Shown here piece by piece: positions 1 to 64,000 of a DNA stretch of 64,000 bases (positions are counted from its first letter, which is position 1; each line of letters begins with the position of its first letter). The notes below the pieces were generated by a model. It did no database searches. It was not told where the DNA came from and saw only the letters and a list, made by a program, of their open reading frames with translations. Origin of the DNA: Salinilacihabitans rarus. Lineage in GTDB: Archaea > Halobacteriota > Halobacteria > Halobacteriales > Natrialbaceae. A program made the translations under genes and the position numbers. The stretch lies in NCBI RefSeq assembly GCF_024296665.1, contig NZ_CP100762.1, positions 2,728,001 to 2,792,000 on the forward strand. The letters are read 5' to 3'.

Positions 1-979
1 CGAGCGTGACCGCGGCGACGACGAGGCCGAGCGCCGCAACCGTCGCCCGCGACCACTCGAACTTGCCGCCGGGGGAGGGCCGCTCGCGCTCGTGGTAGCC
101 GAGGACCACCAGCACCGTGAGCACCGAGACGTTGATGACGACCATCGTGACGACCAGCAAGACGGTGGTGCCGATCGCGAGTTCCGGTTCGAGGAAGGCG
201 ACGGCGATGCCGGCCGCGCCGGCCGACGGGATGAGCGCGGCGGCGATCATGACGCCGATGATCGAGGTGGGGCCTTTCGTCGTCAGGCCGATGCCGGCGG
301 CGGTGCCGGCGGCGGCGCCGACGACCAGCGAGAGCGCGTTGGGCGCGAGGCGGACGCCGAAGAGGTCGAGCGACGGCAGCGAAAGCGGCGCGGGGACGAA
401 GCCGCCGAACCGGAACCCCGCCGCGAGGACCGCCCCGGCGGCGACCGCCAGCCCGAGGCCGTACAGTTGCATCCAGAGGCTGTCGGCGATCATCTCGCGG
501 TCGCCCGTGACGGCGCCGACGCTCGCTGTCAGCGCGGGGCCGATGATCGGCGCGATCACCATCGAGCCGACGACGATCGCCGGCGAGTCGACCAGCAACC
601 CCGCGGTGGCGATGAGCGCGCTCAGGATCATCAGCGCCGCGTACGAGCCCCGATCGCGGCTCAGGTCGCGCGCCTTCGCTCGCAGTTCGACGCCCGTCAG
701 CGGCTTGTACTCGCCGACGTAGCGCCGTTCGATCGTCTCCGAGGTAGCGGTCATCGCCGCCTCGCCGCTCGCGACGACCGTGTACTCGTCGGTCGCGACC
801 CCCGCCGCTTCGAGCGCGTCGAGCGCGTCGCCGACGGCGTTGCTCGGCACCGGCGTCTGCAGGAGGACCCCCTCCCGACCGGCGACTTCGAGGGCGGTGA
901 CGGTGAACTCGTGCTCTTCGAGGGCCTCGCGGGCGGCGTCGCGGCGATCCGCGGGAACGACGACGTTGAGGACGCGCAC
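1..979 (-). CDS. DUF389 family membrane protein (C-terminus beyond window)
   Basis: The frame opens with GTG at 979 (protein starts MRVLNVVVPADRR) and runs off the window after 326 residues, so the C-terminus is not seen. A soluble alpha/beta domain of about 95 residues is followed by hydrophobic segments with the family hallmark SPAIVVGSMVIAPIIGP and a second conserved segment MIAAALIPSAGAAG. These mark the DUF389/TIGR00341 family of polytopic membrane proteins, whose function is not established. It lies 60 bases downstream of a paralogue in the same direction (1040-2332), probably in one transcript. The start is chosen because its N-terminus aligns with that of the paralogue. Confidence 0.85.
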   Translation of the reverse strand, partial: MRVLNVVVPADRRDAAREALEEHEFTVTALEVAGREGVLLQTPVPSNAVGDALDALEAAGVATDEYTVVASGEAAMTATSETIERRYVGEYKPLTGVELRAKARDLSRDRGSYAALMILSALIATAGLLVDSPAIVVGSMVIAPIIGPALTASVGAVTGDREMIADSLWMQLYGLGLAVAAGAVLAAGFRFGGFVPAPLSLPSLDLFGVRLAPNALSLVVGAAAGTAAGIGLTTKGPTSIIGVMIAAALIPSAGAAGIAVAFLEPELAIGTTVLLVVTMVVINVSVLTVLVVLGYHERERPSPGGKFEWSRATVAALGLVVAAVTL

Positions 980-1039
980 GGACGGTAGTCGACGGCGAGG
1001 GGGAAAAGCCTCGGCCATGCAGCCCCCTCGCGCCCGCGA

Positions 1040-2332
1040 TCAGCGCTGGATCACGTCGACGAACCGCACCTCGATCTCGACGCCGTCGTCGGCGTGGCGG
1101 TCGATCCGCGCGGTCAGTTCCTCGGCCAGTTCGGGCGACGCCGCGCCGGGCGGCCCGCCGATGGTGACGATCACGCGCTCGGGGCCGCGGATCGGGAAGT
1201 CGTCGTTCAGGGTGACCTCGAGGTTCAGCAACTCGTACTCCTCGTATCGCTCTTCGGAGAGGACGAGTTGTGCCTCCTCGCGTGCGTTCTGCTCGAAGCT
1301 CGCGTTCGTGTACGACGCGTAGGTGATCCCGGCGAGCAGCGCCGAGAAGAGGAGGCCGGCGGCGACGAGGGCGAGGATGCGCCGCCGGACGCGCTGCTGG
1401 GTCGGTCCGAGTTCGAACAGGTGTTCGGGCCGGTAGCCGGCGTACCAGAGGGTGACGAGGCCCGCGAGGTTGACCGAGAGGAGGTTGACGAACACGAGCG
1501 CGGTCGCGCCGATGGCGGCGCTGGGATTGCCCCACGCGAGGGCGATGCCGGCGGCGGCGGCCGGCGGGATGAGCGCCGCGGCGATCATGACGCCGACGAG
1601 GGCGACCGAGATGCCCGTCGAGATGCTGACGATGCCCGCGACGCCCGCCCCGAGCGCGATCGCAAGCGAGAGCAGGTCCGGGGTGAGCCGCTCGGATATC
1701 TCGCCGACCTCGGTGATGTTCAGCCCCGGCGGGACGACGTTGAGCATCTGGACCGTCCACGCGAAGACCGCCGCCGAAGCGATCGCGACGATCACGCCGA
1801 GTATCTGGTAGCTCACGCTGTGGGAGAACAGTTCCTCCTCGTCGATCACCGAGCCGACGCTCGCGCCCAGCGCGGGGCCGATCAGCGGCGCGATCACCAT
1901 CGAGCCGACGACCACCGCGGGCGAATCGAGCAACAGCCCCGCGGTCGCCACCACCGCGCTGACGACCGTCATCGTGACGTAGATCCCCAGCGTCGGCGTG
2001 AGTTCCTCGGCCTCCGTCCGTAGCTCCTGTCGCGAGATGCGCTCGGACTCGACGTCGCCAGTCTCGTACTCCTCGCGCAGCGCATCGAACCGACGGGAGA
2101 CGACCGTCTCGGCGTCGAGGACGACCGTGTAGGCGTCCTCCTCGACGCCCGCCTCCTGGAGTTCGTCGAGGACGGGTTCGACGGCCGACGACGGGAGCGG
2201 GAAGTAGACCACCGCCGTGTACTCCCGGCCGCTGTCCTCGTCGGTCACCACGTAGTCGATCCCTCGCTCGTCGAGCGTCTCGAGGATCGTCTGGCGTTTG
2301 CCGGCGGGCACCGTCAGCTGTACGAGCCGCAT
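1040..2332 (-). CDS. DUF389 family membrane protein
   Basis: This 430-residue protein has the full DUF389/TIGR00341 layout: a soluble N-terminal domain (residues 1 to about 110), a membrane core with SPAVVVGSMVIAPLIGP near residue 135 and MIAAALIPPAAAAG further on, and after the last membrane segment a soluble tail of about 90 residues (NLEVTLNDDFPIRG to the end). No function is established for the family. Its N-terminal domain looks like a small regulatory alpha/beta domain, but I do not assign a ligand. It precedes the paralogue at 1-979 and probably heads a two-gene transcript. A TATA-like GTTATGA lies about 27 bases upstream of the start at 2332. Confidence 0.88.
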   Translation of the reverse strand: MRLVQLTVPAGKRQTILETLDERGIDYVVTDEDSGREYTAVVYFPLPSSAVEPVLDELQEAGVEEDAYTVVLDAETVVSRRFDALREEYETGDVESERISRQELRTEAEELTPTLGIYVTMTVVSAVVATAGLLLDSPAVVVGSMVIAPLIGPALGASVGSVIDEEELFSHSVSYQILGVIVAIASAAVFAWTVQMLNVVPPGLNITEVGEISERLTPDLLSLAIALGAGVAGIVSISTGISVALVGVMIAAALIPPAAAAGIALAWGNPSAAIGATALVFVNLLSVNLAGLVTLWYAGYRPEHLFELGPTQQRVRRRILALVAAGLLFSALLAGITYASYTNASFEQNAREEAQLVLSEERYEEYELLNLEVTLNDDFPIRGPERVIVTIGGPPGAASPELAEELTARIDRHADDGVEIEVRFVDVIQR

Positions 2333-2420
2333 TTGCCTGACCGACGGGGCCCGGGCTCATAACTTCGGGGTACGGCAGCGGGACCGTCCGGTCGGCGCGG
2401 GGCGACGCCCGTCGCGGCCC

Positions 2421-2427
2421 TTATAAC
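2421..2427 (+). promoter_or_regulatory. TATA box of engB
   Basis: TTATAAC sits 24 bases before the ATG at 2451. This spacing fits a leaderless haloarchaeal transcript, and no Shine-Dalgarno sequence is needed or obvious. Confidence 0.6.
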
Positions 2428-2450
2428 TGGCCGCCTCCCTACTGGCAGGC

Positions 2451-3068
2451 ATGTTCGACACCCGTCCGGACCGCGAGGCCGAGGTGGTCCTCGTCGGCCG
2501 CTCGAACGTGGGCAAGTCGACGCTCATGCGCGAGTTGACCGGCCACAGCTTCGACACCGGCGGCAAACCGGGCGTCACCCGCGAGCCGAACCACTACGAC
2601 TGGGCGCCCGAGGACTTCGTGCTCACCGACCTTCCCGGCTTCGGCTTCATGAGCGGCGTCGACGAGGACCGCCGCGAGGCGATCAAGACCGGCATCGTCC
2701 GCTACCTCGAGGCGTACGCCGACCACGTCCTCGTCGGCGTCCTCGTCGTCGACGGCAAGAGCGTCGTCGACATCATCGACCGCCACTCCGGCCCCGACTC
2801 GATCCCCTACGACGTCGAGATGTTCCACTTCCTCCGGGACCTCGAAATCCCCGTCGTGGTCGCCGTCAACAAGATGGACAAGGTCGACGACCGCGACGAG
2901 CGCCTGAACGACCTCTGTGACCGCCTCGGACTCCTGCCGCCGTGGAAGCAGTGGCAGGACACCATCGCGCCGATCACCGCCACACGCGGGCGGATCGAAC
3001 CGCTGACCGAGGCCGTCCGGACCCACCTCCACGAGCAGGGCCGGGACGACCTGTTCAAGTTCTTCTAG
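2451..3068 (+). CDS. engB: GTP-binding protein EngB
   Basis: This 205-residue TRAFAC-class GTPase has its motifs in order: G1 GRSNVGKST near residue 16, G2 threonine in PGVTREPN, G3 DLPGFGF near residue 61, and G4 NKMD near residue 141. The length and the compact single G domain fit the EngB/YihA family, which in bacteria takes part in assembly of the large ribosomal subunit. The haloarchaeal role is inferred by analogy. It is probably monocistronic with its own TATA box and sits back to back with the DUF389 pair. Confidence 0.93.
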
Positions 3069-3314
3069 AACCGAAGTTTTACGCTGCGGTCCGTCGCGCC
3101 GTGTGACGGAGCCACCAGCGCGACGTCTCTCGGTAACGTTTCGACCAGAAGCACTCCTCTCCGTTCCGGGCCGCGGAGCGGCCCTCCACGTCGATCGTCG
3201 GCTCGCTCGTCCGCGGGCGGACTCGCTCGCGGTGAACTGCAGGGCGGTCCGCGGCGTCCGCTCGTGCCTCGCGGCGGACGCGTGACTGCGCTCTCGTCGA
3301 TCAATTGGGAAGAG

Positions 3315-3321
3315 TTATATT
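3315..3321 (+). promoter_or_regulatory. TATA box of the Yip1-like gene
   Basis: TTATATT sits 23 bases before the ATG at 3344, which supports that ATG rather than the in-frame upstream codon at 3305. The preceding 3069-3314 holds no gene I can support. Confidence 0.55.
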
Positions 3322-3343
3322 CTGTCACTTCGACGCCGATCGT

Positions 3344-3964
3344 ATGGCCCCGCGAACGCCGCTCTTCCGCCCGAAAGCGTACTTCGAGAGCCGGAGATCG
3401 ACCCTGACGCCCGCGCTGGGCGTGTTCGCTCTCTACGTCGTCGGCTCGACCGTCCTCACCTACGTGCTCGCCGACCTCCTCTTCGCCCAGGTCGACGACG
3501 CGTCCGCGGAGTTCGAAGCCGCGTTGAACAGCGTCATGGGGACGATGGTCGTCTTCCTCGTGATCACCGCGATCGTCGCGCTGCTGGTGGTCGCCGCGAT
3601 CATGCACTACTTGAGCGGCGACGGCGAGAGCGGATCGTTCGGCGACGCGATCGCCGTCGCCGGGTGGGCGTACGCGCCGAACCTCCTCGCGCTCCCCGTC
3701 AAGTACGCCGACGCCCGTCGCTACGTCGAGGGGCTGTCGTTCGACGGCTCGGACCCGGCCGTTATGGCGACTCAGCTCGAGACCGTCGACGAGTCGACGA
3801 CCGCCGTCTCGACGGTGCTGACGCTGCTGGTCGTCGCGTGGAGCGTCTTCATCCTCGCGAAGGGGGCCGCCGGCACACACGACACCGACGTCGACGATAC
3901 GATCGGGCCAGCACTGCTGATCGGCGTCGGCGTGCTCGTCATGGAGTTCCAGTTCCTGTTCTGA
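3344..3964 (+). CDS. Yip1-domain membrane protein
   Basis: This 206-residue polytopic membrane protein starts MAPRTPLFRPKAYFESR. It has about five hydrophobic segments: residues 20-45, 65-90, 105-125, 160-180 and 190-206. The N-terminal motif, the central segment AVAGWAYAPNLLALP and the overall size match the Yip1 family. In eukaryotes that family acts in vesicle traffic; in archaea the function is unknown. The protein ends within a hydrophobic segment (LVMEFQFLF). It appears to be a single-gene transcript, followed by a region of gene remnants. Confidence 0.75.
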   Translation: MAPRTPLFRPKAYFESRRSTLTPALGVFALYVVGSTVLTYVLADLLFAQVDDASAEFEAALNSVMGTMVVFLVITAIVALLVVAAIMHYLSGDGESGSFGDAIAVAGWAYAPNLLALPVKYADARRYVEGLSFDGSDPAVMATQLETVDESTTAVSTVLTLLVVAWSVFILAKGAAGTHDTDVDDTIGPALLIGVGVLVMEFQFLF

Positions 3965-4029
3965 CCGCCCGCGTGCCGCGTTCTCCTCCAAAGAAGGACG
4001 TATTTGCAACAGGTGGTGGAGCCGAACAC

Positions 4030-4183
4030 GTGATCGGCGTTCGCTCCTCCGTCACTCCGCCCGGGCGCACTGTCGCTCTTTTCCGGCTGTCCGAGCGGGT
4101 TCGAGGACCCGCCGGAGTTCGACGAGACGCTCGAGATCCGAAACGAACGCTCCGAACCAGTCTCCGTGGGCATCGTGTTCTAA
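4030..4183 (+). pseudogene. Remnant of a lipoprotein gene
   Basis: A TATA-like GTATTTG at 4000-4006 lies 24 bases before a GTG at 4030. The frame from that GTG is not coding-like, but a different frame from about 4034 reads a lipobox-like LSLFSGC and then FEDPPEFDETLEIRNERSEP, and stops at 4181-4183 after SVGIVF. Haloarchaeal lipoproteins with an immunoglobulin-like domain often have such an N-terminus and then continue for more than 100 residues. I therefore read it as a frameshifted, 3'-truncated lipoprotein gene. The call rests on composition and motif only. Confidence 0.3.
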
Positions 4184-4199
4184 GGACGGTCCGCCGGAG

Positions 4200-4373
4200 C
4201 CGACGGGCGGGAAACGGGCTTCGAGCGAGTGGAGGTACCGGCGGATCGAACGATACCCAGGCGTCGACCGACTCGTCGTCGTCGGCCGCGGCGCCGAGTT
4301 CGCGGATCGCGGCGACGTGGACCGCCACGAGCGCGTCGCCGTCCTCGGGTCTCGCGGGCCGGATCGTCACCAT
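4200..4373 (-). pseudogene. N-terminal remnant of a GNAT acetyltransferase
   Basis: Reading from the ATG at 4373, the protein begins MVTIRPARPEDGDALVAVH and continues AAIRELGAAADDD, a typical start of a GNAT N-acetyltransferase (beta-1, alpha-1, alpha-2). After about residue 43 (VDAWVS) the homology stops and the frame becomes Arg/Pro-rich with no acetyl-CoA loop. The acetyl-CoA binding half is absent from the locus. The remnant converges with the lipoprotein remnant at 4030-4183, as if one deletion removed the 3' halves of two convergent genes. The left limit is approximate. Confidence 0.45.
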
Positions 4374-4440
4374 GGACGATCGAACGGACGCGGGGGACTG
4401 ATACCCCTCGTTCCGACAGGTCGGCCTGCCGATCGACGGC

Positions 4441-5364
4441 TCACACCACCCGGTTGTACAGGTCTTCGCCGCGGTCGATCCGCGCGACGTTCTCGCGGAC
4501 GATGTCGGCGACGTCGCGGTGGTAGTCCCGGGTGAACGCCGCGCAGTGGGGCGTGACGATCACCTCGTCTAGCCCCCACAGCGGCGACGCCTCGGGGAGC
4601 GGTTCGGTCTCGAAGACGTCGAGCGCCGCGCCGGCGATCTCGCCGGCCTCGACGGCGTCGACCAGCGCCGCCTCGTCGACGACGGGGCCGCGGCCGACGT
4701 TGACGAAGTAGGCGTCCTCGTCCATCGCCTCGAACGCCGCGGGACCGAACAGCCCCTCGGTCTCGTCGGTCAGCGGCAGCGTGACGACGACGAAGTCCGC
4801 GTCGCCGATCGCGGCGTGGAGGTCGTCGGTCGCGTAGATCTCGTCGAAGCCGTCGACCGGCTCCGGCGTGCGCCTGACCCCGCTGATCTCGACGCCGAGC
4901 GCGCCGACCACGTCGGCGACGCCGCTCCCGAGGGTCCCGGTGCCGACGACGCAGGCCGACTTCCCGGGGAGGGTGAACGCCTCGTCCCACTCGGGCTGGT
5001 CCCAGCGGCGTTCGGTCCCGTTCGCGACGTGGCGGTGCAGGCGCCGGGAGAACGCGAGCAGGTAGCCCGCGACCGTCTCCCCGACCGTCCGGCCGTGGAT
5101 CCCCGTGCTGTTGGTGAGGGCGACGCCGCGCTCCTCGAAGGCGTCGAACGGGAACCGGTCGACCCCCGCCTGGATCGAGTGGACCCACGCGAGGTCGCGG
5201 AAGGCCTCGCGGTGTTCGAGGGTGACGACCGCGTCGCGGGAGGCGACCCCGTCGTCGCCGACGACCGCCACGTCGACGGGCAGGTCGGCGAGGTCGTCCG
5301 CGAGTTCCTCCGGCGGGAAGACCGCCGCGACCGAGTCGTGTACGCCGAGTCGCTTGACGTCCAT
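4441..5364 (-). CDS. D-2-hydroxyacid dehydrogenase
   Basis: This 307-residue NAD(P)-dependent 2-hydroxyacid dehydrogenase has the nucleotide-binding motif GTGTLGSGVAD near residue 130, the NVGRGPVVDE stretch, the GAALDVFETEPLP segment and the catalytic histidine in VTPHCAAF near residue 272. This is the usual arrangement of the phosphoglycerate dehydrogenase/glyoxylate reductase superfamily. The substrate cannot be told from sequence. The start MDVKRLGVHDS at 5364 is preferred over an in-frame codon at 5472 because the upstream part lies in a promoter-like, non-coding region. Confidence 0.9.
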   Translation of the reverse strand: MDVKRLGVHDSVAAVFPPEELADDLADLPVDVAVVGDDGVASRDAVVTLEHREAFRDLAWVHSIQAGVDRFPFDAFEERGVALTNSTGIHGRTVGETVAGYLLAFSRRLHRHVANGTERRWDQPEWDEAFTLPGKSACVVGTGTLGSGVADVVGALGVEISGVRRTPEPVDGFDEIYATDDLHAAIGDADFVVVTLPLTDETEGLFGPAAFEAMDEDAYFVNVGRGPVVDEAALVDAVEAGEIAGAALDVFETEPLPEASPLWGLDEVIVTPHCAAFTRDYHRDVADIVRENVARIDRGEDLYNRVV

Positions 5365-5387
5365 GCGCGCCGCTACGGGAGTGTGAA

Positions 5388-5397
5388 GGTTCAAACT
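5388..5397 (-). promoter_or_regulatory. TATA-like element for the hydroxyacid dehydrogenase gene
   Basis: On the minus strand AGTTTGAACC lies about 25 bases upstream of the ATG at 5364. On the plus strand it reads GGTTCAAAC, which superficially resembles a tRNA T-loop, but no tRNA surrounds it. Confidence 0.4.
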
Positions 5398-5409
5398 TCC
5401 TGCGAATGA

Positions 5410-5484
5410 GAGCGGGCGGCTCGGGGTGAAGCCCTCGTCACAAGGGGCTCGGAGGGGGTAACTCCTCGTCACCGCCGCCCGCTC
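5410..5484 (-). other. 75-base inverted-repeat element with a predicted three-way junction
   Basis: In plus coordinates, an 11-bp perfect arm pair (5410-5420 with 5474-5484) is extended, after a 4-base bulge, by 5425-5429 with 5469-5473. The interior holds two further hairpins: 5430-5434 with 5445-5449, and 5451-5454 with 5462-5465. The element lies between the stop of the Nudix/IF-2B gene and the promoter of the dehydrogenase, both on the minus strand. It could be a terminator, a 3' mRNA structure or a small RNA. The strand is inferred from the flanking genes. Confidence 0.5.
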
Positions 5485-5518
5485 CCAGTAGGCGCCGCGG
5501 GGGTTTCGGTCTGTCGTT

Positions 5519-6880
5519 TCACCGGTCCTGCCACCGTTCGCGGTCGCGCAGTTCCGCGGCCACCTCGCGGACCTCCGCCGGCGCGTACGTCCCCCGCTCG
5601 GTGACGACCTCGGTCACGCAGTCGGCGGGCGTCACGTCGAACGTCGGGTTCGCCACGTCGACGGACGCCGCGCCGTCGTAGACGGCCGCGCGGTCGCCGG
5701 ACTCCAGATTGACCTCCTCGCGCGTCGAGACCTTGTCGCTCGCGGCGACGACCGTCACGGGCACCCCCTCGCGGGCCGCGGCGATCGCCGCCCCGCGCGT
5801 GCCGGTCTTGTTCACGACGGCGCCGTCGGGGCGGATCGAGTCGGCGCCGACGACCACCCGATCCACGTCCTCGCGGGCCAGCACCGTCGCCGCCGCGGCG
5901 TCGGCGTGCAGCGTCACCGGACACGCCTCGGCGAGTTCCTCCGCGACGTCCACCCCCTCGCGGCCGGGCCGGGACTCGGCGACGAAGACGCGGTCGGGGT
6001 CGCCCCGACGCAGCGCTTCGAGGACGGTCCCCGACCGCGAGAGCGTGGCGACGCGCCCCTCGACGCGGTCGGCCGCCCGCGCCGCCGTCCCCTCGTCCGC
6101 CGCGAGCGCGCGGTCGATCCCGTCCAGCGTCGATTCGAGGACGGCCGTCGCGTCGGGGTCGCCGTCCTCGGCGGCGCGCTCGACGGCCCCGGCCATCGCG
6201 CGGTTCACCCGGTTGCGGAGGACGGCCATCGACGGCCGGACTTCGAGCAGTCGGCGGGCGAGTGCGGCCAGTTCGTCCCACTCCTCGGCGGGGTCGGCGT
6301 CCGGCTTACGGGTTCCCCGTTCGCCGGTCCGGGGCGACGACGCCGCCTCGCTCTCGGCGACGATCACTCCCGAACGGTCCCGCAGGGTTTCGAGCGCGCG
6401 CAGCGAGAGCCACGCCGCGCCGTGGGCGTCGTCCGCGGCGATCGAGCGGACGCTCGGCGCGACGCGCTCGTAGGTCTCCCAGAGGGCGGGCACCGTCTCG
6501 CGGTCCGCGTCGAGGATCGCCGTCGGCGACGTCCACTCGCAGGCGTCGTGTTCCTCGCTCAGTTCGACCTCGCGGGAGGCACAGTCGAAGAGGTACGGGT
6601 GGACGACCCACTCGCGGCCGCGGTCCGGGTCCGACACCGACAGCGGCCGACTCGACCGGACGAGCGAGACCTCGTCCGCGAGGCCGGTCTCCTCTGCGAT
6701 CTCGACGCGCACCTGCTCGTCGGGCCGCCCCTCGGCGAAGCCGGAGACGCCGCCCCACGCGCCGACGTACGTGCCGACCGCGTCGCCCCGCCGGAGCAGG
6801 AGTACCTCGCCGCCGTTTCGCAGGAACGCGGTGACGACGTGGTCCGCGTCGTCTCCCCCGTGGCTCGCGTTGGCTTCCAT
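5519..6880 (-). CDS. Nudix hydrolase - IF-2B-like fusion protein
   Basis: This 453-residue protein has two domains. Residues 10-140 form a Nudix domain with a shortened Nudix box ending EIAEETGL; the usual Arg before the first Glu is replaced. Residues 190-453 form an initiation-factor-2B-like domain of the MtnA / ribose-1,5-bisphosphate isomerase superfamily, with GADSIRPDGAVVNKTGT near residue 345 and VVAASDKVS after it. At the place where the isomerases carry a catalytic Cys, the sequence reads TLSRSGTV (near residue 278), so isomerase activity is doubtful. The ATG at 6880 (MEANASHGG) is chosen over an upstream in-frame codon at 6970. Confidence 0.85.
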   Translation of the reverse strand: MEANASHGGDDADHVVTAFLRNGGEVLLLRRGDAVGTYVGAWGGVSGFAEGRPDEQVRVEIAEETGLADEVSLVRSSRPLSVSDPDRGREWVVHPYLFDCASREVELSEEHDACEWTSPTAILDADRETVPALWETYERVAPSVRSIAADDAHGAAWLSLRALETLRDRSGVIVAESEAASSPRTGERGTRKPDADPAEEWDELAALARRLLEVRPSMAVLRNRVNRAMAGAVERAAEDGDPDATAVLESTLDGIDRALAADEGTAARAADRVEGRVATLSRSGTVLEALRRGDPDRVFVAESRPGREGVDVAEELAEACPVTLHADAAAATVLAREDVDRVVVGADSIRPDGAVVNKTGTRGAAIAAAREGVPVTVVAASDKVSTREEVNLESGDRAAVYDGAASVDVANPTFDVTPADCVTEVVTERGTYAPAEVREVAAELRDRERWQDR

Positions 6881-6978
6881 ACGCGAGGCGACGGCCGTCG
6901 GACGGGAATCCGTTTCGGACCCCCTGCAGTCGTCTCCGGGGACGGTGCGCTTTTCACGGCGCTCGCCCACCTGCCGGT

Positions 6979-7749
6979 ATGGAACTCCACGCAGTGTCGG
7001 ACCTGCCGGAGGTCCGCCCCGGCGACGACCTCGCCGACCTCGTCGCCGACCGCGCCGCGATCGAGGACGGCAACGTCCTGACGGTCGCGAGCACGGTCGT
7101 CTCGAAGGCCGAGGGGCGGACGGCCGACCTGTCCGACTTCCCGGCCGGCCCCCGCGCCCGAGAGATCGCGACCCGACTCGCCGAGATCACGGGCGAGGAG
7201 AAGGACCCGCGGTTCGCCCAGGCCGTCCTCGAGGAGAGCACCGACCTCCTGATGGAGGCGCCGTTTCTCCTGACCGAGACCCGCTTCGGCCACGTCTCCG
7301 TGAACGCGGGGATCGACCGCTCGAACGTGCCCGACCGCGACCTGCTGTTGTTGCCGCGGGACCCGACCGCGAGCGCCGAGCGGATCCGCGCGGGGCTTCG
7401 CGAGCGGACGGGCGCGGACGTCGCCGTGATCGTCACGGACACCTGCGGGCGGCCGTTCCGCCACGGCCAGCGCGGCGTCGCCGTCGGCTGGGCGGGGATG
7501 CCCGCGAGCCGCGACTGGCGCGGCGAGCGCGACCGCGACGGCCGCGAACTCGGCGTCACCGTTCAGGCGGTGGTCGACGAACTCGCCGCCGCGGCGAACC
7601 TCGTGACCGGCGAGGGCGCCGGCGGCACCCCCGCGGTCGTCGTCCGCGGCTGGGAGTTCGGCGATCTGGCGGGAAGCGACGCGCTGTTCAGGGAGGTCGA
7701 GGGCGACTTCGTCCGGCAGGCGCTGCGGGGGTGGGAGTACCAGCCATGA
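6979..7749 (+). CDS. cofE: Coenzyme F420-0:L-glutamate ligase CofE
   Basis: This 256-residue protein starts MELHAVSDLPEVRPGDDL. It shows the CofE signatures NAGIDRSNVPDRDLLLLP near residue 112 and IVTDTCGRPFRHGQRG near residue 153, with a family-typical length. CofE adds gamma-linked glutamates to F420-0 using GTP, completing the F420 cofactor. Its stop overlaps the ATG of the next gene by ATGA, so the two are translationally coupled, and the partner is itself an F420-type oxidoreductase. A TATA-like CTTTTCAC lies about 25 bases upstream. Confidence 0.94.
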   Translation: MELHAVSDLPEVRPGDDLADLVADRAAIEDGNVLTVASTVVSKAEGRTADLSDFPAGPRAREIATRLAEITGEEKDPRFAQAVLEESTDLLMEAPFLLTETRFGHVSVNAGIDRSNVPDRDLLLLPRDPTASAERIRAGLRERTGADVAVIVTDTCGRPFRHGQRGVAVGWAGMPASRDWRGERDRDGRELGVTVQAVVDELAAAANLVTGEGAGGTPAVVVRGWEFGDLAGSDALFREVEGDFVRQALRGWEYQP

Positions 7750-8747
7750 CGGGCGGGGACGCGCCGACCATCGGCGTCGAACTGACACCGGAGCACCCGC
7801 CGGAGCGGCTGGCGGCGCTGGCGGCGCTCGCGGAGGACGAGGGCTTCGACCTCGCCTTCGCGAGCAGTCACTACTTCAACCGCGACCCGTTCGTGACGTG
7901 CTCGCGGATGGCCGACGCGACCGACGAGATTCGGCTGGGGCCGGGCGTGGTCAACCCCTACGAGTCCCACCCCGTCACGCTCGCCGCGCGCACGGCGACG
8001 CTCGACGAGGTCAGCGGCGGCCGCGCGGTGTTCGGGATCGGTGCCGGGGACCGATCCGCGCTCGCGAACCTCGGGATCGAGCGCGACCGGCCGCTGCGGC
8101 GCGTACTGGAGACGTTCGACCTCGCGCGCGACCTCTGGGCGGGCGAGACGGTCACCCACGAGGGGACGTTCACGGCGCGGGACGCCTCGCTCAACTTCGA
8201 CGCCCGCGAGGTGCCGGTCTACGTCGGCGCGCAGGGGCCGCACATGCTGCGGATGAGCGCGAAACACGCCGACGGCGTCCTGATAAACGCCTCGCACCCG
8301 CGGGACTTCGAGTGGGCGGCGGGGCAGGTCGAGAAGGGGGTGGCGGAGCGTTCGGACGAGCGGGGTCCCTTCGAGGCGCTGGCGTTCGCGAGCGTGAGCG
8401 TGGCCGACGAGGAGGCCGCGGCGCGCGACGCCGCGCGGCCGCCGGTCGCGTTCATCGCGGCCGGGGCGGCCGATCCCGTCCTCGACCGCCACGGGATCGA
8501 CCGCGAGGCCGCGGCCGCGGTCAGCGAGGCGCTGGAACGGGGCGACCTCGGCGAGGCGTTCGAGCGGGTCACGCCGGGGATGATCGACGCCTTCTGCATC
8601 GCGGGGACGACCGAGACGGTCGCCGACCGGTTCGCGGCGGCGCTCGACCACGTCGACGGGATCGTAGTGGGGTCGCCGCTGGGGCCGGATCTCGAAGCGG
8701 CGATTCCGCGGGCGAGCGAGGCGCTCGCGCTGGCGGCCGAGCGCTGA
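7746..8747 (+). CDS. F420-dependent LLM-class oxidoreductase (Mer-like)
   Basis: This 333-residue TIM-barrel flavin-type oxidoreductase has the opening IGVELTPEHPPERL, then LGPGVVNPYESHPV near residue 62, a GIGAGDRSAL segment near residue 98 and PVYVGAQGPHML near residue 158. The pattern is that of the luciferase-like family closest to methylenetetrahydromethanopterin reductase. Haloarchaea lack methanogenesis, so the substrate is likely a folate-type C1 carrier or something unrelated. The gene overlaps cofE by 4 bases (ATGA), which links it to F420 supply. Confidence 0.88.
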   Translation: MTGGDAPTIGVELTPEHPPERLAALAALAEDEGFDLAFASSHYFNRDPFVTCSRMADATDEIRLGPGVVNPYESHPVTLAARTATLDEVSGGRAVFGIGAGDRSALANLGIERDRPLRRVLETFDLARDLWAGETVTHEGTFTARDASLNFDAREVPVYVGAQGPHMLRMSAKHADGVLINASHPRDFEWAAGQVEKGVAERSDERGPFEALAFASVSVADEEAAARDAARPPVAFIAAGAADPVLDRHGIDREAAAAVSEALERGDLGEAFERVTPGMIDAFCIAGTTETVADRFAAALDHVDGIVVGSPLGPDLEAAIPRASEALALAAER

Positions 8748-8749
8748 GT

Positions 8750-8941
8750 TCAGGCCCGCGTGAAGAGGCTGCCGACCGCGCCGACGGTGAGCGCGCCGAA
8801 GACGGCGAGCGAGAAGATCACCAGCACCGTTCCCATCGCGAGCAGGAGCGGGGCGAGGCCCTCGCCGGTCGCGACGCCGGCGAAGTGTTCGTTCAACTCG
8901 ACGAACTCGTCCACGATGACGTTCAGTACCACGGGGTTCAT
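8750..8941 (-). CDS. Small conserved membrane protein
   Basis: This 63-residue protein starts MNPVVLNVIVDEFVELNEHFAG. A short amphipathic N-terminus is followed by a hydrophobic stretch from about residue 30 to the end (LAPLLLAMGTVLVIF onward) that could form one long or two short membrane segments. I do not recognise a function. It is convergent with the LLM oxidoreductase gene, with 2 bases between the stops, and has its own codon pattern typical of the window. Confidence 0.65.
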   Translation of the reverse strand: MNPVVLNVIVDEFVELNEHFAGVATGEGLAPLLLAMGTVLVIFSLAVFGALTVGAVGSLFTRA

Positions 8942-9027
8942 GTGTGCGGGTTGTGACCGCTGGTACTTGTCCGTGCCGGTCGCGCGCGGTCGGTGGGCCT
9001 ATACGCCCGTCGCACGTACGGACGGTC

Positions 9028-9255
9028 GTGACCGACGACGCGACGCTCTCGGACTTCTTCGGGGCGGACGACGGGGACGACGAGTCCGGGCCGGAGTCGG
9101 GCGCGGACGGCCCGGCGGCCGCCGCGCCCGACGTCGAACCGGCCCGGTCGACGTACGCGTGGGGGGAGTACACCTGCGAGAACTGCGGCGGGGCGACGCG
9201 GCGCGCGTGGCGGGACGGCGACGCGCTCGTCTGTCCGTCGTGTAAGACGTGGTGA
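9028..9255 (+). CDS. Small zinc-ribbon protein (DUF7573-like)
   Basis: This 75-residue protein starts at GTG 9028 (TDDATLSDFFGADDG). It has an acidic, low-complexity middle and a C-terminal zinc ribbon with CENC near residue 50 and CPSC near residue 70, ending CKTW. The layout resembles a small haloarchaeal family that I believe is DUF7573; that name is tentative. The GTG is chosen because the longer frame from 8944 begins with a non-acidic, promoter-like stretch. Function is unknown. Confidence 0.6.
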   Translation: MTDDATLSDFFGADDGDDESGPESGADGPAAAAPDVEPARSTYAWGEYTCENCGGATRRAWRDGDALVCPSCKTW

Positions 9256-9283
9256 GGCCGGCCCGGCCGGTGCCTCCAGAACA

Positions 9284-9290
9284 TTTATGC
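9284..9290 (+). promoter_or_regulatory. TATA box of the cold-shock gene
   Basis: TTTATGC lies 27 bases before the ATG at 9317, which fits a very short 5' leader. Confidence 0.55.
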
Positions 9291-9316
9291 CCTCGACGTG
9301 ACTCTGTGCACACGCA

Positions 9317-9511
9317 ATGGCGAAAGGTACGGTCGCATTCTTCAACGACACTGGCGGCTACGGCTTCATCGAGACTGACGACGCGGACGAGGACGTGTTC
9401 TTCCACATGGAGGACGTCGGCGGCCCCGACCTCGAGGAGGGTCAGGAACTCGAGTTCGAGATCGTCGAAGCCGAGAAGGGCCCACGCGCGACCAACGTCG
9501 AGCGACTGTAG
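9317..9511 (+). CDS. cspA: Cold-shock domain protein
   Basis: This 64-residue single cold-shock domain protein starts MAKGTVAFFNDTGGYGFIE. Both nucleic-acid binding motifs are present: RNP1-like GYGFIE near residue 14 and RNP2-like VFFHM near residue 27. It ends KGPRATNVERL as in bacterial-type CspA. It probably acts as an RNA chaperone. The acidic insertion TDDADED between the two motifs is a halophilic feature. It is probably monocistronic. Confidence 0.95.
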   Translation: MAKGTVAFFNDTGGYGFIETDDADEDVFFHMEDVGGPDLEEGQELEFEIVEAEKGPRATNVERL

Positions 9512-9778
9512 ACCCACAGTACTGAGGCATCGTTCTCCGATCGCAACGACCCCGGAGCCGCCGCTGTACGCCGGTTCGCCGCCGAACGCCGCCCCTACGC
9601 GACCGAACGCTTTCGCTTCCCGTCGCAAGTCGAACGGTCGAAATAACGGGGTCGGTCTGCCGAAGTGTCGTCCCGTTCGACACAAGGCATATGTCAATCA
9701 ACCTCTGACGACGTACTGACGAGAGATGCGTCGAACGCACCCCCGCTATGACGGTGGTTCGCCTCCTTATTCACTCCC

Positions 9779-10768
9779 ATGACGGACGCCAATCCCCCTC
9801 CACGGGCCGACCGGGCGGACCGCTCGTCGTCGCTCGACCCGCTGCCGGTGTCGGCGGTCTCGGAACTCTGCGAGGAGATCCGGACGAACGTCGGGCGCGT
9901 GATCGTCGGTCACGACGAGGCGATCGACCACGTCCTGACGACGATCCTCGGGCGCGGCCACGTCCTGCTCGACGACGTCCCCGGCGTCGGCAAGACGATG
10001 CTCGCGCGCTCGATCGCACGTTCGATCGACTGTAGCTTCCGGCGGGTCCAGTTTACGCCCGACCTCCTGCCCTCCGACGTCACCGGCGTCAACGTCTTCG
10101 ACCAGCGGACCCGCGAGTTCGAGTTCCAGCCGGGTCCCGTCTTCGCGAACGTCGTGCTGGGCGACGAGATCAACCGCGCGCCGCCGAAGACCCAGTCGGC
10201 GCTGCTCGAGGCGATGGAGGAGCGACAGGTGACAGTCGACGGCGAGACCCACGAGTTGCCGGACCCGTTCACGGTCATCGCGACCCAGAACGCCGTCGAA
10301 CCCAACCGGACGTACGAACTGCCGTTTGCCGAACTCGACCGGTTCACGAAGAAACTCCACCTCGGCTACCCCGACCCCGCCGACGAGGCCGACATGCTCG
10401 CGCGGACGGTCGGCCACCACCCGATCGAGTCGCTCGAACCGGTCACCGACGTCGAGTCGATCGTCCGCGCCCGCGAGGCCGTCGCCGAGGTGACCGTCCG
10501 CGAACCCGTCCGCGAGTACGCGACGCGGCTCGCCGGCTACACCCGCGAGCACGCCCGGATCGGCGCGAGCCCCCGCGGCACCATCGCGCTGTTGCGGGTG
10601 GCCCAGGCCCGGGCCGTCCTCGAAGGACGCGACTACGTCACCCCCGACGACGTCCAGTACGAGGCGCCGCTGGCGCTGAGCCACCGCGTCCGGACGGGGT
10701 CGAGCGCGGCCGAGCGCGACGGCACCGCGGTCGTCGAGGACGCCCTCGATCGCGTCCCGGTCGAGTAG
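9779..10768 (+). CDS. MoxR-family AAA ATPase
   Basis: This 329-residue ATPase has Walker A GVGKTML near residue 67, Walker B VLGDEINRAPPKTQ near residue 123 and the sensor region VIATQNAVEPNRTYELP near residue 165, matching the MoxR/RavA group. Such ATPases act as chaperones for partner VWA, DUF58 or protease-like proteins. It is followed at once by DUF58 and transglutaminase genes, the standard MoxR operon. A TATA-like CTTATTCAC at 9764-9772 lies very close to this ATG, so translation could instead begin at the in-frame GTG at 9848; I keep the longer form. Confidence 0.92.
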   Translation: MTDANPPPRADRADRSSSLDPLPVSAVSELCEEIRTNVGRVIVGHDEAIDHVLTTILGRGHVLLDDVPGVGKTMLARSIARSIDCSFRRVQFTPDLLPSDVTGVNVFDQRTREFEFQPGPVFANVVLGDEINRAPPKTQSALLEAMEERQVTVDGETHELPDPFTVIATQNAVEPNRTYELPFAELDRFTKKLHLGYPDPADEADMLARTVGHHPIESLEPVTDVESIVRAREAVAEVTVREPVREYATRLAGYTREHARIGASPRGTIALLRVAQARAVLEGRDYVTPDDVQYEAPLALSHRVRTGSSAAERDGTAVVEDALDRVPVE

Positions 10769-10769
10769 C

Positions 10770-11807
10770 ATGCGGCTCACGACTCGCGGCCTGGGCGCCG
10801 TCGCCGTCGTCGCCTTCGCCGTCGTGATGGCGGCGGCGTTCGGCGCACGGGCGCTGAACGGCCTCGTCGTCCCGCTGCTCGTCGCGCTGGCGGGCGCTGT
10901 CGTCTCCGTCGCCCGGACCGACGGCCCCACCGTCGGACGCCGCCCGGTCGAGGCGGGGTTCCCCGGCGAGCGCCGGACCGTCGAGGTGACAGTCGAGACC
11001 GACTCGCCGACCGCCGCCAGCGTCGCGGACGCCGTCGGCGACGGCCTGTCGGCGCCGGAGACCCGCGTCGAGACGACGCTCGACGAGGGGACGACCTACG
11101 AGTACGACCTGCGACTCGACTCGCGTGGCGAACGCCGGGTCGGCCCGCTCTCGGTCGTCGTCACGGACGTGCTCGGACTCGTCGAGCAGCGCTTCGAGGA
11201 CGGCCGGACGACGCCCGTGCTCGTCTACCCACGGGTCTACGACCTCCGCGGCGGGGCCGGCTACGACCTGCGGTTGCTCACCGACGAAGTCCGGGAGGGC
11301 GACCGCGAGGAGTTCGACTACCTCCGGGAGTACCGGCGCGGCGACGCGCTCCGGGACGTCCACTGGAAGTCGGCGGCCAAGCGCGTCGACGACGAACTCG
11401 TCGTCAAGGAGTTCGTCGCCGACGAGACCGTCGGCTCGACCATGATCGCCGTCGAACCGGCGCCGCGAGGCGACGAGGAGGAACTCCTCGCGGCCGCCGC
11501 CAGCGTCGCGCGGTACCTGCTCGAACGGGAGGTCGCCGTCGGCCTGCTCGTCGCCGGCGACTCGCTGCCGCCCGACACCGGCGACCGCCACCGCCACGAA
11601 CTCCTGCGCACGCTCGCGCTCGCCGACCTCGCGCCGCTCGACGAGCGCGACCGGCGCCGGGCGGACGTCGTGATCCACGCCGGCGCCGGCGGCGCCGCGG
11701 TCGACGTCGGCGGCCGCGAGATCCCGTTCGACCGCCTCCGCGGCGACCCGGTCGAGGCGGCCGCGCTCGGCGCCGACGGCAGTGACGCGTCGGAGGTGGT
11801 CGCGTGA
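10770..11807 (+). CDS. DUF58 domain-containing protein
   Basis: This 345-residue protein has two N-terminal membrane segments (residues 5-50), then an extracytoplasmic-like beta-rich region, then the DUF58 signature REEFDYLREYRRGDALRD near residue 177, continuing VHWKSAAKR. DUF58 is a VWA-like fold found next to MoxR ATPases. It follows moxR by one base and its stop overlaps a GTG (GTGA). That stop lies inside a 19-bp direct repeat, discussed with the 11791-11874 element. The role in envelope or protein maturation is inferred from the operon only. Confidence 0.9.
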   Translation: MRLTTRGLGAVAVVAFAVVMAAAFGARALNGLVVPLLVALAGAVVSVARTDGPTVGRRPVEAGFPGERRTVEVTVETDSPTAASVADAVGDGLSAPETRVETTLDEGTTYEYDLRLDSRGERRVGPLSVVVTDVLGLVEQRFEDGRTTPVLVYPRVYDLRGGAGYDLRLLTDEVREGDREEFDYLREYRRGDALRDVHWKSAAKRVDDELVVKEFVADETVGSTMIAVEPAPRGDEEELLAAAASVARYLLEREVAVGLLVAGDSLPPDTGDRHRHELLRTLALADLAPLDERDRRRADVVIHAGAGGAAVDVGGREIPFDRLRGDPVEAAALGADGSDASEVVA

Positions 11808-11874
11808 GCGAGCCCTGCGAGCGAACGCGAGTACGCCAGCGCGACGCGCTGGAGCCGGAGGTGGTCGCGTGAGC
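11791..11874 (+). repeat. 19-bp direct repeat duplicating a GTGA stop-start junction
   Basis: The same 19 bases occur at 11791-11809 and 11856-11874. Each copy holds ...GTCGCGTGAGC, that is, a GTG start overlapped by a TGA stop. The first copy ends the DUF58 gene, the second starts the transglutaminase gene. Between them a 22-codon frame (11804-11872) begins in copy 1 and ends in copy 2 with the same terminal residues VVA. The spacer is rich in GCGAGCGAACGCGAG-type sequence. Confidence 0.8.
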
Positions 11875-14166
11875 ACGCGGACGCGCTCGTGGACCGTCTC
11901 GACGAGCCTCGACGGGGTCGTCGGGCCGCGGGCGTTCCGGGCGCTCGCGCTCGCGGCCGTGGCGATCCTGCTCGCGTCGGTCGTCTCCGTCCTCCTCGAG
12001 GTCACCCGCGTCGTCGGCGGGTCGCAGGCGCTGATCTCGCTCGTCGCCCTCGCGGTGGCGGTGGCGACGGTCCTCGCGCGGACGATCCGGCCCCGCTCGG
12101 CGACCGCGCTCGCGACGGCCGCGGCGCTGGTCGGCTTCGCCTACTACTTCGAGGCGGCGGGCGTCGGGATCGGCACCGCGCTTTCGGCCACGGACCAGCT
12201 CCTCTCGGACACGATCGCGCTCGCGACCGGCCTGCCGCTGGACCGGATGGTCGAGGCGGGGGTCTGGACGCTCGGCTTCGCCCCGGGGCCGGCGTTCCTC
12301 TCGTGGTACCTCGCGATCCGGCGGCGCTACGCGCTGGCGGTCGTCCCCGGCGGCGCGGCCCTGCTGTTTCTCGTGCTCACGGGGGACGCGGCCCTCGGGC
12401 CGACCGTCATCGGCACCGTCGGCGGCGTCGCCGCGGTCGGCTTCGGCGAACTCGAACGCCGGGAGGGGTCGATCGCCCAGGCGGACCTGCTTGCGCTGCT
12501 GTTCGCGGCGACGGTCGTCCTCTCGCTGTCGGTCACGCTCGTCCCCGGCGGCGCGGCCCAGCCGACGATCCTCGTCTCCGACGACGACGCCGGCGACGGC
12601 ACCCTCGAAGGGAGCATCGACGCCGCGCCCGACCGCTCGGCGATCGCCGGCGACGTCGAGTTGACCCCGGAGGTCCGTTTCACGATCCGCTCGGAGCGGG
12701 AGTCCTACTGGCGAACCGGCGTCTACGACCGGTTCACCGGCGACGCGTGGGTGCGCACGGGGCAGGCGGCCCCCTACGCCGACGGCCGCCTCGACGAGCC
12801 GCCGGGCGAGTACGAGACGGTCCGCCAGACGGTGACCGTCGAGGAGGGCGTCGAGACGATGCCGGCCGCGCCCCAGCCGGTCGCGATCGAGGGCGAGATC
12901 ACCGGGAACACCGAGGTCACCACCCACGGGCAGGTCAGACCCGCCTCGCCGTTGATCCGGGGCGACACGTACAACGTCGAGAGCGCGGTCGTCGACGCCC
13001 GCCCGGCCGAACTCCGCGCCGCCGGCACCGACTACCCCGAGGAGGTCGAGTCGCGGTACCTGCAGACGCCCGAGACGACCTCCGGCGAGTTCGAGGCCGC
13101 GACGGCCGGGGTGGTCGACGGCGCCGACACCCCTTACGACAAGGCCGCGACGATCGAGCGCCACCTCCGGACGTCGAACGGCTACTCGCTCTCGGTCGAC
13201 CGTCCGGACGGCAACGTCGCCGAGGCGTTCCTCTTCGAGATGGAGGAGGGCTACTGCGTCTACTTCGCGACGACGATGGTCCAGATGCTGCGCGCCGAGG
13301 GCGTCCCGGCGCGGTACGTCACGGGCTACACGAGCGGCCAGCAGGTCGACGACGGCACGTGGGTCGTCCGCGGGCTCGACGCTCACGCGTGGGTCGAGGT
13401 CTACTTCCCCGACCACGGCTGGGTCGCGTTCGATCCGACGCCCGCCGACACCCGCAACGAGGTCCACGCCGACCGCCTCGAAGACGCCCGCGAGGCCGGC
13501 GAGGAGAACGTCGACACCGAGGAAAGCGAGGGCGTGCCGGTCGACGGCCCCGGCGCGAGCGACGACGAGTTCGGAACGGACGAGATAGACGGGACCGGCC
13601 CCACGCTGCGCCCCGACGAGGACGTGGACCCGCGCAACACCTCCCCCGGCGAGGGGACGGACGGCCCGACGATCCCCCGCGAGGACCCGCTGAGCGGCGA
13701 CCCGGACGCGGGGGGCGGCGCGCCCGGCGACGCGGACGACGGCGGGGAGACGACCCCCACGCCGGCGGACGCCGTCGTCGCGTTCGCGCTGGTCGTCGGC
13801 CTCGCCGCGGGCGTCCACCGGGCCGGCGTGACCGCGCTCGTCGGGCGCGAGGCGCGCCTCTACTGGCAGGGGTTCCGGGGTGACCCCGAGGCGGACGTCG
13901 AGCGGGCCTACCGACGGCTCGAACTGCTGCTCGAACGGCGCTACCGGCCGCGGCGGGAGTCCGAGTCGGTCCGGCAGTACCTGAGGACGCTGTCGCGGTA
14001 CCGGTCGTTCGACGACGAGGCCGTCCGCGTCGGCCGCCTCTACGAGCGCGCCCGCTACGGCGACGGCGTCGACCGCGAGGCGGCCGACGAGGCGATCGCC
14101 ACCGTCGACGCGCTCGTCCGGTCGCGGCTCCCCGCCGTCGGCCGGTTCTGGCGCCGATCCTCGTAA
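11869..14166 (+). CDS. Transglutaminase-domain membrane protein
   Basis: This 765-residue protein starts at GTG 11869 (STRTRSWTVSTSLDG). About six membrane segments occupy residues 20-230. An outside-facing region follows, with a transglutaminase-like core carrying Cys in GYCVYFATTMVQML (near residue 463), His in LDAHAWVEVYF (near 505) and Asp in WVAFDPTP (near 520), so the catalytic triad is intact. An acidic Gly/Pro-rich linker, one more membrane segment (near 640) and a cytosolic DUF4129-like tail complete it. This is the third gene of the MoxR/DUF58 operon. Substrate unknown. Confidence 0.9.
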   Translation: MSTRTRSWTVSTSLDGVVGPRAFRALALAAVAILLASVVSVLLEVTRVVGGSQALISLVALAVAVATVLARTIRPRSATALATAAALVGFAYYFEAAGVGIGTALSATDQLLSDTIALATGLPLDRMVEAGVWTLGFAPGPAFLSWYLAIRRRYALAVVPGGAALLFLVLTGDAALGPTVIGTVGGVAAVGFGELERREGSIAQADLLALLFAATVVLSLSVTLVPGGAAQPTILVSDDDAGDGTLEGSIDAAPDRSAIAGDVELTPEVRFTIRSERESYWRTGVYDRFTGDAWVRTGQAAPYADGRLDEPPGEYETVRQTVTVEEGVETMPAAPQPVAIEGEITGNTEVTTHGQVRPASPLIRGDTYNVESAVVDARPAELRAAGTDYPEEVESRYLQTPETTSGEFEAATAGVVDGADTPYDKAATIERHLRTSNGYSLSVDRPDGNVAEAFLFEMEEGYCVYFATTMVQMLRAEGVPARYVTGYTSGQQVDDGTWVVRGLDAHAWVEVYFPDHGWVAFDPTPADTRNEVHADRLEDAREAGEENVDTEESEGVPVDGPGASDDEFGTDEIDGTGPTLRPDEDVDPRNTSPGEGTDGPTIPREDPLSGDPDAGGGAPGDADDGGETTPTPADAVVAFALVVGLAAGVHRAGVTALVGREARLYWQGFRGDPEADVERAYRRLELLLERRYRPRRESESVRQYLRTLSRYRSFDDEAVRVGRLYERARYGDGVDREAADEAIATVDALVRSRLPAVGRFWRRSS

Positions 14167-14202
14167 AAAGAACCGGCCGACGGGGGCGTGGTCCCGATAG
14201 TG

Positions 14203-14210
14203 TTTAATAT
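14203..14210 (+). promoter_or_regulatory. TATA box of the aIF1 gene
   Basis: TTTAATAT lies 24 bases before the ATG at 14235, the best TATA match in the window. Confidence 0.65.
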
Positions 14211-14234
14211 GCCCATTTCGTAGCTTGGAACGTA

Positions 14235-14528
14235 ATGTCGGAAGTCTGCTCGACGTGCGGGCTGCCCGAAGAGCTCTGCGTCTGCGAGGACGTGGCCAAG
14301 GGGCAACAACAACTCAACATCCGCATTGACGAGCGCAGATACGGTAAGGAAGTAACGATCATCGAAGGATTCGATCCGAAGGACGTCGACCTCGACAGCC
14401 TCTCGTCGGATCTCAAGTCCAAGTTCGCCTGTGGCGGCACCGTCGAGGACAGCCACATCGAGCTTCAGGGCAACCACCGCGGACGCATCGAAGAGTTCCT
14501 TCGGGACCGCGGCTTCAACGTCGCCTGA
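14235..14528 (+). CDS. Translation initiation factor aIF1 (SUI1)
   Basis: This 97-residue SUI1-family factor has a zinc-binding-like N-terminus [13 protein letters not shown] (residues 5-17), then the conserved [18 protein letters not shown] and [16 protein letters not shown] stretches. Length and order match archaeal aIF1. The factor binds the small ribosomal subunit near the P site and helps start-codon selection. It has its own TATA box and appears monocistronic. Confidence 0.96.
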
Positions 14529-14635
14529 GCCCGCGATGATCTGAGAGACGACTTCCGATTCCGCGACCCGTCGAACCGACTTTTCGCCGCCCCCGCGCGG
14601 CGTCGATTACGGCCGAGCGACGGCCTCCTCCGTCG

Positions 14636-14995
14636 TCAGAAGGGAACGTCCGGCTCTTCGGCCGCCTCGTCGTCCGAGACGAGGTCGTACGCCTCGGCCC
14701 ACTCCGTGAGGCCGCCGGCCATGCTCTCGACGGTCGCGTCGGCGCTACCCTCGTAGGAACCGATCAGCCGCGCCGCCTGCACGCTCGCCTTCCCGTGCGG
14801 GCAGACCGTCACGACGCGGTCGGCGTCGTCGAACTCCGCGATGCGCGCCGGGAGTTCGTCGAACGGGACGTTCTCGCTGTCGGGGATGTGGGCCCGTTCG
14901 AAGCTCCGCTCGTCGCGGATGTCGACGACGTGGACGTCCTCGCCGTCGTCCTCGAGGAGTCGGTGTACCTCGTCCGTGGAGATTTCGCCGTCCAT
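14636..14995 (-). CDS. Rhodanese-like sulfurtransferase
   Basis: This 119-residue single rhodanese domain starts MDGEISTDEVHRLLEDD. It has the DIRDERSFERAHIPDSENVP segment split around residues 25-44 and an active-site loop VTVCPHGKAS with the catalytic Cys near residue 64. Single-domain proteins of this type carry persulfide sulfur or act as regulatory sulfur carriers; the partner is unknown. A TATA-like CTTATGC lies near 15022-15031, about 30 bases upstream, giving it a promoter separate from the RNA polymerase operon. Confidence 0.9.
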   Translation of the reverse strand: MDGEISTDEVHRLLEDDGEDVHVVDIRDERSFERAHIPDSENVPFDELPARIAEFDDADRVVTVCPHGKASVQAARLIGSYEGSADATVESMAGGLTEWAEAYDLVSDDEAAEEPDVPF

Positions 14996-15060
14996 CGGCT
15001 CGACGTTCGGGGAGCGAGCGCATAAGGGATACGGCTACGACTTCGCGGGGCCGCGGCGGC

Positions 15061-15663
15061 TCACTCGCCGTCGGCACCCGACAGCAACGCGAACAGCCCC
15101 CCCGGGTCGCCGTCGAAGCGCTCCAGCAGCGACCGGGCGGTCGCGCGGACCTCGTCGTCGACGCGGACGTGGACCATCCCCTCGTCGGGCTGGCCGTAGA
15201 CGACGCTCGCGCCGTCGGGGGCGGCGACGACCGCCGGCAGCGTCGCGAGGTCCTCCTCGCCGTCGACGAGGATCGTCGTCGGCTCCTCGGCCGCGAGCGC
15301 CTCGCGGAGCGCGACGAGCAACGCCTCGGTGAGCGTCGCGGCCGGGTTGGCGACCTCGCGGCTCGCCTCGTCGGTCACGGCGCGTTCGATCTCCTCGTCG
15401 ACCGCGGTGCGCTTCGTCCGGCCGTCGACGAGGGCGACGTCGGGCGCGCGGCCGGCTTCGAGGAAGTGGTAGGTGACGACGTCGCCGACGGCGATCAGCG
15501 GGCCGGCGACGTCCTCCAGGAGGACGCGGGCGTCGGTCTCGATCGGCCCGAGCGGCGTCTTGAGATCGGATCTGAGGGCGGGAGGGAGGGAGACGACGAC
15601 GCGGGGCTCGGACTCGTCGGAATCGCGGGCGCGGTCGCTCGCGGGACGGTCGTCGCGGGTCAC
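15061..15663 (-). CDS. GTP-dependent dephospho-CoA kinase (DUF359)
   Basis: This 200-residue protein has the DUF359 motifs GPLIAVGDVVTYHF near residue 54, LVDGRTKR near residue 78, NPAATLTEAL near residue 105 and VDGEEDLATLPAVVAAPDG near residue 131, then YGQPDEGMV. Archaeal members phosphorylate dephospho-CoA with GTP in the last step of CoA synthesis. It is the last gene of the aIF2-gamma / PIN / rpoE1 / spt4 operon with one base between it and spt4, an arrangement common in archaea. Confidence 0.9.
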   Translation of the reverse strand: MTRDDRPASDRARDSDESEPRVVVSLPPALRSDLKTPLGPIETDARVLLEDVAGPLIAVGDVVTYHFLEAGRAPDVALVDGRTKRTAVDEEIERAVTDEASREVANPAATLTEALLVALREALAAEEPTTILVDGEEDLATLPAVVAAPDGASVVYGQPDEGMVHVRVDDEVRATARSLLERFDGDPGGLFALLSGADGE

Positions 15664-15664
15664 G

Positions 15665-15862
15665 TCACCGGACCTTGAGCGCGTACGCGCCGGGGCGGTC
15701 GACCTGCATCTCGCGGGCGATCTCGCTCTCCTCGGGGTGGGCGATGACGACGTAGCCCGCCCAGTCCTCGGTGAGCGAGGAGGACCCGCAGTTCTCGCAG
15801 GTCTCGGCGTTGGCCTGGTTGACGAGGTGGCACTCGCGACAGACGAGTCGGTTCGACGCCAC
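15665..15862 (-). CDS. spt4: Transcription elongation factor Spt4 (RpoE'')
   Basis: This 65-residue zinc protein has two Cys pairs, CREC near residue 8 and CENC near residue 23. It ends HPEESEIAREMQVDRPGAYA with the terminal ALKVR. This is the archaeal Spt4/RpoE'' pattern. It binds Spt5 and the RNA polymerase clamp to support elongation. It lies 2 bases after rpoE1 and 1 base before the DUF359 kinase, so it is tightly co-transcribed. Confidence 0.96.
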   Translation of the reverse strand: MASNRLVCRECHLVNQANAETCENCGSSSLTEDWAGYVVIAHPEESEIAREMQVDRPGAYALKVR

Positions 15863-15864
15863 GC

Positions 15865-16437
15865 TTACTCACCCGCCGTCGCTTCTTCGCGCTCCTCGCG
15901 CTCCTCGCGCAGCCAGCGGTGCTTGCCGAGGCCGGGCTGTTTGGCCGTCAGGCCGATCTTCGAGTCCCGCGGGTTGCGCTCGTCGATGCTCTTGGTGACG
16001 ATTCGCGCGCGGACCGCGTCGTCGACGCCGAGGGCGCGGTCGGACTCGTTCGAGGCCAGCCGCTGGTTCTCGCCGTCGAACGCGAGGTACTCCTTGGAGA
16101 TCTGTGAGACGTGCAGCAGGCCGTCGACGGGGCCGATCCCGACGAAGGCGCCGAACTCGACGACCTCGACGATCGTGCCGTCGACGACCTCCTGCATCTG
16201 GGGGTCGAACGTGACGGCGTCGAACTCCGCCTCGTAGTAGACGCCCGGCCGGTTCGGCAGGACCGTCCCCTCGCCGATGTCGTGGACGTCGGTGACGGAG
16301 ACGACGGAGCCGACCTCCTCGTCCATCCGGCCTTCGAGTTTGTCCTGTAGCAGTCGCTTCACGAGCTCCGGAGACACCTCGCCGAGCTCCTCCGGCGGCA
16401 CTTCCACCGTATCCTTCAGTCGTACCCGTTTGTACAT
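15865..16437 (-). CDS. rpoE1: RNA polymerase subunit Rpo7 (RpoE1)
   Basis: This 190-residue protein starts MYKRVRLKDTVEVPPEEL. An N-terminal RNP-like domain is followed by an S1 domain with VVEFGAFVGIGPVDGLLHVS near residue 90, and a C-terminal Lys/Arg/Glu-rich tail. It is the Rpo7 (E') half of the polymerase stalk that partners Rpo4. It sits between the PIN gene and spt4 in one operon, the usual archaeal linkage. Confidence 0.96.
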   Translation of the reverse strand: MYKRVRLKDTVEVPPEELGEVSPELVKRLLQDKLEGRMDEEVGSVVSVTDVHDIGEGTVLPNRPGVYYEAEFDAVTFDPQMQEVVDGTIVEVVEFGAFVGIGPVDGLLHVSQISKEYLAFDGENQRLASNESDRALGVDDAVRARIVTKSIDERNPRDSKIGLTAKQPGLGKHRWLREEREEREEATAGE

Positions 16438-16438
16438 T

Positions 16439-16876
16439 CTATGGTCGCGTAATGGCTAACTTGTTTCTCCCGCGTAATGCAATTACCGGTGTGCCCACCT
16501 CGAGCACCCGGTCGCGCAGCGGGCGGTCGTTCGTAACGACGTAGTCGACGACGCCCTCGCGGGCGAGTTCGACCAGCGCGTCGTCGGCGTACGATTCCTC
16601 CGTGTCGACGAGCAGGCAGCGTTCGGTCGCGAGGTCGTGGCCGACGTTAGCCGCGGTCCCCTCGGTTCCGCCCTTCTCGGCGAGCCGCCGCAACTCCTCG
16701 ACGACCGGCTGCGGGGCGATCGGCTCGAACGCGCCCGTTCGCGGTTCGTCGCCGGTCGCCGAGTCCGGCGCGCGTGACGCGCCGTCGAGGACCCGATCGA
16801 GTTCCTCGAACAGCCGCACGTCGAGTTCGACCGGCATCATCAGCGCGCTCGTGTCGAGGGCAACCCGCTCCGGCAT
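16439..16876 (-). CDS. PIN-domain nuclease-like protein
   Basis: This 145-residue protein begins PERVALDTSALMMPVELDV with the first PIN acidic residue in LDTSAL, and has further acidic residues in VVEELRRL, DDALVELA and the VTNDRPLRDRV segment near residue 115. This fits a Fcf1/VapC9-type PIN domain as found next to aIF2-gamma in many archaea. A role in RNA processing is likely, but it is not a toxin-antitoxin pair here since no antitoxin gene is present. Its start touches the aIF2-gamma stop with no gap. Confidence 0.88.
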   Translation of the reverse strand: MPERVALDTSALMMPVELDVRLFEELDRVLDGASRAPDSATGDEPRTGAFEPIAPQPVVEELRRLAEKGGTEGTAANVGHDLATERCLLVDTEESYADDALVELAREGVVDYVVTNDRPLRDRVLEVGTPVIALRGRNKLAITRP

Positions 16877-18127
16877 CTATTCCTGCAGGGTGCCGAGGCC
16901 GATCAGCCGCCAGCGCGCGCCGACGCGGCGGTTGATCGCGATCTTCGCGCCCGGTTCGGCGCAGACGGGCCGTTTGAGCCTGACCTCGCACTCGCCGTCG
17001 CGCGCGCTCGTCACCGCGCCGACGGTGGTCGCGGTGCCGACGGTCATCATCAGCGGCTCGCCCGTGCTGATCTCGTCGACGTCGCCGTCCCCGGCCGCGG
17101 CGTCTCCCTCCGCGCTGCCGACGATCCGGTCGAGGAGGTCGACGTCCATCGTGAACTGCTCCCACGTCGGCGGGAGGCTGCCCGGCGGGCCGGCGATCCG
17201 GCCCGCGAGCGCGTCGCCTTTCGTCAGCGAGGGATCGAGCCCGGTGCCGACGCCGAGCAGGCCACCCGGCGTGACGACGTCGGCGTCGCGGCCGCCGGCC
17301 TGCAGCGAGCGGACCGTCGTCTGGATGGGGACGTACTCCGACTGGCCGCCCTCCTCGACCTCCCGGCCGGGGCGGATCTCGAGTTCGTCGTCGACTTCGA
17401 GTTCGCCCTCGACGAGGCTCCCGCCGAGGACGCCGCCGGTGAGGTTCTCGTAGGTCGTCCCCGGCTTGTTGATGTCGAAGCTGCGGGCGACGTGCATCCG
17501 CGGGTCGGCGTCGGGGTTTCGCTCGGGGGTCGGAATCTCCGATTCGATCGCGCCGATGAGGAGGTCCATGTTGACCTCCTGGCCGGCCGAGACCGGGACG
17601 ACGGGGGCGTCCTCGGCGACGGTCCCCTCGACGAACTCCTGGATCTGGCGGTAGTTCTCCCGGGCCTGCTCGGCGTCGACGAGGTCGACCTTGTTCTGGG
17701 CGATGACGATGTTGTCGATGCCGATGATGTCAAGCGCCATCAGGTGCTCTTCGGTCTGGGGCTGTGGGACGGGCTCCGAGGCCGAGACCACGAGCACCGC
17801 GCCGTCCATCAGCGCCGCTCCCGAGAGCATCGTCGCCATCAGGGTCTCGTGACCCGGGGCGTCGACGAACGAGACGGTCCGCAGCGGCTCGCTCTCGGAG
17901 CCGTCCGGACACTCCTCCTCGACGGTGAAACACTCGGGCTCGTCCACGCCGGGACAGCGACGGAACGTCGCGTCCGCGTACCCCAGCCGGATGGAGATGC
18001 CGCGTTTCATCTCCTCCGAGTGCTGGTCGGTCCAGGAGCCGCTGAGCGCCTGGACCAGCGTCGTCTTCCCGTGGTCGACGTGGCCGACGAGTCCGATGTT
18101 CACCTCCGGTTGTCGATTTCCTGCCAT
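16877..18127 (-). CDS. Translation initiation factor aIF2, gamma subunit
   Basis: This 416-residue GTPase has G1 [10 protein letters not shown] near residue 14, G3 DAPGHETLM near residue 88 and G4 AQNKVDLVD near residue 143, followed by two beta-barrel domains. A knob-like insertion with Cys residues ([12 protein letters not shown], then EEECPD) sits where archaeal and eukaryotic IF2-gamma carry their zinc-binding insert. It delivers initiator Met-tRNA to the small subunit. It heads a five-gene operon ending at 15061. Confidence 0.97.
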
Positions 18128-18166
18128 AAGACGGTGAGTAATCTTACTAGGGGTTCCGCCGTGCGC

Positions 18167-18176
18167 TTGATAAAGG
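18167..18176 (-). promoter_or_regulatory. TATA box of the aIF2-gamma operon
   Basis: On the minus strand the sequence is CCTTTATCAA, 40 to 49 bases upstream of the ATG at 18127. This leaves a 5' leader of about 15-20 bases. Confidence 0.55.
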
Positions 18177-18349
18177 TTGCGAGCTATCCCCGCCCTTCGT
18201 TACGTGGATCGATCCGTAGAGTTTTGCCCCCTCGCGTGGCTAAAATTGGCCTCGCTCGCGGGGTTTCGGGCCGGTTCCCCGCTGGAGAGTTCGGGACGCC
18301 TCCGTCGCGGTGGCTCCCGGACCGGCCCGCGGAACCGATTTAAACCGTC

Positions 18350-18370
18350 GACCCCGGCACGGCCGGGGTC
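18350..18370. repeat. Perfect 9-bp hairpin after an AT-rich element
   Basis: Arms 18350-18358 and 18362-18370 are exact inverted repeats around a 3-base loop. The hairpin directly follows a TATA-like GATTTAAACC, so it would lie at or near a transcription start if that element is used. It could be an operator or the start of a leader RNA. Confidence 0.5.
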
Positions 18371-18480
18371 CGGCCCCGTTCCGGCGTCTCGCTGCGGCGT
18401 TCCCGTCCCGGACGTATCGGAGTACATACAAAAGCCGATTTCTGCGAACGTTTTAGCCGTGGGGCGTGCACGTGCCCCGT

Positions 18481-19389
18481 ATGAGCAGGTCAGACGCCTC
18501 GGGCGACGCCGACGCGACGATCCTCGAGTGTACCGACTGCATCGCCCCCGCCGAGGCGTTCGCGCTGATCGGCAACGAGACGCGGCTGTCGATTCTGGAG
18601 GCCCTGTGGGCGGCCGACGAGCGGCCGGTCTCGTTCTCGGACCTGCGGCGGGCAGTCGGGATGCGCGACTCGGCGCAGTTCAACTACCACCTCCAGAAGC
18701 TGACGGGCCACTTCGTCGTGCAGGTGGAGGGCGGCTACGAGTTCAAACACGCCGGCGAGAAGGTCGTTCGGTCGGTCATCGCCGGCTCGTTCAACGAACA
18801 CCCGACGGTCGACCCCTTCCCCGTTCAGGGGGCCTGTGCCTCCTGTGGCGGCCCGCTGCGGGCGGTCTACGAGGACGAACGCCTCGGCATCGAGTGTGCC
18901 GACTGCGGCCAGCGCCACGGCGAGTACGGCTTCCCGCCCGGCGGGTTCAACGACCGCACGGCCGAGGAGGTCGTCGACGCCTTCGACCAGCGGGTGCGCC
19001 ACCTCCACTGCCTCGCCGCCGACGGCGTCTGCCCGGAGTGTGGCGGCCGGATGGAGACGACCGTCGCCGAGGAGGGGTCGTGCTGTCTCGGCGTCGGCGT
19101 CCGCGTCGACCACGAGTGTGCCCAGTGTGGCCACGCGCTGTGCTCGGCGCCCGGCCTGCGCCTGCTCGACCACTCGGCGGTCGTCTCCTTCCACCGCGAG
19201 CGCGGCGTCCGCCTCGACGAGCGCCCCTACTGGACGCTGCCGTGGTGCGTCTCCGACGAGCACACCCGCCTCGTCGGGCGCGACCCCGTCCGCCTCGAGG
19301 TCCGGATGCCCGTCGCCGACGACGAACTCCGCGTCGTCATGGACGGCGACCTCGACGTGCTGGAGACGACGGTCGAATCGGCCGACTGA
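18481..19389 (+). CDS. Winged-helix regulator with C-terminal zinc-binding domain
   Basis: This 302-residue protein starts MSRSDASGDADATILECTDC. Residues 25-100 form an ArsR-like winged helix (LIGNETRLSILEALW, then AQFNYHLQKLTGHFV). Beyond it the protein carries Cys pairs typical of zinc ribbons (CASCGGPL, ECADCGQ, CPECGGRM, CAQCGHALC). The HTH plus this C-terminal domain is a common haloarchaeal regulator family (DUF7347/DUF7351-like; names tentative). Target genes are unknown. The start is the ATG at 18481, with a CGTTTTAG element about 27 bases upstream. Confidence 0.82.
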   Translation: MSRSDASGDADATILECTDCIAPAEAFALIGNETRLSILEALWAADERPVSFSDLRRAVGMRDSAQFNYHLQKLTGHFVVQVEGGYEFKHAGEKVVRSVIAGSFNEHPTVDPFPVQGACASCGGPLRAVYEDERLGIECADCGQRHGEYGFPPGGFNDRTAEEVVDAFDQRVRHLHCLAADGVCPECGGRMETTVAEEGSCCLGVGVRVDHECAQCGHALCSAPGLRLLDHSAVVSFHRERGVRLDERPYWTLPWCVSDEHTRLVGRDPVRLEVRMPVADDELRVVMDGDLDVLETTVESAD

Positions 19390-19489
19390 GAACTTCTCCC
19401 GTCCGCTCTCGTCCGCTTTCGTACCCCGACTCTCGTCCTCGCTACCGAAACGAGTTTCAGTACCGCGAGTTACAGAACTGTTTTTCAGA

Positions 19490-19498
19490 TTATACTTA
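19490..19498 (+). promoter_or_regulatory. TATA box of the small membrane protein gene
   Basis: TTATACTTA lies 33 bases before the ATG at 19532, in a notably AT-rich patch. Confidence 0.55.
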
Positions 19499-19531
19499 TT
19501 CGGTCGGCGCCCCTCCGTTCGAACGAGGACC

Positions 19532-19858
19532 ATGACCCGACCCGACGCGTTCACGGCGACCGATCCGTACCGGTACGAACACTCCCTCGGCGAGGTGGCC
19601 GTCGGCGCCGCGCTGACCCTCGAGGCGATGGTCGTCGGCGTGGCCGTCGCCTTCCCCCTCGCCGACGCGCCGGCGGTCGGTTCGCTCGTCGCGCTCGCCG
19701 GCGGCGCCCTCGCGGCCGCCGTCGTCGCCGCCGGCACCGTCGCGGCCGGCCGCCGGTTCGGCGCCGCCGTCGCCCGCCTGCGCGAGGCCCGCGACGACGA
19801 CCGCGACCCCTGTGACGCCGAGTCGCCCGTCCGACCCGCCGAACCGCACTGCCGCTGA
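19532..19858 (+). CDS. Small two-span membrane protein
   Basis: This 108-residue protein starts MTRPDAFTATDPYRYEHSLG. It has two hydrophobic segments (about residues 22-45 and 50-72) and a charged C-terminal tail with a pair of Cys residues. I do not recognise the family. It lies 39 bases before the DUF5787 gene in the same direction and could share its transcript. The TATA box at 19490 supports the start. Confidence 0.6.
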   Translation: MTRPDAFTATDPYRYEHSLGEVAVGAALTLEAMVVGVAVAFPLADAPAVGSLVALAGGALAAAVVAAGTVAAGRRFGAAVARLREARDDDRDPCDAESPVRPAEPHCR

Positions 19859-19897
19859 ACCCGCGGCCTTTTGCCGCCCGCCGCCCTCGCCTCTCGC

Positions 19898-20869
19898 GTG
19901 GAGTTCGCGTTCGAACTCGCGCTGTGTGCGGCCCTCGAAGCACGCGGCGACGGGGTCGTCGCCCGCCAACTCGGCGCGGGCGTGGCCGACCCCGGCGGCC
20001 GCGTCCTCGACGTCGTCCGCGTCGACCCCGGGCCGGCGTTCGACGAGCGGGTGTCGCTCACGGCCGCGTCGATCCCCGACGCGGCGGTCGAGGCCGACGT
20101 CGGCCCCGGCCGCTTTCGCTACTGGAAGGACGCCTTCGACTGCCAGCCCGACCGCGCCCGGCGGGCGACCGAGCGCGCCGTCGAGGCCGGTTTCTTCGAG
20201 CACCGGCGCCACAACGGCCGCGACCACGTCCGGCAGGTCGCCCGCTACCCCGACTGGTTCGGCCGGATCGTCGGGATCGAGAACAAGCCGGACCTCGGAC
20301 GACCGGGCGACCTCGAATCCCAGCTTCGGACGGACGTCAGCCTCGCGCTGGTCGACGAGGCGGTCCTCGCGACCGAGAGCTACGTGACGCGGGCACACCT
20401 CAACCGCATCCCCGAGGAGGTGGGCGTCTGGCGGGTCCGCCGCGACGACGCGGGCGTCGAATCGATCGAGGTGGTCCGGGAGCCGACGCCGCTGCCGGTC
20501 GACGAGGCCGGGATCGAACCGCTCGCGTTCCACCCGGGACGGACCGACGTCGCGGTCGTCCCCGCCGCCGAGAAGGCCCGCGCGCGCCGACGGCTGGCCG
20601 AGCGCGCCTACGGCAAGGGCTGGCGCACCTACGCGTTTCCCGCGTGCGAGCGCTGCGACGCCGACGACGCCTCGGGCGCAACGCTCCCCCACTGTGCGTG
20701 GAAGGGCCGGGTCGTCGACGCCGCCGTCGAGTGCGGTCCGTCCTGTGCGGGACACGTCCCCGCGGACCCGCCGGCGGTCGACCTCGCGGCCGAGCGCGAC
20801 CGCCGGACGCCGTGGGTGGCCGATCCGCCGGGGCGTCGCAGGCGACAGTCGGGGCTCGACCGGTTCTAG
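19898..20869 (+). CDS. DUF5787 family protein, nuclease-like with C-terminal Cys cluster
   Basis: This 323-residue protein starts at GTG 19898 (EFAFELALCAALEARG). The middle carries VGIENKPDLGRPGDLESQ near residue 126, whose E-x-K after hydrophobic residues and later Gln resemble a PD-(D/E)xK nuclease core. The C-terminal third has Cys residues in FPACERCD, LPHCAW and VECGPSC, a spacing that could bind zinc or an iron-sulfur cluster as in Cas4/AddB nucleases. I believe this is the haloarchaeal DUF5787 family. The activity is inferred. An upstream ATG at 19871 is possible but less likely. Confidence 0.72.
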   Translation: MEFAFELALCAALEARGDGVVARQLGAGVADPGGRVLDVVRVDPGPAFDERVSLTAASIPDAAVEADVGPGRFRYWKDAFDCQPDRARRATERAVEAGFFEHRRHNGRDHVRQVARYPDWFGRIVGIENKPDLGRPGDLESQLRTDVSLALVDEAVLATESYVTRAHLNRIPEEVGVWRVRRDDAGVESIEVVREPTPLPVDEAGIEPLAFHPGRTDVAVVPAAEKARARRRLAERAYGKGWRTYAFPACERCDADDASGATLPHCAWKGRVVDAAVECGPSCAGHVPADPPAVDLAAERDRRTPWVADPPGRRRRQSGLDRF

Positions 20870-21318
20870 TCGACGACGAAGAAGACGCCCGTGAACTCCT
20901 CGCCGTCCGGCGACGTGCTCCCGTACTCGTGTTTCCCCTCGAAGGGGAACCGCCACTGGTGGACGCTGCCGCGCTCCTGTCGCTCGGAGCCGCTCCACTT
21001 GCACGGGTCCGGCACGTCCACCGGGTAGAGGTCGTACCCGTCTTCCCCCCAGACCCACGTGATCGGCGTCATGGATTCGACCTTGATCGCATCGGGCTCG
21101 AACCGGGGCTCGCCGTCGGGGGCGAGACGAATCTCGACCTCGTCCGCGCCGGTGCGGTCGACGAGGTCGTAGTCGTCCATCTCGTCGAGGTGCGTGTCGT
21201 AGGTGCCGTCGTCCTCGTTCTCGCCCTCGTCGTCCGCGCCGTCGTCGTCGCCCAGACAGCCAGCCAGCGGCGCCGTCGCGACGACGGCTCCGAGCAGCGT
21301 CCTCCGCGTCCACGTCAT
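20866..21318 (-). CDS. Cupredoxin-like lipoprotein lacking copper ligands
   Basis: This 150-residue exported lipoprotein starts MTWTRRTLLGAVVATAPLAG with a twin-Arg signal and lipobox ending at Cys 21, followed by an acidic linker. The C-terminal 95 residues resemble halocyanin: FEPDAIKVESMTPITWVWG and a final GKHEYGSTSPDGEEFTGVFF. In halocyanins that last segment contains the Cys and His copper ligands; here they read Ser and Asp, so copper binding is probably lost. It overlaps the DUF5787 stop by 4 bases, tail to tail. Confidence 0.75.
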   Translation of the reverse strand: MTWTRRTLLGAVVATAPLAGCLGDDDGADDEGENEDDGTYDTHLDEMDDYDLVDRTGADEVEIRLAPDGEPRFEPDAIKVESMTPITWVWGEDGYDLYPVDVPDPCKWSGSERQERGSVHQWRFPFEGKHEYGSTSPDGEEFTGVFFVVD

Positions 21319-21386
21319 CGGCGGACCTTGCCGTCGGCGCCGCTTGACGACTCTGGTACGATCGTCGAATCCCGGCCGCGGGCCGC

Positions 21387-22211
21387 TCAGAGGACGTGTT
21401 CCTCGCCGTCGACGGCCAGCGGCTCCGCGAACGCCTCCTCGACGGGGTAGTAGTGTGCGAGGTGGACCAGTCGGGTCTCGCTCGCGTCGAGGTCGTCGGC
21501 GAGCGCGAGCGCGCCCTCGCGGGTCATGTGTTTCGTCCCGAACGTCCGCGGGACGCCGTCGGCGTCCGCGTGGCGTCCGCCGGCGGGGTGGTAGTCACAG
21601 AGGTGCGCGGGGACGATGGCGTCGGCCAGCAGGAGGTCCGGGTCCGCGAGCGCCTCGCGGGAGTCGGCGGGGACGTCGTAGCTCGTGTCGCCCGTGATCG
21701 ACAGTTTCGCGCCCGTCTCCGGGTCCTCGACCGCGAGGCCGTAACACAGAAGCGGCGGGTGGTCGACGGGGACGAGCGTGACGTCGAACCCGCAGGTTTC
21801 GACGGTCTCGAACGGCGTCGTCGGGTAGACGGTGACGGGGTCGAGGTAGTGGTAGTCGTCGGCGACCGTCTCGGCGACACTCTCGCCGGTCAGGGGGTCG
21901 GTCTCGTCGGCGGCGTAGACGTCGAGGTCGTCCAGCAGGCGGTAGACGTTCCCCAGTCCGTCGAGGTGGTCGAAGTGGACGTGGGTGACGACGGCCGCGT
22001 CCGGGAGCGCGACCTCGTCGCGCAGGAACTGGTAGCGAAAGTCGGGGCTGGCGTCGACCAGCAGCGCTTCGCCGGTGCGCTCGTTCTCGACGTGGACCGA
22101 GAAGCGGGTGCGCTCGACGCCGCGTTCGCGGGCCGCCGCGCACGTCTCGCAATTACAGCCGACGGTTGGCGTCCCCGTCGTATCGCCCGTACCGAGGAGG
22201 GTGACGCGCAT
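21387..22211 (-). CDS. PhnP-like metallo-beta-lactamase-fold phosphodiesterase
   Basis: This 274-residue hydrolase has LLGTGDTTGTPTVGCNCETC at the N-terminus, a Cys motif typical of the PhnP group, then the metal motif THVHFDHLDG near residue 76, LVDASPDFRYQ before it and SITGDTSYD near residue 172. PhnP is a phosphoribosyl cyclic phosphodiesterase in bacterial phosphonate use, but no phosphonate genes are nearby, so the substrate may differ. It looks monocistronic. Confidence 0.85.
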   Translation of the reverse strand: MRVTLLGTGDTTGTPTVGCNCETCAAARERGVERTRFSVHVENERTGEALLVDASPDFRYQFLRDEVALPDAAVVTHVHFDHLDGLGNVYRLLDDLDVYAADETDPLTGESVAETVADDYHYLDPVTVYPTTPFETVETCGFDVTLVPVDHPPLLCYGLAVEDPETGAKLSITGDTSYDVPADSREALADPDLLLADAIVPAHLCDYHPAGGRHADADGVPRTFGTKHMTREGALALADDLDASETRLVHLAHYYPVEEAFAEPLAVDGEEHVL

Positions 22212-22409
22212 CTGCCCGGACAGAGTAGCCCCGCCATCGTAAAGTCAGGGGTGTCCCGGTCCGCGACGCGGGTTCCGCGGGCACGTCGACCGCCCGACGC
22301 GGCCTCCCTCGAAGCGACGGAATGTTGCTATCCTCGATAGATAAGATTTTAGTAGTTTACCTGGGTTTGATTTGTAGAGTCGCAGCTGGTGACGACTCGG
22401 ATCAGAACG

Positions 22410-23078
22410 ATGAAACTCGACGAATTCGCGGACGCGAACGCACCGAAAGACGGGACGGGACGGTTTCAACTCGAAAGCGACAAACTCCTCGACGTCGCCC
22501 TCGACGGGTCGGCGATGCTGAAAGCGGGGTCGATGGTCGGCCACACCGGCGACGTCTCCTTCACCGGGAAGAGTTCCGCCGAAGGCGGCCTCACGGGGTT
22601 TCTCAAACAGAAGGTGACGAGTGAGGGGACCCCGATCATGGAGGCCTCGGGGGCCGGACACGTGTACGTCGCCGACCAGGGCAAGAAGATCCAGATCCTC
22701 GAACTCGCGGCCGGGGAGAGCCTCTCGGTGAACGGGAACGACATCCTCGCGTTCGAGTCGAGCGTGGACTACAGCATCGGAACGGTCGGGAGCTTCTCCG
22801 CGACCAAAGCCGGCGGGCTGGTCAACGTCTACCTCGAAGGGCCCGGGAACGTCGCCATCACGACCCACGGTGATCCGCTCGTCCTGACGCCCCCGGTCAA
22901 GACCGATCCGGACGCGACGGTCGCCTGGAGCGGTTCGCTCTCTCCCGGCCGGAGTTCCAACCTGAACCTCGGCGATATGGTCGGCCAGTCCTCGGGCGAA
23001 CGGTACCAACTCGACTTCTCGGGGAGCGACGGGTTCGTCATCGTCCAGCCCTACGAGGAAGTCCAACCGGAACAGTAA
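22410..23078 (+). CDS. AIM24 family protein
   Basis: This 222-residue protein starts MKLDEFADANAPKDGTGRFQ. It is a beta-rich single domain with repeating Gly turns and the segments LKAGSMVGHTGDVSFTGK (near residue 38), AGHVYVADQGKKI and GNDILAFESSV, as in AIM24/TspB-like proteins. Its function in archaea is unknown; the yeast homologue is mitochondrial. An unusually AT-rich promoter region (about 22330-22380) precedes it. A GTG at 22389 would add seven residues; I prefer 22410. Confidence 0.85.
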   Translation: MKLDEFADANAPKDGTGRFQLESDKLLDVALDGSAMLKAGSMVGHTGDVSFTGKSSAEGGLTGFLKQKVTSEGTPIMEASGAGHVYVADQGKKIQILELAAGESLSVNGNDILAFESSVDYSIGTVGSFSATKAGGLVNVYLEGPGNVAITTHGDPLVLTPPVKTDPDATVAWSGSLSPGRSSNLNLGDMVGQSSGERYQLDFSGSDGFVIVQPYEEVQPEQ

Positions 23079-23170
23079 CCGATCCCCTCCGAGTTTCGCC
23101 GCCGATCGGCGGTCGGAACCCGGACGGCCCGCTCACGCGTTCGAGCGACGGGGCGGTGGTCGCCGGCCGG

Positions 23171-24556
23171 TCAGTGATCGTGATCGTGATCGTGGTCGTG
23201 CGACTGCCCCCCGTCGCTCGCCGCTCCGATGTCGCCGCCGGCGACGAGCGCGTCGTGGTCGCCCTCGATCATGTCCATGTTCTTGAGGTTGTCCCGCTCT
23301 TCGAAGTCCTCGACGGCCTCGAGGAGGTCGTCCTGCGTGAGCGTCGTGCGGTTCTCGGTCAGCGCCTCGAGTACGGCCTCCCGGAGCACCATCCGGAGGT
23401 CGCTCCCGGTCAGTCCCTCGGTCGTCTCGGCGACCACCTCGGGGTCGAACTCGTCGATCTCCATCGCGCGGGTGATCACGCGGAGGATGTCCGCGCGCAT
23501 CGCGTGGTCGGGCTTGGGGAAGTTGACGATCTCGTCGAACCGACGCCACGCGGCGGCGTCGAGCTGGTCGGGGTGATTGGTCGCGCCGATGAGGAGGACG
23601 TCGTCCTGGATGAGCGAGACGTCGTCGATGCTCTTGAGCAGGGTGTTGACCGCACGCTTGAGCGCGGCGTGTTCGTCGCTGCGGCGGGTCTTGGCGACGA
23701 AGTCGAACTCGTCGATAAAGAGGATACAGGGCGAGAGCCGTTTGGCGACTTCGAACGTCTTGTCGACGTTCTTGGCCGTCTCCCCGAGGTACTGGGAGGT
23801 AATCATCGACAGTTTCACCTCGACGAACGGCAGGTCCATGTCCCGGGCCAGCGCCCGCGCCGTCGAGGTCTTGCCGGTGCCCGGCGGGCCGACGAACAGC
23901 AGTTTGCCGATCTCGCGCAGGCCGATCTCCGCGAGGTAGTCGCGGTGTTCGATCGCCTTCGCGATCTTCTCGATCTCGGCCTCCTGGTCGGGCGTGAGCA
24001 CGAGGTCGTCGAGCGTGACGTCGACCTCCTCGGGCGCGCGCACCTCCACGAGGTCGAGCATCTCCTCTTCGTCCTCGCCGTCGAAGTACTCATCGAGCAG
24101 GCCGTCGATCCAGACCCGGTCGGCCTGAATGGGGCGGTTTCGCTCGCGGGCCTCTTCGTAGTCGACGTCGACGCCCTCCCGGTCGGCGAAGTGTTTCGCC
24201 AGCGTGGGGTTTTCGAGCAGGCGCTCGTCGTCGACCCGGTCGAGGAACCACTGCTCGGCGAGGTCGCGCTGGGTGAGCGAGACGCTTCCCGAGAACTCGT
24301 CGCGCTCGGTGAACATGAGGTCGCTCACGGCGTCCCACGGCCGGTCGACGCCGGTGGCCGTCCGCGCCGTGCCGACGGTCGCCGACAGGGGGCGGGTGAT
24401 GCCGCCGCGGCCGCCGTCGTCCTCGGAGTCGGCGCCGCCGGTCCAGAAGACCTGTCGGTAGGCAGGCGGCAGGTCGTTCTCGTCTAACGATCGGTCCTCG
24501 GAGTAGACGCTCGTCGTGAGCAGGAACTCCACGACGTCGAGCGCCGCGTCACTCAT
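23171..24556 (-). CDS. AAA ATPase with histidine-rich tail
   Basis: This 461-residue AAA protein starts MSDAALDVVEFLLTTSVYSE. The N-terminal 190 residues are specific to it. The ATPase core has Walker A GPPGTGKTS near residue 220, Walker B CILFIDEFDF near residue 273, sensor 1 LLIGATNHPDQLD and an Arg finger in WRRFDEIVNFP. The protein ends GQSHDHDHDHDH, encoded by a hexamer repeat at 23174-23197, and this tail could bind metal ions. Function is unknown. It is divergent from the Usp gene at 24676. Confidence 0.88.
   Translation of the reverse strand: MSDAALDVVEFLLTTSVYSEDRSLDENDLPPAYRQVFWTGGADSEDDGGRGGITRPLSATVGTARTATGVDRPWDAVSDLMFTERDEFSGSVSLTQRDLAEQWFLDRVDDERLLENPTLAKHFADREGVDVDYEEARERNRPIQADRVWIDGLLDEYFDGEDEEEMLDLVEVRAPEEVDVTLDDLVLTPDQEAEIEKIAKAIEHRDYLAEIGLREIGKLLFVGPPGTGKTSTARALARDMDLPFVEVKLSMITSQYLGETAKNVDKTFEVAKRLSPCILFIDEFDFVAKTRRSDEHAALKRAVNTLLKSIDDVSLIQDDVLLIGATNHPDQLDAAAWRRFDEIVNFPKPDHAMRADILRVITRAMEIDEFDPEVVAETTEGLTGSDLRMVLREAVLEALTENRTTLTQDDLLEAVEDFEERDNLKNMDMIEGDHDALVAGGDIGAASDGGQSHDHDHDHDH
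23174..23197 (-). repeat. Hexamer tandem repeat encoding the His-Asp tail
   Basis: Three perfect and one imperfect GTGATC units (plus strand) lie just before the stop of the AAA ATPase gene and encode alternating Asp and His. Confidence 0.85.
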
Positions 24557-24641
24557 TCTCGGGACGTACTCACCACACGGTCTTAACGTCGTCGTCCCGC
24601 GCAACGGTCGCCCCGGCCGCTGCCGAACCCGTCACCGGCGC

Positions 24642-24650
24642 AATTATTTT
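24642..24650 (+). promoter_or_regulatory. TATA box of the first Usp gene
   Basis: AATTATTTT lies 26 bases before the ATG at 24676. Confidence 0.55.
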
Positions 24651-24675
24651 CCTCCGGCGGCCCGCAACGGAAGGC

Positions 24676-25044
24676 ATGAACGTGTTGCTGGGCATCGCGG
24701 GAAGCGACGAGTCGGAGAAGGCGCTACGACGGACCGTCGACCGGGCGCGGGCGGTCGGCGACGACCTCGTCGTCGCGGTCGTCGAGAAACCCGAGGCGGA
24801 GCGATCGCAAGACGAGATGTACCGCCGCGCGGTCGAGGTGCTCGAAGAAGCAGGTCTCGACGCCGACGTGCGCAAACTCGACGGCGACCCCGGGAGCGCG
24901 CTGGTCGAACTCGCCGAGCGCGAGGGGGCCGACCAGCTGGTGATCGGCGGCGGGCGGCTGAGTCCGATGGGGAAGATTCGACTGGGACCGATCGCGGAGT
25001 TCGTCCTGCTGAACGCAACGACGACGGTCAAACTGGTTCGATGA
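24676..25044 (+). CDS. Universal stress protein (UspA family)
   Basis: This 122-residue UspA-like protein starts MNVLLGIAGSDESEKALRRT. The ATP-binding type end is altered: LVIGGGRLSPMGKIRLGPIA replaces the usual GSRGxxGxxxxLLGS, with the Gly and Pro spacing still recognisable. It ends TTVKLVR. It overlaps the next gene, a GNAT enzyme, by ATGA and is the first of three Usp genes in 2 kb. Confidence 0.85.
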   Translation: MNVLLGIAGSDESEKALRRTVDRARAVGDDLVVAVVEKPEAERSQDEMYRRAVEVLEEAGLDADVRKLDGDPGSALVELAEREGADQLVIGGGRLSPMGKIRLGPIAEFVLLNATTTVKLVR

Positions 25045-25619
25045 CCATGCGCGGCTCGCGTGTCTACCCGGAGGAGCCGGCTGGTCCGTTCCCGACGCCG
25101 CCGTCGACGTTCGAGGACCGCGAGGGTCGGAGGATCGACGTCGACGCCCTCGGCGGCGACGACGGGCGCGAGGTCGACCTCGACGCCCTCGTCGGGATGT
25201 ACGTCGGCTTCGACCCGGCCGACAGAGCCCAGGGCATCCCCCCGACGGGCGAAGACCGGATCCGCGACTGGCTCGCGCCGATCGTCGACGACGGGATCAA
25301 CGTCGTCGCCAGCCACGAGGGCGACGTCGTCGGCCACGCGACGCTGGTGCCCGACGCGGACGACCCCGACGCGGTCGACGACCTCGGCGAGATCGAGTGG
25401 GAACTCGCGATCTTCGTCCTCCAGGCGTACCAGCGCGCCGGCATCGGGACGGCGCTGCTGGAGCACCTGCTTGGCCACGCCAGCGACCTCGGCGTCGAGC
25501 GGGTGTGGCTCACCGTCGAGCGCTGGAACGGCCCCGCCATCGCCGTCTACGAACGCGTCGGCTTCGAGATCTGTGGGTCCGAGAGCTTCGAGCAGGAGAT
25601 GTCGATCCGGCTCGCCTAG
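25041..25619 (+). CDS. GNAT-family N-acetyltransferase
   Basis: This 192-residue protein has an N-terminal extension of about 50 residues, then a GNAT domain with VVASHEGDVVGHATLVPD near residue 91, ELAIFVLQAYQRAGIGTALL near residue 117 (the acetyl-CoA loop Q-R-A-G-I-G-T) and NGPAIAVYERVGFEI near residue 165. The substrate is unknown. Its ATG overlaps the Usp stop (ATGA), so the Usp protein and the acetyltransferase are made together. Its TAG stop shares the palindrome CTAG at 25616-25619 with the convergent Usp gene. Confidence 0.88.
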   Translation: MTMRGSRVYPEEPAGPFPTPPSTFEDREGRRIDVDALGGDDGREVDLDALVGMYVGFDPADRAQGIPPTGEDRIRDWLAPIVDDGINVVASHEGDVVGHATLVPDADDPDAVDDLGEIEWELAIFVLQAYQRAGIGTALLEHLLGHASDLGVERVWLTVERWNGPAIAVYERVGFEICGSESFEQEMSIRLA

Positions 25620-26074
25620 ACCGAGAGGACGGGCTGGCTCGCGTACGAGAGGACGTACTCGGCGGCCTTCTCGAGCACTTCCGCGGGCGCGTCGGAGACC
25701 GACTCCCGCGGGATGACGATGAAGTCCGCGCCGACGGCGTCGGCGGCGTCGAGGACGACGCTGCCGGGGTGGCGCGTCTTGCGCACCGGCGAGAAGCCGT
25801 GGGCGGTCGACGTCGACACGGGCACGCCGTGGGCGTCCGCGAGACCGGCGACGTCCTCGAGGAACTGCCGGGTGTGGTCGGCGACGTCGGCCTCGTCGAC
25901 GGTGCCGGCGTTCATGCCCTGGACGACGCCGCGTCCGAGGATGAACAGGGCGTGGACCGAGGCGTCGTAGCGGTCGGCGATCGCGACGGCGTACTCGACG
26001 GCGGTGGCGGACTCGTCGCTGCCGTCGACCGGTGCGAGCACCGTCTCGACGGCGAACGGCTCGCTGACGTCCAT
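25616..26074 (-). CDS. Universal stress protein (UspA family)
   Basis: This 152-residue Usp starts MDVSEPFAVETVLAPVDGSD with the usual first strand and DGS loop. The C-terminal nucleotide loop is altered: FIVIPRESVSDAPAEVLEKA lacks the G-x2-G-x9-G-S motif, so ATP binding is doubtful. It ends SYASQPVLSV as in true Usp proteins. It is divergent from the Usp gene at 26202 and convergent with the GNAT gene, sharing their stop codons over CTAG. Confidence 0.88.
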   Translation of the reverse strand: MDVSEPFAVETVLAPVDGSDESATAVEYAVAIADRYDASVHALFILGRGVVQGMNAGTVDEADVADHTRQFLEDVAGLADAHGVPVSTSTAHGFSPVRKTRHPGSVVLDAADAVGADFIVIPRESVSDAPAEVLEKAAEYVLSYASQPVLSV

Positions 26075-26171
26075 ACGCGGTGGTGTGCGCGCCGACGTGA
26101 AAAACTCTCCCCCGAGGCGTCGGCGCCGGACCGACGCGGGCGCCGTCGGCGCCGGGCCGCTTTCGTGGAGG

Positions 26172-26177
26172 TTTATA
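26172..26177 (+). promoter_or_regulatory. TATA box of the third Usp gene
   Basis: TTTATA lies 25 bases before the ATG at 26202, as expected for a leaderless transcript. Confidence 0.6.
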
Positions 26178-26201
26178 GCGTCTCGGACGCTACCCCCGAG
26201 C

Positions 26202-26657
26202 ATGTTCGATACGGTCGTCGTCGCGACCGACGGCTCCGAGAGCGTCGAGCGGGCCGTCGACGTCGCCATCGATCTCGCCAGCCGCTTCGGTGCCGACGTA
26301 CACGCGCTCTCGGTCGTCGACGCGGGCGAAGTCGACGCCTCGCCCGAACAGCTCCGCGGCGAACTCCAGGCCGCCCTCGAAAGCCACGCGGAAGCCGCGC
26401 TCGCGGCCGTCGAGGAGCGGGCCGGGCCGGGGATCACCACCGCCGTCCGCGAGGGGCGGCCGGCGCCGGTGATCTGCGAGTACGCCCGCGAGGTCGACGC
26501 CGACCTCGTCGTCACGGGCACGCGCGGGCGCCACGGCGAGAACCGCCTCCTGCTCGGCAGCGTCGCCGAGCGGGTCGTCCGCACCTCGCCGGTGCCCGTC
26601 CTGACGGTGCGGCAACTGCCCGAGGAGGACCGCGAGGCGGCGAGCGCGGGCGCCTGA
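26202..26657 (+). CDS. Universal stress protein (UspA family)
   Basis: This 151-residue Usp starts MFDTVVVATDGSESVERAVD. It keeps the complete nucleotide-binding end: VVTGTRGRHGENRLLLGSVAE near residues 104-124 fits G-x2-G-x9-G-S. It therefore probably binds ATP, unlike its two neighbours. It ends SPVPVLTVRQLPEED plus an acidic tail. It is divergent from the Usp gene at 25616. Confidence 0.93.
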   Translation: MFDTVVVATDGSESVERAVDVAIDLASRFGADVHALSVVDAGEVDASPEQLRGELQAALESHAEAALAAVEERAGPGITTAVREGRPAPVICEYAREVDADLVVTGTRGRHGENRLLLGSVAERVVRTSPVPVLTVRQLPEEDREAASAGA

Positions 26658-26701
26658 CCGCGACCGGCGCTTTCTTCCCGCCCCGTCGCACAGGGTGTGG
26701 T

Positions 26702-27898
<1,197 letters not shown>

Positions 27899-27922
27899 GC
27901 GACGTTCCGGCGCGTTACGCCC

Positions 27923-28618
27923 TCACCGCCGCGCGACGAACCGCATCACCAGCTGTAATACGTGGACGAAGACGCCGGCCACCGCGATGTAGACGCCGAT
28001 CGTCTGCAGGGCGACCGGGGCCCGCCGGCGGTCGCGCACGCGCCAGATCTCCCAGCCCAGCCGCAACACGAACCCGAGGAAGATGAGGACGAAGCCGACG
28101 AAGAGCAGCGCCTCGAAGACGAACGAGCCGACGGCGATGGCGACGATCCCCCCGATGAACGCGTAGTTGGCGTACGTCCCCCAGCCGTCGAACTCCTTCG
28201 ACCGGCCGTAGACGTACGCCGAGACGACGGCCGTGAGAAGCGCCACGACGACCGCCGTGATCCCGAGGATCGCGAGTTGACTCCCCCGCGGGGCGTACCG
28301 GAGCACGCCCGCGCCGAAGACGCCGAACGCCAGTTGCAGGACCGCCACGCCGGCGACTGCGACCCCCGTCCGGCCGCCGCTCACGCCGCGTTCGGCCAGC
28401 AGGTGGCCGCCCGTGATCGCCGCGCCGTAGACGATGACGCCGACGATGGGAACCGAGAACAGGTAGTCGTTGACGACCGACAGCGGCGTCGCCACGAAGA
28501 CGTACATCAGCAAGACGTTGAGCGCCATCAGCCCGGAGGCGCCGCCGATCACCCGCGCCTCGCGGCTCGAGAGTCCGAAGCCGCGTTCGGTCTCGTACGC
28601 AGCGTCGAGGGAATCCAT
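27923..28618 (-). CDS. Seven-span membrane protein of unknown function
   Basis: This 231-residue protein starts MDSLDAAYETERGFGLSSRE. It has about seven hydrophobic segments with short loops and a basic C-terminus (RRAPVALQ, then a final span ending MRFVARR). The size and seven-span layout resemble Bax-inhibitor/YbhL-like proteins, but I see no decisive motif, so the family is left open. It is convergent with the DHH gene and 90 bases from the DUF5807-like gene. Confidence 0.7.
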   Translation of the reverse strand: MDSLDAAYETERGFGLSSREARVIGGASGLMALNVLLMYVFVATPLSVVNDYLFSVPIVGVIVYGAAITGGHLLAERGVSGGRTGVAVAGVAVLQLAFGVFGAGVLRYAPRGSQLAILGITAVVVALLTAVVSAYVYGRSKEFDGWGTYANYAFIGGIVAIAVGSFVFEALLFVGFVLIFLGFVLRLGWEIWRVRDRRRAPVALQTIGVYIAVAGVFVHVLQLVMRFVARR

Positions 28619-28708
28619 CGGCTCCGATTAGTCGCGTGACCGTCAAAAACCTGTGCCCGGGACGGTCCTGCCGTGGTTCGGCGGGCCGTCGCGGGCCCGG
28701 CGCTCGTT

Positions 28709-29140
28709 TCACTCGGCGCCCGGGATCGCCCACCGATCCGAGTACCGCGTCCCGCAGGCACACTGGGCGTAGGCGTGGACGACCGGCCCCTCGGCGTAGA
28801 TGCCGCCGACCTCCTCGTTTCGTTCCTCGGCGAACGCGAAGACGAACCGGACCTCGTGGTCGCCGCCGTCGGGGGCGTCGGGGCAGGTGCCGCCGGCGAG
28901 GTCGTCGTCGACGACGCCCTCTACCTGCATCGCCGCGCCCGCAAACTCCATCGCGCCGACGCCGGTCGCCGCCCGAAACGCGTTGCGGCCGCGCTCGCCG
29001 TCGACGACGAGCAGGGTTCCGCCGTCGACGCGCTCGCCGAACTCGGCGAGGCGGTCGTCGTCGACGGCCGCCTCCGAGAGGAACAGCACCACGTCCTCGG
29101 GCCGCTCGCCCGCCAGAAACTCCTCGCGTGCGTCGCTCAT
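28709..29140 (-). CDS. DUF5807-like haloarchaeal protein
   Basis: This 143-residue soluble protein starts MSDAREEFLAGERPEDVVLF. It has a central VVDGERGRNAFRAATG segment and a C-terminal CACGTRYSDRW motif with a further Cys upstream (GGTCPDAPDG), so a metal site is possible. I believe it is the family named DUF5807, restricted to haloarchaea; function unknown. It probably belongs to one transcript with the DUF5796-like gene and S6e upstream. Confidence 0.72.
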   Translation of the reverse strand: MSDAREEFLAGERPEDVVLFLSEAAVDDDRLAEFGERVDGGTLLVVDGERGRNAFRAATGVGAMEFAGAAMQVEGVVDDDLAGGTCPDAPDGGDHEVRFVFAFAEERNEEVGGIYAEGPVVHAYAQCACGTRYSDRWAIPGAE

Positions 29141-29183
29141 GGCTCGCGGTAGCGACTCGACGCGGAAAAAGGGCGCGACCCGC

Positions 29184-29618
29184 CTAGTCCTCGAGGTCCT
29201 TCGCGATCTCCGCGAGGCTGTCGGCCGGCGGCTCGCGCGCGTCGTAGTAGGCCGTCTCGCCGGGTGCGCGAAGGCCGTAGAGGAACTCGGGTTCGACGAC
29301 GTCGACGAGCACGGAGCCGCCCGTGCGCACGCCGTTGTCGTCGACCCACCCGGGGAGCCGGTCGGTCCCCTCCCGCGGCTCGCGCGCGAAGTCGGGCGTG
29401 TCGTAGACGCCGGGGATCGACAGCTCCTCGCCCGTCAGCGCCCGCTCGACGCGGGCGAACCGCTCGTCGCCGTCGAGGACGACCCGAACCACCTCGTCGG
29501 CGGGGAACGCCTCCTGCTCGTCGCCGGGGAGGTCGACGCGGATCCCGGTCGCCGTCTCGGCGAGGGTCGCGCGCACCGTCTCCACCGACGGGTGGTCGCT
29601 CGAGACTCGGTCGGCCAT
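29184..29618 (-). CDS. DUF5796-like haloarchaeal protein
   Basis: This 144-residue acidic protein starts MADRVSSDHPSVETVRATLA. Segments such as EEAFPADEVVRVVLDGDERF-like beta strands and LYGLRAPGETAYYDAREPP suggest a small beta-rich fold without catalytic motifs. I believe it is the haloarchaeal family DUF5796; function unknown. It lies 9 bases after the S6e gene in the same direction and is likely co-transcribed with it. Confidence 0.72.
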   Translation of the reverse strand: MADRVSSDHPSVETVRATLAETATGIRVDLPGDEQEAFPADEVVRVVLDGDERFARVERALTGEELSIPGVYDTPDFAREPREGTDRLPGWVDDNGVRTGGSVLVDVVEPEFLYGLRAPGETAYYDAREPPADSLAEIAKDLED

Positions 29619-29627
29619 CGGAGGCGG

Positions 29628-30023
29628 TTACTCGTCGTCGCCCTCGCCGAGCAGTTCGTCGACGTCCGCGCTCCCGCGCTCGACGATCGAGGCGTTGATC
29701 TGGGCGACGGCGTCGGAGACCTCGCGGCCGCGGACCGTGATCCGGCGGCGCTCACCCTCGCGTTCGGGGCGATAGCCCGTCTGGCGCCCCTCCATCAGCA
29801 CTTCCTTGAGGTTCGGGCCGGCGACCGACTCGTTCAGCGGGCGGCCCGCGTCGTCGGAGCCGCCGGTGATCTCGAGCGTGTAGCCGTCGAGGCCGACGGC
29901 GTTCCCGTCGACCTCCTCGCCGATGGACTTGCCGATGAACCGGTTCGCGTCCTGATCGTCCGCCTCGAGCTGGTACGACTCCCCCGACTCGGGGTCGCCG
30001 ACGACGACACTGAAGCTTGCCAT
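29628..30023 (-). CDS. rps6e: Ribosomal protein S6e
   Basis: This 131-residue protein starts [20 protein letters not shown]. It has the S6e segments [26 protein letters not shown] and [20 protein letters not shown]. The archaeal form lacks the long eukaryotic C-terminal tail that is phosphorylated. The start at 30023 is preferred over an in-frame upstream codon at 30137 because the protein should begin directly with the first beta strand. It probably leads a three-gene transcript with the DUF5796-like and DUF5807-like genes. Confidence 0.95.
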
Positions 30024-30161
30024 GAGCGACGGAAATCGGTCTGCGCTCAAAAATACGTCGATCGACTGTTTTTCCGCCCGGGCCGGCGACGATCCGGCGG
30101 CGAGGCCGGCGCTCGGGCCGCTCGCTCGAACAGTCAAGTGCGCCGCCGCGCTAGTACCGGC

Positions 30162-30440
30162 GTGGCCCTCGATCCCGAACCCCTCGCCTCGCGCCTCCGC
30201 GAGGCGTTCGGCGGCGCGCCCGGCGAGGCCCGCGTCGTCGCCCGACAGGCCGCCGACCTCGCGGACTCGGGGCGGTACGAGGCCGACGTCGGAGCCGAAC
30301 TGACCGCCGACGCCGTCCGCGAGGAGCTGTCGGACGCCCCGGACGGGACGCCCGCCGACCGGTGGAACTGGTGGATCGGCTCGCTCGAACTCGCCTACGG
30401 CGGCTACGCCGAGTTCGCCGTCCGGCAGTACCGGCCGTGA
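30162..30440 (+). CDS. Small conserved hypothetical protein
   Basis: This 92-residue protein starts at GTG 30162 ([17 protein letters not shown]). It is mostly helical, with a Trp-rich centre [16 protein letters not shown] near residue 68. No motif is known to me. The codon pattern is typical of the window. It is divergent from S6e and 54 bases upstream of the TetR regulator, but the operator and promoter-like sequences between suggest a separate transcript. Confidence 0.65.
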
Positions 30441-30447
30441 GATCGTA

Positions 30448-30460
30448 TTTCGAATCGAAA
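30448..30460. promoter_or_regulatory. 13-bp palindrome upstream of the TetR gene
   Basis: TTTCGA-A-TCGAAA is a perfect inverted repeat just after the preceding gene and 34 bases before the TetR start codon. It could be a factor-binding site or part of the promoter. Confidence 0.35.
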
Positions 30461-30476
30461 TTCCTTTCCTCTGCCC

Positions 30477-30494
30477 TGACTAACTGGTCAGTCA
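30477..30494. promoter_or_regulatory. Probable TetR autoregulatory operator
   Basis: The 18-bp imperfect palindrome TGACTAACTGGTCAGTCA (7 of 9 half-site positions match) directly abuts the GTG start of the TetR gene. Its position, at the transcription start of a leaderless message, suits repression by the encoded regulator. Confidence 0.6.
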
Positions 30495-31118
30495 GTGACC
30501 GACCCCGACACCCGAGAGGAGATCATGGCCGCGACCTACGAGGCGCTGTGCGAGCGCGGCTACACCGACCTGACGACCCGGGACATCGCCGACCGCACCG
30601 ACAAGAGCAAGTCCCTGCTGTTCTACCACTACGACTCCAAGGAGGACCTGATCGCCGACTTCGTCGAGTTCCTGACCGAGCGGTTCGACGAGCGCGTCGC
30701 GGAGACGCGCGACCGACCGCCGGCCGAGCGATTGACGCGGATAGTCGACTGGTTCCTCTACGACCCCGAGGACGACGAGCGGACCTCGTTTCACACGGCC
30801 ATGCTCGAGTTGCGCGTGCAGGCGCCGTACGAGGAGCGCTACCGCGAGCGACTGCGCGCGGGCGACGACCACCTCCGGGAGTCGCTGACGGAGATCCTGC
30901 GTCAGGGAGTCGAGTCCGGCGACTTCCGCGACCACGACCCCGACGCGGCGGCGGCGCTGTTGCTCGCCGCCCTCGACGGGGCGCGGACCCGGCGACTCAC
31001 CGTCGGCCGCGACGCGTACCTCGACGAGGTGCGCTCGGCGATCGACGGCTGGATCCTCGCGGACCTGCTCGCGGACGACGCGGACGACGAACCGGCCGGC
31101 CGGCCGGCCGCCGAATGA
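30495..31118 (+). CDS. TetR/AcrR-family transcriptional regulator
   Basis: This 207-residue regulator starts at GTG 30495 (TDPDTREEIMAATYEALCE). The HTH covers residues 25-48 (TTRDIADRTDKSKSLLFYHY) and is followed by the usual helical ligand domain. The C-terminus is acidic and Ala-rich. An operator-like palindrome abuts the start. Its stop overlaps the next frame by ATGA, so it leads a coupled set with a 38-residue frame and an isoprenoid-synthase-like protein. Confidence 0.92.
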   Translation: MTDPDTREEIMAATYEALCERGYTDLTTRDIADRTDKSKSLLFYHYDSKEDLIADFVEFLTERFDERVAETRDRPPAERLTRIVDWFLYDPEDDERTSFHTAMLELRVQAPYEERYRERLRAGDDHLRESLTEILRQGVESGDFRDHDPDAAAALLLAALDGARTRRLTVGRDAYLDEVRSAIDGWILADLLADDADDEPAGRPAAE

Positions 31119-31231
31119 GCGGGACGCGGGACCGATCGATCGACGTCACCGGCCACGACCGCCGCGGGGTTCCGCCGGGGGCGGTGGACCGAGCGCGTCG
31201 TCGACGGGCCGACGGAGGTGGCGACGAGTGA
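31115..31231 (+). CDS. 38-residue frame bridging two coupled genes
   Basis: The frame starts with the ATG of an ATGA overlap with the TetR stop and ends with the TGA of a GTGA overlap with the next gene. The product (MSGTRDRSIDVTGHDRRGV, then Arg-rich) is basic, unlike the acidic proteome. It may be a real small protein or only a device that carries ribosomes from tetR to the next gene. Confidence 0.35.
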   Translation: MSGTRDRSIDVTGHDRRGVPPGAVDRARRRRADGGGDE

Positions 31232-32016
31232 TTGACGTGCCGGAACTGAGCCCCCTCGACCGCGCCGACGCCTCGCTGTCGGCCGCCGCGGCGGCGACCG
31301 TCGCCGACGCGCTCGTCCCGCGGGACCGCTCGCTCCCCGTCGCGCTGGCCCGGGTCGCCGCCGCCTGCGGTGCGGGCGCGGACCGATCGACGGTCGAGCG
31401 CGTCGAGACCGCCGTCGCCGCCTTCGAGGGGTACGTCCGCCTGCGGGCGGCGTCGCTCGACCCGACGGCCGAGCGCGACGTCGCCGTGCTCGCGAGCGAC
31501 TACCTCCACGCCCGCGCGTACGAGGCGATCGGCGGCGCGTCGGTCGCTTGCCCCCGCCGCCTCGCGCTGTATCGCGTCCTGATCGACGGCTCCGACGCGC
31601 TCGCGCGCCGGTTCTTCGAACGCTCGGCCGCCGAGTCGACGACCGACGACGCGTCCTCGGCGGCCGCCCTCGCCGGGGTCGCGGGCGAACTCGGCGCCAC
31701 GGCCGCGGGCGCCTCGCGCGAGACCGCGACCGCGTTCGGGAGGTACGGCCGGGCGCTCGCGACGGCGCTCGACCGCGTCCCCTCTCCCGGGCCGCGCGAC
31801 GCGGTCGTCCGGGCGCTCTCCGGGGCGGAACCCCCTGACGGGGCCGACGGAGCGGACCGCACCCGCCGTGCGTCGCGACCCGATCCGAACCTCGACCGAC
31901 TCGGCGCGGCGCTGGACGCGCTCGTCGCGGCCGACGCGGTCGACCCCCGCGTACGGCGGCGACTGGAGAGGGCGACGCGGATTACGACCGAGCGCGGGTA
32001 CCGGGACGATGGGTGA
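31228..32016 (+). CDS. Isoprenoid-synthase-like helical protein without DDxxD
   Basis: This 262-residue helical protein starts at GTG 31228. The stretch ERDVAVLASDYLHARAYEAI near residues 82-101 resembles the LAGDALLALAFELL helix of trans-isoprenyl diphosphate synthases, and helices with LPVALARVAAACG precede it. I see no DDxxD metal motif, so prenyl transfer is unlikely. It could be a structural homologue or a regulatory subunit. It is coupled by overlaps to a TetR regulator. The resemblance is by eye only. Confidence 0.65.
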   Translation: MIDVPELSPLDRADASLSAAAAATVADALVPRDRSLPVALARVAAACGAGADRSTVERVETAVAAFEGYVRLRAASLDPTAERDVAVLASDYLHARAYEAIGGASVACPRRLALYRVLIDGSDALARRFFERSAAESTTDDASSAAALAGVAGELGATAAGASRETATAFGRYGRALATALDRVPSPGPRDAVVRALSGAEPPDGADGADRTRRASRPDPNLDRLGAALDALVAADAVDPRVRRRLERATRITTERGYRDDG

Positions 32017-32165
32017 GCGCTCGCGTCCGATCCGGCTCCCCCTCTAGGGCCTCGCGCCGGCGTTTCCGAGCGCGCTCGTGGCCTGCCCGCTCGACGTCTC
32101 CCTCTGTGGCCTGACCTCGCGACGGATCGACGGAGGAAAACCGCTCGAACGCGTAGGCTCGCGCG

Positions 32166-33395
32166 ATGGACGTTCGGTTCCTTGGTGGGGCCCGCGAGAT
32201 CGGTCGGAGCGCGATCCTCGTCAACGATCGACTCCTGCTCGACTACGGCGTGAAAAGCGACAACCCGCCGCAGTTCCCCGCGGACGTCGACCCCGAGGCG
32301 GTCGTCGTCAGCCACGGCCACCTCGACCACGTCGGCACGATTCCGGCGCTGCTGTCGGGCGACGCGCGCCCGCCGATCCACTGGACGCCTCCGACCCGCG
32401 AACTCGCGCTCACGCTCGCCCGCGACACGCTGAAACTCCGGGGTGGCACGCTGCAGTGTCCGTTCACCGAGACCGACGTCCAGCGAGTGACGCAGGTCTC
32501 GGAACGCCACGGCTACCGCGAGCCGTTCGAGGCCGCCGGCCACGAGGTCACCTTCTACGACGCGGGCCACATCCCGGGCAGTGCCCACGTCCTCGTGGAC
32601 GACGGGGACACCCGGCTGCTCTACACGGGCGACTTCCACACGGACGATCAGCGGCTGGTCGCGGGGACGACCGCCCGTCCGGACGCCGACGTCGTGATCT
32701 GCGAGAGCACGTACTCCGACGTCGAGCACGAGGATCGGTCGACGGTCGAGGAGCGCTTCGCCGAGAGCGTCGAGACGACCCTCTGGGAGGGCGGGACGGT
32801 CGTCGTCCCCGCGTTCGCCATCGGACGAACGCAAGAGATGCTGCTCGTCTGTGACGCCTACGACATCCCCTGTTACGTCGACGGGATGGGCCAGGAGGTC
32901 ACGCGGATGCTGCGTCGCCACCCCGAGTTCGTCCGCGACGCCGACGCGCTCCGGCGTGCGACCTCCCACGCCCGGTTCGTCACCGGTCGGGACGGTCAGC
33001 GAAAGCGGATCAGTGACCAGAAGGCAGCGATCATCACCACCAGTGGTATGCTGTCCGGTGGCCCGGCCATGACCTATATTCCGGAAATTCGGGCGAATCC
33101 GACGAACAGGATCACCATGACTGGCTATCAGGTCGAAGGGACACCCGGGCGCGATCTACTCGACACCGGCCGCGCCGAGATCGATGGCCGGGTGATGCCC
33201 GTCAGCGCGCAGGTAGAGCAGTACGACTTTTCGGCACACGCCGACCGCGACGGCCTGGTCGAGTTCCTCGACGCCTACCGCGGCGCCGACGTACTCGTCA
33301 ACCACGGCGACCGCTGTGTGGCGTTCGCCGCGGAACTGCGCACCGACGGCTTCGACGCGAGCGCGCCGTCGCGGGGCACGACCGTGACGATCTGA
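32166..33395 (+). CDS. Beta-CASP metallo-beta-lactamase ribonuclease-like protein
   Basis: This 409-residue protein starts MDVRFLGGAREIGRSAILVN. The metal motif HGHLDHVG lies near residue 55, DAGHIPGSAH near residue 137, TGDFHTDD near residue 156 and CESTYSD near residue 179. The beta-CASP part follows with AFAIGRTQEML and TSGMLSGGPAM, and it ends with HADRDGL and NHGDRCVAFA. It lacks N-terminal KH domains, so it belongs to the short aCPSF2/RNase J-like group acting on RNA. Its 3' third contains a stretch of visibly lower GC. Confidence 0.9.
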   Translation: MDVRFLGGAREIGRSAILVNDRLLLDYGVKSDNPPQFPADVDPEAVVVSHGHLDHVGTIPALLSGDARPPIHWTPPTRELALTLARDTLKLRGGTLQCPFTETDVQRVTQVSERHGYREPFEAAGHEVTFYDAGHIPGSAHVLVDDGDTRLLYTGDFHTDDQRLVAGTTARPDADVVICESTYSDVEHEDRSTVEERFAESVETTLWEGGTVVVPAFAIGRTQEMLLVCDAYDIPCYVDGMGQEVTRMLRRHPEFVRDADALRRATSHARFVTGRDGQRKRISDQKAAIITTSGMLSGGPAMTYIPEIRANPTNRITMTGYQVEGTPGRDLLDTGRAEIDGRVMPVSAQVEQYDFSAHADRDGLVEFLDAYRGADVLVNHGDRCVAFAAELRTDGFDASAPSRGTTVTI

Positions 33396-33471
33396 GGCGC
33401 CGGCCGTCCGGGGCGCGCGATCCCCGGACACGCGCGGGCGCGTGGGTCGAACAACGCGGCGTTTTGCGGGT

Positions 33472-34695
33472 TCAGAGTTCGCAGCCACAGAACGGACAGA
33501 ACTTGTAGACGCCGTCCGAGGGGATGTCCTCGTCGCAGTCCGGACAGACCTCCACGGGTGTCTCGTCGACCTCGTCGGCGTCGTCGCCGAAGTCGTGGGC
33601 GAAGATCCGGGTGTCGGAGCCGGTCCCCTCGTCGGCCGACGCGTCCGGGTCGGTCCCGCCGGCGTCGCGCGAACTCGCCCCGCTCCCGGCGCTCGCGCTC
33701 GGCCGTTTCTTCTCCGTCGACTTCGACCGCCCGCGACGCGAGGCGCCGGACGGGCCGCTCGAACTGCTCTTCGACTTGCCGCCGCGGGAGCCGGATCGGG
33801 ATCGGGATCGGGATCGGGACCGGGACGACGAGTCGCCGCCGGCGTCCCCCTTCGAGGGGCCTTTGGGACTGGAGGGGACGACCGACCGTCGCTTGTGACC
33901 GGTTCGCCGCGGAGCCGACGACGAGGACGAACCGCGGGAGCCGAGCCCGCGGTCGGGCGTCGCGTCCGCGAGTCGGTCCGTCGCGCCGGCCAGTCGCTCT
34001 TCCCACTCGGTGAGGTCGATCCGGCCGTCGTCCTCCGCGACCCGCGCGACGCCGTAGAGGGCCGTGACCGCGAGCGGGACGGCGACGAGGAACGACCGGT
34101 CGAGCGGGACCGTGCCGTCCGCGGCCGACAGCATCGCCTCCGAGACCGTCCCCGACCAGAAGGTGCCGTCGACGACGGTGACCAGCGCGAGGGCGGCCGG
34201 CACCGCGGCGAGGGCGCCGACGACGACGGCCAACCGCGGGCGGTTCTCCAGCACCGAGTCGAGCGCGACCGCCCGGAACGCGAGGGCGTGGGATGCGATC
34301 GCGACGATCGCGAACGCCCACTGGGGGAGGTCGAGTGTCCCCTTCGCGGCGGCGACGTAGCCGACCGTGACGGCGATCGCCGCGATCGGGACCGCCAGCG
34401 TCGGGATCGGTTCGACGTCGTCGAAGCGCTCCTCGAGGACGTGGCGGTACCCCACCACCGCGGCCCCGCCGAGGGAGACCAGCAGCAGGAACGTCGCCAG
34501 TACGATCGCGCTGGCGACGAGGTCGAGGGTCGTCTCGCCGACCCCGAGGAGCGCTCCCGCGAACCGCACCACGGCCACCGCGCCCGTGGCGAGAAGTAAC
34601 GCGGCGCCCGCCGCGAGTACCGACGCGGGCACCGCGAGCAACTCGAGGCCGAGGAGCGTCGCGTGCGTTTCGTCCGCTCCGATCGACGGCCGCAT
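33472..34695 (-). CDS. Membrane protein with Arg-Ser repeat linker and zinc ribbon
   Basis: This 407-residue protein starts MRPSIGADETHATLLGLELL. Residues 10-225 form about six membrane segments. The rest is cytosolic: a short acidic helix, then a linker rich in Ser, Arg and Lys (about residues 245-340) with alternating Arg-Ser repeats near 286-310, an acidic stretch, and a C-terminal zinc ribbon with CPDC and CPFC near residues 386 and 402. The basic Arg-Ser linker is exceptional in an acidic haloarchaeal proteome and is a plausible kinase target. It is divergent from the FHA/kinase island, sharing the intergenic region 34696-34913. Confidence 0.85.
   Translation of the reverse strand: MRPSIGADETHATLLGLELLAVPASVLAAGAALLLATGAVAVVRFAGALLGVGETTLDLVASAIVLATFLLLVSLGGAAVVGYRHVLEERFDDVEPIPTLAVPIAAIAVTVGYVAAAKGTLDLPQWAFAIVAIASHALAFRAVALDSVLENRPRLAVVVGALAAVPAALALVTVVDGTFWSGTVSEAMLSAADGTVPLDRSFLVAVPLAVTALYGVARVAEDDGRIDLTEWEERLAGATDRLADATPDRGLGSRGSSSSSAPRRTGHKRRSVVPSSPKGPSKGDAGGDSSSRSRSRSRSRSGSRGGKSKSSSSGPSGASRRGRSKSTEKKRPSASAGSGASSRDAGGTDPDASADEGTGSDTRIFAHDFGDDADEVDETPVEVCPDCDEDIPSDGVYKFCPFCGCEL
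33793..33816 (-). repeat. Hexamer tandem repeat (GGATCG x4) encoding Arg-Ser
   Basis: Four perfect GGATCG units (plus strand), followed by degenerate ones, encode the Arg-Ser repeats of the membrane protein. Confidence 0.9.
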
Positions 34696-34721
34696 AGTAC
34701 GCCACACCTTCCGTTTTGCAC

Positions 34722-34732
34722 GTAAATAATTA
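34722..34732 (-). promoter_or_regulatory. TATA box of the Arg-Ser membrane protein gene
   Basis: On the minus strand TAATTATTTAC lies 27 bases upstream of the ATG at 34695. Confidence 0.6.
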
Positions 34733-34885
34733 GCGATGGACTGTCCGGCGCTCCCCGAGCGGACGGCGGCGGCCCCGCGCAACCGCGGATCGCCGGCCCT
34801 GTGGGTCGAGGCGGTCGTAACAACCGGTTCGACCGTTCGGCGGGCGAGGTATTTTGGCCCGCCGGAGTGACTTTTTCTACCGTAC

Positions 34886-34898
34886 CTTTTTCTATTAT
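34886..34898 (+). promoter_or_regulatory. Promoter of the zinc-ribbon/FHA gene
   Basis: CCTTTTTCTATTA lies in an AT-rich run just upstream of two possible in-frame starts, 34914 and 34923. A leaderless start would favour 34923. Confidence 0.5.
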
Positions 34899-34913
34899 GG
34901 ATGAGAATAGGCG

Positions 34914-35750
34914 ATGAATAGTATGCCAGCGCAAGAGCAGACCGAACTCACCTGCGTCTCGTGTGACACGACGTTCGACCCCGCGCCGAACGGGGGGTTC
35001 TGTCCGAACTGCGACACGCCGCACCCGGACTACGAAATGGACTCCGTAGACGAGTCGGACGACGAGACAGCGGCCGAGGACGAGGAGGCCGACGCGGACG
35101 CTGACGGGGGGGACGACGCCGACGCGGAATCGACGGACGCCGAGGAAGAGGCGGAACCCGAAGCGGCCGCGGACGACGCCGACGCCGACGAGATCAAGTG
35201 CGACTCTTGTGGCGCGACGGCCGACGCCGACGCGTCGTTCTGCCCGGACTGCGGGTCGGAACTCGGCGCGGAAGACGCCGACGGGTCCGACGACGAGTCC
35301 GAGTCCGAGTCCGTGTCCGAGTCCGAGGAGGCGGCGACGCTCGACGAGTGTCCCGACTGTGGCACCGAAGTCGACGGCGAGGTATACTGTCCCTCCTGTG
35401 GGACGCACCTCGAACCGTACCGCTCCGGCGAGGCCGACGTCGACGCCCGGGAGGTGACGCTCGTGATCGACGGCGAATCCTACACCTTCGGCGACGGGGA
35501 CACCTTCGGCCGGCAGGACGCCGACTGGCTCAACGACCTCGTCGAGGCCGCCGGCGGCCGCGAGGCGGTGACGTACGTCTCCGGCGACCACCTCGAGTTC
35601 TCCGTCGAGGACGACGGCGTCTACGTCACCGACGTCAGCACGAACGGGACGGCCCTCAACGGGGAGGACATGGACGGCGCCACGGAGAAACTCGCGGACG
35701 GCGACACGCTCGAACTCGCGGGCCGCGCCGAGATCGACGTCCAACTCTGA
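34914..35750 (+). CDS. Triple zinc-ribbon / FHA domain protein
   Basis: This 278-residue protein has three zinc ribbons, with Cys pairs at residues 14/17 and 30/33, 96/99 and 110/113, and 146/149 and 159/162, joined by very acidic linkers. A C-terminal FHA domain covers about 175-277, with SYTFGDGDTFGRQ and the phosphopeptide-loop motif VSTNGTALNG. FHA domains bind phosphothreonine. It heads the kinase/phosphatase island and probably docks phosphorylated partners. The start at 34914 is the longest form; 34923 (MPAQEQTEL) would remove three residues. Confidence 0.88.
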   Translation: MNSMPAQEQTELTCVSCDTTFDPAPNGGFCPNCDTPHPDYEMDSVDESDDETAAEDEEADADADGGDDADAESTDAEEEAEPEAAADDADADEIKCDSCGATADADASFCPDCGSELGAEDADGSDDESESESVSESEEAATLDECPDCGTEVDGEVYCPSCGTHLEPYRSGEADVDAREVTLVIDGESYTFGDGDTFGRQDADWLNDLVEAAGGREAVTYVSGDHLEFSVEDDGVYVTDVSTNGTALNGEDMDGATEKLADGDTLELAGRAEIDVQL

Positions 35751-35848
35751 GCCGTCCGCGACGACCGGCGCCCGGCCCGCGGCCGCGGGCAGCGTCGGAT
35801 AACGTTTCTGTCAGTTCGACCCGAGATGTATACTCCGGCGTCCCCGAA

Positions 35849-35857
35849 AAAGTTATC
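35849..35857 (+). promoter_or_regulatory. TATA box of the VWA gene
   Basis: AAAGTTATC-type sequence lies about 35-40 bases before the ATG at 35891. A second AT-rich GATGTATACT lies at 35824-35833. The VWA gene therefore has its own promoter rather than depending only on the FHA gene. Confidence 0.5.
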
Positions 35858-35890
35858 AGACGTTCCTGAGACATCTAAGTAGTTACCGCC

Positions 35891-37093
35891 ATGACGACCG
35901 AAATCTCAGCGTCGGTCAACCGACCGTACCTGCCGGAGCGAGGCGGCGGCATCTCGTGCGAAATCGACATTGCGCCCGGCTCGCAGGAGGAGCCGACGCA
36001 GCGTCACATCTCGATCTGCGTCGACAGCAGCGGGTCGATGGCCTACCGGAAGATGGACCAGGTTCGCGACGCGACGAACCTCGTCTTCGGCCTCCTGAAC
36101 GACGACGACTACCTGAGCATCGTCACCTTCGACACCGAAGTCGACGTGATCATGGAGGCGACGCGGTGGGGCGACATCGACCGCGAGGAGGCCGAGTCCT
36201 ACCTCGAGGACATCGAGACCCGCGGCGGCACCGACATCTACGCCGGCCTCGAGACGGCGAAGAAGACGCTGGTCGAACTGCCCGAGGGCGATCGGATCTC
36301 CAAGCGGATCCTCCTGCTCTCGGACGGGCGTGACCTCAGGCGCCACGCGCCGGAGTTCGAACCGCTGGCGAAGGCGATCGCCGACGGCGGCATCTCCGTG
36401 TACTCCGCCGGTATCGGCACCAACTACGACCAGGACATCATCCGGACGCTGGGCGACCACTCCCAGGGCCGGTGGGCACACGTCTCGAAGCCGACGGACA
36501 TCCGGTCGTTCTTCGGCGACGTCGTCCAGGAGGCGTCGATGGTCGTCGCGAACAACCCGCGACTCGTCATCGACCCGATCGAGGGCTGTGAGATCGCGGA
36601 GGCGTTCCGCCGACTCCCGCAGGTCCAGCAGGCCGACCTCGAGTACGAGGACGACGCGGTCGTCGTCCGCCTGCCCGACCTCCAGGACCGCGAGGAACAG
36701 CAGGTCTTCCTGAAGATGGACGCCCCCGGCGGCACCCTCGGCGAGACGTCCGAGATCGCGACCGTCGAACTCGAAGGCGTCGAGGACGACCCGTCGACGT
36801 CGGTCGAGGTCACGTACACCGACGATCAGGAGGAACTCGCCCAGCAGGACCCCGACGTCTTCCTCTCGCACCGCGACACCAAGATCCGCACCCACATCGC
36901 GCAGGCCGACTCCTCCGACGAACTCGACGACGTGAAGGCTCTCATCGACGAGACCGAGGTCATCGCCGGCGAGACGCAGGTCACCGACTCGCTGCGCCAC
37001 GACGTGACCCGGATCGAGGAGGGCGACGAGGAGGAGGTCCGCAGGGTCCAGGAGGACACGACGGTCGTCTACGACGAGAGTCAGTTCGACTGA
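35891..37093 (+). CDS. VWA domain protein
   Basis: This 400-residue protein has an N-terminal beta strand region, then a von Willebrand A domain with a complete MIDAS: DSSGSM at residues 45-50, the Thr in RGGTDIYAGL near residue 117 and SDGRD near residue 145. Beyond residue 220 are beta-sandwich and helical parts (TVELEGVEDD, DDVKALIDETEV). There is no signal peptide, so it is cytosolic. It lies directly before the kinase and phosphatase genes and may be the scaffold or target of the pathway. Confidence 0.9.
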   Translation: MTTEISASVNRPYLPERGGGISCEIDIAPGSQEEPTQRHISICVDSSGSMAYRKMDQVRDATNLVFGLLNDDDYLSIVTFDTEVDVIMEATRWGDIDREEAESYLEDIETRGGTDIYAGLETAKKTLVELPEGDRISKRILLLSDGRDLRRHAPEFEPLAKAIADGGISVYSAGIGTNYDQDIIRTLGDHSQGRWAHVSKPTDIRSFFGDVVQEASMVVANNPRLVIDPIEGCEIAEAFRRLPQVQQADLEYEDDAVVVRLPDLQDREEQQVFLKMDAPGGTLGETSEIATVELEGVEDDPSTSVEVTYTDDQEELAQQDPDVFLSHRDTKIRTHIAQADSSDELDDVKALIDETEVIAGETQVTDSLRHDVTRIEEGDEEEVRRVQEDTTVVYDESQFD

Positions 37094-37147
37094 CCGCGTC
37101 GTAGCCGACTCGACCCGACGGATCGAGGTAGCGCCGAACGAACGAGC

Positions 37148-37165
37148 CGACCGGCGAACCGGTCG
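37148..37165 (+). repeat. 7-bp hairpin with CGAA loop before the kinase gene
   Basis: Arms 37148-37154 and 37159-37165 pair perfectly around CGAA. The hairpin ends 21 bases before the kinase ATG, so it may limit or time kinase translation or end the VWA transcript. Confidence 0.4.
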
Positions 37166-37186
37166 ACCGAGACGTACCTATACACC

Positions 37187-38434
37187 ATGTCAGAGCCGAA
37201 CGCCGGAACCGAACTCGCCGACCGCTACGAGTTGCTCGAACAGCTCGGCCGCGGCGGGTTCGGCGTCGTGTGGGCCGCGAGGGACGCCCAGAGCGGGAAG
37301 CGGGTCGCGCTGAAACACCCCAACTACGACGGGAGCGCCCCCGACGACCTCGTGGACAAGTACTTCGAGCGGGAGACCGACGTGCTGGAGGACATCCGCG
37401 ACGCGGGCGGCCACCCGAACATCATGGGGTACCACGGCCGCGAGAGCGGCTTCGGGATGCCCTTCCTCGTCGTCGAGTTGATCGAGGGCGAGGAACTGGG
37501 GCAGGTCGTCAGGAACGAGGACCCGATCACCGACCCCGACGAGGTCCGCGAGATCGGGATCGGCGTCTGCGACGCCATCTCGTTCCTCCACGACCACGAC
37601 ATCATCTACCGCGACCTCAAGCCCGACAACATCATGATCGACGGCGTGCGCGAGCCGAAGATCATCGACTTCACGACCGCGAAGGGGTTCGTCCCCGAGA
37701 AAGGCGGCGCGGAGTTTACCACCAGTTCCTCGGCGGGCTCCTCCGAGGGCGACTCGACGGTCCCCGGGGAGTTCAAGCCGCCGGAGCTGAACCGCGGCTC
37801 CGAGCAGCGACAGGGGCCGTGGAGCGACGTCTACTCGATCGGGAAGATCCTCTGTTTCCTGCAGGTGGGCTGGGTGCCGGACGACGACGGCGTCTCGCCG
37901 AAGGACTTCGGCGTCGACGGCGCGGCGTACCTGAACGAGATCGTCCGGACGGCGACCCAGCACGACCGCGCGGACCGCTACCCGAACGCGTCGGCGCTGC
38001 GGCGCGCGCTGGCGAACCGCGACTCGACGATGCCCGCGCAGGCGACCGTCGAGTGGCTCGGGCGCGACGAGCGCTGGACGATCAGCCCCGGCGACACCAT
38101 CGGGCGGCGGACCCCCGACGGCCCGCGGCCGTCGATCCTGCTGGAGGACGACCGCTACCGGGCGCTGTCGGCGGTCCACTGCCGGTTCGAGGTCGACGAC
38201 GACGGCGAGTGGCGGGTGATCGACACGAGCCTCAACGGGACGTACATCAGCAAGCACGACGAACGGAGCTGGTCGCTCCTGCTCTCGGAGGCGGGCCAGC
38301 AGCGACAGCGGGACGCCGGCGAGTCCATCCCGGACGACCTCGAGACTGCCACCCGCCTCGAGGACGGCGACACCATCGCGCTGGTCAGTCCGAGCTATCC
38401 GGAGCGTTTTTACTTCCAGTTCAGCCCACAGTGA
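37187..38434 (+). CDS. Ser/Thr protein kinase with C-terminal FHA domain
   Basis: This 415-residue protein has a eukaryotic-like kinase domain (residues 12-275): glycine loop GRGGFG at 21-26, Lys43 in VALK, RDLKPDN with Arg142 and Asp143, and DFT instead of DFG at 161-163. The activation segment is Ser/Thr-rich (TTSSSAGSSEGDSTVPG), followed by KPPEL in place of APE. The FHA domain (about 285-415) carries TIGRRTPDG, SAVHCRFE and SLNGTYI. Nearly all catalytic residues are present, so it is probably active, with its activation loop as likely autophosphorylation site. The PP2C gene follows at once. Confidence 0.93.
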   Translation: MSEPNAGTELADRYELLEQLGRGGFGVVWAARDAQSGKRVALKHPNYDGSAPDDLVDKYFERETDVLEDIRDAGGHPNIMGYHGRESGFGMPFLVVELIEGEELGQVVRNEDPITDPDEVREIGIGVCDAISFLHDHDIIYRDLKPDNIMIDGVREPKIIDFTTAKGFVPEKGGAEFTTSSSAGSSEGDSTVPGEFKPPELNRGSEQRQGPWSDVYSIGKILCFLQVGWVPDDDGVSPKDFGVDGAAYLNEIVRTATQHDRADRYPNASALRRALANRDSTMPAQATVEWLGRDERWTISPGDTIGRRTPDGPRPSILLEDDRYRALSAVHCRFEVDDDGEWRVIDTSLNGTYISKHDERSWSLLLSEAGQQRQRDAGESIPDDLETATRLEDGDTIALVSPSYPERFYFQFSPQ

Positions 38435-38445
38435 GACAAGAGACC

Positions 38446-39993
38446 ATGGAGCACGCGAGCACAGTCGACATCGGCGCACGAAAGCGACGGATCGGCGGCG
38501 TCAACGAGGATAGTATCGCGACGGCCGTCCTGCAGAACCACCACCGGCGGACGAACCGTCCGGTCGGCGTCTTCGTCCTCGGCGACGGCGTCGGCGGCGA
38601 GGCCAGCGGCGACGTCGCCTCGTTTCTGGCGACGACGGTCGTCCGAAAGCGGCTGACCGAGACGATCCTCGGCGCCGGGACGGACGTCCCCGACCGGTTC
38701 GGCGTCGACGCCCTCGACGAGCCGCCGACGGCGGACGACGACCCGGCAGACCCGTTCTCGGAGGAGCGGATCCGCACCGCCATCCAGGAGGCCGCCGACA
38801 CCGCCCACCGCCGCGTTCAGGCGTTCGCCCGGGACGCCGGCGGCCGCCCGGCGACGACGCTCGTCGTCTGCGTCTACGTCGACGGGCGCCTCCACTACGG
38901 CTGGGTCGGCGACAGCCGCGTGTACGTCATCAACACGGCCCACGAGGAGATCCAGCAGTTGACGCGCGACCACGCCGTCACGAACGAACTGCTCGACCGC
39001 GGCGAGATCGACGACGAGGTGTACGCGCGGGTCCACGAGGACGCGACGGCCATCACGAACGCCATCGGGGGCTCGCCCCACGGCCGGCCGAGCGTCGACG
39101 TCGAGTTCGGCACCGCCGACGTCTACGACGACGACGTGATCATGCTCACGAGCGACGGGCTGATCGACGCCTTCCCGAACGTCGAACCGCTGCGCGAGGA
39201 GTACCAGCGCGCCGACGACACCGACGCCGCCCGCGAGAGCATCCTCGACTCGCTGGTGACCGACGACGAACTCATGGAGATCGTCCTCGAGGAACCCGAC
39301 CTCCACGCGGCCGTCGAGCGACTCATCTCGTTCGCCAACGACCGCGGCGGCAAGGACAACCTCTCGGTCGCGCTCGTGCAGGACCCGGACGCCGAGTCCT
39401 CGCCGACCTCGCTGCCGATCCGGGGCGAGGCGGTCGCCCCCGACGAACTGATCGAACAGGAGACGCTGATCGAGTCGCCGCGAAACGGCGAAGGCGACGG
39501 CTCAGACGCCGACGACGGCTCCCGGTCGATGGCCGAGGTCGTCACCCCCGCCGGCGAGATTCCGACGGCGGCGATCCGGATCGCGAACACCGAGACGATC
39601 TACGAGATCGTCGAGGGCGTCACCGTCGGCCGGGACGCCGGCGACGGCGCCGACGAGGGCGGCCCGAACATCGGTCTCGTCGTCGACGACGACTCCGTCG
39701 AGCGCAACCACGCCCGCCTCGAACGCGACGACGAGGGTCACTGGCTCCTCCGCGACATCAGCGACACGGGAACGTACGTCGCCGGCGACGAGGAGTGGCT
39801 CGCGCTTCGCTCCGACGACCCGGACGCCGAGGAGACGTGCCGACTGCGCGACGGGGCGGCGTTCGCGCTCGAAGACCCCCGGAAGACGGACCCGGTCACG
39901 TTCCGCTTTTTCACCTCCGTCGAGCGTGCCCGGCTCCCGACCGGAGCGGAGGACGAGGCGAATGACAGCTTCCTCGGCCGCTTCCGGTCGTAG
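38446..39993 (+). CDS. PP2C-type protein phosphatase with C-terminal FHA domain
   Basis: This 515-residue protein has PP2C metal and core motifs: NED at 20-22, GDGVGG at 46-51, GWVGDSRVYV near residue 152, TSDGLIDAF near 235 and GGKDNLSV near 302. An acidic linker leads to an FHA domain (about 375-490) with VTVGRDAG, RNHARLERD and SDTGTYV. It should remove phosphate from Ser/Thr and oppose the flanking kinases. The in-frame GTG at 38431 overlaps the kinase stop (GTGA) and could be the true, coupled start; the ATG at 38446 is used here. Confidence 0.93.
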   Translation: MEHASTVDIGARKRRIGGVNEDSIATAVLQNHHRRTNRPVGVFVLGDGVGGEASGDVASFLATTVVRKRLTETILGAGTDVPDRFGVDALDEPPTADDDPADPFSEERIRTAIQEAADTAHRRVQAFARDAGGRPATTLVVCVYVDGRLHYGWVGDSRVYVINTAHEEIQQLTRDHAVTNELLDRGEIDDEVYARVHEDATAITNAIGGSPHGRPSVDVEFGTADVYDDDVIMLTSDGLIDAFPNVEPLREEYQRADDTDAARESILDSLVTDDELMEIVLEEPDLHAAVERLISFANDRGGKDNLSVALVQDPDAESSPTSLPIRGEAVAPDELIEQETLIESPRNGEGDGSDADDGSRSMAEVVTPAGEIPTAAIRIANTETIYEIVEGVTVGRDAGDGADEGGPNIGLVVDDDSVERNHARLERDDEGHWLLRDISDTGTYVAGDEEWLALRSDDPDAEETCRLRDGAAFALEDPRKTDPVTFRFFTSVERARLPTGAEDEANDSFLGRFRS

Positions 39994-40011
39994 CGGCCGC
40001 GGGGGACGACC

Positions 40012-41238
40012 GTGAGCCGCGGGGCCGAGGCGGGCGACGTCGTCGACGGCCGGTTCGAACTCCGCGAGCGGGTCGGCGGCGGCGGCCTCGCGACCGTCTG
40101 GCGGGCGGCCGACCGCGACGCCGGCGTCGACGTCGCGCTCAAACTCGAAGCCGAGGGCTCGCACGACCGCGCCCACGTCCGCAGGTACTTCCGGCAGGAG
40201 CTGCGCTGGTTTCGCCACCTCGCGGGCGGGCCGATCCCGGGGTCGCTCGTCCGGTTCGTCGACGGGGCGGTCCGCGAGGACGCGGCCTACGTCGCCACCG
40301 AGTTGATCGACGGTGGTTCGCTCGCCGACGCGGTCGGCGACGATCTGGAGCCGGGTCCCGGGGCGTTCCGCGCGGTCGCCGGCCCCGTCTGCCGGGCCGT
40401 CGCCTTCCTCCACGACTGCGGGGTCCTCCACCTCGACCTGAAGCCGGGCAACGTCCTGCGCCGCGAGCGGGGCCCCCCGGCGGTGATCGACCTGAACTCC
40501 GCGGCGCCGCGCGACGGGGGACCGGGGTCGGGCAGAGGGACCGTCTTCCACCACGACCCGTACAAGGCGCCCGAGGTGACCCCGACCGACGCGCGGGAGG
40601 AGCCCACGGGGCCGCCGACCGACGTCTACGCCCTCGGAAAGCTGTTCGACTTCCTGTTGACGGGCGAGACGGTCGCGTTCGAGGCGTCGTCGCGCGCGGC
40701 GTGGCACGCGGTCGACCCGCGGTCGCGGGGGGCCCCGGTCGACGACGGTCTGGCGGCCGTCGTCCGGCAGGCGACCGCGCCCGCCCCCCACGAGCGGTTC
40801 GCCGACGCCGGCGCCCTCCTCGCGGCGCTGCGTCGGCACCTCGACGTCCCGGACCGTTCGGCCCGGCTGGCCGACCCGGAGACCGGACGGGCCGTCCGCG
40901 TCCACCCCGGCGACGCCCTCGGCCGCTGGACGCCCGACCGGCGGGTCCCGGCGGTCGTCCTGCCCGACGAGGAGCGGTTCCTCTCGCCGGCCCACGCGGT
41001 CGTCGACCACGCGGACGGCGGCTGGCTGCTCCGGGACCGGAGCGTCAACGGCACGTTCGTCGGACGGGACGGCGAGTGGCGCTACGTCCTCTCGGCGGAC
41101 GGACTCGACCGCCGGCGGGCGGCGGGGGACCCGCTGCCCCGGTCCGACCCCGAGCCGTCGACCCGCCTCGCCGACGGCGACCGGATCGCGCCCGTGAGCC
41201 CGGAGTACGCCCGCCCCCTGACGTTTCGGGTCGAGTGA
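40012..41238 (+). CDS. Atypical Ser/Thr kinase with C-terminal FHA domain
   Basis: This 408-residue protein starts at GTG 40012. The kinase domain has a glycine-rich loop GGGGLATVW, Lys44 in ALKLE, HLDLKPGN (Asp142, Lys144, Asn147) without the Arg of the RD type, and DLN at 160-162 in place of DFG. The activation segment is short, with YKAPEVTP. The FHA domain (about 290-408) has ALGRWTPD, SPAHAVVDH and SVNGTFV and is clearly homologous to that of the first kinase, pointing to duplication. Activity without an activation loop phosphosite may be constitutive, or it may be a regulatory pseudokinase. Confidence 0.9.
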   Translation: MSRGAEAGDVVDGRFELRERVGGGGLATVWRAADRDAGVDVALKLEAEGSHDRAHVRRYFRQELRWFRHLAGGPIPGSLVRFVDGAVREDAAYVATELIDGGSLADAVGDDLEPGPGAFRAVAGPVCRAVAFLHDCGVLHLDLKPGNVLRRERGPPAVIDLNSAAPRDGGPGSGRGTVFHHDPYKAPEVTPTDAREEPTGPPTDVYALGKLFDFLLTGETVAFEASSRAAWHAVDPRSRGAPVDDGLAAVVRQATAPAPHERFADAGALLAALRRHLDVPDRSARLADPETGRAVRVHPGDALGRWTPDRRVPAVVLPDEERFLSPAHAVVDHADGGWLLRDRSVNGTFVGRDGEWRYVLSADGLDRRRAAGDPLPRSDPEPSTRLADGDRIAPVSPEYARPLTFRVE

Positions 41239-41304
41239 GCCGAGCCGTGTCAACGCGTCGCCGTCGACGGAGCGTTCATGCTTCTCGGCCGTCTGAACGT
41301 GGTA

Positions 41305-43080
41305 ATGGACGGCTCCGACCGTGACGCGCTCGCCGAAACGCTCGCCGCCTTCGACCGAGCCGCGCCGCCGGGGACGCCGCTGACGACGAGCGAAGTCGCC
41401 GAGGTGCTGTCGGTCCCGCGGCGCACCGCCTACGACCGCCTCGACTGCCTCGTCGAGCGTGGCCCCCTCCGGACGAAGAAGGTCGGCGCCCGCGGCCGCG
41501 TCTGGTGGCGGCCGCCGGCGGCCGCGGCCGACGACGGCCCCGAAGACGAACTCGAACGGGTGTTCGACCGGATCGACGACGCCTTCTACGCGCTCGACGC
41601 GTCGTGGCGGTTCACCTACGTCAACGAGCGCGCCGAGGCGCTGCTGGGGCGGCCGGCCGAGGAGTTGCTCGGCGAGCGCATCTGGGACGTGTTCCCCGGC
41701 TCCGCCGGCGCCGAACTCGAACGCCGCTTCCGCGAGGCGATGACGACCCAGCGGCCGGTCTCGTTCGAGCGGGCCTCGACGCAACTGGGCATCTGGGTCG
41801 AGGTGCGCGCGTACCCCTCCGAGAGCGGGCTGTCCGTGTACTTCCGGGACGTCACCGATCGAAAGGAACGGGAGCGAGAGCTACAGCGCGGGCGCGAGCA
41901 GCTAGCGGCGCTCAACGGGATCAACGAGGTCGTCCTCGAAATCGCCGACGCCATCGTCGAACAGCCCACGCGCGAGGGGATCGAGGCGACCGTCTGCGAG
42001 CGACTGGCCGCCGCGGAGCCGTACCTGTTCGCCTGGATCGGCGACGTCGACGTGGAGGCACAGGCGGTGACCGTGCGGACCGCCGCCGGCGTCGCCGCCC
42101 CGGTCGACGACCCGTCGATCCCGGCCGACCCGGTCGCCGAGCGCGGTGACGGCCCCGTCGCGCAGGCGATCGCGCGCCGCGAGATCCGGACGACCGGCGA
42201 CGTCCGGGCCGACCCGGACCCGACGTCTACCTCGTCGGCCGCCGTCCCGATCGTCCACGAGGGGACGACCTACGGCGTGCTCACCGTCGCGACCGATCGC
42301 CCGCACGCGTTCTCCGAGCCGGAGCGGGGAACGCTCGACCGGCTCGGCGAGATCGTCGGCCACGCCCTCGCCGCCGTCGAGCGCAAGCGCGCGCTGACCA
42401 CCGACGACGTGATCGAACTCGAGTTTCGCCTCCGGGACGTCTTCGAGTCGAGCGACGACCTCCCGGCCGACGCGCGGATCACGTTCGACCGGACGGTCCC
42501 CCTCGGCGGCGGCGAGTTCGTCGAGTACGGGACGGCGACCGACGGCGGGATCCAGGCGCTCTCGGCGCTCGTCGAACGCGTCCCCCACTGGACGGAGATG
42601 TCGGTCCTCGACGAGTCGTTCGACGAGTGCCGGTTCGAAATCCGGCTGTCGGAGCCGCCGCTTCTCGCGGCGGTGGCCGCGAACGGCGGCGCCGTCGAAC
42701 GCGCCGTGATCGAGGACGGCGAGTTCCACATGACGGTCCACCTCCCGCAGGGGGCGGACGTCCGGCGCCTGATCGAGACGGTGCGGGACACCCATCCCGG
42801 CTTCGAGGCCGTCGCGCGCCGGCAGGTCAGCCGGCCGTCGGCGCCCGCGACGCGGGTCAAGCGCACGTGGCTCGACGAGTTGACGCCCCGCCAGCGGACC
42901 GCCCTCCAGACGGCGTACTTCGCCGGCTTCTTCGAGTGGCCCCGCGACAGCTCCGGCGAGGCGGTCGCCGAGTCGCTCGACATCTCGCCGGCCACGTTCT
43001 TCCAGCACGTCAGACTCGCCGAACGGAAGCTCCTCGACGCGCTGTTCGCGGAGCTCCCGGTGGCCGAGCAGGAAGCGTGA
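41305..43080 (+). CDS. Bat-type regulator: HTH-PAS-GAF-HTH10
   Basis: This 591-residue protein has four parts. Residues 1-70 form a winged helix (PLTTSEVAEVLSVPRRTAYD, then TKKVGARGRVWWRP). A PAS domain (about 80-200) carries DDAFYALDASWRFTYVNERA. A GAF domain (about 215-370) carries AVPIVHEGTTYGVLTVATDR. After a bacterio-opsin-activator region comes a C-terminal HTH-10 (LTPRQRTALQTAYFAGFFEW, then DISPATFFQHVRLAERKL). It is a haloarchaeal Bat-family sensor-regulator; the signal is unknown. An ATG at 41278 would add nine residues. Confidence 0.9.
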   Translation: MDGSDRDALAETLAAFDRAAPPGTPLTTSEVAEVLSVPRRTAYDRLDCLVERGPLRTKKVGARGRVWWRPPAAAADDGPEDELERVFDRIDDAFYALDASWRFTYVNERAEALLGRPAEELLGERIWDVFPGSAGAELERRFREAMTTQRPVSFERASTQLGIWVEVRAYPSESGLSVYFRDVTDRKERERELQRGREQLAALNGINEVVLEIADAIVEQPTREGIEATVCERLAAAEPYLFAWIGDVDVEAQAVTVRTAAGVAAPVDDPSIPADPVAERGDGPVAQAIARREIRTTGDVRADPDPTSTSSAAVPIVHEGTTYGVLTVATDRPHAFSEPERGTLDRLGEIVGHALAAVERKRALTTDDVIELEFRLRDVFESSDDLPADARITFDRTVPLGGGEFVEYGTATDGGIQALSALVERVPHWTEMSVLDESFDECRFEIRLSEPPLLAAVAANGGAVERAVIEDGEFHMTVHLPQGADVRRLIETVRDTHPGFEAVARRQVSRPSAPATRVKRTWLDELTPRQRTALQTAYFAGFFEWPRDSSGEAVAESLDISPATFFQHVRLAERKLLDALFAELPVAEQEA

Positions 43081-43209
43081 CGCGAGCGCGTCGCTGCGGC
43101 GCGGGCCGGCGGCGACGCCCCACGGCTGGCGCCAGTCGAAGCCTTTTGGTCGCGTACGGCATACGGCGCCCGTGAGATCCGTGCGCCGCGACGAACGGGG
43201 TAGGACGCG

Positions 43210-45636
43210 ATGAACGCGGTTCGCTCGACGCTCCTCGACGGGGCGACCCTGCTCCAGACCGACGAGGTCCTCGAACCCCTCGAGAACGAGCAACTGCTGT
43301 GGCTGTTCGTGATGCTCACGCTGTTGCTGGTGACCGCCCGCGTCCTCGGCGAACTGGCGACCCGGCTTAACCTGCCGTCGGTCGTGGGCGAACTGACGGC
43401 GGGGATCGTCCTCGGACCGTCGCTGATCGACGCGGTCGTCGTCGTCACCGACGCGGTCACGTGGCTGGAGGGCGAGGCGGTCGACCCGCAGACCCAGCTC
43501 TACCTCGTCGAGGTGGTCGCCTGGATCGGGCTGTTGATGCTGATCGTCCTCACGGGGCTGGAGACCGACCTCGACCTCATCGTCGCGAAGGCGACGGAGT
43601 CGACGCTGATCGCGCTCGCGAGCATCGTCGTCCCGTTCGCCGTCGGCTTCGCGTTCGCGTGGTACCTCCCCGAGCGGTTCATCGCCCCCGGCGGGACCCG
43701 ACTCGAGTTCTCGCTGTTTCTGGCCGTCGCGATGAGCATCTCCGCGATTCCGGTGATCGCGAAGATCCTGATGGACATGGGCCAGATCAGACGCGACTTC
43801 GGCCAGATCACCCTCGCGGCGGGGATGATAAACGACACCGTCGGCTGGATCATGCTCGCGCTCGTCGCCGGCCTCGCCCGGACGGGCGCGGTCGAACTGT
43901 CGAGCACGCTCGAAACGCTGCTGTGGCTCGCGGTCTTCCTCGGCGTCGGCTTCACCGTCGGCCTGCGGGCGACGAAGTGGATCTTCGTCTGGGTCGACAA
44001 CAACGTCGGCGGGCAGGTGGCGAAGATCACGACGCTGATGGTGCTCGCGCTCGGCGTCGGCTCGTTCACCCACGCGCTGCACCTCGAAGCGGTCCTCGGG
44101 GCGTTCGTCGTCGGCATCCTCGCCGGGCAGGTCAACCGCTTCGACTACCAGACCGAACACACCTTCGAGGTGCTCACCATGGGGGTCTTCGCCCCGGTCT
44201 TCTTCGCGACCGCCGGCCTCCGGGTCGACCTCGGGACGCTGGTCGACCCGCTCGTCTTCGCGGTCGGCGTCGGCACGCTCGCCATCGCCGTCGTCGGCAA
44301 GTTCGTCGGCACCTTCGTCGGCGCGAGGGCGGCCGGCCTCTCCGACTGGGAGGGGATCACGATGGGCGCCGGGCTGAACGCCCGCGGCGCGATGGAGATC
44401 ATCGTCGCCACCATCGGCCTCGGTCTGGAGGTGCTGACGATCGAGATGTACAGCATCGTCGTGATGATCGCGATCGTCACCTCGCTGATGGCGCCGCCGC
44501 TGTTGCGGTGGTCGCTGCCGCGCGTCGAGATGAGCGAGGCGGAACGCGAGCGCCTCGAACGCGAGGCACAGCTCCGGGACAGCTTCGTCGCGAACATCAC
44601 GCGCGTCCTGCTGCCGACCCGCGGCGGCGCCGACACCCAGTACGCCGCGCGCCTGCTCGGGCCGCTGACCCGGGGGACCGAGATCGAGGTGACGGCGATG
44701 TACGTCACCGACGCCGGGGCGGGCGCCCGCGGCGCGGCCGACGGGGGGTTCGTCGGCTCGCTCGCGAGGCTGTGGAACCGGTCCGTCGGGCGGTCCCGGA
44801 CGACCGACGGCGAGGACGGGCGCGCCCTCGCCCGACCGGTCGAGGACGCCGCGGAGGCGGTAGACGGCGGCGGGTCGAGCGCGGCGAGCGACGTGCTCGA
44901 CTCCCTGACCGGCGACGGCCCCGAGGAGAGCGAGCGCATCTTCGAGCTGATCTCCTCGCGGCTCGGCGGCGAGGAGCAGTCGCCGCGGACGCTCGTCCGC
45001 GCGGCCGATCCGGGCGTCGGCGGGGCGATCCTCGGGGAGGCCGAGAACGGCTACGACCTGCTCGTCCTCGGCGAGTCCAGCCGCGGTCGCGACCCCGAGG
45101 AGCCGCTGTTCAGCGAGACCGTCGACGAGGTCGTCCAGCAGGCGCCCTGTCCGACGATGGTCGTCAGCACCCCCTACTCCGGGGAGACGGCGCTCGAACG
45201 GGTCGGCGAGCGGATCCAGCGGATCCTCCTGCCGACGGTCGGCACGGAGTACAACCGCCACGCCGCCGAGGTGGCGTTCGCCATCGCCCGCCAGGAGAAC
45301 GCCATCGTCGAGATCGTCCACGTCGTCAACGAGCCCCAGCTCAGCGACCGGTTCGTCGAGCAGCCCGACCTCTCGCAGGCGATCGCCATCGGCGAGGAGA
45401 TCGTCGACCGCGAGGCCGGGATCGGCCGCCAGATGGGCGCCGAGGTGCTGACGACCGTCACGGTCGGCGACCGTCCCGAGGTCGACATCGTCGACCTCGC
45501 CGACCAGGACGCGGTCGACCTCGTCATCATGGGCAGCGACAAGCGCCCCGTGACCCGGCGGGCGTTCTTCGGCCACCGCGTCGAGCACGTCGTCCGCGAG
45601 GCGCCGTGTCCGGTCGCGATCATCAGCTCGATCTGA
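43210..45636 (+). CDS. CPA2-type cation:proton antiporter with two Usp domains
   Basis: This 808-residue protein has about 12-13 membrane segments (residues 28-430) with LNLPSVVGELTAGIVLGPSL, AMSISAIPVIAKILMDMG and AGLNARGAMEIIVATIGLGL, typical of KefB/NapA-like Na+(K+)/H+ antiporters. Two cytosolic Usp domains follow (about 465-650 and 670-808), the second with ILLPTVGTEYNRHAAEV and VIMGSDKRPVTRRAFFGHRV. Nucleotide control of transport through the Usp pair is a reasonable inference. It is a single gene after the Bat regulator. Confidence 0.9.
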   Translation: MNAVRSTLLDGATLLQTDEVLEPLENEQLLWLFVMLTLLLVTARVLGELATRLNLPSVVGELTAGIVLGPSLIDAVVVVTDAVTWLEGEAVDPQTQLYLVEVVAWIGLLMLIVLTGLETDLDLIVAKATESTLIALASIVVPFAVGFAFAWYLPERFIAPGGTRLEFSLFLAVAMSISAIPVIAKILMDMGQIRRDFGQITLAAGMINDTVGWIMLALVAGLARTGAVELSSTLETLLWLAVFLGVGFTVGLRATKWIFVWVDNNVGGQVAKITTLMVLALGVGSFTHALHLEAVLGAFVVGILAGQVNRFDYQTEHTFEVLTMGVFAPVFFATAGLRVDLGTLVDPLVFAVGVGTLAIAVVGKFVGTFVGARAAGLSDWEGITMGAGLNARGAMEIIVATIGLGLEVLTIEMYSIVVMIAIVTSLMAPPLLRWSLPRVEMSEAERERLEREAQLRDSFVANITRVLLPTRGGADTQYAARLLGPLTRGTEIEVTAMYVTDAGAGARGAADGGFVGSLARLWNRSVGRSRTTDGEDGRALARPVEDAAEAVDGGGSSAASDVLDSLTGDGPEESERIFELISSRLGGEEQSPRTLVRAADPGVGGAILGEAENGYDLLVLGESSRGRDPEEPLFSETVDEVVQQAPCPTMVVSTPYSGETALERVGERIQRILLPTVGTEYNRHAAEVAFAIARQENAIVEIVHVVNEPQLSDRFVEQPDLSQAIAIGEEIVDREAGIGRQMGAEVLTTVTVGDRPEVDIVDLADQDAVDLVIMGSDKRPVTRRAFFGHRVEHVVREAPCPVAIISSI

Positions 45637-45693
45637 GCCGCGCTTGCCGCTCCCGCGGCAAGGACTAATGCGCTCGTCGTGGCCGTCACGGCC

Positions 45694-46128
45694 ATGAGTT
45701 CCGACCCCGAACCCGGCTCCGACGTCGACCCCGAGGAACTCGACCTGACCGACGCCGAGGAGGCGGCGCTACACGACCTCCAGCTGGGCATCGAGCACGT
45801 CTACCGCGCCTACGGCGACCTGCTCGAGTTCCACCACCAGCTGGGCCACGCGATGGACCGGATGGCCGACGCCGAGGACGCCCTGCGCGAGGCCGACCAC
45901 GAGGAGTGGGCCGACGCGCTGCGCGACGACCACCTCCCCGCGGGGGCGGTCAGCGACCAGTGGACGTTCGAACTCGTCGAGGAGTTCTCCGGCTCGTTCC
46001 TCGCGGACCTCGACGCCTTCGAGACGGAGGTCCGCGACGAACTGGCGGCGGGGCTCGACCACGTCACCGAGCGCAAGCAGAAGCGCCGGCTACGCGAGCG
46101 GGCGACGCGGGACGATCAGTCGGAGTGA
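45694..46128 (+). CDS. Helical conserved hypothetical protein
   Basis: This 144-residue acidic protein starts MSSDPEPGSDVDPEELDLTD. It is predicted mainly helical, with a long stretch HDLQLGIEHVYRAYGDLLEF that could form a coiled coil or four-helix bundle, and a basic tail RKQKRRLRERATR. I do not know the family. A GTG at 45679 would add five residues. It lies 57 bases after the antiporter gene in the same direction, so a functional link is possible but unproven. Confidence 0.7.
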   Translation: MSSDPEPGSDVDPEELDLTDAEEAALHDLQLGIEHVYRAYGDLLEFHHQLGHAMDRMADAEDALREADHEEWADALRDDHLPAGAVSDQWTFELVEEFSGSFLADLDAFETEVRDELAAGLDHVTERKQKRRLRERATRDDQSE

Positions 46129-46136
46129 ACCGGCGG

Positions 46137-46841
46137 TCACGCCCCGTAGACGAGCTCGAAGTCCGGCCGTTCGGTCCCGACGTAGTGTGCCCACACGAAG
46201 GCGTGCTGGAACAGGGCACACACCAGCGCGACGTGCGACCCGAGCAGGAGCGCGAGGCTCCAGAGGCCCAGAAACGCGAACGCGTACATGGCGTTCGGCG
46301 TCCAGCGGAACGCGCCGTCCTCGACGAGCGGGAGCTTCCGGTACCGCTCGCGGAAGTGGTCGCCGCCGAGCGCCCGCTCGAAGCCGAAGTACCGGCGCAC
46401 CGACCAGCCCGTGTAGGCCGCGGGTACGAGCAGCGCGAGGCCGAGGCCGAGTTCGGCCCACCGCGGCAGGGCGAGCGTCAGCGGGCTCGCCAGGCCCGCT
46501 CCGAGGACGACGACCGGACGGGCGAGAAGCAGCGGCGTGAAGAGGGCGGCGTGGACCGTCAGGTCGTGCCGGCCGAACAGCCGCGTGAACAGCCCCCACC
46601 CGAGCTGTCCGCGGAACGCGAGCCAGCCGTAACACTGGTGGAGGACACAGAGGCCGACGGTGGCCCGGAACCAGCCGGCGGCCGTGAGCCCGAGCCAGGA
46701 GCCGCCGGTGAACCCCGGGACCGCGAGCGCCCACGCGACGGTCGCGAGGACGACGGCGGCCGCCGCGTGGAGTAGCTGGCCCCGGAACAGGAACCGCGCG
46801 GACCGGGCCGCCGGAATCGTCGGCGCGTCGGGGTCTGCCAT
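46137..46841 (-). CDS. Membrane protein resembling isoprenylcysteine/phospholipid methyltransferases
   Basis: This 234-residue protein starts MADPDAPTIPAARSARFLFR. It has about six membrane segments. The C-terminal part reads GAFRWTPNAMYAFAFLGLW near residue 173 and ends GTERPDFELVYG, the spacing seen in the ICMT/PEMT fold (a GxFRxxxNPMY-like motif and a final acidic segment near the AdoMet site). The conserved Pro-Met of NPMY is Ala-Met here, so methyltransferase activity is a guess. It is convergent with the gene at 45694. Confidence 0.65.
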   Translation of the reverse strand: MADPDAPTIPAARSARFLFRGQLLHAAAAVVLATVAWALAVPGFTGGSWLGLTAAGWFRATVGLCVLHQCYGWLAFRGQLGWGLFTRLFGRHDLTVHAALFTPLLLARPVVVLGAGLASPLTLALPRWAELGLGLALLVPAAYTGWSVRRYFGFERALGGDHFRERYRKLPLVEDGAFRWTPNAMYAFAFLGLWSLALLLGSHVALVCALFQHAFVWAHYVGTERPDFELVYGA

Positions 46842-46926
46842 ACCGACAGGCGGGGGCGCCCGGCACGTCAAGCTACCGTCGTCGGTCGCGGGCCGGCGGC
46901 GGCCGCCCCCGTCGCGGTCACGGGAC

Positions 46927-46934
46927 GTATTTGA
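46927..46934 (+). promoter_or_regulatory. TATA-like box of the sarcosine-oxidase-like gene
   Basis: GTATTTGA lies 24 bases before the ATG at 46958 and supports that start over the in-frame codon at 46931. Confidence 0.5.
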
Positions 46935-46957
46935 CGGCCGCCGTGGTATCGCCGCCC

Positions 46958-48085
46958 ATGGCGGACCGCTACGACGTCATCGTGATCGGCGTCGGCGGGA
47001 TGGGCAGCGCCGCGGTCGCCCACCTCGCCGACCGCGGTGCGGACGTGCTCGGCCTCGAACGCTACGACGTCCCGCACGGCTACGGCTCCTCCCACGGCGT
47101 GACGCGGATCATCCGGCTCGCCTACTACGAGCACCCGTCGTACGTCCCCCTGTTGCGCCGGGCGTACGACCTGTGGGCGGACCTCGAATCGGCGTTCGAC
47201 CGCCGACTGCTGTACCGGACGGGGTCGGTCGACGCCGGGCCGCCGGACGACCCGCTGGTCGCGGGCTCCCGGCGCTCGTGTGAGGAACACGGCATCGAGT
47301 ACGAGTACCTCACGAGTTCCGCGTTGACCGACCGCTTCCCCGGCTATCGCCTGCCCGAGGAGTACGCCGCGGTCTACCAGCCCGACGGCGGCTTCCTCGT
47401 CCCCGAGCGGTGTATCGTCGCCCACGTCGAGCGCGCCCACGACCGCGGGGCGACGATCAGGGCCAGAGAGCGCGTCCGCGACTGGGAACCGACCGGCGAC
47501 GGCGTCCGCGTCGAGACCGACCGGGGCGAGTACGCCGCCGACAGGCTGGTGGTCGCCGCGGGCGCGTGGACGCCGACACTCGTCGACGACCTCGACGGCC
47601 TCCTCGAACCCGAGCGGCAGGTGCTGGCGTGGCTCCAGCCCGAGGTCCCCGAGCGGTTCGCACCCGAGCGGTTCCCGGTCTGGAACGTGCAGGTCCCCGA
47701 GGGACGGTTCTACGGCTTCCCGGTCTACGGCGTGCCGGGGTTCAAGTTCGGCCGGTACCACCACCGCGAGGAGGCAGTCGACCCGGACGCGATGGACCGC
47801 GAGCCGACGCGGCGCGACGAGGCCGTCCTCCGGGCGTTCGCCGAGCGGTACTTTCCCGACGGCGCGGGGCCGACGATGCGCCTGCGGACCTGCCTGTTCA
47901 CCAACTCGCCGGACGAACGCTTCGTCGTCGACACCCTGCCCGACCACCCCCGGGTGACCGTCGCGGCGGGCTTCTCGGGCCACGGCTTCAAGTTCGCCAG
48001 CGTGATCGGCGAGGTGCTCGCCGACCTCGCGCTCGACGGCGAGACCGACCACGATATCGGGATGTTCTCGCTGGATCGGTTCTGA
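46958..48085 (+). CDS. Monomeric sarcosine oxidase-like flavoprotein
   Basis: This 375-residue flavoenzyme starts MADRYDVIVIGVGGMGSAAV with the FAD-binding GxGxxG, then SSHGVTRIIRLAYYEHPSYV near residue 45. Near residue 310 it has LRTCLFTNSPDERFVVD with the Cys that in MSOX/MTOX enzymes binds FAD covalently, and it ends AAGFSGHGFKFASVIGEV. These features match monomeric sarcosine oxidase / N-methyltryptophan oxidase, which oxidise N-methyl amino acids with oxygen. The actual substrate is open. It converges on the LLM oxidoreductase gene. Confidence 0.92.
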   Translation: MADRYDVIVIGVGGMGSAAVAHLADRGADVLGLERYDVPHGYGSSHGVTRIIRLAYYEHPSYVPLLRRAYDLWADLESAFDRRLLYRTGSVDAGPPDDPLVAGSRRSCEEHGIEYEYLTSSALTDRFPGYRLPEEYAAVYQPDGGFLVPERCIVAHVERAHDRGATIRARERVRDWEPTGDGVRVETDRGEYAADRLVVAAGAWTPTLVDDLDGLLEPERQVLAWLQPEVPERFAPERFPVWNVQVPEGRFYGFPVYGVPGFKFGRYHHREEAVDPDAMDREPTRRDEAVLRAFAERYFPDGAGPTMRLRTCLFTNSPDERFVVDTLPDHPRVTVAAGFSGHGFKFASVIGEVLADLALDGETDHDIGMFSLDRF

Positions 48086-48103
48086 GGAGCCGCGGCTCCG
48101 GCC

Positions 48104-49030
48104 CTACAGTTCCTCGATGACTTCCCCGGCGAAGCGTTCGAGCCCGCGCTCCGGGTCGGCTTCGTCGACGACGGAGACGATCACGTGGTCGACGCCCCGT
48201 CGTTCGAGGTCGGCGAAGTACTCCCGGAACCAGTCGGCCCCGGCGCGGTAGCCGAGGTGCAGCGGCTCCGGTTCGGCCGCGGGGTCGTCGGCGAACGCGA
48301 CCCGGACCGCCATCGCGAACGGCTTCGCGCCGGCGGCCGCCCGCCAGTCGTCGAGGAACCCGTCGAGCGTCTCCGGCGGGAGGTGGTAGAACAGCCAGCC
48401 GTCGCCGTGGTCGCCGATCCACTCGACCGACTGGCGGGCGTGGCCGGTCGGGAGCAGGGGGACCGTCTCGGTCGTCGGCGTCGGCACCACGTCGAGGTCG
48501 CCGTCCAGCCGACCCCACTCGCCGTCGAGTTCCGGGTACTCGTCGCGCCAGACCGTCCGGAGGACGTCGACGGCCTCGCGGAAGCGCGCGCCGCGCTCGT
48601 CGCGGTCGACGCCGAAGGCGGGGAACTCGGGGTCGCGGTCGCCCGAGGCGACCCCGAGGACGAGCCGGCCGTCGGAGAGTCGGTCGACGGTCGCGGCGGA
48701 CTTCGCGACGTGCAGGGGGTGTCGAAGCGTCAGCACGATGCTCGCGGTCCCGAGCGCAATCTCGTCGGTGTGGGCGGCGACGTGGGAGAGCCACGGCCAG
48801 GCGTCGAACGTCTGGCCTGCGTCGCCGAACTTCGGCCAGTAAGTCGGCACGTCGCGGGCCCAGAGGCCGGCGAAGCCGAGGTCTTCGACGCGTTCGGCCA
48901 GCCGCAACTCGTCGTCGATCGAGGGCGCCGACCGGTTTTCGCCGGTCAGCGGGAATCCCGCGCCGAACGTCAGCCCGTCGTCGCCGAACAGCCGTCGATA
49001 GCCCGCGTTCTCGTGTTCACCGGTCGCCAT
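48104..49030 (-). CDS. LLM-class oxidoreductase
   Basis: This 308-residue protein starts MATGEHENAGYRRLFGDDGL. It belongs to the luciferase-like TIM-barrel family, with RLAERVEDLGFAGLWARDVP near residue 45, LGTASIVLTLRHPLHVAKSA near residue 90 and LSDGRLVLGVASGDRDPEF near residue 119. It could use FMN or F420, and sequence alone does not separate these. It is convergent with the sarcosine-oxidase-like gene, 18 bases apart, and differs clearly from the Mer-like LLM protein at 7746. Confidence 0.87.
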   Translation of the reverse strand: MATGEHENAGYRRLFGDDGLTFGAGFPLTGENRSAPSIDDELRLAERVEDLGFAGLWARDVPTYWPKFGDAGQTFDAWPWLSHVAAHTDEIALGTASIVLTLRHPLHVAKSAATVDRLSDGRLVLGVASGDRDPEFPAFGVDRDERGARFREAVDVLRTVWRDEYPELDGEWGRLDGDLDVVPTPTTETVPLLPTGHARQSVEWIGDHGDGWLFYHLPPETLDGFLDDWRAAAGAKPFAMAVRVAFADDPAAEPEPLHLGYRAGADWFREYFADLERRGVDHVIVSVVDEADPERGLERFAGEVIEEL

Positions 49031-49141
49031 TCGGTCGGGCTATCCGCCGCTCGCCTATGACCGTGGCGGTGTTCGTTCGCGTCCGTCGCCGGCCCGGCGA
49101 GGCGGGCCACAGGCCGCAGTCGAACTGCGTATCCCAAGCTT

Positions 49142-49150
49142 CTTATTTGC
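49142..49150 (+). promoter_or_regulatory. TATA box of a small membrane protein gene
   Basis: CTTATTTGC lies 21 bases before the ATG at 49171 in an AT-rich patch. Confidence 0.5.
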
Positions 49151-49170
49151 TAGCTCACGTGTACGACGAG

Positions 49171-49383
49171 ATGACCGGCGAAACCGTTCAACGGCTCGGA
49201 ATCGCAGTGATTTTGACGGGCGGCTTCCTCGACGTACAGTCGACCGTCGAGACCGGATACGGGTCCGCGTACGCCCTGCTGGTCGTTCTCGGACTGGGTC
49301 TCGTGATGCTGGGGGCGGTCGTGTCACTGGCGACGTACACGCCGTCGCGCCGGGAGTCCGGTGGTACCGCTATCGAGGAGTAG
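49171..49383 (+). CDS. Small two-span membrane protein
   Basis: This 70-residue protein starts MTGETVQRLGIAVILTGGFL. It has two hydrophobic segments (about residues 8-22 and 30-55) and a short charged tail. I do not recognise a family. The TATA box at 49142 supports the ATG at 49171 rather than an earlier in-frame codon at 49057. It is convergent with the aconitase gene and 27 bases from its stop. Confidence 0.6.
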   Translation: MTGETVQRLGIAVILTGGFLDVQSTVETGYGSAYALLVVLGLGLVMLGAVVSLATYTPSRRESGGTAIEE

Positions 49384-49410
49384 GCGCGAAAACGCGGTTC
49401 GTGGAGCCGA

Positions 49411-51384
49411 TCAGTCGTCGGCGGGCGTCGCGCCGGCGCCGCCCTCCTCGGCCTGCGCTTTCGTCCAGGCGAGTTTGCCGCCGGCGGCGAGGATGTCGCG
49501 CTCGCGCTCGGAGGCGTCGAGGGTGGCGGTGTACTCCTCGCCGTCGACGCGGACCGTGAACTCCTCCTGACCGGAGGTGACGGCGTCGTAGACGTCGTCG
49601 ACGATCTCGATCTCGTCGCCCTGATCGATCTCCTCGTAGGTGTCCTCGTCGATCGTCAGCGGGACGATGCCGAAGTTGAAGAGGTTCGCGCGGTGGATCC
49701 GGGCGAAGCTCTGGGCGAGGACGGCCTCGATGCCGAGGTACATCGGACACATCGCGGCGTGTTCGCGCGAGGAGCCCTGACCGTAGTTCTCGCCGGCGAC
49801 GAGGAAGCCGCCGTCGGCCGCGGCGGCGCGCTCGGCGAAGGTGTCGTCGACGCGGGAGAGGGTAAACTCCGAGAGCTTCTCGATGTTCGACCGGTACATC
49901 AGGATGTCCTGGGTCGCGGGGATGATGTGGTCGGTCGTGATGTTGTCCTCCATCTTCAGGAGGGCCTCACCCTCGATGTCGGCGTCGAGTTCGCCCCGTA
50001 GCGGCACGTCGCCGATGTTCGGCCCCTTGACGAGTTCGTCGTCGGGCGCCTCCTCGGGCGTGATGATGTCGGTCTTCGAGCCGGTGTACTCCTCGGGGAG
50101 TTCGAACGCGGGCGCCTCGAGGTCGCCGAGTTCGTCGGCGAGGTCCCGGGGGTCGACGAGTTCGCCTTCGATCGCCGCGGCGGCGGCGACCTCCGGCGAG
50201 CAGAGGTAGACGTTGTCGTCCTCGATGCCCGAGCGGCCCTCGAAGTTGCGGTTGAACGTCCGCACCGAGACCGAATCGGAGGCGGGAACGTGGCCGATGC
50301 CGATGCAGGCGCCACAGGTCGCCTCGGAGAAGTTGACGCCGGCGGCCATCATCTCCGCGACCCAGCCCTCGCGGGCGAGCATCTCGCTGGCCTGCTTGGA
50401 GCCGGGCGCGACGATCATCTCCGTCGTCGGGTTCACCTCGCGGCCTTCGAGCATCTTCGCGGCCGGGAGGATGTCCTCGTAGGCGCCGTTGGTACAGGAG
50501 CCGACGATGACCTGCTCGACCTCCGTGCCGGCGACCTCGCGGACGGGCACGACCTTGTCGGGCATCGACGGCTGGGCGATCAGCGGTTCGAGGTCCGAGA
50601 GGTCGACGACGATCTCGTCGTCGTACTCGGCGTCCTCGTCGGGCTGGAGTTCGACGTACTCCTCGCCGCGGCCGACCCGTTCGAGGTAGTCGCGGGTCTG
50701 CTCGTCGGTCGGGAAGATCGACGAGGTCGCGCCGAGTTCGGTGCCCATGTTGGTGATCGTCATCCGCTCGGGGGCGGTGAGCGTCTCGACGCCGGGGCCG
50801 GTGTACTCGAGGATCTTGCCGACCCCGCCCTTGACGGTCAGCCGCCGGAGCAGTTCGAGGATGACGTCTTTCGCCGTGGCCCACTCGGGGAGTTCCCCTT
50901 CGAGTCGTACGTTGACGATCTCGGGCATCTCGATGTAGTAGGGCGCGCCGCCCATCGCGACGGTGACGTCGATCCCGCCCGCGCCGATGGCGAGCTGGCC
51001 CAGCCCGCCGGGGGTCGGCGTGTGCGAGTCGCTCCCGAGGAGGGTCTTGCCGGGCGCGGCGAAGTTCTCCCGGTGGACGTTGTGACAGATGCCGTTACCG
51101 GGACGAGAGAAGTAAGCGCCGTATTTACCGGCGGCAGAGCGGAGGAAACGGTGGTCGTCGGTGTTCTTAAAGTCGAACTGATAGGTCTGGTGGTCGCAGT
51201 ACTGGGCGGCGATTTCGGTCTGGACCTCGTCCAGTCCCATCGCCTCGAACTGGAGCCAGACCATCGTCCCCGTCGTGTCCTGTGTGAGAACTTGATCGAT
51301 CTCGATCCCGATCTCCTCGCCGGGTTCGAGATCGCCCTCGACGAGGTGGTCGTCGAGAACCTTCTCGGTGACGGTGTCTCCCAT
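49411..51384 (-). CDS. acn: Aconitate hydratase
   Basis: This 657-residue aconitase starts MGDTVTEKVLDDHLVEGDLE. The iron-sulfur ligands are in VGSCTNGAYEDI (near residue 300) and ATCGACIGIGH (near residue 363). GSDSHTPTPGGLG near residue 115 and the swivel-domain active-site segment GQGSSREHAA near residue 540 are also present. It converts citrate to isocitrate in the TCA cycle. The size fits the shorter archaeal/mitochondrial-type enzyme. The frame continues open far upstream of 51384, but the aconitase fold begins here. A patch of lower GC lies in its 5' part. Confidence 0.96.
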   Translation of the reverse strand: MGDTVTEKVLDDHLVEGDLEPGEEIGIEIDQVLTQDTTGTMVWLQFEAMGLDEVQTEIAAQYCDHQTYQFDFKNTDDHRFLRSAAGKYGAYFSRPGNGICHNVHRENFAAPGKTLLGSDSHTPTPGGLGQLAIGAGGIDVTVAMGGAPYYIEMPEIVNVRLEGELPEWATAKDVILELLRRLTVKGGVGKILEYTGPGVETLTAPERMTITNMGTELGATSSIFPTDEQTRDYLERVGRGEEYVELQPDEDAEYDDEIVVDLSDLEPLIAQPSMPDKVVPVREVAGTEVEQVIVGSCTNGAYEDILPAAKMLEGREVNPTTEMIVAPGSKQASEMLAREGWVAEMMAAGVNFSEATCGACIGIGHVPASDSVSVRTFNRNFEGRSGIEDDNVYLCSPEVAAAAAIEGELVDPRDLADELGDLEAPAFELPEEYTGSKTDIITPEEAPDDELVKGPNIGDVPLRGELDADIEGEALLKMEDNITTDHIIPATQDILMYRSNIEKLSEFTLSRVDDTFAERAAAADGGFLVAGENYGQGSSREHAAMCPMYLGIEAVLAQSFARIHRANLFNFGIVPLTIDEDTYEEIDQGDEIEIVDDVYDAVTSGQEEFTVRVDGEEYTATLDASERERDILAAGGKLAWTKAQAEEGGAGATPADD

Positions 51385-51536
51385 AGCGTCAGAACGTCGG
51401 CCTCCCGGCCTGATAAATCCAGCGTGTTTCTGTGCCGGACGATCGTGTAACTCCGCCGATTCGGCCGCCGACGGCGCAACGTTTGCGCCGCGAGTGACCG
51501 AACGTCCACCGGCGAACCCCGCTCCCCGGCGGCCGG

Positions 51537-52250
51537 TTAGCGCGTTCCGGCGCCGAGGTGAGCGGTCCACTCGAAGTCGCGTTCGTCGCCGTCGTCGCGA
51601 CTCACCGAGAGGCTCCCGGTTACGACCTGAACCCCGTCGTGCTCGCCCCGCCACCGGACGGCGAACTCGTCGGTGTCTAGGCCCGTCTTCTCCGGGTGGG
51701 GGCTGACCGTCCCGTTGTCCGACCTGTCCCCGCCCGGATCGTAGACCTCGATCCGCCCGCCGGTGACGTCGACGTGCGACCAGAGTTTGCGGAGTTCGCC
51801 CGCCTCCCGCGGGCGGGCGCAGGACCAGAGCCAGTAGACGTATCTCTCGTCTTCGCTGGCGGACGACTGCTCGTTCTCGTAGATCGCGACGTAGTTGTCC
51901 GACTCGGCGAGCGTCGCGCCGGACGAGTCCGTCACGGAGAGCGACTGCTCGCCGTCCCAGACGAGGTTCCCGAGCGCGATTCCCGGTTGCAGTCGCCGGC
52001 CCAGAGCGGCGTCGGGGACGATTTCGTCGGCCGCCCACGGCCCGTATCGCTCCGCCACCCGGTCGACGTACCGGTCGCGCTCGTCGTCGGTCAGTCCGGT
52101 CGTGGAGGGACCGACCGTCGTCGACTCGTCCGCCGCGTGTACGGTCCAACTCGACAGGGGGGTAGTACATCCCGCGAGCGCCGCGGTTCCCACCCCTGCG
52201 GCCAGAGAGAGGAATCGTCGTCTGCCGCTCGCGTCGGAGGTGTCTTCCAT
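51537..52250 (-). CDS. Exported lipoprotein of unknown function
   Basis: This 237-residue protein starts MEDTSDASGRRRFLSLAAGV with a twin-Arg signal and a lipobox ending LAGC at residue 28. The mature part has a helical segment (DDERDRYVDRVAERYGPWAA) and then beta-rich sequence with WSHVDVTGGRIEVYD near residue 158. No catalytic motif is apparent. It is likely anchored outside the membrane. It is divergent from the dUTPase-family gene and separate from aconitase. Confidence 0.75.
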   Translation of the reverse strand: MEDTSDASGRRRFLSLAAGVGTAALAGCTTPLSSWTVHAADESTTVGPSTTGLTDDERDRYVDRVAERYGPWAADEIVPDAALGRRLQPGIALGNLVWDGEQSLSVTDSSGATLAESDNYVAIYENEQSSASEDERYVYWLWSCARPREAGELRKLWSHVDVTGGRIEVYDPGGDRSDNGTVSPHPEKTGLDTDEFAVRWRGEHDGVQVVTGSLSVSRDDGDERDFEWTAHLGAGTR

Positions 52251-52328
52251 CTGAATTGAAGTTCAGGTGAGTACGTATCAGTTTTCCGCTCACGTCGCCG
52301 GCCGCCCGCCGGGGGCGGACTCGAAATG

Positions 52329-52338
52329 CGTTTTACCG
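52329..52338 (+). promoter_or_regulatory. TATA-like box of the dUTPase-family gene
   Basis: GCGTTTTACC lies 21-30 bases before the ATG at 52359, supporting that start. Confidence 0.45.
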
Positions 52339-52358
52339 CCGGGATACCACCACGGAGC

Positions 52359-52838
52359 ATGTACCGCTCCGGTTCGTTCGTCGCCGAGCACGTCTCGCCG
52401 ACGACCGACGATCAGGTCCAGCCCAACGGGGTCGACCTCACGCTCGACATCGTCTTCGAACAGCGCGAACCCGGGCGCATCGGCCGCGACGGCACGGAGA
52501 TCGGCGACCGGATCGCCCGCCCGCTCGAACAACTCGACCGGAAGACCCCGGACACCTACTACCTGCCCCGCGGGGCGTACGTGGCCCGCTACGGCGAGCG
52601 CATCCGGATCCCCGAGGGCCACGTCGGCTTCGTCTACCCGCGGTCGTCGCTGATGCGCAACTCCTGTATGCTCAACACCGCCGTCTGGGACGCCGGCTAC
52701 GAGGGCCGCGGCGAGGGCCTGCTGCAGGTCCACCACGACGTCGAACTCGAACGCGGCGCCCGGATCGCCCAACTCGTCTTCGCCGAGGCCGACCACGACG
52801 ACGTCTACGACGGCAGTTATCAGGGCGAGAACCTCTGA
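52359..52838 (+). CDS. dUTPase / dCTP deaminase family protein
   Basis: This 159-residue protein starts MYRSGSFVAEHVSPTTDDQV. It has the trimeric dUTPase-fold motifs NGVDLTLDIVFEQ near residue 26, VGFVYPRSSLMRNSCMLNTA near residue 90 and GYEGRGEGLLQVHH near residue 115. These are shared by dUTPase and dCTP deaminase. Haloarchaeal proteins of this length are usually annotated as deoxyuridine triphosphatase. It removes dUTP or makes dUMP for thymidylate synthesis. Confidence 0.88.
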   Translation: MYRSGSFVAEHVSPTTDDQVQPNGVDLTLDIVFEQREPGRIGRDGTEIGDRIARPLEQLDRKTPDTYYLPRGAYVARYGERIRIPEGHVGFVYPRSSLMRNSCMLNTAVWDAGYEGRGEGLLQVHHDVELERGARIAQLVFAEADHDDVYDGSYQGENL

Positions 52839-52865
52839 GAACGCGTCTTCTCGTGCCGGGATCGG

Positions 52866-53723
52866 TCACCGGTCGTGGGTCGTAAACTGTAACAGCTGTC
52901 GCGAAATCGCGATCGGCCGCATCGCCGCCCGGACGGCGTCGGTGCCGACCGCGGCCGCGCCGGTCTGTGCGCGGTGGACGGGCTCGACGGCTCCCTTCCC
53001 CGCCTGCGCGACCACGTCCCACGCGACGCGCTCGACGAACTCCGGCGACGAGCGCGACCACCGGCTCGGGTGCGCGAGGACGTACAGCCGGGGGCAGTCG
53101 CCCGATTCGAGCAGGTCGATCAGGTCGGCGGTGGTCTCGATCCGCCCGCCGGCCGGGTCGGCGGCGCCCCACCGCCGGCCGGTGTCGGAGAAGTACGACG
53201 GCAGCCGCGGGTCGGCGTCGTCGGTCTCGATCGAGTGGTAGGCCTCGCCGAGCAGGCCGTAGTGTTCCGGCGGACGCCGGTCGTCCCACATGTCGAGGTT
53301 GAGATGGGGCGACAGCGGGCTCCCGTGCGAACAGGCCGTCTTCACCTCCGCGTGCATCCGGAACGCCTCGAGGTTCCGGGCGAACCGCTCGTGGGCCGCG
53401 TCGACGTCCCCGCCCACGTGCGCGAGGTCCTCGTAGTGGTAGCCCACCTCGTGGCCCAGTCCCGCCACCTCCTCGACGAGGTCGGGTTCGAACGTCGAGG
53501 TCCGGAAGTAGTAGGTCGACCGCAGGTCGTGGCGCGCCTCCAGCCGGGCCATCGAGCGTGCGATGTCCACCTTCCGGTCGACGTCGTGGCGCAGGACGAG
53601 GTACCGCTCGGGCGGGTCGGCGGCTTCGAGGTAGTCCGCGACGGTGAGCACCTCGAACCCGTTCTCGACCGCGGCCTCGAGGAGGCGATCGTACGTCTCG
53701 AACGTAAAGTCACGGATGTTCAT
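52866..53723 (-). CDS. Polysaccharide deacetylase-like protein (cytosolic)
   Basis: This 285-residue protein starts MNIRDFTFETYDRLLEAAVE. It has LVLRHDVDRKVDIARSM near residue 45 with a His-Asp-x-Asp motif, STYYFRTSTFEPDLVEEV near residue 70, GHEVGYHYEDL and a second His motif CSHGSPLSPH near residue 131. This matches NodB-type deacetylases, which remove N-acetyl groups from sugars. Unlike the two neighbours at 54009 and 55387 it has no signal peptide. It is divergent from them across 285 bases. Confidence 0.82.
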   Translation of the reverse strand: MNIRDFTFETYDRLLEAAVENGFEVLTVADYLEAADPPERYLVLRHDVDRKVDIARSMARLEARHDLRSTYYFRTSTFEPDLVEEVAGLGHEVGYHYEDLAHVGGDVDAAHERFARNLEAFRMHAEVKTACSHGSPLSPHLNLDMWDDRRPPEHYGLLGEAYHSIETDDADPRLPSYFSDTGRRWGAADPAGGRIETTADLIDLLESGDCPRLYVLAHPSRWSRSSPEFVERVAWDVVAQAGKGAVEPVHRAQTGAAAVGTDAVRAAMRPIAISRQLLQFTTHDR

Positions 53724-53972
53724 ACAAGTCACGATGACAATCCGAATGATAACTATCGACCCGTTACTCCCGGACGGCGGCCCGGTAGGGGCCGTATATT
53801 CGCGGCGGTGACTCTCATCCGTGGGTGACCGTTACCGTCGTAACGCCCGGCGAACGGGCGACGACGGACGACCGACCGTTCGCCTCGCCCGCCGGCGGTC
53901 GCCCGCGAGACGCGGGCCGAGCGCACCGCGCGCGCCCCCGGTGTCGCGTCGCCGTCCCCGGGTCCAGCGGGC

Positions 53973-53981
53973 ACATAACAA
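53973..53981 (+). promoter_or_regulatory. Promoter element of the first exported deacetylase
   Basis: CATAACAAT lies 28 bases before the ATG at 54009. The same ATAACAAT occurs before the paralogue at 55387. The region 53724-53972 contains the divergent promoter for the cytosolic deacetylase and no gene. Confidence 0.5.
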
Positions 53982-54008
53982 TTTCCGCGCCCGGATAGGT
54001 CGCGGTCG

Positions 54009-55277
54009 ATGAAACGACGCGCGTACCTCGCGGCGGCCGCTGTCGCCCTCGGCGGCTGTGCGAGCACCGACGGGGCCGAGCGATCCGACGACCCCGACGC
54101 CCCGGCCGACCCGACCACGTCCCGGCGACCGGCGACCGACCGCGCCCCGGAGGCGACGGCGAGCGAGGGGGGCGGCGACCCCGACGCGGACGACGGTTCC
54201 GAGCGGGAGGCGGCGACCGACGTCTTCCCGCCACTCCCGACGTGGACCGTCCGGTCGGGATCGCGGTCGGCCGCGGGCGACGGGGACGCGGTCGTCCTCG
54301 AGGCGGCCGCCGCGGACGCTCGCGTCGCGGTCGCCCACGAGTTCGCCGCGCCGGCGGACCTCTCGGGGGTGATCCCGGGGCTCGCGGTCCGGTCGGCCGC
54401 GATGGTCTCGCCGGAGATCAGGCTGACCGACGCCGACGGCGACCGGATCGCCTACCGCCGGACGGTCCCCGGCGGCCTCCCCGCGATGCGGTACAACTTC
54501 GGGGTCGCCCGGGTCGACGGCGACCCCGACCTCGAAGCGGTGGTCGCGGCCGAACTCCGCGCGTGGGCCGGGGAGGGACGCGCCGTCGAGTTCGAGTGTT
54601 CCGACCTCCACCTCGCGCCGCGTCCCAACACCGGCGCAGTGTTGCTCCAGTTCGACGACGGCTACGAGACCGACTACACCGAGGCGTTCCCGATCCTCGA
54701 GGAGTACGGCTACCCGGCGACGACGTTCGTCAACGCCGACCGCGTCCCCCGCGAGACCGCCGGCGGTTACCCCACGCTCGACCTCGACCAGCTCGAAGCG
54801 CTGCGGGACGCGGGCTGGCTGATCGGCAACCACACGACGAGCCACGCGCGGCTCTCGGACCTGGACGCGGCCGACCAGGAGGCCCAGATCGCCGACGGGG
54901 CGGAGTGGCTCCGCGAGAACGGCTTCGAGGAGGGGGCTCGATACTTCGCGTACCCGTTCGGCGACTACGACGCGACGACGATCGACCTCGTGGCCGACCA
55001 CCACGAACTCGGCTTCGGGGGCGGCGGCGCGGTCGAGGGGTACCCGGCGAACCCGGCGCTGTGCTCGCGGGTCGGCGAACCGACCCTCGAGGAGGCGCGG
55101 ACCCTCCTCGACCGGACGGCCGAGCACCGCGGCATCACCTCGCTGTTCTACCACCGCCTCGACGGCGAGGCCGTCGACGAGTTCGCGGCGACGATCGAGT
55201 ACCTCCACGACCTGGAGGCGGCCGGCGACATCGAGGTCGTCCTGCCCGCCGACCTCGAACGGCGGTTCCTGCTCTGA
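54009..55277 (+). CDS. Exported polysaccharide deacetylase lipoprotein
   Basis: This 422-residue protein starts MKRRAYLAAAAVALGGC with a lipobox Cys at 17, then an acidic linker to about residue 75 and a beta-rich domain to about residue 205. The NodB domain follows: LLQFDDGYETDYTEAFPILE near residue 216, LIGNHTTSHARLSDL near residue 276 with the two metal His, and YFAYPFGDYDATTIDLV near residue 315. It probably deacetylates glycans outside the cell. A close paralogue follows at 55387. Confidence 0.9.
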   Translation: MKRRAYLAAAAVALGGCASTDGAERSDDPDAPADPTTSRRPATDRAPEATASEGGGDPDADDGSEREAATDVFPPLPTWTVRSGSRSAAGDGDAVVLEAAAADARVAVAHEFAAPADLSGVIPGLAVRSAAMVSPEIRLTDADGDRIAYRRTVPGGLPAMRYNFGVARVDGDPDLEAVVAAELRAWAGEGRAVEFECSDLHLAPRPNTGAVLLQFDDGYETDYTEAFPILEEYGYPATTFVNADRVPRETAGGYPTLDLDQLEALRDAGWLIGNHTTSHARLSDLDAADQEAQIADGAEWLRENGFEEGARYFAYPFGDYDATTIDLVADHHELGFGGGGAVEGYPANPALCSRVGEPTLEEARTLLDRTAEHRGITSLFYHRLDGEAVDEFAATIEYLHDLEAAGDIEVVLPADLERRFLL

Positions 55278-55302
55278 GCGGCGGCGGATCGCCCGACGAC
55301 GC

Positions 55303-55339
55303 CGCGACGGCCGTCGCGTTACGGCCGGGCTACCGGCCG
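55303..55339. terminator. Tandem hairpins between the two deacetylase genes
   Basis: A perfect 16-bp palindrome at 55303-55318 and a 7-bp stem with a GCTA loop (arms 55322-55328 and 55333-55339) lie between the stop of the first gene and the promoter of the second. There is no T-run, so termination is only a suggestion. Confidence 0.35.
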
Positions 55340-55350
55340 GAACCCGGCGC

Positions 55351-55358
55351 ATAACAAT
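55351..55358 (+). promoter_or_regulatory. Promoter element of the second exported deacetylase
   Basis: ATAACAAT lies 29-36 bases before the ATG at 55387 and repeats the element found before the paralogue at 54009. Confidence 0.5.
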
Positions 55359-55386
55359 CACGACCGTCGGACAGTCATCGGAACGG

Positions 55387-56685
55387 ATGAAACGACGCGC
55401 ATACCTCGCGGCGGCCGCGGTCGCGCTCGGCGGCTGCGCGGGCACCGAGGGTTCCAACCCCGACGAGTCGAACGCTACCAACGAATCGGGCGACGAGCAG
55501 TCGACGGACGAGCGCGAGCGGACGGACGAGTCGGACGAGTCGGACGAGTCGGACGAGTCGGACGAGGAGGAGTCGGCGGAGGAAGAGGTCGAGTCCGGAC
55601 CCGCCGACGAGGAGACGATCGACGACTTCGAGGACCTCTCGGCGTGGACCGTCGTGAAGGGGTCGCTCTCGGCGGACGAGATGCGGCCGTACGTCGGCAG
55701 CCAGTCGGCGATGCTGGAGGCCGACAGGTCGGACAGCCACGTCGTGATCTCCCGGGAGTTCGACGACCCGCTCGACTTCTCGGACTCGTTCCCGGGGCTC
55801 GCCCTCGGCGCGGGCGAGATGGTGACGGCGTTCGTCCAGTTGTTCGACGCCGACGGCGACCGGATGGACCTCCAGCGTACGTTCCCGGCCGACCTGCCGT
55901 TCATGCGGTACAACTTCGGGGTCGCCCGGGTCGACGGCGACCCCGACCTCGACGAGGTGGTCGAGGTGCGAGTCGGCTCGTGGGTCGGCGAGGAGGACGC
56001 CGTCCGCTTCTGGATCGACGACCTCCACCGCACGCCGCGCCCGGAGACGGGGAAGGTGCTGATCCAGTTCGACGACACCCACGCCACCGACTACACCGAG
56101 GGGCTCCCGATCCTCGAGGAGTACGGCTACCCGGCGACGTCGTTCGTCAACACCGACCGGATCGGCGCCGGCGAACTCGGCGGCTCCGAGCGCCTCGACC
56201 TCGACCAGCTCGAAGGGCTGCAGGACGCGGGCTGGCTGATCGGCAGCCACACGGCGAGTCACCCCTCGCTGGACGAACTCGACGCGGCCGACCAGGAGGC
56301 CGACATCCGCGGGGCGAAAGAGTGGCTCGTCGACCACGGCTTCGAGGAGGGCGCCGAGTACTTCGCGTACCCGTTCGGCGACTACGACGCGACGACGATC
56401 GACCTCGTGGCCGACCACCACGAACTCGGCTTCGGCGTCGGCGGCGCGGTCGGAGGGTACCCGGCGAACCCGGCGCTGTGCTCGCGGACCAGCGAACCGG
56501 ACGCCGACGAGGCGCGGGACCTCCTCGACCGGACGGCCGAGTACCGCGGCATCACCTCGCTGTTCTACCACCGCCTGGAGGACGACACCCTCGACGCGTT
56601 CGAGGCCATGGTCGAGCACCTCCACGACCTGGAGTCGGCCGGCGACATCGAGGTCGTCCTCCCCTCCGACCTCGTCGACGCGTAG
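55387..56685 (+). CDS. Exported polysaccharide deacetylase lipoprotein (paralogue)
   Basis: This 432-residue protein shares signal peptide, middle domain and NodB domain with the gene at 54009: MKRRAYLAAAAVALGGC, LIQFDDTHATDYTEGLPILE, LIGSHTASHPSLDEL and YFAYPFGDYDATTIDLV. In the first catalytic motif the paralogue's DDGYE is DDTHA here, keeping both Asp. The linker contains Asp-Glu-Ser repeats from a 9-bp tandem repeat. The pair is a recent tandem duplication, and differences lie mainly in linker and middle domain. Confidence 0.9.
   Translation: MKRRAYLAAAAVALGGCAGTEGSNPDESNATNESGDEQSTDERERTDESDESDESDESDEEESAEEEVESGPADEETIDDFEDLSAWTVVKGSLSADEMRPYVGSQSAMLEADRSDSHVVISREFDDPLDFSDSFPGLALGAGEMVTAFVQLFDADGDRMDLQRTFPADLPFMRYNFGVARVDGDPDLDEVVEVRVGSWVGEEDAVRFWIDDLHRTPRPETGKVLIQFDDTHATDYTEGLPILEEYGYPATSFVNTDRIGAGELGGSERLDLDQLEGLQDAGWLIGSHTASHPSLDELDAADQEADIRGAKEWLVDHGFEEGAEYFAYPFGDYDATTIDLVADHHELGFGVGGAVGGYPANPALCSRTSEPDADEARDLLDRTAEYRGITSLFYHRLEDDTLDAFEAMVEHLHDLESAGDIEVVLPSDLVDA
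55525..55560 (+). repeat. 9-bp tandem repeat (GACGAGTCG x4)
   Basis: Four perfect units encode Asp-Glu-Ser repeats in the lipoprotein linker. The tandem paralogue lacks them. Confidence 0.9.
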
Positions 56686-56793
56686 GCCCCGAGGCGGTCC
56701 CCCTTCGGCCCTCCTCGCCCGCGGCGATCGGCCGGCCTCGCCGGTTCGGGTACCGTTTTCACCTCCCCTCCCGAACGTGGCGACGAGACCCGC

Positions 56794-57348
56794 ATGATGG
56801 CGACCACCCACGTCTTCGTCGGCCTCGCGGCCGTCGCGCCCGTCGCGTACGTCGCCCCCGAACTCGCCGCCCCGCTGGCCGTCGGCGCCGTCTGCGGCGG
56901 GATCGCGCCGGACCTCGACGTCGCCTTCGAACACCGGCGGACGCTGCACTTCCCCGTCTACGGCGTCGTCCCCGCGGCGCTCGCGGCGGCCGTCGCCGCC
57001 CTCACCCCCTCGACGCTCGCCGTCGGACTGGCCGCGTTCGCGGTCGTCGCGTGGCTCCACGCCGCGAGCGACGCTCTCGGCGGTGGCCCCGAGTTCGACC
57101 CGTGGGCGGCCCCCCGCGAGGAGGCGGTCTACGACCACGCCCGCGGCCGGTGGGTCCGCCCGCGGCGGTGGATCCGCTACGACGGGGCGCCCGAGGACGT
57201 CGGGGCGGTCGTCGTCTTCGCGATTCCGGCGGTCGTCGTCTTCGACGGCTGGGTCCACCTCGTCGTCGCCGCGGGCGTCGCGGTCTCGCTCGCGTACGCG
57301 CTCGTTCGCAGGCGACTCCCCGAGTGGGCGCCCGACTGGGTCGAGTAG
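56794..57348 (+). CDS. YdjM/DUF457-like membrane hydrolase
   Basis: This 184-residue protein starts MMATTHVFVGLAAVAPVAYV. It has conserved His and Asp residues at the membrane edge: HVF at the N-terminus, GIAPDLDVAFEHRRTLHFPV near residue 38 and WLHAASDALGGGPEFDPWA near residue 89. Five hydrophobic segments surround them. This is the LexA-induced YdjM / membrane-bound metal-dependent hydrolase family, with unknown substrate. The second ATG at 56797 is an equal start candidate. Confidence 0.85.
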   Translation: MMATTHVFVGLAAVAPVAYVAPELAAPLAVGAVCGGIAPDLDVAFEHRRTLHFPVYGVVPAALAAAVAALTPSTLAVGLAAFAVVAWLHAASDALGGGPEFDPWAAPREEAVYDHARGRWVRPRRWIRYDGAPEDVGAVVVFAIPAVVVFDGWVHLVVAAGVAVSLAYALVRRRLPEWAPDWVE

Positions 57349-57427
57349 CGCCGGGCGCGTGTAAGCGCTCCGTCAGTTGATCGAGCGAGTCGCAACGCTG
57401 ATACGATGTCCCTCCGAGGGGCCCCAC

Positions 57428-57904
57428 ATGGTCGACGTCGTCGTCGCTCGAACGATACACCTTGTGTTCGCCGCGCTGTGGGCCGGGAGCGTCTTCTACG
57501 TCGCGTTCGTCGTGCTCCCGCTGGCCCGGGACGGGGCGTTCAACACGACGAAACCGCTCGAGACGCTCTCGGCGAAACTGACGAGCATCTCGCGGGTGAG
57601 CGCCGCCGCCGTCTTCCTGACCGGCGGCCACCTCGCGGGGACGGGGTACACGATCGACGGCGACGGCGGGAGCCTGCTGAACACCACGAACGGACGGCTG
57701 GTCCTCGCCATGCTGGCGCTCTGGCTCGTCCTCGCGGCGCTGGTCGAGATCGGCGCCAAGCGCTTCGAGACCGGCCTCAACGGGAAGAAACTGCGCGAAC
57801 CCGCCCGGGACGCCCTCCCCGTCCTGCGGGCCGCGGCGGTCGTCGCCGTCGCCTTGCTCGTCGTCGCCGGCCTCATCTCGGGTGACGTGGCGCGGTTGCT
57901 GTGA
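57428..57904 (+). CDS. CopD-like membrane protein
   Basis: This 158-residue protein starts MVDVVVARTIHLVFAALWAG. It has four membrane segments with a His in the first (TIHLVFAALWAGSVFY) and another in SAAAVFLTGGHLAGTGY near residue 68. This arrangement resembles the CopD/DUF2269 families of putative copper or haem-handling membrane proteins. No partner CopC gene is nearby, so the role is open. The ATG at 57428 is chosen over 57377 because the first membrane helix then lies directly at the N-terminus. Confidence 0.75.
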   Translation: MVDVVVARTIHLVFAALWAGSVFYVAFVVLPLARDGAFNTTKPLETLSAKLTSISRVSAAAVFLTGGHLAGTGYTIDGDGGSLLNTTNGRLVLAMLALWLVLAALVEIGAKRFETGLNGKKLREPARDALPVLRAAAVVAVALLVVAGLISGDVARLL

Positions 57905-57989
57905 CCGTCCTTTCAGTTCGTCCGTCCAGTCATATCAGTAATGGATATTCTTGCGAAAGATACTTAGTCGATTGCTGTTACGTGGACGC

Positions 57990-58424
57990 ATGATGATCAG
58001 GGGAACGGACGTCGCCCTGTCGCTGCTCGTCGTCGGGACGGCGGCCGCGGCGGGATACGTCCTGCAGGGGCGACGGCGCGACGCGGCCGCGCGCTCGAAG
58101 GCCGAGGTCGGCGCGCGCGTCGTCGACCGGTCGGAGGTGCCACCCGAGACGACCGTCGTCGACGTCTCCTCGCGTCGCCTCCGGGAGATCCCCGGCGCCC
58201 GCCGGGCGATCGATCGGGCGGTGCGCGCGGACGCCGACGAGGAGTGGGCACACGTCACCCTCGACCGGGAGGACGCGTGGTCCGTCGTCGACGCCCTCCG
58301 GCGGTCGCTGCCGTACCACGACGGCGACGGCGACGAGTACAACGGCGTCTACGTCCGCTACGGCGACCACGTGATCGTCCTCGACGCCATCGGCTGGGCG
58401 CGCGTCGAGGGACCCCCGCGCTGA
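57990..58424 (+). CDS. Single-span membrane-anchored protein
   Basis: This 144-residue protein starts MMIRGTDVALSLLVVGTAAA with one N-terminal membrane anchor (to about residue 25). A soluble domain of 115 residues follows, including TTVVDVSSRRLREIPGARRA and YNGVYVRYGDHVIVLDAIGW. No motif is known to me. A TATA-like GATACTTA at 57959-57966 lies 24 bases upstream and supports the ATG at 57990. Confidence 0.72.
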   Translation: MMIRGTDVALSLLVVGTAAAAGYVLQGRRRDAAARSKAEVGARVVDRSEVPPETTVVDVSSRRLREIPGARRAIDRAVRADADEEWAHVTLDREDAWSVVDALRRSLPYHDGDGDEYNGVYVRYGDHVIVLDAIGWARVEGPPR

Positions 58425-58497
58425 CGGTCCGACCGGTCGCCGCTTCTCCCCCGCGAAAATCACAACGCATACCTCCGGGGCTCGCCCACCCCTCACC

Positions 58498-59394
58498 ATG
58501 CAACTGGGCGTTATCGGACTCGGGCGCATGGGGCGGATCGTCGCCCGGCGCCTCCTCGAGGCCGACCACGACGTCGTCGCGTTCGACCTCGACGAGGAGG
58601 CCGTCGCGGCCGCCGCCGAGGCGGGCGCCGACCCCGCCGACTCGATCGCCGACCTCTGTGACCGACTCGGCGAGGCGAAACGCATCTGGCTGATGGTCCC
58701 CGCCGGCGCGCCGGTGGACGCGACCCTCGAAGAACTCGACCCGCACCTCTCGGCCGACGACGTCGTCGTCGACGGCGGCAACTCCCACTTCGAGGACTCG
58801 GTCCGGCGCGCGGAGTCGACGCCGGCGGCGTACCTCGACTGTGGCACCTCCGGCGGCCCCGCCGGCGCGGAACTCGGCTTCTCGCTGATGGTCGGCGGCC
58901 CCGAGGACGCCTACGAGGAACTGCGCTCCGCATTCGACGCCGTCGCGACCGGTCCCGACGGCCACGCGCACATGGGCCCCGCGGGGGCGGGCCACTACGT
59001 GAAGATGGTCCACAACGGCGTCGAGTACGCGCTGATGCAGGCCTACGGCGAGGGGTTCGAACTGCTCTACGAGGGCCGGTACGACCTCGACCTCGAATCG
59101 GTCGCGTCGGTCTGGAACAACGGCGCCGTCATCCGGTCGTGGCTGCTCGAACTCTGCGAGGAGGCGTTCCGCGAGGAGGGGTCGGCCCTCGGCGACGTCG
59201 CCGACCGGGTCGAGGGCGGTTCGACGGGCACGTGGACCGTTCAGGAGGGCCTCGAACAGGAGGTGCCCGTCCCGCTGATCTACACCGCGCTCGCGGAACG
59301 GTTCGGCTCGCGCGCCGACGAGCGCTTCTCGCGTCGACTCGCGAACCGCCTGCGGTACGGCTTCGGCCGCCACGAGGTCCCCCGGCGGGAGTGA
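58498..59394 (+). CDS. gnd: 6-phosphogluconate dehydrogenase (decarboxylating)
   Basis: This 298-residue protein starts MQLGVIGLGRMGRIVARRLL with the dinucleotide motif GLGRMG. Then come VVVDGGNSHFEDSVRR near residue 90, DCGTSGGPAGAELGFSLMVG near residue 119 and GAGHYVKMVHNGVEYALMQA near residue 163 with the catalytic Lys and Asn. This is the short YqeC/GndA-type enzyme, which produces ribulose-5-phosphate. In haloarchaea it provides pentoses by oxidation. It is convergent with the radical SAM gene. Confidence 0.93.
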   Translation: MQLGVIGLGRMGRIVARRLLEADHDVVAFDLDEEAVAAAAEAGADPADSIADLCDRLGEAKRIWLMVPAGAPVDATLEELDPHLSADDVVVDGGNSHFEDSVRRAESTPAAYLDCGTSGGPAGAELGFSLMVGGPEDAYEELRSAFDAVATGPDGHAHMGPAGAGHYVKMVHNGVEYALMQAYGEGFELLYEGRYDLDLESVASVWNNGAVIRSWLLELCEEAFREEGSALGDVADRVEGGSTGTWTVQEGLEQEVPVPLIYTALAERFGSRADERFSRRLANRLRYGFGRHEVPRRE

Positions 59395-59427
59395 CGGGGT
59401 TCGTCCCCGCCCCGCGTCCCCCGCGAC

Positions 59428-60657
59428 CTACGCGCCGTCGACGGTCGCTTCGACCTCCGCGTCGATCGGCGCGCGCGTCGACCCCTCCTCCAGTCCGAGT
59501 TCCTCGTCGGTGAGGTAACACCGCGGGTCCTCGGCCCAGAGGTCGTCGTGGACGGCGTACGCCCGCGCCCGGGAGTTGCCGCCACAGACCTCCCTGTACG
59601 GACAGCGCCCGCACCGGCCCGTCAGGTGAGCCGACGGGTTCGCGAGGCGGTCCCAGCGGTCGCTGTCCGCGAGGATCCGGTCGAGCGGCCGCTCCCGGAC
59701 GTTCCCGAGGGTGATCTCGGGGAGGAACATGCTCGGGTGGACGTCGCCGCGGTGGTCGACGTCGACCACCTTCGGCCCGCCGTCGCCCTTCTTGACGACC
59801 CTGCCGGGGCCGTCGTCGAGCAGCAACCGCCGGGCCCGGTCGGCGCGCTCGGGCAGTTCCGACTCGATCTTCCGGTAGAGGTAGACCGCGTCGGCGTAGT
59901 TGCCCGCCGAGAGGATCTGCATCTCCGGGTTCGTCTCGGCCAGTTCGACGGTCCGCTCGAAGAGGTAGTCGACCATCCGGCGCGTCTCCGCGAACGACAG
60001 GTCGCGGTCGGTGATCGCGCCGCCCCGGCCCGTGTAGATCAGGTGGAAGACGTTCACCCGGTCGACGCCGAGGTCGACGGCGAGGTCGACGACGTCCGGC
60101 AGGTCGTCGATCGTGTCCGCGGTCATCGTGCTCCGGACGCCGGTGTTCATCCCGGCCGCCTGGGCGTTGGACAGCCCCTCGACCGCGCGCTCGAACGACC
60201 CCTCGAGCCCGCGGAACCGGTCGTGGGTCTCGCCGACGCCGTCGAGCGAGACGCCGACGTAGGCCATCCCGGCGTCGGCGACCGCGCGGGCGCGCTCCGG
60301 GGTCAGGAACGTGCCGTTGCTCGAGGCGATGGTCCGCAGTCCCCGCTCGTCGGCGTGGGCGACCAGTTCCGCGAGGTCGTCGCGGACGAACGGCTCGCCG
60401 CCGCTGAAGACGAGCACCGGGACCCCCGCCTCGGCGAGGTCGTCGATGAACCGCTTTGCCTCGGCCGTCGAGAGTTCCTCGTCGGAGCGGCGGTCGACGG
60501 CGCCGAAGTAGCAGTGTTCGCAGGTGAGGTTACACGCCGGCGTGGTGTTCCAGACAACGACGGGCACCGTCCCGCCGTCGCGCGAGCGCGACCGTTCGTA
60601 CCGCGTCCGCTCCGGGCGGTTGTCGATCCCGTGGACGAGTCTGGTGAGGTCGATCAT
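59428..60657 (-). CDS. Radical SAM/SPASM protein, NirJ/AhbC-like
   Basis: This 409-residue protein starts MIDLTRLVHGIDNRPERTRY. It has the radical SAM motif CNLTCEHC near residue 42, then LVFSGGEPFVRDDL near residue 84 (GGEP), IASSNGTFL and VGVSLDGVGETHDRF. A C-terminal SPASM-type Cys cluster reads CGRCPYREVCGG near residue 350, with a later CYLTDEEL. Relatives include NirJ and AhbC/AhbD, which act on haem d1 or haem side chains, and peptide-modifying enzymes. The neighbouring d1-type propellers favour the haem d1 path. It overlaps the preceding gene by 4 bases. Confidence 0.88.
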   Translation of the reverse strand: MIDLTRLVHGIDNRPERTRYERSRSRDGGTVPVVVWNTTPACNLTCEHCYFGAVDRRSDEELSTAEAKRFIDDLAEAGVPVLVFSGGEPFVRDDLAELVAHADERGLRTIASSNGTFLTPERARAVADAGMAYVGVSLDGVGETHDRFRGLEGSFERAVEGLSNAQAAGMNTGVRSTMTADTIDDLPDVVDLAVDLGVDRVNVFHLIYTGRGGAITDRDLSFAETRRMVDYLFERTVELAETNPEMQILSAGNYADAVYLYRKIESELPERADRARRLLLDDGPGRVVKKGDGGPKVVDVDHRGDVHPSMFLPEITLGNVRERPLDRILADSDRWDRLANPSAHLTGRCGRCPYREVCGGNSRARAYAVHDDLWAEDPRCYLTDEELGLEEGSTRAPIDAEVEATVDGA

Positions 60658-61769
60658 GTCGGTGGGGTAAAGATGCCGCTCGGCAGGTCGCCGAGCCCCT
60701 CGATTCGGTCCGCGACCGTCACGTCCGCCGGCCGGTCCGACCGGAGCGGCGAGAGGTCGAGGACGGTCACGCACGGGCGATCCATGTTGCCGACGAAGCA
60801 GGCGTCGCCGTCGGGCGAGACGACGAGGTGCATCGGCTGGCCGCCGACGTCGACCCGGCCGACGACCGAGCGCGACGCCGCGTCGACGACCGTCACGTGG
60901 GACTCGTCGTAGGAGTCGACGAGGACGTACCGGCCGTCGGGCGTGGTCGCGGCGAAGCCGGTCGTCGTTCCGACGTCGACGAACGCGGCGGCGTCGTTCT
61001 CGCCGGCCTCGACCGCGTCGAGGTCGACCGCCGTCAGCCGGTCGTCGTCCCGCGCGGGAACGTAGGCGCGTCGCCCGTCCGGACCGTCGGCGAACGCGAT
61101 CCCGTGTGGGTTCTCGCCGGTCGGTACCTGGGCCGCGACCCGCTTCGTCCCGACGTCGACGAACGTCGTGAACGACTCCCCGGCGTTGTTGACGGCGACG
61201 AGGTCCGTCCCCGGCACCGGGTACACGTCGTGGGGTCGCTCGCCGACGGCGTACCGCGTCCCCTCGGCCAACTCGGCCGTCGGCGACAGCGCGACCAGTT
61301 CGCCCCGGCTCTTGACGGCGACGTACAGCCGACCGTCCGGGCCGAGGCACATCCCGGCGCACTTGCCGAGCGCGCGGGTCCCGATCCGCTCGGGTACCGG
61401 CCGCCCCTCGGGGACGCGGAACGCCATCACCCCCGGCTCGTCGTCGTCCGGCAGCGCCCCGGCGGTCCCGACGAACAGGCGCCGGCCGTCGTCGGTCAGC
61501 GCGGAGCCGACGCTCGCGGTCCCGAGGTCGTCGACGCGCCCGACCGTCTCCAGGCGTTCGAGGTCGACGACTTCGAGGTGGGCGCTCGTGATGTACAGCA
61601 GGTACGCGTGGCGGCCGTCCGGGTGGAACGCCGCCGTGTGGGGGTACGTTCCGTCGCCGACGCGACCCACCTCCTCGCGCGCGTCGAGGTCGACGACGCT
61701 GAAGTGCTCGCTGCCGGCGTTCTTGACGAGCGCCGTTCGCTCCGTCGGTGGCGGTGTCGGTCGCGTCAT
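60654..61769 (-). CDS. Beta-propeller (cytochrome d1-like / YVTN) protein
   Basis: This 371-residue protein starts MTRPTPPPTERTALVKNAGS. It consists of seven or eight repeats of about 45 residues with DPDG/HPDGRHAY-type turns, VVDLxxxxxVGRV strands and PHDVYPVPG and NPHGIAF segments typical of YVTN/d1-type propellers. There is no signal peptide or c-haem motif. By position it is a NirF/NirN-like or chaperone-like partner of the d1 protein upstream. Its stop overlaps the radical SAM start (ATGA); the gap to the previous gene is 5 bases. Confidence 0.85.
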   Translation of the reverse strand: MTRPTPPPTERTALVKNAGSEHFSVVDLDAREEVGRVGDGTYPHTAAFHPDGRHAYLLYITSAHLEVVDLERLETVGRVDDLGTASVGSALTDDGRRLFVGTAGALPDDDEPGVMAFRVPEGRPVPERIGTRALGKCAGMCLGPDGRLYVAVKSRGELVALSPTAELAEGTRYAVGERPHDVYPVPGTDLVAVNNAGESFTTFVDVGTKRVAAQVPTGENPHGIAFADGPDGRRAYVPARDDDRLTAVDLDAVEAGENDAAAFVDVGTTTGFAATTPDGRYVLVDSYDESHVTVVDAASRSVVGRVDVGGQPMHLVVSPDGDACFVGNMDRPCVTVLDLSPLRSDRPADVTVADRIEGLGDLPSGIFTPPT

Positions 61770-61774
61770 GGGTG

Positions 61775-62938
61775 TCAGGTGTCCGCTCCGCGGCGGGGTC
61801 GCTCGGTCAGGAAACAACTCGACGGCGCGCTGTCGGTCGGGAGGTCGACCCGCGCGAGGAGTCGGGGGTCGGGGTCGGAGCCCGGTTCGCGGAGCGACGA
61901 CGTGTCGATCGCCGCCACGGAGTCGTCGTCCACGTTCGCCACGTAGCACCGCCGGCCGTCGGCGGCGAACGCCGGGTGGCGCGGCGTCTCCCCGGTCCGC
62001 ACGCGCGCGACGACGTCGAGCGTGCCGGCGTCGACGAACGAGACGCGGTCGTCCTCGTAGGCGTCGACGGCGACGTGGGCGCCGCCGGGGGCGACGTCGA
62101 CGAACGCCGTCGGCGTGCCAAGCGGGAGTCGCGTCTCGCGGGTCGGCCGCTCGCCGGCGAGGTCGACGACGGTCAGGCCGTCGCCCTCGGTGTCGGCGAC
62201 GAACCAGCGGTCGTGGGCCGCCGACGCCGCGCCGCCGCGCGGGTTCGGCGCGTCGACGGTGGCGACGACGCGGCGCTCGGCGAGGTCGACGAACGAGACG
62301 CTCCCGTCGTCGACGTCGTTGACGCCGAGCAGCCGGTAGCCGGGGGCGTACGACAGGTCCTGTGGCTCGCCCGGAACCGACAGTCGGTCCCGGACGTCGA
62401 ACGGGGGGCGCCCGTCGAGGCGGACGACCGCGCCGTCGTCTTTCAGGGCGACCCACGGGTCGTCGCCGGCGTCGACGACGACGCCCGCGCCCTTGCCGAT
62501 CGGCAGGTGGGCGACCGGCTCGAACCGGCCGTCGTCGCGGGCGTGCGTCCGCAACACCGTCACCCCGGGGCCGTCGTCGTCCGGCAGGTCGCCGTAGCCG
62601 GTGACGTAGAGGTACCGGCCGTCGCGGGAGGCGGCGACGCCGATCGGCGCGGTACCGACCGCGTCGGTCCGGTCGAGGACGGACGACGAGCGCACGTCGA
62701 CGGCCTCGACGGTCCCGGAGGAGGCGTACGCGAGGTACGCCCGTCGGCCCCGCGGGCCGAACGCGAGGCCGTGCGGGTGGCGACCCTCTCCGACGCGGGC
62801 GACGAACTCGCACTCGCCGTCGTCTTCCTCGCGGCCGTCCACGTCGACCGCGGCGAACCCGCGGTCGCGCATCAGCTTCACGAACGCCAGTTCGCCCTCG
62901 ACGCCGGCGGACGCGTCGGGCGGTGCGGGTCGTGACAT
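61775..62938 (-). CDS. Beta-propeller (cytochrome d1-like / YVTN) protein
   Basis: This 387-residue protein starts MSRPAPPDASAGVEGELAFV. Repeats with GRHPHGLAFGPRGRRAYLAY near residue 60, FVDLAERRVVATVDAPNPRG and RHPAFAADGRRCYVANVDDD mark it as a seven- or eight-bladed propeller, paralogous to the gene at 60654. It has no signal peptide, so it is cytosolic. It lies 8 bases after the d1-domain gene and 5 bases before the next propeller, in a single transcript. It may hold haem d1 or a precursor; this is inference. Confidence 0.85.
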   Translation of the reverse strand: MSRPAPPDASAGVEGELAFVKLMRDRGFAAVDVDGREEDDGECEFVARVGEGRHPHGLAFGPRGRRAYLAYASSGTVEAVDVRSSSVLDRTDAVGTAPIGVAASRDGRYLYVTGYGDLPDDDGPGVTVLRTHARDDGRFEPVAHLPIGKGAGVVVDAGDDPWVALKDDGAVVRLDGRPPFDVRDRLSVPGEPQDLSYAPGYRLLGVNDVDDGSVSFVDLAERRVVATVDAPNPRGGAASAAHDRWFVADTEGDGLTVVDLAGERPTRETRLPLGTPTAFVDVAPGGAHVAVDAYEDDRVSFVDAGTLDVVARVRTGETPRHPAFAADGRRCYVANVDDDSVAAIDTSSLREPGSDPDPRLLARVDLPTDSAPSSCFLTERPRRGADT

Positions 62939-62946
62939 GCGTGTCG

Positions 62947-64000
62947 TCAGTCGACCTCGTACTTGTCCGCCCGGCGGCACGGGAACTTGCCCGTCACCGG
63001 CCGGAGGTCGGTCATCGCGTCGAGGTGTTCGCCGGTGTGGCTGTCGTAGACGTGGATCTCGCCCTCGGGCCAGTGGCTCACGAAGAGTTCCTGACCGTCG
63101 TTCGAGAAGATCGGGTGGATCGCGTGCTCGCTTCCCGTCTCGATCACGAGGTCATCGTCGACCTCGAGGGTCTCGCGGTCTATGGCGTACACCAACTGGT
63201 CGAGGTCGGGGTCGTCCCGGAGCGCGACGTCACACCAGACGTAGTCACAGTCGTGGTGATTGCGCAGGAACAGGCCGCCGCCGGGGACGTCGATGCGCTT
63301 CTCGACCTCCCAGGTCTCGGTGCTCCAGGCGGTCGTGACGTTCTCGTCGCCCAGGTGGGTCGTGAACGCGCGGTCGCGTTTCGGGTCGAGCGCGCCCGGG
63401 CCGGGGTGGGGAATCGCCCCGGTCTCGATGTTCGCGACGCGCTCTCGCTCCTCGAGGTCGACGACCGAGACGACGTCGTCGCTCTGGGCGGCGATCATGA
63501 AGTACCGCCCGTCCTTCGTGAAGAAGCCGTCGTGGAGCGTCCGCGCGCAGTCGATCTCGGCGACGACCGGGAACTCGTCGTCGGTGTAGTCGATCAGCCA
63601 CACCTCGCCCAGTTCCTTCAGCCCGGCGACGAACACCTCGTACTTCGGCGAGTCGTAGAGCGCACAGACCCGGCTCTCGACGTACTGGCCGTCGAGGTCG
63701 ATGCCGCGGGTGGAGATCTGCTTGATCGGCGAGAGGTCGTCCGCGTCCGTGATGAGGATCTGACCCGGGGTGTAGAAGCCGGCGGCGACGTACTGGCCGT
63801 CGTGGGACACCGCGATGTCGCGGGCGTCGGTGCCGGCACGGACGCGGGCGACGCGGTCGAGGCCCCACAGGTCGAGCTTGTAGATGTAGCCGTCGCGGGC
63901 CATCGTGTAGGCGTACGCCCCCTCGCGCTCGTTGTCGGGGAGCGTGTTCGGGAAGTCCATCACGTGGATGGCCTGCCCGACGTCCTCGATCCGGCCGATC
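62947..64000 (-). CDS. Cytochrome cd1-type d1-haem domain protein (N-terminus beyond window)
   Basis: The frame is open at the window edge, so at least 351 residues are seen and the N-terminus is missing. The visible part follows the d1 domain of cytochrome cd1 nitrite reductase / NirF closely: TMARDGYIYKLDLWGLDRVA, GTDARDIAVSHDGQYVAAGF, ISTRGIDLDGQYVESRV, ARTLHDGFFTKDGRYF, IPHPGPGALDP and THLGDENVTT. In NirS the LHDG and PHPG His residues lie at the d1-haem site, and both are kept. Whether a c-haem domain precedes it cannot be seen. It leads the operon with two propellers and the radical SAM gene. Confidence 0.87.
   Translation of the reverse strand, partial: IGRIEDVGQAIHVMDFPNTLPDNEREGAYAYTMARDGYIYKLDLWGLDRVARVRAGTDARDIAVSHDGQYVAAGFYTPGQILITDADDLSPIKQISTRGIDLDGQYVESRVCALYDSPKYEVFVAGLKELGEVWLIDYTDDEFPVVAEIDCARTLHDGFFTKDGRYFMIAAQSDDVVSVVDLEERERVANIETGAIPHPGPGALDPKRDRAFTTHLGDENVTTAWSTETWEVEKRIDVPGGGLFLRNHHDCDYVWCDVALRDDPDLDQLVYAIDRETLEVDDDLVIETGSEHAIHPIFSNDGQELFVSHWPEGEIHVYDSHTGEHLDAMTDLRPVTGKFPCRRADKYEVD

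Follow-up and report, generated by a model that had tools for sequence, protein, structure and literature searches.

The closest described system to the arrangement reported here is termination-reinitiation coupling (Huber et al. 2019, PMC6728339; 2023, PMC10666635). In the portions of those two papers available to us, it likewise involves RTGA overlaps, an internal Shine-Dalgarno (SD) motif and haloarchaeal hosts, and the gene pairs often encode subunits of a complex, as they do here. However, those portions treat direct overlaps, whereas the element described in this study, called the relay element below, splits the coupling into at least two steps by way of a structured micro-cistron. The same sources give some idea of how much distance such coupling tolerates. 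For one H. volcanii gene pair a 13-nt gap costs 60% of reinitiation and a 22-nt gap all of it, and two other gene pairs show near zero reinitiation at 23 nt (PMC10666635, available portion), while SD motifs make a variable contribution (PMC6728339, available portion). Two groups of dispersed repeats are also comparable. Rickettsia palindromic elements are, like the relay element, small palindromic repeats that keep frames open, but according to the part of PMC10969869 available to us they fuse in frame inside ORFs and encode a conserved peptide, whereas the relay element bridges two ORFs and has no conserved peptide frame, its size classes reading the core in different frames. REP elements, which are associated with RAYT transposases, are short dispersed hairpins that sometimes form arrays, as here (PMC3733652, available portion). 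Compared with REP elements as that portion describes them, relay elements lack the tag GTAG and have GTAC or variants instead (alignment A5, below), occur in few copies per genome, and are found at coupled junctions only and in sense orientation.

The window analysed in this study is a 64,000-nucleotide stretch of the Salinilacihabitans rarus genome (3.62 Mb, a single contig), the only genome of its genus among those compared. The ATPase, DUF58 and transglutaminase genes and the parts of the junction described here are on the plus strand. A MoxR-type AAA ATPase gene (9779..10768; Pfam AAA_3, 1.2e-61) is followed by a DUF58 gene (10770..11807; an ORF with a Pfam PF01882 match at 9.1e-10), whose stop TGA lies within a GTGA, and then by a transglutaminase-like gene (11869..14166; Pfam TgpA_N, Transglut_core and DUF4129) that starts within a second GTGA. 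A SUI1-type translation initiation factor gene is located just 3' of the latter, at 14235-14528. A preliminary description of this junction had reported a 19-bp direct repeat carrying GTGA and a 22-codon frame running from the GTGA that ends DUF58 to the one that starts the transglutaminase gene, and both are present exactly as described. The repeat, CGGAGGTGGTCGCGTGAGC, occurs in two exact copies whose starts are 65 bp apart: copy 1 (11791..11809) contains an SD, the DUF58 stop and the relay start, and copy 2 (11856..11874) contains an SD, the relay stop and the transglutaminase start, with GGAGGTG a few bases 5' of each GTGA. The frame between them (11804..11872, GTG to TGA; MSEPCERTRVRQRDALEPEVVA, 22 aa) overlaps each neighbour by 4 nt, so that a 4-nt stop-start overlap is present at every link of the junction. 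The transglutaminase frame has its GTG at 11869, yet it is open through the spacer back to a GTG at 11782. Because of this, automatic annotation may assign the transglutaminase a false N-terminus (11782-14166).

Comparison with relatives indicates that the 65 bp are an insertion. Of the 125 genomes of the taxonomic family, 121 have a DUF58 match, the window genome counted, and among the 120 relatives in this set the end of the DUF58 gene was read in 68. As the preliminary description had expected of relatives, 65 of these 68 have a plain 4-nt RTGA overlap between DUF58 and the next gene, and none carries the insert. The exceptions are G013, in which ATGA is present and no long downstream frame was found, G032, in which the next gene starts 5 nt before the DUF58 stop, and G122, in which it starts 7 nt after. 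In most relatives the next gene begins MST or VST, like the window gene after copy 2, and copy 2 is therefore the ancestral start. A search of the relatives' DUF58 junctions with the covariance model R2 (below) found no strong element, only matches of 25.8 bits (L287) and 20.0 bits (L057). The former (L287:110-180) is a stem-1-like match over a plain DUF58-transglutaminase junction and the coding start after it, and is probably due to chance. A separate, pattern-based search for DUF58 relatives in genome contigs returned 267 stretches, none of which was confirmed as a relative.

The insert is not confined to this locus. When the junction was compared with its own genome by BLAST, a second site with the same layout and a related spacer was found (E 1.1e-8). 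This second element (L002:1503-1570, minus strand; genome C1:1230888-1230955) belongs to a 50-bp class and lies between a thiolase gene and its OB-fold partner, with MSAANATTPEPVPEVVA as its relay. The window genome has exactly two occurrences of the 17-mer GCGAACGCGASTACGCC, each of them within a double junction, and another 17-mer, GCGAACGCGAGTACGCC, from the window spacer is identical in a unit of G085. A strict repeat pattern matched in 2 of the 125 family genomes. A looser double-junction pattern, whose gap range the window unit misses by one base, matched at 35 places in 18 of 392 genomes of the order (14 of 95 genera); read backwards as a control, it gave no matches in the 392 genomes. 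The spacers recovered with the double-junction pattern share one core and a palindrome. Two covariance models were built, both of which exclude the window unit. R1, made from 15 units of 59 bp, scores the window unit at 66.2 bits. At an E value of 0.01 it matched 57 of the 125 family genomes (23 of 29 genera), with exactly two matches in the window genome, and at 1e-4 it matched 108 of the 392 order genomes (45 of 95 genera); in a sample of the phylum, all of the 14 genomes matched out of 294 were from the same order. R2, made from 60 units and including the upstream arm, matched 54 of the 125 family genomes. It scores the window unit at 82.5 bits (11792..11872, E 4.8e-20), which marks the extent of the whole relay element and is the sole strong R2 match inside the window. 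Both models favour junction copies because both include the two RTGA ends. The best spacer match of the window unit is in L109 (94% over 36 nt), a likeness that is no proof of transfer. The named genomes with related elements are haloarchaea, for example Halovivax asiaticus and Halostella pelagica, hosts from the families Natrialbaceae and Natronoarchaeaceae.

Several other searches gave negative results. Rfam 15 had no match up to E 1 in window positions 11700-12000, and in eight element loci its only matches were a tRNA and an sRNA below threshold, neither of them at the element. The exact core pattern, the one pattern used on viral contigs, had no matches there, and a phage or virus origin was rejected. 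Two bacterial stretches (L133 and L136, among 11 stretches) had no model match and were set aside as chance. No sigma-70-type promoter or T-run terminator was seen in a scan not designed for archaea. A literature search that included sequence strings and reached few subscription journals found no description of the relay element in the text it covered.

The reading frame of the relay was examined by following 120 element loci, mostly the best-scoring ones, from the upstream stop through the overlapping starts. Eight of these form a genus-specific group that was counted apart, and the main count is 112 loci, of which 100 are unbroken gene-relay-gene chains. Of the other 12, 8 have no chain, 1 has no upstream ORF and 3 are in-frame extensions; the script had given 101 relays and 2 extensions, and L074 was reassigned by hand to the extensions. 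Twenty-eight of the 112 match the double-junction pattern, and outside that pattern 73 of 84 loci are relays. Stop-to-stop distances in the relays are mainly 59 (62 loci), 50 (23) and 65 bp (4). The window unit (L115) is an unbroken chain with RTGA at both ends and a distance of 65, and other 65-bp units exist (L119 and L120). As read from the sequences, units of the 50-bp class are shorter by 8 bases in hairpin 1 and by one base in the hairpin 2 loop, so that phase is kept, though the core is read in another frame. By the script's criterion, 48 of 49 units of 59 nt have an open relay frame, while frame +1 is open in none and frame +2 in 26. A crude spacing scan, in which some wrong junctions were picked and which therefore serves as supporting evidence only, placed 83, 14 and 7 units at lengths of 2, 0 and 1 mod 3, respectively. 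It is the reading frame that is kept, and not the peptide.

The element is found at more than 20 gene pairs, and the proteins downstream of it fall into 23 clusters, in 22 of which a relay occurs. The most frequent hosts are thiolase/OB-fold (54 loci), LeuC/LeuD (10) and L18e/L13 (5), and others are ATPase C/F, GcvPA/GcvPB, ETF, PhnL/PhnM and PTS IIA/HPr; where a partner in these pairs was not itself searched against a library, it is presumably the protein named. A DUF58/transglutaminase pair in another family also hosts the element (L074:1510-1573, in G415), with a 60-bp spacing that produces an in-frame N-terminal extension and not a relay. Tandem arrays of 2, 3 and 5 relays occur. One thiolase-OB junction contains five tandem 59-bp units (L127:1501-1799, in G037), and Natribaculum breve has three tandem 50-bp units (L132). 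In genus g2, eight loci (L168-L175, from G002, G003 and G004) have a similar two-hairpin fold in intergenic positions, without the relay context and with no coupled downstream gene with an SD. This repeat has about 11-12 model matches per genome in G002 and G004 and may represent a separate use of the two-hairpin fold.

The structure of the element was assessed in alignment A5, which consists of 60 units of 63 nt with 12 upstream bases; it excludes duplicates, units that differ in length, and L210, L213 and L214, which have no 5' RTGA. Two hairpins are supported by covariation in these 60 units from other loci. In the window, hairpin 1 (11800..11830) is visible in the MFE fold and joins a left arm, UCGCGU (11800-11805), which takes in the G and U of the relay GTG, to a right arm, ACGCGA (11825-11830), with GA/GA steps inside. 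Hairpin 2 (11836..11852), CCAGCGC-GAC-GCGCTGG, is present in the MFE fold of a 100-nt stretch. In the alignment, stem 1 pairs the spacer arm AYGCGA with six bases round the relay start (TCGC followed by R and T from RTG). In it 93.6% of cells are paired, and five of the six pairs have changes on both sides, including an A-U to G-C exchange at the start codon's first base. Variants of stem 1 change together, as in TTGC/GCAA, TCGA/TCGA and TCTC/GAGA. A pairing of the spacer arm with copy 2 instead of copy 1 was also considered and was rejected, at 78.9% against 93.6%. Hairpin 2 has 96.5% of cells paired and 58 both-side changes, compared to 15.9 in shuffles (60 units). For the combined 18-pair structure in the 60 units, 94.4% of cells are paired and 13 pairs have both-side changes; the 123 double changes compare with 32.3 in shuffles (0/500), which make no correction for the relatedness by descent of the alignment rows. 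Sliding the partner columns by 1 to 3 reduces pairing to 31-43%.

Some finer features of the fold can be described. GA/GA steps lie between the stems of hairpin 1, and in a few units Watson-Crick pairs replace one step, as seen in the fold of L158 from a LeuC-LeuD junction. Columns 45 and 63 of A5, beside the foot of hairpin 2, usually have G opposite A or A opposite G; judged by eye and uncounted, the two sides of this mismatch seem to change together, though exceptions occur. Stem 1 has 31 G.U cells to 6 A.C cells and stem 2 has 19 to 10, in rows that are not independent. The G.U excess points to a sense RNA, single-stranded DNA being another possible source. Energy folding of the window unit was no better than shuffles (z of -0.93 for 100 nt and -0.53 for 78 nt), and seven other units gave z values of -1.62 to -3.57. 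The foot of hairpin 2 usually adjoins the downstream SD, as in the common 59-bp class, and this is not required of all members. Six extra bases lie between hairpin 2 and the SD in the window unit, where hairpin 2 does not directly abut the SD, and masking of the SD is not seen there for that reason. In leader-type regulation, SD-masking hairpins, which contact the SD downstream of them, are opened when a short leader frame that runs through them is translated. The relay element would differ from those in its position between cistrons and in being fed by reinitiation, as proposed here.

The thiolase-OB junction gives some indication of how the element arrives. Among 30 loci, the genes overlap by 4 nt in 18 and by 1 nt in 5, and the element is present in 6; the one remaining locus is a known array that was misparsed by the script. 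Within a single genus this junction is empty in G018 and filled in G019, and both repeat copies of G019 have the local variant GATCGA, which would be expected had insertion duplicated the junction itself. The two copies do not stay alike. Copy 1 is not TCGC in 26 of the 60 units, and copy 2 agrees with it in 8 of them; copy 1 is TCGC in the other 34, and copy 2 is TCGC in 15 of those. Given this low agreement, copy 2 drifts. The direct repeat is the way in which relay elements sit in a junction. Possible routes of insertion are recombination at the junction motif, transposition of a single-stranded hairpin, and guide-like pairing with the target.

These results favour one reading over several others. 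The preliminary description attributed the spacer to a local duplication of the stop-start junction, and the perfect 19-bp repeat together with the simple overlap in relatives would fit that origin if the spacer diverged later. However, spacers homologous to this one occur in many genera, at over 20 other gene pairs (up to 94% identity over 36 nt in L109; GCGAACGCGAGTACGCC in G085), and the window spacer matches the family models and has the two covarying hairpins. The homologous spacers already refute a local origin, which is left with very little probability. Chance recurrence of a common SD-stop-start consensus deserves even less, near to none. Junctions like GGAGGTG..RTGA are frequent in these genomes, but the backward-pattern control found nothing in 392 genomes, the spacer and structure fit the family, and the model scores refute it. 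The arrangement of repeats is not chance, because the layout with a related spacer recurs in the window genome and the models match. If the spacer were an N-terminal extension of the transglutaminase from an upstream start, the frame open from GTG 11782 would be accounted for, and the 60-bp element of L074 does form such an extension. This is improbable for the window, since 65 of the 68 relatives start at RTGA, most with the MST or VST found at copy 2, and copy 2 supplies GTG 11869 with an SD of its own. That these junctions encode a conserved, functional small protein of 17-22 residues is a shade less probable again. It would agree with the open frames, the conserved start and stop and recurrent ends such as EVVA, but the 50-bp and 59-bp classes read one core differently (MSxANASTP... 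versus MSERxERMRVRQ...), and changes follow base pairing. Many genera sharing the spacer and frame had been proposed as the sign of an old small gene. At the window locus no such sharing was found, whereas the family shows it elsewhere, and occurrence of the family in many genera does not imply that a small protein is conserved, since the frame in which the core is read varies with size class.

The rival that comes closest holds that the element is a purely selfish REP- or RPE-like palindromic repeat that moved as single-stranded hairpin DNA, with the complementarity of its spacer arm to the junction serving as a guide to the target. The relay would then be tolerated and not useful, because only copies that keep coupling survive. 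Dispersal over more than 20 gene pairs, tandem arrays, patchiness within genera (G018 empty and G019 filled) and a target complementary to the spacer arm all favour it. On the other hand, the window genome has just 2 copies, the copies are nearly always in sense orientation at coupled junctions, intergenic copies are few outside one genus, and the sense strand has a G.U excess, although single-stranded DNA could also yield the latter. We consider a purely selfish repeat possible, at somewhat below even odds; it is nested in the best explanation and differs from it on function only.

That best explanation, to which we assign a probability of roughly 0.8, is that the 65-bp insert is a lineage insertion of a dispersed haloarchaeal two-hairpin relay element at a coupled RTGA junction. 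The insertion, the family membership, the paired structure and the constraint on frame over many gene pairs come directly from the computations. From the layout of the junction, the following path can be proposed. Having terminated on DUF58, a ribosome would start again at the overlapping GTG and translate the 22 codons across both hairpins; at the second GTGA it would terminate once more and then reinitiate for the transglutaminase gene. In the element, hairpin 1 covers both the stop of the upstream gene and the start codon of the relay, hairpin 2 usually ends at the SD of the next gene, and the spacer is an open micro-frame in the phase that leads to the next RTGA. Of the two-step coupling in the preliminary description, the frame from GTGA to GTGA stands, and coupling could be kept through it; we infer the use of the relay by ribosomes, and likewise the way the element spreads. 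By analogy with H. volcanii, in which 22-nt gaps abolish reinitiation, a 65-bp insert without a relay should uncouple the genes, and the relay probably preserves coupling. The simplest means of doing so is an open frame with a new RTGA at its end, and the need to keep coupling would explain the phase of the relay frame. As a hypothesis drawn from the sequences, the hairpins may gate or tune reinitiation.

More tentatively, and with rather less than an even chance of being right, relay elements could be an undescribed class of haloarchaeal cis-acting RNA that colonises coupled junctions and replaces one-step reinitiation by a relay, with the hairpins gating the stop-start site and the next SD, and with the element and its tandem copy number setting the ratio of downstream to upstream yield. 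If this is true, the element would act as a mobile dial that sets subunit stoichiometry. The junctions connect two topics usually treated apart, dispersed palindromic repeats and translational coupling, and show a route by which an operon can take up DNA while its genes stay coupled. Gene finders may miss the micro-cistrons at relay junctions or wrongly fuse them. About 100 natural junctions vary in relay length, hairpins and copy number, many of them at one gene pair, and archaeal reinitiation efficiency and subunit ratios are therefore testable with existing two-reporter systems.
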